A stretch of 23,266 nucleotides of DNA, taken from positions 1-23,266 of the IMG/VR virus record IMGVR_UViG_3300046507_000439. One strand, given 5' to 3'. Under the pieces are notes generated by a model. That model was not told the DNA's origin. It worked only from the letters and a program-made list of their open reading frames with translations, and did not search any database. The stretch comes from a virus. This document shows positions 1-23,266 of the stretch, piece after piece. Within the stretch, counting starts at the first letter, position 1; every line of letters starts with the position of its first letter. A program made the translations under genes and the position numbers.

Positions 1-383
1 ATTTTCTGGCTGGCCGTTAGCGAGCCTTCCGCGTTCTTGTACTCAATGAGGCGCAGCACGCCGTTGGGGAGGTAGACGCGCAGATCTGGATCGCCGGCCG
101 CAATGCCTGTCGCCTGGGCCTTCACCGCGGCGCGTTTGCTGCGGTAGTCGCCGTTCATGTCGCCGGCAATCGTGAAGGATGGGCGGTTGCTATTCGCCGC
201 TACCCGTTCGGCAGTGGCGGCGTATTCCGGCATGGCCTTGAGGGCGCGGACTGCCGAAGCTTGCAGCAACCACTCCTCGACTGGTGCGGCTTTGACGGTT
301 ACCTTTGTGCCGCTTGCCGTGGTGGTGGTCACGATGCGGACCTTGGTGCCGTTCATGCGGGTGGTTTGAACTTGGCGGGCCAT
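1..383 (-). CDS. VRR-NUC domain nuclease, C-terminus cut by window edge
   Basis: The 127 visible residues end in a PD-(D/E)XK-type core: GDPD at residues 97-100, a short strand and turn, then IEYK at 113-116, followed by a G-x-L-x-x-x-Q signature. This arrangement is typical of the VRR-NUC family of standalone phage nucleases, which cut DNA, often branched or flap structures, during replication or recombination. The first ~90 residues are not recognisable. The ATG is chosen because CACCACGAAGGAGAC precedes it with five bases of spacing, a version of the leader found before many genes here. The gene continues beyond base 1, so the full length is unknown. The family call is from motif recognition only. 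Confidence 0.75.
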   Translation of the reverse strand, partial: MARQVQTTRMNGTKVRIVTTTTASGTKVTVKAAPVEEWLLQASAVRALKAMPEYAATAERVAANSNRPSFTIAGDMNGDYRSKRAAVKAQATGIAAGDPDLRVYLPNGVLRLIEYKNAEGSLTASQK

Positions 384-417
384 GGTGTCTCCTTCGTGGT
401 GGGGTGGGTGGTGAGGC

Positions 418-641
418 AATTCCAAATTCCAGTATCTATTATTCATTCCTCTTAGGTATGGATTCTATATGGAAATAGAGATAGAGTTAGAATTTTAGAA
501 TTGATGGTATTAAGTGTATGTATATAAAAGATAATGTCGTTCCGATTGTTCTTGGAATTTCCCGGTTTTGTTGGAATTAAGCTCTTCCTTGAGTGGGTGA
601 AATTCCAAAACCGCCGGTCAGTGCGGAAAATCGCTGGAATT
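418..641. repeat. Cluster of six AATTCCA/TGGAATT heptamers around an AT-rich tract
   Basis: The heptamer AATTCCA occurs twice head to tail at 418-424 and 425-431 and again at 601-607. Its complement TGGAATT occurs at 553-559, 572-578 and 635-641. Between the first pair and the rest lies a very AT-rich stretch, roughly 430-545. The last copy falls inside the 3' end of the neighbouring GIY-YIG gene. Iterated short sites next to an AT-rich region suit either a replication origin or an operator array. No initiator gene is adjacent, so the role is inferred. The stretch 384-617 contains no convincing gene; it must also hold the promoter, if any, for the VRR-NUC gene. Confidence 0.5.
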
Positions 642-1304
642 CAGTTTTTGGCCGGGGATCACCATATTTCCCTTACCAGTCCTGACTACGTCGATGTACC
701 CATCCATAGTTATCTCCTCCATCTTTAGATTGAATGACCTATCGTCCAATGTTCCCAATCCCTTTTTTCGCCTTAGCCGAGAAACCGGCAAACTCCCCTT
801 TTTTATTGCTTCTATTATAGCTTTCCTGGCGGGATCGTCTGATGCGCTTATTCGCATCCCGGCGCGCGTTTTTTCGCCATCTACGATCGGTCCAAAATAT
901 TCTACTAATGCCTCATCCATCACATCTGAAGGCTTAAGACCGTAGCGAGTGCACATGTGGCGCACATAACGCGTCGCCTTGGACGAAAGAGCCATTTCTC
1001 CACCGCGAGGCATGTCGACAAAACCATAATCACTGGCCGCGAATTCTAGAACTGCTTCGCTGATCGACAAAATGGCCTCCTCCGTGGAGCATGAAAACCA
1101 CTCGCCCTCCAGTCGCTTGCCCGACAAAATCTTATGCGCAATCTTTTCTATTTTGTAAGCGACCCTGCTATTTTTGCACTTTAGGCGGTATCCAACATTG
1201 AGCTTCTTTGGGCTGGCCGTCTGTAGGCCAGAGATTCGATCATTAATGTCTCCCGCGACGCCGATCTTGCAGGAATCGCCATCGCTTATGACGTAAATGT
1301 GCAT
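618..1304 (-). CDS. GIY-YIG / T5orf172 (MUG113-like) domain protein
   Basis: The first ~85 residues follow the T5orf172/MUG113 branch of the GIY-YIG fold. They open with MHIYVISDGDSCKIGVAGD, which contains the first beta strand and the K-I-G motif, then have an R-I-x-x-L-Q helix and a late E-G-E-W-F motif. GIY-YIG domains cut DNA or, in this branch, may act in DNA binding. The remaining ~140 residues are not recognised and are lysine and arginine rich near the end. The start is supported by TAGGAGAACAAA just upstream, where the ribosome site overlaps the stop of the preceding small XRE gene and suggests translational coupling. The 3' end overlaps one copy of the AATTCCA repeat array. Confidence 0.8.
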   Translation of the reverse strand: MHIYVISDGDSCKIGVAGDINDRISGLQTASPKKLNVGYRLKCKNSRVAYKIEKIAHKILSGKRLEGEWFSCSTEEAILSISEAVLEFAASDYGFVDMPRGGEMALSSKATRYVRHMCTRYGLKPSDVMDEALVEYFGPIVDGEKTRAGMRISASDDPARKAIIEAIKKGSLPVSRLRRKKGLGTLDDRSFNLKMEEITMDGYIDVVRTGKGNMVIPGQKLNSSDFPH

Positions 1305-1313
1305 TTTGTTCTC

Positions 1314-1514
1314 CTAAATTGGCCAGTCGGCGGGGCGATAGCCCTCGTCGTACGCGACCATCAACATGGCCACGTGAGTCGGTATGGCGCGCGGGTTGGT
1401 GTCGCGCTCGTAGGTGCTGACGGTCAGCGCAGTCTCATATTGCAGTACGCGCGCAAGCTGGGCCTGCGTGAGGCCCAGCCGTTGACGTATGGCGCGGAAT
1501 TCTTGGTTGGTCAT
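1314..1514 (-). CDS. Small XRE-family HTH regulator
   Basis: This 66-residue protein is essentially a single Cro/C1-type helix-turn-helix. The helix pair LTQAQLARVLQ followed by a turn and TVSTYERDTNPRAIP matches the XRE pattern of A-x-x-L plus a recognition helix ending in S-x-x-E-R. The C-terminus after residue 45 is a short helix with no dimerisation domain. It lies 18 bases after an unknown gene and directly before the GIY-YIG gene. The ribosome site is weak, so it is probably read by coupling. It may regulate this short left-hand unit, but the target is unknown. Confidence 0.8.
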   Translation of the reverse strand: MTNQEFRAIRQRLGLTQAQLARVLQYETALTVSTYERDTNPRAIPTHVAMLMVAYDEGYRPADWPI

Positions 1515-1532
1515 ATTGCCGTGTGGCCGCAG

Positions 1533-1862
1533 TTAGGCAGCCACCTCCTCCTCAGCCTTCCATTCGTTGAAAACTTCGAGGATTGCGTCGCAACGCTTGC
1601 GGTCACGAGCGTTCGTCTCGTATTTGCTGACAGCAGCCGGAACCATGTAGTCAAAGTTGATGAGAGCGGCGGCGACTTCCGCGCCAGTCTTAGGATCGGC
1701 CTTGATAAGGCGAAGCGCCCAAGTGTGTGCTTGGTACTTGTCATAGGAGAACCATGCGTTAAGCGGAAACACCTTGCGAGCAAGCGTCGTATTGCGCACG
1801 CTCTTGACGCTGGCAAATACTTCATAGTTGCTCGGTTCGTTGGTCTTCTTCAGGCTGGTCAT
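1533..1862 (-). CDS. Unknown 109-residue phage protein
   Basis: I do not recognise this protein. It is a soluble, mixed-charge sequence with a helical C-terminus (residues ~75-105) ending in EEEVAA, one of many Ala-Ala termini here. The start MTSLKKTN is preferred over an in-frame ATG 16 codons upstream because the leader CACCACAGAGGAGACTGAA sits directly before it with normal spacing, and the upstream ATG would fall at the promoter -10. It is the first gene after the minus-strand promoter at 1899-1927, so it heads a short unit with the XRE and GIY-YIG genes. Confidence 0.75.
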   Translation of the reverse strand: MTSLKKTNEPSNYEVFASVKSVRNTTLARKVFPLNAWFSYDKYQAHTWALRLIKADPKTGAEVAAALINFDYMVPAAVSKYETNARDRKRCDAILEVFNEWKAEEEVAA

Positions 1863-1898
1863 TTCAGTCTCCTCTGTGGTGCTGCGTTGGTGATTATT

Positions 1899-1927
1899 TA
1901 TATAGGCCAATTAGACTAGTAAGTCAA
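1899..1927 (-). promoter_or_regulatory. Sigma-70-type promoter, minus strand
   Basis: Read on the minus strand, TTGACT (1922-1927) is followed by a 17-base spacer and TATATA (1899-1904). This is close to the housekeeping consensus with ideal spacing. It sits between the terminator of the large upstream unit and the first gene of the left-hand unit, leaving a short 5' leader of about 35 bases. No copy of either repressor operator overlaps it, so it may be constitutive. Confidence 0.7.
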
Positions 1928-1936
1928 TACGCCTAC

Positions 1937-1968
1937 AAAAGAAAAAGGGGCCGAAGCCCCTCTTTTTT
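1937..1968 (-). terminator. Rho-independent terminator after the primase-helicase gene
   Basis: A GGGGC stem (1947-1951) and its partner GCCCC (1956-1960) enclose a CGAA loop (UUCG on the minus-strand RNA). On the minus strand the hairpin is followed by TTTTTCTTTT. It lies 15-45 bases past the stop codon of the primase-helicase, so it ends the long minus-strand unit. A T-run on the other side could also stop plus-strand transcripts. Confidence 0.85.
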
Positions 1969-1982
1969 GCCACAGCCGCCGC

Positions 1983-4337
1983 CTAAGCTGCCTCCTCATC
2001 TTCTGGCTTAAGCCGGACCCTTACGCCCTTGCCCTCAACGGAGGGCGTGTAGATGTGCCCCGCCACGGTGAGGCGCTCTAGCGCTTGCTTCACCATGCGA
2101 TCGTCTGCCTTGGATACGCCCTTGGCGGCTACCAGCTTAGACTGCGGCAGGCTACCATCCTTGGTTCGACGTAGCGCAGATAGAATAGCCTTGCAGAGCT
2201 CCTCGAACTGGCTGCCTGCCATATACTCCCTCGCTCCAGCATCTAGCGAATCAATAGATCGCTGCACGACGGCGTATGCCCATTCGATGTCGTCGACCGT
2301 GACGCGCGGGTCGCCTGGGTTGTTGCTTAGCGCCCTCACAGTTGCGATCTTGACGACATGCTCGGCCGTTCGCCCTATGAGACCATCATGCGCACCGTGT
2401 TCCTCGATTTGTTCATATTGCCAGTCCTCGATCGATAGCCACTTTCTTTCCGCTACCTCATCAGCCCACGGCACGGTGTATAGGTGAGGCCGCATACTCG
2501 CGTTACACCAATTGGCCTTTGCAATATCGGGAACAGGCAAAGCTGCGCGGGCGGCCTTCAACATTTTGATCAGCGAGGCAGGCGTCACCATCAGTGGAGG
2601 TGCATCGTGGCGTTCCGGCCTCACCTTCGCCTCCACCACCACAAGGCGCGCCACGAAGCCGTCGCTGAGGGTTTCCTCCGTGAGGCCGCGGTAGAACGTG
2701 GTCGGCGTCGACATGCCATATAGAGATATGGTCGGCGCGAAGATCGGATCCGAACTGCTATCTTTCAGCGGGTCGGCGTGCTCCTTTCCTGACCAGACGC
2801 TGGTAGACTTGGAGAACACTTCCAGCAGCACCTTTCTGATCGTCTTTGCCCACGACGACGATCCAGCTCCCGTTACAGACTGTAGGACGACGCCCATCTC
2901 ATCCCACGGCATGACAAACACCGGGCGGCGCCTGGCAACCTTTTCAATCGCGCTGCCGCTAGTCACTTCGCCGGGTCCGATCAGGGATTGCATGCCGGTA
3001 TCGAGGGCGAGCGTGTGCATCGTCTTGTGTGCGTGTTCCTTACCAAAGCCAGGACCGGCGATGCCGACGAGATACAAGTTTACGCCAGCACCAGTCGGCC
3101 CGACAACCTGCCGGCCGAACATGGTGGCGACATACGACAACCCAGACAAGACGGAGAACTCCGCCACAGGACGTCGGGCTGATTCCAGCGACCATTGCGC
3201 GATTGCACCGATGAGGCCGCCCGCAGCCTGCGGCGTGAACGGATCGAACCTGCCCCGCGGCGCGCGGATCGGTGGCGTCTCTTCAAGGGGCTTCTGATCA
3301 ACCACGGCCGGAACCGGAACTGAAGCACGCGCCCGTGATTTTTCCGCGATCCGCATTGCCGACGCGGCGCCGCGTTTTACCCACTCCTCTTCGTCTGGCT
3401 TGTAACCTGTTTGCCGCGTCAGCCAATCGTATGCGGGTTCAAACATGTTCGTCTGCATAGCCGCCATCACTAGATCGATCGCCGTGTGCGACGAGCCTCC
3501 GCCCCAATCGTTAATTCCGTCTGGGTGAATGCCGACATTGTGATTCTCAACGCCACGCCAGAAAGCGCGTGCTCGGTATCCGTCTCGCGTCCGCTTCAAA
3601 TCATCTGGCGAAAAAAGTGCAGGCACCCATGAATCAAGATTGGCCATCGCGAAGTTGTTGACTTCGCGCCAGATCGTTTCGCCGAATATTTCCTCACCGT
3701 TTCGAACTAGCGGTCGGAACTCCCGCAGTTCTCCGAACGGTCGAAGCGCTTCCTCGAGCCGGATAGCGATATCATCTGGCAGCTCTGGTAGCTTATCAAT
3801 CGGGGTGTCCATCAGCGTATCGTCGGTAATCCACTCATAAGCTGCCAGCGTGTCTGGGTGGATCGTCGGAGGCAAAACGGTCTGCCTGCCGTGAGCAAGG
3901 AGATCGATTATTCGGCTTTCGAAACCACCGGCGAGGATGAGGCTGAACGGGCGGCTAACGATGTTCTCCGAGCCACGATAGAACGCGCTGTATCCCTTCT
4001 GCCCCTTCTTTTTAACAAGAGGGACCGGAATCACGGCCTCGATCGCCGCACGGATCTCCATATCATCGGTATCGACATCGATAACCTTGAGATGGTTGTC
4101 TATCGCTACGCAAACGCCAGCATCCGGCCAACGCGACCAAATACTGGTTTCAATCTCAGTTGGAAGGCGATCACAGAACCGCGACCAATCCATATCGCCG
4201 TACCATTTGCCGTGCGACATGGAGCCTGGCCGCTTGCTTCCCGGCAGGACTGGGATAGCGTGATAACCCATGTCAACCAGGTCTGCGCCGACGCGAGCGT
4301 ATGGGCTGTCGATCTTCTGCTTGCTGTTGATAAGCAT
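1983..4337 (-). CDS. Bifunctional primase/polymerase-helicase (Prim-Pol N-domain, P-loop ATPase C-domain)
   Basis: In this 784-residue protein, residues ~10-200 form a Prim-Pol (archaeo-eukaryotic primase fold) domain. The catalytic acidic motif DVDTDD is at 87-92, and the motif HGRQTVLPPTIHP is at 149-161, both typical of phage and plasmid primase-polymerases. A middle region (240-320) with FWRGVENHNVGIHPDGI resembles linkers of such proteins. The C-terminal half has a Walker A at 425-435 (GIAGPGFGKEH) and a Walker B at 473-480 (VFVMPWDE), as in DUF3987-like primase-associated helicases. It should prime and unwind at the phage origin. The ATG at 4337 is chosen because it overlaps the upstream stop (TAATG) and has GAGGAAAG before it; longer in-frame starts give low-quality sequence. 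It ends in DEEAA. Confidence 0.88.
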   Translation of the reverse strand: MLINSKQKIDSPYARVGADLVDMGYHAIPVLPGSKRPGSMSHGKWYGDMDWSRFCDRLPTEIETSIWSRWPDAGVCVAIDNHLKVIDVDTDDMEIRAAIEAVIPVPLVKKKGQKGYSAFYRGSENIVSRPFSLILAGGFESRIIDLLAHGRQTVLPPTIHPDTLAAYEWITDDTLMDTPIDKLPELPDDIAIRLEEALRPFGELREFRPLVRNGEEIFGETIWREVNNFAMANLDSWVPALFSPDDLKRTRDGYRARAFWRGVENHNVGIHPDGINDWGGGSSHTAIDLVMAAMQTNMFEPAYDWLTRQTGYKPDEEEWVKRGAASAMRIAEKSRARASVPVPAVVDQKPLEETPPIRAPRGRFDPFTPQAAGGLIGAIAQWSLESARRPVAEFSVLSGLSYVATMFGRQVVGPTGAGVNLYLVGIAGPGFGKEHAHKTMHTLALDTGMQSLIGPGEVTSGSAIEKVARRRPVFVMPWDEMGVVLQSVTGAGSSSWAKTIRKVLLEVFSKSTSVWSGKEHADPLKDSSSDPIFAPTISLYGMSTPTTFYRGLTEETLSDGFVARLVVVEAKVRPERHDAPPLMVTPASLIKMLKAARAALPVPDIAKANWCNASMRPHLYTVPWADEVAERKWLSIEDWQYEQIEEHGAHDGLIGRTAEHVVKIATVRALSNNPGDPRVTVDDIEWAYAVVQRSIDSLDAGAREYMAGSQFEELCKAILSALRRTKDGSLPQSKLVAAKGVSKADDRMVKQALERLTVAGHIYTPSVEGKGVRVRLKPEDEEAA

Positions 4338-5008
4338 TATGCTGCTTTCCTCTCTGCGGCCTTGTTGTCGTTGGCGTGAGATAGTTTGTGGCCCGCGGGT
4401 GATACTGCGCGTAACCGAGCGTGAACGGCGTGGTATTCCTGCCAAGCGCGGCGAAGGTCGACGTCAACGATGCAGTAGGTAACGCCTCCATCATGCGAGA
4501 TCGCATCGACGTCATCACCCTTAAACCCATGGCCAGACAGAAAGTCTGCCATCATCTTCGCGAATGTATTAGGCGGCGCGTGGTCAATCTCGGCTGAGGC
4601 GTTATCGATGACGCCGCCTGTTATGGCGCAAGACGATGTGCCGCTGGCAAATGTCTCCCTCCTGAATGCATCAATCTGCAGGAAAATCTCATTGCGAAAG
4701 GCGCGCTTTGCCTTCTGCTTTTTCGATGGCCGGCCATTCAGGCAGATAAGGTAAGAGAAGTCGTCGACGGAACCGTCGGTGCGGAGGATGTAGAAACCCC
4801 TGCTGTAATAAGGCGGGACAAGGTCAACCTTGAACGCCAAAACCCCGGCGCCGATTTTCTCATCGGCTGCCGGGTGCTCTTGGAGGAGCGATAGAAGGTC
4901 TTCATGGTGTTCCGCTAGGCGTTCGCCGATTTTAGCGGTGTTCAGGATGTTGGAGAAATAAGCCTTTCTGGCTTTCTTGGTTGGCTTTTTGTCTGCTTGG
5001 CTAGTCAT
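4337..5008 (-). CDS. DCL / DUF3223-like protein with HNH-like C-terminal motif
   Basis: Residues ~50-115 carry the DUF3223 (plant DCL-like) signature. KIGAGVLAFKVD is followed by GFYILRTDGSVDDFSYLICL, matching the family pattern of K-I-G, R-x-DG and DFSY-x-x-C. Further on, a C-x-ITGG segment and EIDHAPPNTFAKMM look like a degenerate HNH-type metal site, often paired with DUF3223 in phage proteins. The molecular role is unknown; a nucleic-acid function is inferred from neighbours. Both ends are translationally coupled: the start overlaps the methyltransferase stop (ATGA, with GAGGAGAC upstream) and the stop overlaps the primase start. The last 12 residues, ANDNKAAERKAA, strongly resemble an alphaproteobacterial ssrA tag. 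Confidence 0.7.
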   Translation of the reverse strand: MTSQADKKPTKKARKAYFSNILNTAKIGERLAEHHEDLLSLLQEHPAADEKIGAGVLAFKVDLVPPYYSRGFYILRTDGSVDDFSYLICLNGRPSKKQKAKRAFRNEIFLQIDAFRRETFASGTSSCAITGGVIDNASAEIDHAPPNTFAKMMADFLSGHGFKGDDVDAISHDGGVTYCIVDVDLRRAWQEYHAVHARLRAVSPAGHKLSHANDNKAAERKAA

Positions 5009-6189
5009 GCCGCTTTAGTCTCCTCATTGTCACCGAGCGGTGAATTGTCGTTGGCGGGTGTGGTGGCAACCGCGAAAGGAGCGCTAACCGCAGCCAACGC
5101 CCGCTCAACCCTCATGATGGCTCGACCGATGGCTTCTGGGATCTGCGGGCAGACTGCGTCGCCGAACGCCTCGACGATGAGGCTAGCTGCAACTGTCCCG
5201 CGTGGACCGCCGACTGCAATGCGCGACTGAGCCACCCACTGGGATAACCCATCATCCACCCGTAGGTGATGGGCAAGGCCGCGGTTCCAGTCAGCCCATG
5301 GCTCTGCAATAGGTGTGCCAGTGCCCTCGCTCCCGCCCATTTCTCCGATGCCCTGCCCGTCATGGCTCCGTCCATCACTGCATCCATCGTCGGACTGTGG
5401 CGCTTGTCGTAGGCTGGACTCCACGAATCCATCCTCTTGTCGCGCTTCGTTGGTGTTGGCAGGGTTTCCAATTGGCGAGTTCCCATCGCCATTGTCGTTA
5501 CTAGCGATACTCCGGTAGTTTTCTCGCTCGTCGCTTTGGTTATCTCCGGACCATGATTCGCATCCGATGCTCTCGGAGTTGGCATCATTGCCTTGCGCGG
5601 TGTTGCCAGCATCACATTCCACGGCCGGCACGATTCCCATTTCTGCATGCTGTCTGCTGCGAAATTGGCTTTCGTCGTTGGCGTGTGAAACATTGAATCC
5701 AATAAGCCAGCTTCGCTTGCGTTCGTGGTTGGCTCCGATGTTTCCAGCACTGACCACAAACGGCCAGCAGGTGTAGCCGATGCCTTCCAGCGCATCGATG
5801 ACCCTGTCTGCTCCTCTAGTTCTGAGATTAGCGCTATTCTCAAGAGCGAACCAACGAGGTCTGCATTCGTCAATGAGCCTGACTGCTTCGAAGTATAGTC
5901 CGCTGCGTTCCCCGTCGACGCCCTTTCCTTTTGTGTTGGCGCTGCTGATGTCTTGGCACGGCGGGCTGCCGACGACGATGTCTGGAAGTCCAATACCGTC
6001 CCGAACAAGTCTGTCTGCTGTGAGTGTGGTGACGTCGTCATAAACAGGAACTCCCGGGTTGTTTTCGGAATAGAGTGCTCGGCGCCGGTGGATTACTTCG
6101 CATGCGGCAATGGTGCGGTAGCCGGCGCGGTGCATGCCGAGCGACCAGCCGCCGGCCGCTGCGCTGAACAGGTCTAGGACGCGGATCAA
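5005..6189 (-). CDS. DNA (cytosine-5) methyltransferase
   Basis: The C5-methyltransferase motifs appear in order. Motif I is DLFSAAAGG (6-14). Motif IV is GSPPCQDIS, with the catalytic cysteine at 78. Motif VI is ALENSAN (ENV in most enzymes) at ~115-121. Motif VIII is HERKRSW at 155-161. The motif X region is FGDAVCPQIPEAIG near the C-terminus. It transfers a methyl group from S-adenosylmethionine to cytosine, probably masking phage DNA from host restriction. Residues 170-290, the target-recognition region, are rich in Asp, Asn, Ser and Gly. The start is TTG, not ATG: GGGAGG lies seven bases upstream and the TTG overlaps the preceding TGA. The tail ANDNSPLGDNEETKAA nearly repeats that of the other methyltransferase. 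Confidence 0.92.
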   Translation of the reverse strand: MIRVLDLFSAAAGGWSLGMHRAGYRTIAACEVIHRRRALYSENNPGVPVYDDVTTLTADRLVRDGIGLPDIVVGSPPCQDISSANTKGKGVDGERSGLYFEAVRLIDECRPRWFALENSANLRTRGADRVIDALEGIGYTCWPFVVSAGNIGANHERKRSWLIGFNVSHANDESQFRSRQHAEMGIVPAVECDAGNTAQGNDANSESIGCESWSGDNQSDERENYRSIASNDNGDGNSPIGNPANTNEARQEDGFVESSLRQAPQSDDGCSDGRSHDGQGIGEMGGSEGTGTPIAEPWADWNRGLAHHLRVDDGLSQWVAQSRIAVGGPRGTVAASLIVEAFGDAVCPQIPEAIGRAIMRVERALAAVSAPFAVATTPANDNSPLGDNEETKAA

Positions 6190-6578
6190 AACGGCGCCTC
6201 CCGAAGAGCTTCACGAATCCCCTCAGCACATCCGCGCCATGCTGCTTTAACCAGCATTAGCTGCATGAGCTCGTCATAGTGTGCTAGCTCGGTCACGCCA
6301 CCATTGGCGGCGATCCACTCGCCGACGGCCTCGACGCCCTTCTCGAGCGCCTTCACTTCGTACAAGCTAATTCTGTCCAACTTCGTGAGGTCTCCTGTTG
6401 CGACGATACATGGCTTGCAGAGGTAGCCTGGATCAGGCGGCCGCGACTTGTCGCCCGGCGTACTGCGGCCAAGACCAATCGCGTACATCCCACATGCCTT
6501 ACAGGCTGTGGGGTTTCCATGGGTGTCCTGGCTCGGCGTAAATGGCAGTATCGAGCGGCCGGTTGGGAGTTTGGTCAT
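6186..6578 (-). CDS. Small cysteine-pair (zinc-ribbon-like) protein, possibly DUF6511-like
   Basis: In this 130-residue protein, CKACG (residues ~26-30) and CKPC (~54-57) form two C-x-x-C pairs, enough for one zinc ribbon. A helical C-terminus follows, containing G-V-T-E-L-A and repeated E-A/L residues. The pattern recalls small rhizobial phage proteins of the DUF6511 type, but I hold that loosely. It lies between two methyltransferase genes with ATGA overlap at its start and TTGA overlap at its end, so all three should be made together. It may be a methyltransferase partner or an unrelated DNA-binding protein. Confidence 0.7.
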   Translation of the reverse strand: MTKLPTGRSILPFTPSQDTHGNPTACKACGMYAIGLGRSTPGDKSRPPDPGYLCKPCIVATGDLTKLDRISLYEVKALEKGVEAVGEWIAANGGVTELAHYDELMQLMLVKAAWRGCAEGIREALREAPF

Positions 6579-7915
6579 GCTGCACCTGCTTGCGAGGGGG
6601 CGAAGAGGTCACCAATAGGTGAATTGTCGTTGGCGGGGTTCGACCGAGCGGCGGGCTGTGCTTGCGCGACAGCGGGCCGCTGTAGTTCGTCGACAGCCCA
6701 TTGAATGCGCGCCTGCGCGATCGGCATGTATTCGTCCTCACGCTCGCAGCCGATGAACTGAAAGCCCTCCAAGACGGCTGCTTTGCCGGTGCTGCCGCTG
6801 CCCATGAACGGATCCAAGATGATGCCGCCGGGAGGTGTGATGAGACGGCAGAGCCATTGCATGAGGCTGGTTGGCTTTACGGTCGGGTGGGTGTTGGCGC
6901 GAAGAGAACGGTAGACGCCGTCTTCTGCCTGCGCCTCTGTGCGCATCTTGGTGTCAGTGTTCAGACCATCGCCATAGGTGCTGTTTGGCGGCTTCTTCGG
7001 AAGATGGTCCAACCCAGCATCCCGATCAGCACGGCTGGCCTTGGCGCAATAGAAGAAGCGGGCTGCGGAACCGCCGTTGTCGTCAATGCCACGAATGTTG
7101 TTCGTGCCTTCCTTCGGCCTTGCCGTCTCTGGACTTGCGACATCGTGCCGTTGCTGAATGCCGCGCAATCCAGCCTTGCTTGGCGCTGTTGATGGAAACG
7201 CCGCCAGCACCTCGTCGCTGCCGTCGTGGGCGATGTTGGCGGGCCAGCGGCCTCCGTCTTTTTGTTCGTAAACCCCCGGCACATTAGCTGCGCCGAACAC
7301 GCCCGCGCCAGAAGAACCGAGCGAAACATTGCGCGTTGCCTTGATATCCTCTTCGGTGGCAACCCTGCACCCATCCACATTGATCGCACCCACGCCCCAC
7401 TCGACGAGGTTCTCGGCAATCGTGCCGTCAAGAGGCTTGCGCGCCATGCAGATCGGTTCCCACGCCGGCTTCAGCGCAGAACCCCATCCTTCCCAGTCGC
7501 CATGCTGATTATGGGACTTCGGAAAGCCACTTCCAAAAGCCCAGCCGATTTGGTCCCTGATCTCAAAGCCCGCGTCTTCGATAGCGACGGCCATACGGTG
7601 GTATGTGCGCGTGCCACCGAACGCCACGACATGCCCGCCGGGCTTCAGAACGCGCAACACTTCGGCCCAGAACTCGTCGCTGAACGCGACTTCGCCAGTG
7701 TCCCACTGCTTGCCCATAAAGCCCGCGGCGCCACGGCCATAAACGTCTTTAGCCGGGGCAGAACCCGGCTTGCCGAACCGCTTCTGGATCGAAACCAGAG
7801 CATACGGCGGATCGCAGACGACGGAATGAATGGAATTGTCGGCAAGGCTGCGCAGAACGTCTCTGCAGTCGGCATGAAATAGGCGGGCGTTGCCCACCGT
7901 AACTGTCGGTTCCAA
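6575..7915 (-). CDS. DNA N4-cytosine/N6-adenine methyltransferase (beta class)
   Basis: The catalytic motif DPPY is at residues 35-38 and the S-adenosylmethionine motif DPFMGSGSTG is at 368-377, preceded by THPTVKP. This order defines beta-class DNA methylases of the N6/N4 family, which act on exocyclic amino groups of A or C. The target-recognition insert lies between. I choose a TTG start (446 residues): CACCACAATGAGGAGACACAA immediately precedes it with the same spacing as other leaders, and the longer in-frame extension is low complexity and overlaps the leader hairpin. The tail is ANDNSPIGDLFAPSQAGAA. With the C5 enzyme it probably gives the phage two distinct protective marks. Confidence 0.9.
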   Translation of the reverse strand: MEPTVTVGNARLFHADCRDVLRSLADNSIHSVVCDPPYALVSIQKRFGKPGSAPAKDVYGRGAAGFMGKQWDTGEVAFSDEFWAEVLRVLKPGGHVVAFGGTRTYHRMAVAIEDAGFEIRDQIGWAFGSGFPKSHNQHGDWEGWGSALKPAWEPICMARKPLDGTIAENLVEWGVGAINVDGCRVATEEDIKATRNVSLGSSGAGVFGAANVPGVYEQKDGGRWPANIAHDGSDEVLAAFPSTAPSKAGLRGIQQRHDVASPETARPKEGTNNIRGIDDNGGSAARFFYCAKASRADRDAGLDHLPKKPPNSTYGDGLNTDTKMRTEAQAEDGVYRSLRANTHPTVKPTSLMQWLCRLITPPGGIILDPFMGSGSTGKAAVLEGFQFIGCEREDEYMPIAQARIQWAVDELQRPAVAQAQPAARSNPANDNSPIGDLFAPSQAGAA

Positions 7916-7919
7916 TTGT

Positions 7920-7960
7920 GTCTCCTCATTGTGGTGTCCCGCGCGTTGGTGGCGCGCGGG
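7920..7960 (-). promoter_or_regulatory. 5' leader element: 8-bp hairpin + CACCACA + GAGGAGAC
   Basis: On the minus strand an 8-bp GC stem (7938-7945 with 7953-7960) closes a seven-base loop CCACCAA. CACCACA (7930-7936) and the ribosome site GAGGAGAC (7920-7927) come next, then the TTG start of the methyltransferase. The same order recurs before several other genes. The hairpin could be a protein-binding site, an mRNA stabiliser or part of a translational switch. Confidence 0.55.
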
Positions 7961-7991
7961 TGGTGTAACTAAACGGTGCGCCGACTGCGCG

Positions 7992-8192
7992 CTAGGGCGC
8001 GGCAGTGGGGCTGAAGAGCGATGGCGCGTCTGTGTAAGGACGCTTGCCATCGATGTACGGCTTGATGGACTTCCACATCTGATTGTACTGTCGGTTTAGT
8101 CGCCGCTCTTCTGTCTTGGTGTCCGCCTCGTAGGACATCATGCGGCACGTCTCCATCATGCGAAGCGTGCGGTTTACGTCGTCGCGGGTCAC
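7992..8192 (-). CDS. Small charged unknown protein
   Basis: This is a 66-residue protein rich in Arg, Lys, Glu and Met, with a predicted helical middle (DTKTEERRLNRQYNQMWKSI) and a Pro/Ala-rich end. I recognise no family. It is supported as a real gene by its ATGA overlap with the upstream stop and by its place in a chain of coupled genes. No membrane segment or signal peptide is visible. It is followed by a 76-base gap holding the leader of the methyltransferase gene. Confidence 0.6.
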   Translation of the reverse strand: MTRDDVNRTLRMMETCRMMSYEADTKTEERRLNRQYNQMWKSIKPYIDGKRPYTDAPSLFSPTAAP

Positions 8193-8428
8193 GATTTCAC
8201 CATCCGCAGCATCAACGCTTTGATGTCGTCTATCGTGCTGGCTGCGTTGATATCGACAATCAGATCTTCCCGCGCCACTATGCGGGTTGCTTCGTACATG
8301 CCAATGCCGAGATCGTCGCGAAGTCTCCTAATTCTGCCAACCCTCTCGCCGCCTTGTTGCTCGGCAACAATCGGGCGGCTTGTCTCGCGCGCCCACTGCA
8401 TATCAAGGTCTTCTGCGCCTTGTCCCAT
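8189..8428 (-). CDS. Small protein with ribosomal L7/L12 C-domain-like helix motif
   Basis: In this 79-residue protein, residues 30-54 (VGRIRRLRDDLGIGMYEATR) follow the L7/L12 C-terminal-domain pattern of I-x-x-V/L-R-x-x-x-G-L-x-x-x-E-A. In the ribosomal stalk that surface contacts translation factors. The same pattern ends the large SH3-like protein encoded at 17.5 kb. The match covers a helix-turn-helix only, so function is not implied. The start overlaps the Gp157 stop (TAATG) and the end overlaps the next gene (ATGA), so it is co-translated with both. Confidence 0.65.
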   Translation of the reverse strand: MGQGAEDLDMQWARETSRPIVAEQQGGERVGRIRRLRDDLGIGMYEATRIVAREDLIVDINAASTIDDIKALMLRMVKS

Positions 8429-8949
8429 TATGCAGCCCTCACCGTCAAAGTCTCGCCCGCCTCGCCCATGCGCGCACCTGGCACTGGTCCAGCGGCAAGA
8501 GCAGCCTTGATAGCCGCCTTATCTGGCGACAGCGTCACCTTGACCAAGCTCGCCGGAAGCAACGCCTCGTCGGTGATTTCTACCGCCGCAGCCTTCTTGC
8601 CAATGCTCACCGTTGCCTCGGCAAGTGGCACCTTCTGCAGGCCGCCTGCTTTCATGATGCGGAACATCAGACTGCGCATAGCGTCCTTCGTCTTCTCGTG
8701 CCGTTGCTTGCGCGCCTGTAGTGCGCTGATGCGGCCAGCCGTAGCGGACGCCATGGAGTCGGCCTCGCGCTCTTTGTCGATGAGGCGCGCGAGGATTTCG
8801 TAGGCGTTCGTTTCGCCCTCGATGGTGTCGGCTCGCAATTCGGCGTCGTCTTGGAGCTCGGGGAAAGCTGCGAGCATGTCAGCGAAGGCGGCTTCAAGGT
8901 CCGCAACGTCGATGGCGAGAAAGCGGTTGTCGTTGGCTGGTTTGGTCAT
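8428..8949 (-). CDS. Siphovirus Gp157-like protein
   Basis: The layout of this 173-residue protein matches the Gp157 family: an acidic N-terminus, a long helical coiled-coil-like region (~50-105) with many E, R, K and M residues, then a small beta domain with VSIGKKAAAVEITDEALLP, a variable strand and SPDKAAIKAALAAG, closing with a G-A-x-x-x-x-x-x-L-T-V-R strand. The family is common next to phage recombination genes and was first linked to phage resistance in Streptococcus; its activity is not firmly known. It starts with an ATGA overlap. An ANDN motif lies at residues 5-8, unusually at the N-terminus, and the protein ends in VRAA. Confidence 0.85.
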   Translation of the reverse strand: MTKPANDNRFLAIDVADLEAAFADMLAAFPELQDDAELRADTIEGETNAYEILARLIDKEREADSMASATAGRISALQARKQRHEKTKDAMRSLMFRIMKAGGLQKVPLAEATVSIGKKAAAVEITDEALLPASLVKVTLSPDKAAIKAALAAGPVPGARMGEAGETLTVRAA

Positions 8950-9563
8950 GCTGCGGCCCGTTCTGCGTCAGCCAGCTTTTTCCTAGCCACAAGTAAATCC
9001 CACTCTTCCTCAAGGATTGGGCGCGCACCGTCGAACTGAGGTTTGTAGTTCTTGCATTCGTCTCCGACCGCGTAGCCATCGGCTTCGTACCTTGCAACCT
9101 TTGCTGCGATGTTTGGAATATACAGCGCAAACGGGCCGGTACTGGATAGGTAAAGAAAGCCGACGCCAGACTCGAAGCCATATCCTTCAATAGCCGATGA
9201 TCCGTGACCACCTTCATAGGTGTATGAAATAGAAGTCGGCACTCCAAGAGCCTTCGCGAGATCAAACCCTCTGCGGTCGTATCCTGTCTGGTTTGCCAAC
9301 TTAGCGGCCCACTCAGTCTTTGCCTTTGGGAAGGAGGCGCCGCGCTTGTTCGGCTTCTTGAAGTCAGGATGTACCGCGCCGGGAAACTCGACCCCAACAA
9401 CGGTGCCGTCGATTGATGACTGGACGTACTTCTGCACGCCAAGCGGCTCTATCAAAGCAGCGTTGCGTTTCAGCGTTTCAGTACGCGCCGCCACGTGCTT
9501 GTGCGCGAGCTCAAGCGTGGTGCCGCCTTCAACCAGAAAATACAGGTGTCTTCTCTCACTCAT
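8946..9563 (-). CDS. Unknown phage protein, first gene after an internal promoter
   Basis: I do not recognise this 205-residue protein. It shows alternating short strands and turns, several Gly/Tyr-rich segments (GGHGSSAIEGYGFESGVGF near the middle) and a helical, charged C-terminus ending in ERAAA. The second of two adjacent ATGs is chosen because it gives six bases after GAGGAGAC, the spacing used by other leaders. The repeated ACACCACACCACA before it belongs to the same leader family. The gene is the first downstream of a promoter that overlaps the ACAAATTTGT operator, so it and Gp157 are likely repressed with the switch region. It is followed by Gp157 with a 4-base overlap. Confidence 0.75.
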   Translation of the reverse strand: MSERRHLYFLVEGGTTLELAHKHVAARTETLKRNAALIEPLGVQKYVQSSIDGTVVGVEFPGAVHPDFKKPNKRGASFPKAKTEWAAKLANQTGYDRRGFDLAKALGVPTSISYTYEGGHGSSAIEGYGFESGVGFLYLSSTGPFALYIPNIAAKVARYEADGYAVGDECKNYKPQFDGARPILEEEWDLLVARKKLADAERAAA

Positions 9564-9602
9564 CATCGTCTCCTCAATGTGGTGTGGTGTATTGGTATCG
9601 CC

Positions 9603-9631
9603 AATGTCGCGTAAACTTACAAATTTGTCAA
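9603..9631 (-). promoter_or_regulatory. Internal promoter with ACAAATTTGT operator, minus strand
   Basis: On the minus strand TTGACA (9626-9631) stands 17 bases from GACATT (9603-9608). The perfect 10-bp palindrome ACAAATTTGT (9619-9628) overlaps the -35 box, exactly as at the plus-strand promoters near 19284 and 19992. It lies between the SF2 helicase stop and the next gene. This suggests that the S24-fold regulator encoded at 19.36 kb also controls the left part of the early region. Confidence 0.65.
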
Positions 9632-9649
9632 GCGCGCAACGCTGCAAAC

Positions 9650-11425
9650 CTAAAATGGAATCGAGTCGTCCAACTCCCAATCCTCAGCATAGCCGCGGCG
9701 GTTGTCGTTTGCTGGCTCCGGCAGATTGTCGTTGGCTGGGCCAACGCGGTGAGCCATGACGTCTGGGTATTTCGGATTGCGGGCGTAATCGAGTTGCACC
9801 TCAGCCGTAGAAAGGAGCTCATGCTGGCGCTCGAGCCATTCCATCACGGTCTTTGGAAAAGGTCGCTGTCCACCGTGGGAAGTCCACCACCTCTGAGCCT
9901 TGGCTTTCGGGAAGCCCTCGTGCTCGACGCAATGCCACTCGTTCACTGCCTTCATCCCGATCATGTAGGTAGTTTTGATTGAGTCGGGCTTCTGCTTACC
10001 GTCTCGATCTGTCTTGCCAGGATGATGGCGGAAAGTTCGACTGCTTACCTGATACCAAGGCTTTTCCGTTGAGATAACGGGTGCATCTGCTGCACTGGCG
10101 GTAAGTTTCTCCTCCTCGTTCGGCGGGAAGATGTACCCGCACTTCGGGCACTCCATCACCGAGATAAGAAGGATTTCTTCGCAACCGAATTTGCCGTTGA
10201 TATCAGCCTTGTCGTGCGGGCAAATCTTCTGTGGCGGGGTTCCGTCGCCTGTGCCTGCCCCCCTCGGCCGGATGAGATCGATCGGCCCAAAGCGGCTCAG
10301 GTTGTTGCCATGATCAAGGACAAGGCCGTCTGTCTTGCCTTCAAACAAGCGGGTGACGCGCCCAATAATCTGAACGATAAGGCCAGCGCTCTTGGTGCTG
10401 CGGTAAATCGAGATCATATCGACGAATGGGTAATTCGCGCCTGTTGTCAGCATGTTGACTGACACCAGAGCCCAAACCTTACCGGCCCAGAAATCGGCAA
10501 TGATGCGATCGTGCTCGCCGGGATTCTGGCTGGTCAGCAGTTCACATGTCTTGCCGTGCTTGCGGATTTCGGCGCAGACCTTCTCCGCGTTTTCCTGACT
10601 GACGCAGAAGAACATGGCTGCACGCCGATTGCCGCCCCGCGCGATATCCTCTGCGACGCCTTCGACGATGATCCTGTCGGCAGCATCGGAAACCTCACCC
10701 GGCACATACTCGCCGCCGCGTGTGTGAATGCCCTTCAGGTCAATTACTGAATTGACGCTCTTTGTGGAGATCGGCGAAAGATATCCTTGCTCGATCAGGT
10801 CGGGTAGGTATGCCTCATATACAACGTCATCGAAGAGTTTGAACTTGGCAGGCTTGATGACGCCAGCTTCGGCGAGCGCCGCCTGCGTGGTTTCGTCGAT
10901 ATCGCTGCCATCGTCGATGTCATCTGTGAGGCGGCCGGAATCGGTTCTATAGTCCGTGGCGGTTGTGCCCGCAGTACGGCTTTCTGGGTTTATCTCGCGT
11001 ACCTTTTTGAAGAACTTGCCGTAAAGCGTGTCGGAGTTTCGGCTGATCGCGTGCGCCTCATCGACCAGAATAAGGTCGATCGGGCCAAGTTCTTCGACTT
11101 TGTTCCAAACGGATTGAATGCCACAGAACAGCACTTGCGCATGAGCATCGCGCCGCCCTAGACCGGCAGAGTAAATTCCTGCAGGAGCAAACGGAAACAA
11201 GCCAATGAATTCTTTGAAGTTTTGAGAAACCAGAGTTTTGCTATGCGTAATGTTGAGGATACGCATATCTGGGTAGTCGGCCAGCAGCTCTTCAATAATC
11301 TTGGCAATAACCAGAGCTTTGCCGGCGCCGGTCGGAAGCACGATAAGACCGTTGCCGCCGCCTTCGGCCCAATATTTATAGAGACTGTCGATTGCCTCGC
11401 GTTGATAATCCCTAAGCTGGAGCAT
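9650..11425 (-). CDS. SF2 DEAD/DEAH-type helicase with zinc-binding region and SSB-like C-terminal tip
   Basis: This 591-residue SF2 helicase has DYQREAI near the N-terminus, Walker A PTGAGKA (31-37), DEAH (122-125), motif III GTTATDYR, and motif VI QIIGRVTR (352-359). This is the Rad25/type III restriction-like layout common in phages. Cysteines 402, 415, 426 and 429 form a probable zinc site. It should unwind or remodel DNA during replication or recombination. The tail holds two ANDN motifs and ends in DWELDDSIPF, which looks like the acidic tip of bacterial SSB (DDDIPF). The ATG is chosen for GGGAGG seven to eight bases upstream; it lies inside the end of the phosphoribosyltransferase-like gene (14-base overlap). 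Confidence 0.9.
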   Translation of the reverse strand: MLQLRDYQREAIDSLYKYWAEGGGNGLIVLPTGAGKALVIAKIIEELLADYPDMRILNITHSKTLVSQNFKEFIGLFPFAPAGIYSAGLGRRDAHAQVLFCGIQSVWNKVEELGPIDLILVDEAHAISRNSDTLYGKFFKKVREINPESRTAGTTATDYRTDSGRLTDDIDDGSDIDETTQAALAEAGVIKPAKFKLFDDVVYEAYLPDLIEQGYLSPISTKSVNSVIDLKGIHTRGGEYVPGEVSDAADRIIVEGVAEDIARGGNRRAAMFFCVSQENAEKVCAEIRKHGKTCELLTSQNPGEHDRIIADFWAGKVWALVSVNMLTTGANYPFVDMISIYRSTKSAGLIVQIIGRVTRLFEGKTDGLVLDHGNNLSRFGPIDLIRPRGAGTGDGTPPQKICPHDKADINGKFGCEEILLISVMECPKCGYIFPPNEEEKLTASAADAPVISTEKPWYQVSSRTFRHHPGKTDRDGKQKPDSIKTTYMIGMKAVNEWHCVEHEGFPKAKAQRWWTSHGGQRPFPKTVMEWLERQHELLSTAEVQLDYARNPKYPDVMAHRVGPANDNLPEPANDNRRGYAEDWELDDSIPF

Positions 11426-11807
11426 GGGCAACCTCCCGCAACAACCGATTATCATTCTCATGCCGCAAGCGCTGCGGCTTGCCAGCCTCATACCAAAACA
11501 CCACGCGCGGCGGCTCGTGGTAGCAAGCAATCACCAATGGATCCGCATAGGTGTACCTGCGCTTAGCCTTGCGCAGCGTCGCGCCGCTATCCATGGCCGT
11601 ATCGACAATAAGCAGCCGCCCAAGGTGCGATGGGCACTTGGAGCCAAACGGTATGAACGGGATGCCAAGCAGATGACTGGCATACACGGCAGCCACGGCG
11701 CCAGATCGGCCGGGACCGGTAACACTACCGATTTCGATGTCGTCAGTATCGGCGGAAAGCACTCTGGAAATGCGGCCATAGAATTCTGTTTCGGTTATGA
11801 TGCGCAT
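11412..11807 (-). CDS. Phosphoribosyltransferase-like protein
   Basis: The segment LLIVDTAMDSGATLRKA in this 131-residue protein matches the PRPP-binding signature of type I phosphoribosyltransferases (hydrophobic strand, D-D/T, then D-S/T-G-x-T). The earlier VTGPGRSGAVAAVYASHLL fits the family's N-terminal P-R-G/S-G helix. Phage members of this fold occur next to replication genes; whether they act in nucleotide salvage or only bind nucleotides is not known. The second acidic residue of the PRPP loop is replaced (DTAMDSG rather than DDVxDTG), so activity is uncertain. The ATG overlaps the sigma-factor stop (TGATG), with GGGGAGG upstream. It carries ENDN 15 residues from the end. Confidence 0.78.
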   Translation of the reverse strand: MRIITETEFYGRISRVLSADTDDIEIGSVTGPGRSGAVAAVYASHLLGIPFIPFGSKCPSHLGRLLIVDTAMDSGATLRKAKRRYTYADPLVIACYHEPPRVVFWYEAGKPQRLRHENDNRLLREVAHAPA

Positions 11808-12328
11808 CACGCCGCCTCCCCATAAATCCCCACCAGACGCACACGCTCTCGCGCCGCAAGCTGCCGCACACGCTCTCTGGAAATCCCCATATCGATGGCC
11901 ACGTCCTGCAACTCGTCACCCATCGCGAGACGCATCAGCGCGTCACTGTCGCGGGTGCCTGACAGGCGCGAAAGAACCTCGGAGAGTTCTGCATAGGAGT
12001 GTTGCGACGGATCGATCGCAACGTGCTTGGTGTGTTCGATGCCCGTGGCGTCTATCGTGACGTGTACGGCCGCCCGCTTCTTCCGGCTGGCGGCGTGTTT
12101 GCGCTCGCTGACGACATTCCTGCAAAGCTGGATAAGCCACGTTCCGAACTTGTAACTTTGGTTGTATCGGTCCCATTTTCTTAGGGCGAGGAGGTATATC
12201 TCCTGCACAAGCTCATCGGCGTTGCCATTTGGGTATGCTCGGTTGGCCATCTTCTCGATGAATGGCGTGTACGCGAGCAGCTGTGCATCGTACCAGGCCG
12301 GCCGGTTATCGTTTGCTGCTTCGATCAT
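11807..12328 (-). CDS. Sigma-70 family (ECF-like) sigma factor
   Basis: Region 2 of this 173-residue protein is clear: ADELVQEIYLLALRKWDRYN, then FGTWLIQLCRNVVSERKH, which are the core-binding and -10 recognition helices. Region 4 lies near the end with DVAIDMGISRERVRQLAARE, a standard -35 recognition HTH. No region 1.1 or 3 is present, as in ECF types. It could direct host polymerase to late or middle phage promoters; the target sequence cannot be told from here. ANDN is at residues 5-8 and the protein ends in GEAA. It is coupled by ATGA to an upstream sigma-like gene that is split between frames, so two sigma-like proteins are adjacent. Confidence 0.85.
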   Translation of the reverse strand: MIEAANDNRPAWYDAQLLAYTPFIEKMANRAYPNGNADELVQEIYLLALRKWDRYNQSYKFGTWLIQLCRNVVSERKHAASRKKRAAVHVTIDATGIEHTKHVAIDPSQHSYAELSEVLSRLSGTRDSDALMRLAMGDELQDVAIDMGISRERVRQLAARERVRLVGIYGEAA

Positions 12329-12794
12329 GCTGCCATCCTTTCGATCAACTTCTTGCGTGCGTATTGCTTACGGAACCGGAGACGCTCGTAGACGGTGCGC
12401 CCTAGGCTGACCGGGATCACTTCACCCATCGCCTCGTCGACCACCATCTGGCCGTGGCGCATGGTTGCCAGTTCCTCCAATGCCTCAAGCAGTACGACCC
12501 GGTGCTCCTGGTTCGGCTCCAACGGAACCGAAAACGCGGCGCATTCCGGCACCACGACGCCGGTGCGCATTTCCGCGTTTCGCATCCGCTTGTAGTTGCT
12601 GGACGCAGCATCACGATCTGCGCCCAGGTCTTGAACGTCTCCATTCGGCACTGGTGGGCCTTCTCGAGCATCATTGTCACGGTGTTTTGTAGAAGCTCTT
12701 CGGCCATGCCGTGAACCATGCGCTGCGCTCTTCGGCGCAGCTGCGGTAGGTAGGCGACAAGCGCTTCGTCAAAGCCGGGTGGTCGGTCGGTCAC
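12325..12794 (-). pseudogene. Second sigma-70-like gene, split between two reading frames
   Basis: The frame starting at GTG 12794 (leader CACCACAACAAGAGGAGAACACC) encodes a sigma region-2-like segment, with AEELLQNTVTMMLEKAH and FKTWAQIVM. After ~12,600 it becomes Arg/Trp/Cys-rich and ends at 12417. From about the same point the -1 frame takes over with sensible sequence (SNYKRMRNAEMRTG) and a region-4-like end (VSLGRTVYERLRFRKQYARK), terminating at 12325 with an ATGA overlap onto the next sigma gene. A GTG at 12651 could start the second frame but has no ribosome site. The best reading is one ~155-residue protein broken by a one-base change or an assembly error. I see no canonical slippery heptamer. 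Confidence 0.65.
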
Positions 12795-12817
12795 GGTGTT
12801 CTCCTCTTGTTGTGGTG

Positions 12818-13765
12818 TTAGGCGTTGGTTGCGCCGTCTACGTAAATGCGGCCTGATTTCAGCCGGTAAGTCACGGTCTCGGCGTCCTCGTCCACGTCCG
12901 TTTGCTCACCGGGAATCAGGCTCGGCAAAAACAGATGAGCGGGGCAGCCGGCGCGCTGCTCCTCGAGGCCCAGAGGCTTACTGAATCGGCTGCAAGACCA
13001 CGATCCGCCTTGCTCCGGTGACGAATACAGGCACGTCCTGCAGTTGGTTCTGGGCCACGCATCTTCGTGGCAGATGCCGCGGTGTTTGCACCACCCGCAG
13101 GCAAACGCCATCTTGGCGGTCGGATCCTCATGCAGCTTAGGCGGCGGCTCATTGGCGGCAACGATTCGCTCAGCCTTCGCCAGCAAACGCGCGCAGTATT
13201 CCAGATCATAGTGAACGCGCTCCGCGTAGAGCTCGTCATTATCTTTGCAGACAGCCAAATAGATCGCCCTGTCACGCCCGCGAGCGTGCATGTAGATCTG
13301 CATCTGCCCGAAGTGCAGTTCCTTCGCCTTGCGCACGCCGTCCTTCTTGAGCGCCGTAAAGCTCTTCAGGTTGTGCGACTTTATTTCGCCGACATGCCAG
13401 GTCTTTGGCGCTTCCGGCAGGCCAAGGATCTCCGAATCGAGATAGCCACCGACGTGCCCGCCGGCTAGCTCAACGCGGATCTGCCGGCCGTTTTCGTCTC
13501 GGTCGACAACTTCGCAGCCAATCATGCGGAGGTTTTCTATCCAGCGGTCTTCCTCGACATTTCCCGTTTCGAAGATGCGCAACGTGCGGCCGGGAATGTG
13601 CTCGTGCGGCGTAGTCCAGCGGAAGTCGTACCAGAGCTTCCGGCTGCATTCTTCGGCAAGTTGCGAGGCGGGAATCGTCTTCCCGTCTCGCTGTTCGTTG
13701 CGGTCCTCGTATGCCTTGTAGATGGCCGCAACGGTGCTGGCCTGCGGCTTAGGGATTGGCGCCAT
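12818..13765 (-). CDS. PD-(D/E)XK nuclease, Cas4/AddB-like with Fe-S cysteines
   Basis: The catalytic core of this 315-residue protein is GYLDS (Asp110), then HVGEIKS (Glu127, Lys129), then Q-x-Q-I-Y (154-158), which is PD-(D/E)XK motifs II-IV. Cys40 in CSRKLWYDFRW and Cys223, 226 and 232 in CGWCKHRGIC reproduce the one-plus-three cysteine layout of the Fe-S cluster in Cas4 and AddB nucleases. A second group of cysteines (242, 245, 258, 274) could bind zinc. It likely resects DNA ends to make single strands for the Sak4/DUF669 pair encoded upstream. Its ATG overlaps the preceding stop (TAATG). Confidence 0.88.
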   Translation of the reverse strand: MAPIPKPQASTVAAIYKAYEDRNEQRDGKTIPASQLAEECSRKLWYDFRWTTPHEHIPGRTLRIFETGNVEEDRWIENLRMIGCEVVDRDENGRQIRVELAGGHVGGYLDSEILGLPEAPKTWHVGEIKSHNLKSFTALKKDGVRKAKELHFGQMQIYMHARGRDRAIYLAVCKDNDELYAERVHYDLEYCARLLAKAERIVAANEPPPKLHEDPTAKMAFACGWCKHRGICHEDAWPRTNCRTCLYSSPEQGGSWSCSRFSKPLGLEEQRAGCPAHLFLPSLIPGEQTDVDEDAETVTYRLKSGRIYVDGATNA

Positions 13766-14046
13766 TATGACGCCACCTTGAATGCCATCGCGAATTTATA
13801 CGCCTCCTCGCAGGCGGCCTTGTTCTTCCATGTCGGGAAGAACTCACGCTCAAGTTCGGCTATGCCATCTTCGATCCTGCCGGTGCGAATGAGTACAATT
13901 GCCCGCTTGACGACATCGCGCGGGGTTCCGGAATGGCCGATTTTCTCGGCCATATCCAAAATCTCTTCATCCGTCAGCGCCTCGACAATCTCATCCATGT
14001 CGACATCAACGCTGACGGAAATGCTACTTCGGACGCGTCTCGCCAT
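13765..14046 (-). CDS. Small acidic unknown protein
   Basis: I do not recognise this 93-residue protein. Residues 10-40 are highly acidic (Asp-Val-Asp-Met-Asp-Glu, then ALTDEEILDMAEKIG); the rest is mostly helical with a lysine-rich end. It starts five bases after the clamp gene stop and overlaps the nuclease start, so it belongs to the replication/recombination unit. An acidic N-terminus could mimic DNA or bind the nuclease, but nothing in the sequence shows this directly. Confidence 0.7.
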   Translation of the reverse strand: MARRVRSSISVSVDVDMDEIVEALTDEEILDMAEKIGHSGTPRDVVKRAIVLIRTGRIEDGIAELEREFFPTWKNKAACEEAYKFAMAFKVAS

Positions 14047-14051
14047 CTCGC

Positions 14052-15107
14052 CTAGATCCTCATCGGCATGAGCACGAGCGTCAGCTCGCGGAAACCGTTG
14101 GATGTGAGCACGCCAGGCGAGCCAGGCTCAGACAGCGCCACAACAACAGGGCCAGAGGGAAACACGCCGAAGACTTCGCTGACGTATTTGCTGTTGAAGC
14201 CGATATCGATCGGCTCGGCATCGTATTCGGCCTCGACTTCATCGCTGGCCGATGTATCCGCGTTGTTGACGGACAGCGCGATGCCACCTGGCGCAATCGA
14301 CAGGCGAACCGCCTTGCCCCTTTCGGAAGAGACGGTAGACACACGGTCGGCAGCCTTCATGAATGCATCACGATCGACCGTCACGAGTTTGTCGTTGGCC
14401 TGCGGGATGACGCGCTGATAATCGGGGAACGTCCCATCGACCAGCTTGCTCGTCAGGACAAAATCGCCCGCCACAATGCGGATCTTAGCGTCGGATACCG
14501 ACAAGGAAACCGTGCCTTTGGGGACGATACTGACGGTCTTGCGCGGGACGATAACGGCCGGGAAGTCTGGAACCAAGGGGCCAACATGCCGAGATAGGCG
14601 GTGTCCATCCGTGGCAACAGCAACGATATTCCCGGCCAGCGGATGGATGAAGATGCCGTTTAGATAGTAGCGCACTTCCTCGCTGGACATGGCAAACGCC
14701 ACCGGCGCAAACATCGCGGCGATATCGATGTCGAATGTGGCTGTATACTGGCCCGACTTCATGTCAGGGAAGTCGGCAGCAGGAAGCGTGCTCAGCTTGA
14801 AGCGGCTCCGGCCCGACGTGACGAGTAGCTGTCCGCCGTCCTCGGACAGAGTTACGTCTCCGCCAGTCTTCTTTGCGATGTCGGACAGCAGCTTAGCGTC
14901 AACGCAAAGGTTTCCCGACTGCTCGACATCGGCAGGAGCGGAATCGACAGCTTCAATGTCAAGGTCGGTGCCGGTGACAGTCAGCTTACCGTCCGTAGCC
15001 GTGAGCAGAAAGCTCGACAGAATTGGAATAGTCGTTCTTGCCTCGACGACACGGCCGACGTTGGTCAGCACGCGCGCGAGGTCTTGGCGGGCTATTGTTA
15101 GCTTCAC
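14052..15107 (-). CDS. dnaN: DNA polymerase III beta sliding clamp, phage-encoded
   Basis: The bacterial clamp pattern is present throughout this 351-residue protein. The N-terminus has ARTTIPILSSFLLTATDGKL and VTGTDLDIEA; domain 2 has ATDGHRLS, and near the domain 2/3 border KLVDGTFPDY; the C-terminus is ELTLVLMPMRI, as in the clamp's last strand. It is slightly shorter than the usual ~366-372 residues. A ring of two copies would tether polymerase and repair proteins to phage DNA. The start is GTG, with CACCACACAGAGGAGAC upstream and a hairpin before that. Clamp genes are rare in phages, so this one suggests a replisome partly independent of the host clamp. Its ANDK motif lies within the fold and is probably unrelated to the tail motifs. 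Confidence 0.93.
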   Translation of the reverse strand: MKLTIARQDLARVLTNVGRVVEARTTIPILSSFLLTATDGKLTVTGTDLDIEAVDSAPADVEQSGNLCVDAKLLSDIAKKTGGDVTLSEDGGQLLVTSGRSRFKLSTLPAADFPDMKSGQYTATFDIDIAAMFAPVAFAMSSEEVRYYLNGIFIHPLAGNIVAVATDGHRLSRHVGPLVPDFPAVIVPRKTVSIVPKGTVSLSVSDAKIRIVAGDFVLTSKLVDGTFPDYQRVIPQANDKLVTVDRDAFMKAADRVSTVSSERGKAVRLSIAPGGIALSVNNADTSASDEVEAEYDAEPIDIGFNSKYVSEVFGVFPSGPVVVALSEPGSPGVLTSNGFRELTLVLMPMRI

Positions 15108-15114
15108 GCTGGTG

Positions 15115-15159
15115 GTCTCCTCTGTGTGGTGAATGGCGGGCCGCTGGTGACGACCCGCC
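15115..15159 (-). promoter_or_regulatory. 5' leader element before the clamp gene
   Basis: On the minus strand GGCGGG (15154-15159) pairs with CCCGCC (15135-15140) around a 13-base loop containing CACCAG. CACCACA (15125-15131) and GAGGAGAC (15115-15122) follow, then the GTG start. The layout is the same as the leaders near 7920 and 17446. Confidence 0.5.
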
Positions 15160-15169
15160 TAGTTGGCTG

Positions 15170-15727
15170 TTACTTCTTGCCCCACGGGCGGCTGCCCGTG
15201 GGCTTTGCAGCGGCGGCCTGGGACTGAGCAGGTGCGCGGGATGCCGGACGGTTGTCGTTAGCTGCGGCTGGAGCCTTGGCCGGCTGGTTAGCATCGATCG
15301 CAGGCTCCGGAATGTCGCCTTCGTCTTCGTAGTGATAGCGCTTGATTTCAGCACGGGCTGCGTAACCGTTCTGCGCCTTGCCGAGCCCCACCTTGGCCGT
15401 GAAGCCGTGGAAATGAAGCTCTTCGGAGTCGCTCACCTCGCTGAGGCCGATCGCGCGGCACAAAGAGGCAAACTGCTTTTGTCCGATTTCTTGCGCAGTC
15501 GGATTGGCGTTTTCCAGATTGTATGTCGTGAAAAGCTTCCGCCCCTTGTACTGCTCCGGCTCGATCACAACCATCGTTGTCTTGAGGATGGTACCGTTAC
15601 CCGCCTTCGTCGGCCCTACGTCTGAGGCTTCTATTTCCAAGCGATAGATGCCGTTCGGCAGCTCTTCGTAGTCGCGCTGCTCGGTGTCGTGTTCTTGCGC
15701 ATTAAATCTCTGGCCTAGCTGTGCCAT
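15170..15727 (-). CDS. DUF669 family protein, probable ssDNA-binding partner of Sak4
   Basis: The first ~125 residues of this 185-residue protein match DUF669: LPNGIYRLEIEASDVGPTKAGNG, then a strand ending in E-Q-Y-K-G-R-K-L-F, TTYNLENANPTAQEIG, and a C-x-A-I-G-L helix. DUF669 proteins neighbour phage annealing or RecA-like ATPases and are thought to bind single-stranded DNA. The last 50 residues are a disordered Ala/Pro/Gln tail with one ANDN motif and a basic end (RPWGKK) instead of the acidic tip of SSB. The ATG follows CACCACAGAGAAGGAGAC. It lies between the Sak4-like gene and the clamp gene. Confidence 0.85.
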   Translation of the reverse strand: MAQLGQRFNAQEHDTEQRDYEELPNGIYRLEIEASDVGPTKAGNGTILKTTMVVIEPEQYKGRKLFTTYNLENANPTAQEIGQKQFASLCRAIGLSEVSDSEELHFHGFTAKVGLGKAQNGYAARAEIKRYHYEDEGDIPEPAIDANQPAKAPAAANDNRPASRAPAQSQAAAAKPTGSRPWGKK

Positions 15728-15756
15728 TCGTTAGTCTCCTTCTCTGTGGTGGTTGG

Positions 15757-16581
15757 TTAGGCTGCTTCTGCTTGGTTGGCAGAGGCGTTGTCATTTGCTG
15801 CCGACGGAAAGAACTTGGCCAGCTCTTGGTAGCCCTCGCCCTTCTTGTACTTGATGCTGTCCGGCATGCTGAACCGGTTTTTGGCGACGAAGCCCGCTTT
15901 CTCGCTCAGATGGATGTTTCGCTCATTGCCGCCCTCGGCGTGAGTGACTGTCTTCTTGTTGCCGACGTCTGCCTTGACCAGAGAAACGCGATAGTTGACG
16001 AAGGCGACAACGTCCGCCTTTTCGCGCACCAAAGCTGCGGCTCGTTTATTCAATTTGATTTCGTACCGCGAATATGGGTCAGAAATCGGCGAGTTGAACT
16101 GCACGATGCCGGGGTGCGCAAGCTGGACGACCGTAATGCCAACGTCGGCAAGGTCGCTCAGCGCATCGAGGTATTCTCCCCACTCGACATCAGCCTCGCG
16201 GAAGCCGCGACCGAATCCGGCCGGGGAGCCTTGGCTATTGTCGTCGATGGAGACCGCTCCGATGCGGGCGCAAGTGCGAGCCCAGATGAGCGGCTCGATG
16301 CCGTCAAGTGAATCGACGATGAGCGTCTTGAAGTCGTGCTCAGTCGTCAGCAGTTCGCCAACCACGCCCCAAAGATCATCCATGGATGCGATCGTGCCGG
16401 GAGTTGCCAGGTCGATATCGGCCGGCGCTCGCTCGCCAGCGGTTGGCAGATACAGCGGAGACGGGAATTCGGCGGCAAGGGAAGTCTTGCCGACACCGTC
16501 AACGCCATAGATAACGAGCAGCGGGGGTCTTTCCTGCGCCTGCTTTTTCGTTGATTTCAAACTTCCAAGCGAAATTGCCAT
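15757..16581 (-). CDS. Sak4-like RecA-fold ATPase (AAA_24 type)
   Basis: In this 274-residue protein Walker A is GVDGVGKT (26-33) and Walker B is TLIVDSLDG (86-93); the later QLAHPGIV and FNSPISDPYSRYEIKLN segments fit the phage Sak4 branch. These minimal RecA-like ATPases promote strand annealing together with a DUF669 protein, and that gene lies immediately downstream. The start is chosen for an excellent AGGAGG five bases before the ATG, overlapping the stop of a tiny membrane-protein gene. Its last 13 residues (ANDNASANQAEAA), preceded by Ala, have the same length and ends as the Caulobacter ssrA tag. This is the strongest degron-like tail in the window. Confidence 0.88.
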   Translation of the reverse strand: MAISLGSLKSTKKQAQERPPLLVIYGVDGVGKTSLAAEFPSPLYLPTAGERAPADIDLATPGTIASMDDLWGVVGELLTTEHDFKTLIVDSLDGIEPLIWARTCARIGAVSIDDNSQGSPAGFGRGFREADVEWGEYLDALSDLADVGITVVQLAHPGIVQFNSPISDPYSRYEIKLNKRAAALVREKADVVAFVNYRVSLVKADVGNKKTVTHAEGGNERNIHLSEKAGFVAKNRFSMPDSIKYKKGEGYQELAKFFPSAANDNASANQAEAA

Positions 16582-16589
16582 AGTTCCTC

Positions 16590-16670
16590 CTAGTGAAAAT
16601 AGAGAACGGCGGAAACCAAAGCCGCCGCGATGATTGCCGGCCACCAGCTATGCGGGTTGGGCGGCCACAT
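16590..16670 (-). CDS. Tiny membrane protein (26 residues)
   Basis: The short frame begins ATG-Trp-Pro-Pro and encodes a single hydrophobic segment, PAIIAAALVSAVLYFH, preceded by a Pro/Trp-rich head. Its TAG stop forms part of the TAGGAGGAACT ribosome site of the Sak4-like gene. It begins 20 bases after the preceding gene stop and has no obvious ribosome site of its own, so it would rely on coupling. It follows another small membrane protein gene. The function is unknown, and it could be a chance frame. Confidence 0.45.
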   Translation of the reverse strand: MWPPNPHSWWPAIIAAALVSAVLYFH

Positions 16671-16689
16671 GCCGGTGTCGGCCGGCCGT

Positions 16690-16953
16690 TTACTGCCGGT
16701 AGTCATTGAGGCGATCCGCCAGCTTGCCGCCGTAGCGGACTGCTCCGACAACAACGGCGATGGCTAGTGCGGCCATCGCCACCGACGGCAGGTAGACGAT
16801 GACGCCGACGCCCACTGCCGCTGACAGGCCGGCGATTGCGGCACGCTTAAAAACGGGTGCCTTGAAGCGCGTCGGTGTGATCGGCTGCACGGTGGCGTCG
16901 ATAGGCGTGTAGTCCAGCGGCGTTCTGGTGAGTGGTGGGTCTTTCCAGTTCAT
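16690..16953 (-). CDS. Small two-helix membrane protein
   Basis: This 87-residue protein has a soluble Pro/Thr-rich N-terminus (1-36) and two probable membrane segments, ~38-55 and ~57-72, joined by a tight Pro turn. A basic R-Y-G-G-K-L-A-D-R tail follows. No family is recognised. The start ATG overlaps the upstream TGA (ATGA). A much longer in-frame extension upstream is rejected because it is rich in Arg and His and overlaps coupled genes. A holin-like role is possible but not supported by position, since lysis genes usually lie elsewhere. Confidence 0.7.
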   Translation of the reverse strand: MNWKDPPLTRTPLDYTPIDATVQPITPTRFKAPVFKRAAIAGLSAAVGVGVIVYLPSVAMAALAIAVVVGAVRYGGKLADRLNDYRQ

Positions 16954-17132
16954 GCTGCCTCCTTCATTTCTGTGGTGGTGTCGATGATGGTGTAGATGTC
17001 GACGTGAGCCTTGGCGCATCGCTTGTTCCAGCGCCGTGAAGGCGTCGCGGTACTCTTCCGTCCCTTCGCTGGCCGCATCGAACGGGCCGCTGCATCGACG
17101 AGATACTTCGGTAGATCGGGTGTTGGGGTCAT
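16950..17132 (-). CDS. Unknown 60-residue protein with a frame anomaly in its middle
   Basis: Both ends are well placed: the ATG overlaps the upstream stop (ATGA) and the stop overlaps the next start (ATGA). The ends read sensibly (MTPTPDLPKYLVDAAA and HVDIYTIIDTTTEMKEAA). Residues ~17-42 in this frame are Arg/Lys/Pro/Ser-rich and look out of frame. The -1 frame over the same bases gives GPFDAASEGTEEYRDAFTAL, a normal acidic helix. Two compensating indels would explain this. No family is recognised. The coordinates given are those of the uninterrupted frame. Confidence 0.5.
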   Translation of the reverse strand: MTPTPDLPKYLVDAAARSMRPAKGRKSTATPSRRWNKRCAKAHVDIYTIIDTTTEMKEAA

Positions 17133-17443
17133 TCTGCTGCGGCCAGCACTTGCGCCTCCAAGTAACAGCGTCGGGCAGCGGAGTGCATGTGCGTGTACGG
17201 TCGGCTTTCGCTAACCTTGGCGTTGGCGAGTTCGCGAGCCTCGCGCTCCAGCTGCCCGCGCGTCTTGCCGGTTGTGCCGCGCGTTGCCGGCTCTTTGGCT
17301 GGCGTGCGAAAGCCCTTCCCGCCGGCAATGCGTTCCATCACGGTCAGTCGGCGGACGAAGTGGCCTTCGTCGGTAGACGGCATACCAAGCTTGAAGTCGT
17401 TGGCGTGGTAGTCAGCGGCGAGTTTGTCGAAGATATTAGACAT
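17129..17443 (-). CDS. Unknown 104-residue protein
   Basis: The N-terminus is SNIFDKLAADYHANDFKLG and the middle is basic (RLTVMERIAGGKGF, then a Lys/Thr/Arg-rich stretch). The C-terminus is helical (QLEREARELANAKV) and ends AAAE. No family is recognised. The internal HAND is not followed by Asn and so is not a copy of the ANDN motif. The start has GAGAGGAGACTT directly before it, and just upstream a 9-bp hairpin with a seven-base ACCAA-containing loop. The stop overlaps the next gene (ATGA). Confidence 0.7.
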   Translation of the reverse strand: MSNIFDKLAADYHANDFKLGMPSTDEGHFVRRLTVMERIAGGKGFRTPAKEPATRGTTGKTRGQLEREARELANAKVSESRPYTHMHSAARRCYLEAQVLAAAE

Positions 17444-17445
17444 AA

Positions 17446-17480
17446 GTCTCCTCTCGCCGTGCGGTTGGTCGCCGCACGGC
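17446..17480 (-). promoter_or_regulatory. 5' leader element: 9-bp hairpin directly before GAGGAGAC
   Basis: On the minus strand a perfect 9-bp stem (17472-17480 with 17456-17464) closes a seven-base loop CGACCAA. GAGGAGAC (17446-17453) follows after two bases. Here the hairpin replaces the CACCACA box and could occlude or present the ribosome site. Its loop matches the CCACCAA loop near 7946 at six of seven bases. Confidence 0.55.
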
Positions 17481-17508
17481 TTGCTGGTGTGGTGGTTGGT
17501 GGCGTTGG

Positions 17509-18624
17509 TTAGGCGGCGCGCATTACCCAGTCTTCGACCGCGGTTTTTGCCGTCGCCAGATGCAGCCCAGTTGCTTGCCGCAACAGGCGGATTGCATCGA
17601 TTTTCCTGCCGTCCATGGCAAGCCGTTGCCATTCGTGCTCATAAGCTGGCTTGTCGACCTTGGTAGAGCCGGAGAGCACGTACACGCCGAATTCCTGGCC
17701 CTTGTGGATGCCAGCGAGGCGAGCAGCTTCTTTGCCAGCTGCCGCTTCTGTGGCGTGGACGTAGGGCCGCGTGGCTGGCTTCGGCTGGCCGTTCTCGATG
17801 ATGGCGACGATGGCGGTAGGTGCCGGCTGGGCGACTGTGAACTCACTGGAAAAGAAGCGCAGCCCTTCATCGAAGCCCTTGCACCACAAGTCAGCGTGGC
17901 CGTCGTCATCAATCTCGACGATGTGCGTGATAGTGCCTACCGGGATCTGCGGGTAGTCCGTATGCGTGACGAGAACACGATCACCAACCTTGAACTTGGC
18001 CGGCGCCGCGTTGTCGTTGCTAGCCGCAACCGCAACGGCTGGTTCGTGGACCCATTCGGCGATGAGGTCGTGTTCCGATTTGAGTTCGGTCGTCCAATAG
18101 TGACCTCCTGCCGTGTACCACAGCGTGCAGTCTTCAGCCTCACAACGAGCACCTAACGGATACTGATCGTCATGTTCGTCAATGCGAATCGGCCCGACCT
18201 TGCGACCGTCTCGCGTGCGATAGTATTTTCCGGCTTCGATGGTGAAGGCTACCGGCTGCGCTTGCGCGGCAACTGGCATCGGCTTAAGGTCGGAAAGACT
18301 GTAGAACTCGCGGCAGGTATTGTTGCGATAGTAAGCGAAAGCGCGATCTTTCGGCTCGACTTCCAGCAGCCAATAATCATCGCCGACATCAACGACAACG
18401 CCCTCACCCTCCACTGTATGGTCATCGTACCGCACACGATCGCCGACTTTCGGCTGCCACTTTGTCTCGACTAGTTCGAAGCCTGCCTTGCGGGAACGCA
18501 GGTCTCCATCATTGTCGTTGAAGATGGCGAACTCTCCGTCCCTATTCAGGGTGAAAACGGCACCAACATTGAAGCCGGCACCGGCGAGCGTCATCCTGAT
18601 CTGCTGTACTTTTTTGTAGCCCAT
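17509..18624 (-). CDS. Multidomain SH3-like protein with L7/L12-like C-terminus
   Basis: This 371-residue protein has at least two KVGDRV-type SH3/KOW-like modules: one with KVGDRVRYDDHTVEGEGVVV (residues ~56-75) and one with KFKVGDRVLVTHTDYPQIPV. Between them lies GKYYRTRDGRKVGPI, a segment seen in other phage proteins. A spacer carries SNDN in an Ala-rich linker. The last ~30 residues, KIDAIRLLRQATGLHLATAK and onward, follow the L7/L12 C-domain helix pattern and end in MRAA. Function is unknown; the modules suggest RNA, DNA or protein scaffolding. The ATG overlaps the upstream TGA (TGATG), with AAGGAG seven bases before. Confidence 0.72.
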   Translation of the reverse strand: MGYKKVQQIRMTLAGAGFNVGAVFTLNRDGEFAIFNDNDGDLRSRKAGFELVETKWQPKVGDRVRYDDHTVEGEGVVVDVGDDYWLLEVEPKDRAFAYYRNNTCREFYSLSDLKPMPVAAQAQPVAFTIEAGKYYRTRDGRKVGPIRIDEHDDQYPLGARCEAEDCTLWYTAGGHYWTTELKSEHDLIAEWVHEPAVAVAASNDNAAPAKFKVGDRVLVTHTDYPQIPVGTITHIVEIDDDGHADLWCKGFDEGLRFFSSEFTVAQPAPTAIVAIIENGQPKPATRPYVHATEAAAGKEAARLAGIHKGQEFGVYVLSGSTKVDKPAYEHEWQRLAMDGRKIDAIRLLRQATGLHLATAKTAVEDWVMRAA

Positions 18625-18923
18625 CACGCAGCTCCTTCCGTCTTGCTGTCCGGCACCAAACGAGCGCCCTTGGTGAAGTCGACCTTGATGACATTGTCGC
18701 TGGCGGTCGGCTGGTCCGCGACCTGTGGCGGATAGGCTTCCGGATCGTGCTCGATCTCGATTGCGTGCCACCAGATGGTGCTTGCGCCGTCCGCAAGCCG
18801 AACTAGATATTCAGCGCCCCACTCGCGCTGGCCGATAATCTGGCCGGTGAGGTTCGGGTTTTGCCTCGATCTGACGAGGTCGCCAAAATCGAAGTAATCG
18901 CATTCGCAGGTTGGCTCGCTCAT
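18624..18923 (-). CDS. Small SH3-like protein
   Basis: In this 99-residue protein, residues 12-58 (FGDLVRSRQNPNLTGQIIGQ, then a W-G-A-E-Y-L-V-R-L strand and IWWHAIEIE) look like a single SH3/KOW-type barrel: a G-D-x-V opening, a G-x-I-x-G turn and alternating strands. The tail holds ASDNVIKVDF and ends EGAA. It resembles a shortened relative of the downstream multidomain protein, to which it is coupled. Its own start overlaps the HTH gene stop (ATGA). Function is unknown. Confidence 0.68.
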   Translation of the reverse strand: MSEPTCECDYFDFGDLVRSRQNPNLTGQIIGQREWGAEYLVRLADGASTIWWHAIEIEHDPEAYPPQVADQPTASDNVIKVDFTKGARLVPDSKTEGAA

Positions 18924-19225
18924 GCCGCCACCTTCTCGGTAGGCTGCGTCGCCGATCTTGCCAGCGAAACCGGCATCAGGCCGGACGTCGTCGAGCAGCC
19001 GCCGTTGTGCGGCATCATCTTCGTGATGCGGTCTGGGTGATTGTCGTTGGCGGCGACCAACTGGCTGGGCGGCGTGAGGCGCACGAAACGTTTGCCGCTA
19101 ATATTGTAGTACGCCGTCATAGTGCTGACGCCGAACTTATCGGCGATGTCTCGGAATGCCATGCCCGAGAGGCGCAGAGAGCGCATCTCTTGAAGCATGG
19201 AAGCAGTGATGACTTTTGGTCTCAT
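18920..19225 (-). CDS. HTH DNA-binding protein, first gene of the long leftward unit
   Basis: In this 101-residue protein, residues 5-45 form a resolvase/homeodomain-like HTH: MLQEMRSLRLSGMAFRDIAD, then KFGVSTMTAYYNI, which is the usual G-x-x-x-x-x-I-A pattern and recognition helix. The rest is an unstructured tail with ANDN at residues ~60-63, two cysteine/serine-rich turns and a KVAA end. It starts after CCACATGAGGAGACCAA, and a 5-bp hairpin with a CACCAA loop lies upstream. As first gene of the leftward unit opposite the repressor, it holds the position of a Cro-like or activator protein. The role is inferred. Confidence 0.75.
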   Translation of the reverse strand: MRPKVITASMLQEMRSLRLSGMAFRDIADKFGVSTMTAYYNISGKRFVRLTPPSQLVAANDNHPDRITKMMPHNGGCSTTSGLMPVSLARSATQPTEKVAA

Positions 19226-19283
19226 TTGGTCTCCTCATGTGGTTGGTGTGGGCTGAGCGCCGTTGGTGCGGCGATCACGGATA

Positions 19284-19346
19284 TTGACAAATTTGTAATT
19301 CGTCGGAAGATAATGTACACAAACCCTTTGCTCAACAAATTTGTCA
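19284..19346. promoter_or_regulatory. Divergent overlapping promoters with two ACAAATTTGT operators
   Basis: Plus strand: TTGACA (19284-19289) and GATAAT (19309-19314), spacer 19, lead into the S24-fold regulator gene. Minus strand: TTGAGC (complement of 19330-19335) and TATCTT (complement of 19307-19312), spacer 17, lead into the HTH gene. Perfect palindromes ACAAATTTGT lie at 19287-19296 and 19335-19344, each touching one -35 box, 48 bases apart. A dimer at each site would shut both promoters, the layout of an autoregulated switch. Confidence 0.7.
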
Positions 19347-19355
19347 GGTGAGAAA

Positions 19356-19970
19356 TTGGCTTCCGGAAAATCTAGATTCGCTCAGATGCTTATCAACGAG
19401 CAAACCCGTCAGGGGCTGACCGATCGCGAGGTGTCCGCCAAGTTCGATTGGCTGCAGCAGACGTTCAGCAGGTGGAAGATGGGCAGCCTGCCGCGTCCTC
19501 ACATGTTCGCGTCGATCGCCAACTTTCTTCAGATAAGCACCGACATGGTGGCCGAGCTGATCGACGAGGCGACCACGTCGACCGGCAACACGAAGCTGCC
19601 GGCGGGGCTGAAAACAGCAAGCGTCTACGGTCGCGTGACGGATCGCAAAGAAGGCAAGTACGTGTTCGAGCCTTTCAATATGGGCCGAAAGCGCATCCCA
19701 GAGGGGCGCTATGCTGTGTTGGTGGATACCAAAGTAATGGAGCCCGCGTTGCTCGTGGGCACGAAGGCGTGGGCGGATCCCGGCGTCTGGCCGCAGGCTG
19801 GCAACGAGGTGATGGTGCACGCCAAGGGCGGCGTTGCCTGGATCGGCAAGCTGGTCAGCCTGGCCGACGGCGAAGCGGTGATTTCGCAGTATGCCAGGAG
19901 CGGCAACCTTACGGTCAGGAACGTCGAAGCAATACATGTGATCGTCCTTTCCGAAAGAGTTGCCGGTTAG
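19356..19970 (+). CDS. Phage repressor-like regulator: HTH plus S24-fold domain lacking the Ser nucleophile
   Basis: This ~204-residue protein has an HTH in residues ~1-60 (GLTDREVSAKFDWLQQTFSR, then a typical recognition end W-K-M-G) and a LexA/cI-like domain in ~90-200. The S24 landmarks align as YAVLVDTKVMEP where active repressors have Y-x-V-x-V-D-G-x-S-M-x-P, so valine replaces the catalytic serine. A lysine remains in WIGKLVSL. It should dimerise but not self-cleave. I prefer the TTG at 19356, with AGGTGAG before it, over a TTG at 19341 that lies inside an operator; an ATG at 19386 would cut the HTH. It probably binds the nearby ACAAATTTGT palindromes. Confidence 0.78.
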   Translation: MASGKSRFAQMLINEQTRQGLTDREVSAKFDWLQQTFSRWKMGSLPRPHMFASIANFLQISTDMVAELIDEATTSTGNTKLPAGLKTASVYGRVTDRKEGKYVFEPFNMGRKRIPEGRYAVLVDTKVMEPALLVGTKAWADPGVWPQAGNEVMVHAKGGVAWIGKLVSLADGEAVISQYARSGNLTVRNVEAIHVIVLSERVAG

Positions 19971-19991
19971 TGGGGGCTGTCAAGTAGGTTC

Positions 19992-20021
19992 TTGACAAAT
20001 TTGTGGAATGTGCGGTAAACA
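19992..20021 (+). promoter_or_regulatory. Operator-overlapped promoter of the intergenic transcript
   Basis: TTGACA (19992-19997) overlaps the palindrome ACAAATTTGT (19995-20004). A weak -10, TAAACA (20016-20021), follows at 18 bases. An inverted repeat GGAATGT/ACATTCC (20005-20011 with 20019-20025) spans the -10 and could be a second regulator site. There is no open frame of useful length downstream, so the product is probably an RNA that starts near 20027. Confidence 0.5.
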
Positions 20022-20026
20022 TTCCA

Positions 20027-20235
20027 TGCCGTTGTGGTGACGGTATCGAAATCCGGAGTTTACGGCGGGCCACAAGCCAGTCTCCTCCTCCGAGAAAGTA
20101 GGAACCATTTTCCCTGAACCGCTAAGCGAGTGGTGTCGACCTAACGGTCGGTTCGGGGAGTTTGGTTTTCTTCTTATTGGCAATTTGCAACGCGAAAAAG
20201 CGCCTGCCGGCGGGTAGCCAGCGGCGCTGCTTTTA
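20027..20235 (+). ncRNA. Candidate structured small RNA with sequences complementary to the phage 5' leaders
   Basis: No convincing coding frame lies between the S24-fold regulator and the short minus-strand gene, but this segment has promoter, structure and terminator. At its 5' end CCGU/ACGG (20029-20032 with 20040-20043) closes a seven-base loop UGUGGUG, the exact complement of CACCACA. At 20080-20087 GUCUCCUC is the exact complement of GAGGAGAC. Then comes a 9-bp stem (20112-20120 with 20150-20158, one G-U) stacked on a GACC/GGUC hairpin and followed by a U-rich tract, and finally a strong terminator. It could bind the repeated leaders in trans. The alternative is a degenerate leader-like sequence on the other strand. 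Confidence 0.4.
20195..20235 (+). terminator. Bidirectional rho-independent terminator
   Basis: AGCGCC (20199-20204) pairs with GGCGCT (20223-20228). The stem continues with GC and GGC pairs interrupted by one mismatch, and TTTT follows at 20231. Upstream AAAAA gives a T-run for minus-strand transcripts too. It would end the intergenic transcript, and possibly read-through from the S24-fold regulator. Confidence 0.8.
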
Positions 20236-20291
20236 TGTCGTGATTTTCATGTGGTTTCTCATGATGCCCCTCGCTTGAATGGTAGTTCCTA

Positions 20292-20321
20292 TAAAAAGGA
20301 AAAGCCGCCCGGAGGCGGCTT
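20292..20321 (-). terminator. Rho-independent terminator of the short minus-strand gene
   Basis: A perfect 8-bp stem AAGCCGCC/GGCGGCTT with a CGGA loop (20302-20321) is followed on the minus strand by TTTTCCTTTTT. It lies about 25 bases past the TGA at 20345, which suggests that the true 3' end of the neighbouring gene is at 20345 rather than 20388. Confidence 0.8.
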
Positions 20322-20344
20322 CTTGCTCATCACGTCAAACGGCG

Positions 20345-20446
20345 TCATGCGGTTTGATCTAAGGAGCCGCCGCCCCTACGCAATACATTAGGGCGGGCCT
20401 CTCTGGCATTGATGACGTCTTCTGCCGCCATCATTGCCAGTATCAT
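20345..20446 (-). CDS. Overlapping frame: probable displaced C-terminus of the short minus-strand gene
   Basis: The frame reads MILAMMAAEDVINAREARPN, then a basic Gly-rich end and DQTA: a clean amphipathic helix, unlike the Arg/Gln-rich end of the overlapping frame. It lacks a good ribosome site of its own (only AAGAAG) and a stop codon lies just before it. Its stop is close to the terminator. The simplest view is that it is the real C-terminus of the gene starting at 20552, shifted by one base near 20,455. A separate 33-residue protein is possible. Confidence 0.35.
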   Translation of the reverse strand: MILAMMAAEDVINAREARPNVLRRGGGSLDQTA

Positions 20447-20552
20447 TTCTTCTTATGCCCTGATCAGACGCCATGATGGCGTCGTATCTTCTTGTTACTT
20501 TGTCTGCCCTGCTTCGAAATCTTCTTGGTGCAATATTATCTTTATCGCTCAT
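20388..20552 (-). CDS. Small basic protein under the S24 repressor's leftward promoter
   Basis: The frame is 54 residues. The N-terminus MSDKDNIAPRRFRSRADKVT is basic, followed by RRYDAIMASDQ. The last ~20 residues become Arg/Gly/Gln-rich and look out of frame; the overlapping +1 frame gives a better C-terminus. The start is supported by AGAGGAAGG eight bases upstream. It is the only gene between the leftward promoter at ~20.69 kb and the terminator at 20.3 kb, so it is likely the direct target of the repressor, a position often held by Cro-like or anti-repressor proteins. No DNA-binding motif is evident. Confidence 0.5.
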   Translation of the reverse strand: MSDKDNIAPRRFRSRADKVTRRYDAIMASDQGIRRNDTGNDGGRRRHQCQRGPP

Positions 20553-20671
20553 GTCTTTTGCCTTCCTCTCGTTAGTGCCCAAAAGGCGGGCCTTGTATTT
20601 TGTTTTGGGTTAGGCAGTCCTCCAACCGGCCCGCGCTTTATTCTGCGTCTTGTGTGCCGTTTGTGTGATTA

Positions 20672-20701
20672 TTGGTATAGGTTATCGGTTTATAGGTCAA
20701 C
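20672..20701 (-). promoter_or_regulatory. Leftward promoter with two TATAGGTYRA operators
   Basis: TATAGGTTATC (20676-20686) and TATAGGTCAAC (20691-20701) are direct repeats 15 bases apart. The complement of the second supplies a minus-strand -35 box TTGACC, with TATACC (15-base spacing) or TACCAA (17) as -10. The remaining stretch to the repressor start at 20764 is AT-rich and contains TTGCAA with TAACTG 17 bases on, a weak candidate for the repressor's own promoter. Confidence 0.6.
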
Positions 20702-20763
20702 AGCTTTTTATTGCAATCATACACATAATCTGATAACTGATTGAAAAAATAAGGGATAAATCT

Positions 20764-21516
20764 ATGAGTGCTCTTTCTGATTTCCTCACCGCACGGGCAG
20801 CGGCGCTTGGAATCACGCAAACCGATCTGGCGCTTAAGGTCGGCATGTCGCAGCCCAGTATCAGTGATTTGTTCGCCGGCATGGTCTCGTCCCCCAGGAA
20901 GTGGCGCGAGATCGCGCGCGAGCTGCAGATCCCGGAAAAACAGATGCGCGAACTGATGAACGACGCCGGCCGAGATGGCGGCAAGTCGACGCGTCTGCCG
21001 CGTAGTGTTTCGCGAATGACACCGGAAGACATAGTCCGTCTGTCCGAGCAAGAAAACAACCATGAGCCGAACGCGCGGATCGATCAGTCCATTCCCATCC
21101 CGTTTAACGTGAAGCCTGGCCGGATGATCCCTGTTTTGGGCGAAGCTGTGGGCGGTGTCGACGGCGAGTATGAATTCAACGGCTCGGTGCTCGACTACGT
21201 CGCCTGCCCCCCGTCTCTGGCGAACGTGCCGAATGCATACGGCGTTTATGTCGACGGCGAGTCCATGTCTCCGCGCTATCGACCAGGCGAGACTGTCTAT
21301 GTACACCCCGGCAAGCCGGCTCGTCGAGGAGACGACGTAATCGTGCAGATCGCAGCATCTGAGGACGGCCGCCCGCCTCATGGTTTCATCAAAGAATTCG
21401 TCGGATGGGCCGGAGATGAGCTTGTGCTTCGCCAATATAATCCCGAATCAAAAATCAAGTTTGAGCGCGGCAAAGTGGTTTCGGTTCATCCAATAGTACT
21501 AGCCGGGAAATATTGA
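20764..21516 (+). CDS. C1-type prophage repressor with intact S24 peptidase domain
   Basis: In this 250-residue protein the N-terminal HTH spans ~5-60: GITQTDLALKVGMSQPSISD is a textbook XRE helix pair. The C-terminal S24 domain has the catalytic pair Ser167 (VDGESMSP) and Lys210 (HGFIKEF), 43 residues apart as in lambda cI. The cleavage region EAVGG near residue 127 lacks the classic Ala-Gly, so the cut site may differ. RecA-stimulated self-cleavage would release repression during DNA damage. It should bind the TATAGGTYRA sites on both sides of its gene. The ribosome site is weak (AAGGGA), which suits low-level expression. Confidence 0.92.
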   Translation: MSALSDFLTARAAALGITQTDLALKVGMSQPSISDLFAGMVSSPRKWREIARELQIPEKQMRELMNDAGRDGGKSTRLPRSVSRMTPEDIVRLSEQENNHEPNARIDQSIPIPFNVKPGRMIPVLGEAVGGVDGEYEFNGSVLDYVACPPSLANVPNAYGVYVDGESMSPRYRPGETVYVHPGKPARRGDDVIVQIAASEDGRPPHGFIKEFVGWAGDELVLRQYNPESKIKFERGKVVSVHPIVLAGKY

Positions 21517-21565
21517 TTGACTATGTGTTTTATAGGTTGACTCCTAAAAACACATAACCTATAAC
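21517..21565 (+). promoter_or_regulatory. Rightward promoter in a dyad with two operators
   Basis: TTGACT (21537-21542), a 17-base spacer and TATAAC (21560-21565) form a strong plus-strand promoter. TATAGGTTGAC (21531-21541) and an inverted TATAGGTTATG (21553-21563) overlap the -35 and -10. The -35 box forms the loop of a long inverted repeat (21522-21536 with 21543-21556, 14 pairs, one bulge), which could be an operator dyad or a weak terminator for the repressor gene. Confidence 0.7.
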
Positions 21566-21617
21566 TCTCCTCACCGCCACACCTAACCAGGCGGAACACC
21601 ACCAGAGGAGACCGACA

Positions 21618-21809
21618 ATGCTCGGCAGAAGATACACAGAAGAAGATTATGCGCCTGCAATGATCGCGGGTAGTGCAGAGCCTTTCCGCAAGCCAGATCA
21701 CCGTGCCAAGAAGCATCCGCGCCCGCGCAATGTAGATTGCCGCGGTCGTTTTGCGTTGCGCCACCAGAAGCCTGGACGTGTGCTGGCTGAGTTGGAGGTG
21801 GGGGAATGA
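21618..21809 (+). CDS. Small basic unknown protein
   Basis: This 63-residue protein is rich in Arg, Lys, His and Pro (FRKPDHRAKKHPRPRNVD in the middle), with an acidic helix at the end. No family is recognised. It is the first gene of the rightward unit. A leader precedes it: CCGCC/GGCGG stem, CACCACC, then GAGGAGACCGACA and ATG, the same arrangement as on the minus strand. Its stop overlaps the next start (ATGA). Confidence 0.7.
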   Translation: MLGRRYTEEDYAPAMIAGSAEPFRKPDHRAKKHPRPRNVDCRGRFALRHQKPGRVLAELEVGE

Positions 21810-22069
21810 GTGCGGTCCTGCAGCATTCCCGTTGTGACGATGGCGTGGTAATGATCCATGACGAAGGAGATGTTTTCGCCTTCATCGACAGCAACAAGGC
21901 ATCGCCATTCGACGAAGAGTTGGCCGTGCGCTTCTGCGTTTCCTTCAACGCGTATGCCGATTTGGTGGCCGGTCTTCGAGCCGCAGAGATAGCGCTGCGC
22001 GAAGAAGGATTCGAGGACGACGCTGACAACGCCGCGCTCATCCTTGCCAAGCACGGAGGCGGACAATGA
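21806..22069 (+). CDS. Small acidic phage protein of unknown function
   Basis: This 87-residue protein has a beta-rich start (DDGVVMIHDEGDVFAFID), then RFCVSFNAYADLVAGLRAAE, a helix resembling the C-terminal helix of many small phage proteins, and an acidic end. There is no membrane segment. It overlaps both neighbours by ATGA, so the three genes from 21618 to 22287 are co-translated. GGAGGTGGGGG upstream gives it an additional ribosome site. Confidence 0.7.
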   Translation: MSAVLQHSRCDDGVVMIHDEGDVFAFIDSNKASPFDEELAVRFCVSFNAYADLVAGLRAAEIALREEGFEDDADNAALILAKHGGGQ

Positions 22070-22287
22070 CCAACATCGACATCGACGTCAGCAAGCTCAA
22101 AGAGCCAGTGCTAGCCGACGATTACCCGGTCTATGCCGACTTCATGTATGTCGCCGACGGCAAGGTTGTCTTGAGCGACTATCACGGGATCACCGTGCGC
22201 GAATTCAAGTTCCGCCTTGGCGCCAAGGAGATTCGCCGCTGCGATATCTATGGCCGCTCTGATCAGTATTTCGGGAGGGCGGCGTGA
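22066..22287 (+). CDS. Small unknown protein, possibly beta-rich
   Basis: This 73-residue protein begins MTNIDIDVSKLKEPV. Its body alternates hydrophobic and charged residues (YADFMYVADGKVVLSDYHG, then VREFKFRLGAKEIRRCDIYG), as expected of a small beta sheet. It ends GRAA. No family is recognised. It overlaps its neighbours by ATGA on both sides. Confidence 0.7.
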   Translation: MTNIDIDVSKLKEPVLADDYPVYADFMYVADGKVVLSDYHGITVREFKFRLGAKEIRRCDIYGRSDQYFGRAA

Positions 22288-22574
22288 CCCACGCACTCCG
22301 CAAATTAAGCCGCACCATCAAGATCGCCGCCACCATGGCTCTCGCCAGAACCTTTGGCACGTACGAGCATTCGGGATGGAACGGCGAGTTCGATTATTGC
22401 CGGTACACGTGGCGCGGCAAGTCGTGGGTTATCCCACAGGGCCGGTGTCACCATGACCACCCGCTCTTTCATCCAAGACCTGATCGCAGCATGCGCTGCC
22501 GGCTCCTTCGTTGCGGCGGTATCGATTTGGCTGCCGTATCTCGCTTCGACAACCCACTAGTCACCCACCAATAA
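22284..22574 (+). CDS. Unknown protein whose C-terminal half looks out of frame
   Basis: The frame is 96 residues. Residues 1-53 read well (ALRKLSRTIKIAATMALART, then GWNGEFDYCRYTWRGKSWVI). From ~54 on it is His/Arg/Pro/Cys-rich and overlaps a small membrane-protein frame. In the -1 frame the sequence would instead stop at a TGA that overlaps the ATG of that small gene (22453), like the other couplings here. So the native end may be near 22456 after a one-base change. No family is recognised. Confidence 0.55.
   Translation: MTHALRKLSRTIKIAATMALARTFGTYEHSGWNGEFDYCRYTWRGKSWVIPQGRCHHDHPLFHPRPDRSMRCRLLRCGGIDLAAVSRFDNPLVTHQ
22453..22560 (+). CDS. Tiny single-pass membrane protein
   Basis: This 35-residue protein has a short charged head (TTRSFIQDL) and a hydrophobic span IAACAAGSFVAAVSIWLPYL. 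It is similar in kind to the tiny membrane protein before the Sak4-like gene. No strong ribosome site is seen; an ATGA context suggests coupling with the upstream gene, although that gene's current frame runs past it. Its function is unknown. Confidence 0.45.
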   Translation: MTTRSFIQDLIAACAAGSFVAAVSIWLPYLASTTH

Positions 22575-22600
22575 CCACTAAAATTGAGGAGACAGACATC

Positions 22601-23266
22601 ATGGCAAAGAGAGCCACCAAGACTGCTGCCGTGCATACCGAAGTGCAGACGGAAGAAGCCGCGAAGCCGGTAGAGCTTGCGACATACAAGGGCTTTGGCG
22701 CTGACTGGCAGTGCCGTGGCTTTCAATACGCGATCGGCGAAACATACAAAACAGAACGTCGCGTCGTCCGGTGCGGCGAAGGAGCGTTCCACTCCGTTTT
22801 GATGCCGCTTGACGCATGGAGCTACTACGGCCCAGCAAATAGCAAGTTTGCACTCACAAAGGTTGGCGGCAGCATCGTCGATGACCCAGATGGTGACAGC
22901 AAAATCGCATCTGCAGAAATCACCATCAGTGCCGAATTGAAGCTTCCAGAATTCATTCGCAAGGCAGTCGCATGGATCGTCGACGCAGCAAAGGAGCGTG
23001 TCACAACCGGCTACCGTGCCCATGCCGCGAGCACCGGGAATGGTGCCCATGCCGCGAGCACCGGCTACCGTGCCCATGCCGCGAGCACCGGGAATGGTGC
23101 CCATGCCGCGAGCACCGGGGACTATGCCCATGCCGCGAGCACCGGGGACTATGCCCATGCCGCGAGCACCGGGAATGGTGCCCATGCCGCGAGCACCGGG
23201 AATGGTGCCCATGCCGCGAGCACCGGGAATGGTGCCCATGCCGCGAGCACCGGGAATGGTGCCCAT
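22601..23266 (+). CDS. Phage DUF7666-like domain protein with 9-residue repeats, C-terminus beyond window
   Basis: 222 residues are visible. Residues ~27-70 (LATYKGFGADWQCRGFQYAI, then GETYKTERRVVRCGEGAFHS) match a domain common in phage proteins with core T-Y-K-G-F, C-R-G-F-Q-Y and G-x-x-Y; I believe it is catalogued as DUF7666 but could not check. From residue 140 the protein is a tandem array of AHAAST plus three variable residues (GNG, GYR, GDY). Regular Gly/Ala/Ser/Thr repeats with an invariant Ala-His-Ala-Ala core suggest a stacked beta-solenoid or extended fibre. The start follows ATTGAGGAGACAGACATC. Function is unknown, and the repeat length may vary between isolates. Confidence 0.8.
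   Translation, partial: MAKRATKTAAVHTEVQTEEAAKPVELATYKGFGADWQCRGFQYAIGETYKTERRVVRCGEGAFHSVLMPLDAWSYYGPANSKFALTKVGGSIVDDPDGDSKIASAEITISAELKLPEFIRKAVAWIVDAAKERVTTGYRAHAASTGNGAHAASTGYRAHAASTGNGAHAASTGDYAHAASTGDYAHAASTGNGAHAASTGNGAHAASTGNGAHAASTGNGAH
23018..23266 (+). repeat. 27-bp tandem repeat, nine units plus a partial
   Basis: Units begin every 27 bases from 23018 to 23261. The first 18 bases (GCCCATGCCGCGAGCACC) are identical in every full unit. Only the last nine vary, giving GNG six times, GDY twice and GYR once, and each change lies in codons 8-9 apart from synonymous Gly. Such uniformity points to recent expansion or gene conversion. The array continues past the window. Confidence 0.95.

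Follow-up and report, generated by a model that had tools for sequence, protein, structure and literature searches.

The non-coding gap at bases 384-617 is probably the replication origin of this phage, an origin of the iteron type that would be read by the C-terminal winged helix of the phage primase. The DNA analysed is a virus record of 23,266 bases (hereafter the window), for which the initial annotation had suggested a possible replication origin at a repeat array beside an AT-rich tract. That interpretation, though unproven, is supported as the best reading of the array, of its AT-rich core and of a conserved place beside Prim-Pol genes; it further draws on the excess of the repeats over chance, a winged-helix prediction for the primase, and a joint change of repeat word and protein domain in close relatives.

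The heptamer AATTCCA occurs six times within 224 bases (418-641), in both orientations and with one tandem pair, and only once elsewhere in the window (at 7831). Window-wide, these seven copies compare with 2.46 expected and with a maximum of six in 100 shuffles, while in the gap, which holds five copies, no 7-mer reached five in any of 200 dinucleotide shuffles (maximum, three). The tandem pair lies at 418-424 and 425-431 on the plus strand, followed by copies at 553-559 and 572-578 (minus strand) and 601-607 (plus strand), and the sixth copy (635-641, minus strand) falls within the 3' end of the neighboring nuclease ORF. Between the tandem pair and the remaining copies is an AT-rich core (432-548), a candidate DNA unwinding element, with a GC content of 28% relative to 39% for the gap and 57.5% for the window. 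The eight lowest-GC 150-bp windows (overlapping, in steps of 10) all start at 391-461, and the ninth starts at 20641. The six heptamers, two of them in tandem, and the adjoining tract of 28% GC, which had been noticed from the sequence, are thus real and exceed chance. The site had also been placed just downstream of the leftward gene unit, which is wrong: the gap lies inside that unit, between a GIY-YIG ORF (618-1304) and the start of a VRR-NUC-type gene (383 to 3), as the leader of the latter.

All of the genes around the gap are on the minus strand. The VRR-NUC-type gene (3-383), which is truncated by the window edge, matches phrog_824 and is 86% identical to a stretch annotated as VRR-NUC in phage RHph_TM3_3_14B, and the Pfam search of its 127-aa fragment returned no match. 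On the other side, the GIY-YIG ORF is followed by a small HTH regulator (1314-1514; PF13560, 2.2e-6; phrog_14076, 4e-27), an ORF without known function and with an uncertain start (1533-1910; unmatched in Pfam and PHROG at E 0.001), and the proposed initiator, a Prim-Pol primase/DUF3987-type helicase (1983-4337; PF09250, 3e-16; phrog_3022 DNA primase, 3.8e-72; DUF3987, 4e-5, which is under the Pfam cut-off). Thus, 1.4 kb with three ORFs separates primase gene and gap in the window, whereas the gap directly adjoins the Prim-Pol primase gene in relatives (AP-16-3, RHph_TM3_3_14B, and loci L023-L027). A PHROG search of the window found a repressor-like protein at 20764-21516. Separately, bases 23016-23266 consist of a tandem 27-base unit (9.3 copies, 92% matches) that reaches the window end and, in an open frame, encodes a 9-residue repeat (AHAASTGNG and variants).

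The C-terminal stretch of the primase (1983-2312, minus strand) was modelled by AlphaFold2 with a pLDDT of 87.6, and a VIA structure search with this domain returned winged helices with Z scores of about 9-10. The VIA matches were winged helices of many functions, with no replication initiator prominent among them. With Foldseek, the best match to the domain had an E-value of 4.4e-3, short of the 0.001 threshold, and a PDB sequence search with the primase profile gave no match at E 0.1. The predicted winged helix suggests that the initiator candidate possesses a C-terminal DNA-binding domain.

The gap is syntenic and alignable with the corresponding gaps of AP-16-3, RHph_TM3_3_14B, and L026, and AP-16-3, RHph_TM3_3_14B, and L023 carry an AATTCCA array at the equivalent place, directly between primase and VRR-NUC. 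Conservation of heptamer spacing, which had been suggested as a check, was observed in that AP-16-3 and RHph_TM3_3_14B retain the tandem pair, the flanking copies and the AT-rich core. In RHph_TM3_3_14B, the gap contains all but one of the 12 lowest-GC windows (150 bp, overlapping, in steps of 10; 5901 in total) and 6 of the 14 AATTCCA copies. The whole-genome GC skew of this phage turns at 8.8 and 57.4 kb, away from the gap, and neither supports nor refutes the site.

Across the relatives, most gaps carry repeats, but the word varies (TTCCA, TTGCA, CACGCTC, CCAGACA, CCATACA, TGTCACG, and others). RHph_X2_25 has 16 copies of CGTGACA at the equivalent place. A VRR-NUC protein search yielded 17 IMG/VR contigs, 16 of which contain the gap (L021 begins inside the gene). 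In two of these loci (L005, L006) the gap sequence is the window's own, and the words elsewhere are GCCCCAG (L007), ACTGTGC (L008), AATTGGGG (L009, with L010 and L011 alike), CCAGACA (L012, with L013 and L014 alike), CCATACA (L015), CCGTGCA (L020), and GACGAAA (L016, L018, L019, and more weakly L017). A word unmatched by 200 shuffles at k = 6, 7 or 8 was present in 20 of 28 gaps, a set in which L042 is a second copy of L036; the eight gaps without such a word are L017, L026, L029, L032, L039, L042, L045, and L056, with L026 failing narrowly (3-7 of 200). Among more distant loci, the upstream proteins contained Prim-Pol in all ten that were scanned (accompanied by AAA_25 in six, by DUF3987 in three, and by neither of these in the last), and in L016, L018, and L020 the Prim-Pol gene is not the immediate neighbor of the gap. 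In 25 further loci, tblastn found a VRR-NUC gene in four, and 20 of the other 21 have an array after the primase stop codon, the exception being L108. Arrays were judged by eye in L040, L047-L049, and L087, and by word counts without shuffles elsewhere. The whole-genome searches added little, since the class-level scan gave one hit in 385 (the one already known) and the genome-contig scan gave two loci. Judging by titles and abstract openings, none of the papers found in a literature search that excluded preprints and most subscription journals describes iterons at this locus, and the words "primase," "replication," "repeats" and "iteron" are absent from the main text of the AP-16-3 paper (PMC10460002). 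As a separate observation, three related AAA_25 Prim-Pol phages (L004, 6164-6600, and the gaps of L012 and L015) carry the iterons TGTCACG, TGTCTGG, and TGTATGG, which have their outer bases in common and differ in the middle, and their primases are 33-39% identical over the last 75 columns compared to 87-91% in the helicase.

The exchange of the word is clearest in L026. In a tree of the primase core (query residues 1-700, 21 rows), the L026 primase is the sister of the window primase (support 95/93) inside the AATTCCA group. The two proteins differ in 34 of 382 columns up to residue 380, in only 2 of 350 columns across residues 381-730, and in 30 of the 78 columns thereafter. TTCCA is absent from the L026 gap, which instead has TTGCA at alignment columns 78/79, 119/120, 129/130, 142, 271, and 273; AP-16-3 has TTCCA at columns 79, 119, 129, 142, and 273, and the window has it at three of these (79, 129, and 273). 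The core with AGAATCCAT and GGAATGAATAATAG is common to the window and L026 despite their different iterons. Loss of the heptamers in close relatives had been named in the initial annotation as a result that would refute an origin. AATTCCA has indeed been lost from L026, yet a different repeat stands at matching places and is accompanied by an altered primase C-terminal domain, and such a joint change is what an initiator-iteron pair predicts. Since the L026 VRR-NUC is only 48% identical to that of the window, the exchange may extend beyond the domain and the origin.

A single primase position separates loci with the two words. At query residue 761 (residue 737 counted from the ATG at 4337; Ala737, encoded at 2127-2129), all 4 TTCCA loci have alanine or threonine (A, A, A, T) and all 14 TTGCA loci have arginine. 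Three of 729 gap-free primase columns separate the 4 loci from the 14 (189, 290, and 761), and column 761 alone is uniform on the TTGCA side; the residue sits between helices two and three of the predicted winged helix. These 18 loci, from a total of 23, leave out L070 and L071 (arginine, no array), L072 (glutamic acid, GATTTCCTGA-like repeats), and L047 and L049 (glutamine, AACTT), and L069, classed as TTGCA, has two TTGCA and four TTACA copies. Because the 18 loci are kin, 18 of 18 does not mean 18 independent events; on the core tree, the TTCCA label must have changed at least twice. The rule linking arginine to TTGCA was first noticed post hoc and was tested on new loci only afterwards. 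The fresh locus L087, with arginine and TTGCA, fits the rule. Across 20 further loci, all nine with glutamine carry AACTT, as L047-L049 had suggested, while nine further arginine loci with arrays comprise three with TTGCA (not all distinct, with L118 resembling L076 and L116 and L117 resembling each other), five with TTGCCA, in which TTGC is kept, and one with GTTCCC. The last of these, L104, is an exception to the residue rule, with an AGTTCCC array after the primase stop despite its arginine. Given this mixture among arginine loci, the close group is the widest in which the single residue can be decisive, and neighboring residues must matter further out. No array follows the primase in L090 and L108, and the arginine primases of L070, L071, and L108 have no repeat array beside the gene; the origins of these three may lie elsewhere. 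As a separate observation made after the fact, the glutamine group has ACTTTTG where the residue three positions before the class-separating one is glutamine (L047, L048, L093, L100) and ACTTGTG where it is phenylalanine or histidine (L049, L094, L097-L099, L101-L103).

Over all pairs of loci, those with the same iterons are not distinguished from those with different ones by the identity of the C-terminal domain (p 0.78; 750/2000 label permutations). When helicase identity was 84% or more (25 pairs; a cut-off picked after the data were seen), domain identity was 33-68% for the 8 pairs with different iterons versus 64-95% for the 17 pairs with the same iterons, with L023 accounting for the overlap. 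Within this phage group, residue 737 (alanine/threonine or arginine) tracks the central base of TT[C/G]CA, a rule that is weaker in distant relatives.

We infer that binding, melting and initiation all take place at the gap: the Prim-Pol primase-helicase would bind AATTCCA through its C-terminal winged helix, and bound copies flanking the AT-rich core would open it. With the helicase part loaded, priming would fall to the Prim-Pol part and extension to the host polymerase, assisted by the clamp that the phage encodes.

It is improbable that the repeats are instead operators of a regulator controlling the VRR-NUC gene and the genes following it, with a rapid turnover of operators and regulator that reflects immunity instead of replication. 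An operator function would fit the position of the gap as leader of a leftward gene, the presence of both the HTH protein and the repressor-like protein in the window, and the variation that repressor operators also show among related phages. However, AATTCCA is absent near the repressor genes at 19-22 kb, a search of 300-700 limited to the sigma-70 consensus found nothing promoter-like, in the close group the words follow a primase C-terminal residue, and the 20 loci without a VRR-NUC match still have their array after the primase stop. It is very unlikely that the array serves for packaging, as a cos/pac site recognized by the terminase small subunit (often a winged-helix protein, and in RHph_TM3_3_14B encoded in the same direction by a gene ending about 3.4 kb further), since the arrays follow the primase stop even without VRR-NUC behind them and the joint change is with the primase residue, although L026 also differs downstream, in its VRR-NUC. 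Separately, a DnaA-type origin was rejected, with the box consensus TTWTNCACA absent from both strands of 384-617, as was a known RNA element, with no Rfam match at gathering scores. VRR-NUC was likewise rejected as the reader of the repeats, since the L007 VRR-NUC is 87% identical and goes with other iterons, while that of AP-16-3 is 45% identical and goes with the same iterons.

The replication-origin reading also bears on the GIY-YIG (MUG113/T5orf172) nuclease that adjoins the gap (618-1304, minus strand; PF13455, 6.8e-12, residues 12-78; PF10544, 1.1e-10, residues 2-78). Its nuclease domain has 18 invariant columns in common with three other T5orf172 ORFs. When the window was searched with the primase, a second match fell inside this ORF, where 669-830 (minus strand) aligns with primase query residues 738-795 (43% identity, E 1e-4). 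An HMM of 15 primase domains ranked the nuclease second of 332 window ORFs, after the primase itself (E 2.9e-6; next, 0.53), and hhalign gave E 2.5e-7 over 56 columns. When 4702 distinct ORFs from the fetched loci were screened with the same HMM, 77 matched at E<=1, namely 73 long proteins with a primase core, three partial primases, and the nuclease itself, here from a contig of this phage. The last 80 residues of the nuclease, searched against 50,697 phage records, had primases of this family as their best three matches, at weak E-values of 0.05 to 2, and nothing but primases of this family scored better than E 5. The structure model of the C-terminal half was unusable (pLDDT <50), and a fold search with it led nowhere. 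In a scan of viral contigs for close relatives, the nuclease turned up on only two, both carrying the sequence of this phage. Near the locus, L004, L009, L012, L017, L032, and L044 have T5orf172/GIY-YIG ORFs that lack a primase-like domain; the one in L032 (phage NV1.1.1, 7342-7761) likewise sits between primase and gap.

Judged by its sequence, the protein is most simply read as an origin-directed nuclease. Its initiator-like domain and the wider pattern of repeat words across relatives both go beyond the initial annotation. In the hhalign alignment, its Arg179 (768-770) pairs with the class-separating primase residue, and the window gap has no TTGCA; this suggests, without proof, that the nuclease reads TTGCA rather than its own TTCCA, and it may therefore attack rival origins. 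Against a firm TTGCA target, the domain is about equally similar to both classes (scores of 86 for L003 and 83 for the window, its own class, versus 92 for L039 and 79 for L036, the arginine class), and L104 shows that arginine does not always go with TTG. Tentatively, and with less than even probability, we suggest that a homing-type nuclease carrying the group initiator's iteron-reading domain may cut the TTGCA origins of close phages while sparing its own TTCCA origin, and that such pressure could drive fast iteron change with a near one-residue, one-base code.

Two other accounts of the nuclease were weighed. It is rather unlikely that its C-terminal domain recognizes the AATTCCA iterons of this phage, with the protein controlling or restarting the phage's replication, for instance through nicking: the domain scores own-class primases about as well as arginine-class ones and the end of the gene adjoins the iterons, but the residue at the place separating TTGCA from TTCCA loci is arginine, TTGCA is missing from the phage's own gap, and cutting its own origin would presumably be costly. 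We likewise doubt that it is an ordinary homing endonuclease whose C-terminal likeness to the primase is functionally meaningless. The domain-less ORFs near the locus in six relatives and the poor C-terminal model would agree with such an enzyme, but its rank directly behind the primase in the HMM search of the window, its standing as the sole non-primase among the 77 matches and, at weak E-values, the restriction of its phage-record matches to primases of this family argue against it.

The proposed origin can be compared with known systems. In SaPI Rep and SCCmec Cch2, C-terminal domains bind repeats directly downstream of their own genes (PMC7581432). The phage system would similarly consist of an initiator helicase whose C-terminal domain recognizes short repeats just downstream of its own gene, with binding here being predicted, but it differs in having a Prim-Pol/DUF3987-type protein, in belonging to phages of rhizobia and relatives, in that the repeats flank an AT-rich core, and in that the word differs strongly between close relatives. 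The features of SaPI/Cch2-type systems found here are an array next to the initiator gene (1.4 kb apart in the window), an AT-rich region and a predicted C-terminal winged helix; joint change of initiator and repeat is clear for the window and L026 and for one residue in 18 loci, but it is absent from all-pair domain identity and has exceptions among the arginine loci. The crenarchaeal plasmid pRN1 encodes ORF904, a Prim-Pol initiator that has a winged helix at its C terminus and whose origin, a 100-bp stem-loop, lies downstream (PMC4234260). It resembles the phage protein in joining Prim-Pol and helicase in one protein, in its C-terminal winged helix and in an origin just past the gene, although its origin is a stem-loop without iterons.

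In PLE satellites of Vibrio cholerae, the origin and the RepA_N domain of RepA vary in concert, and the remaining parts of the initiator are constant (PMC8263062). In the close relatives of this phage, origin and initiator DNA-binding domain likewise vary jointly and the remainder of the initiator is kept, but the domain is a predicted winged helix at the C terminus and the words measure about 7-8 bp, in place of RepA_N and semi-palindromic iterons of about 30 bp. Phage ICP1 encodes Odn, in which a T5orf172 nuclease is joined to a RepA_N-like domain; its cleavage of the PLE origin depends on the iterons (PMC8263062), and more Odn-like genes have been reported (PMC10448857). Both Odn and the nuclease described here join a T5orf172 domain to a relative of an initiator DNA-binding domain, with 42% identity for Odn (PMC8263062, PMC10448857) and 39-43% here. 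Odn has its DNA-binding part, RepA_N, first and is directed against a satellite origin; by contrast, the nuclease comes first here, followed by a domain similar to the winged helix found in this phage's own family of primases, and the phage's own proposed origin lies next to the gene. By analogy, the nuclease would work like Odn without being a member of its group, given that its extra domain follows the nuclease and matches the Prim-Pol winged helix rather than RepA_N. In phage PhiPA3, a homing endonuclease harms a co-infecting phage (PMC11620839). The window unites the themes of initiator/origin co-change and of a nuclease with a borrowed domain, using other parts.

If these readings are right, phages of soil bacteria would keep their primase core and the place of their origin while swapping the origin word together with the small domain that reads it, and initiator specificity would be testable residue by residue using natural variants. 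The nuclease would then be another, differently built T5orf172 protein with a borrowed origin-reading domain, arising within one phage group and not derived from a satellite.
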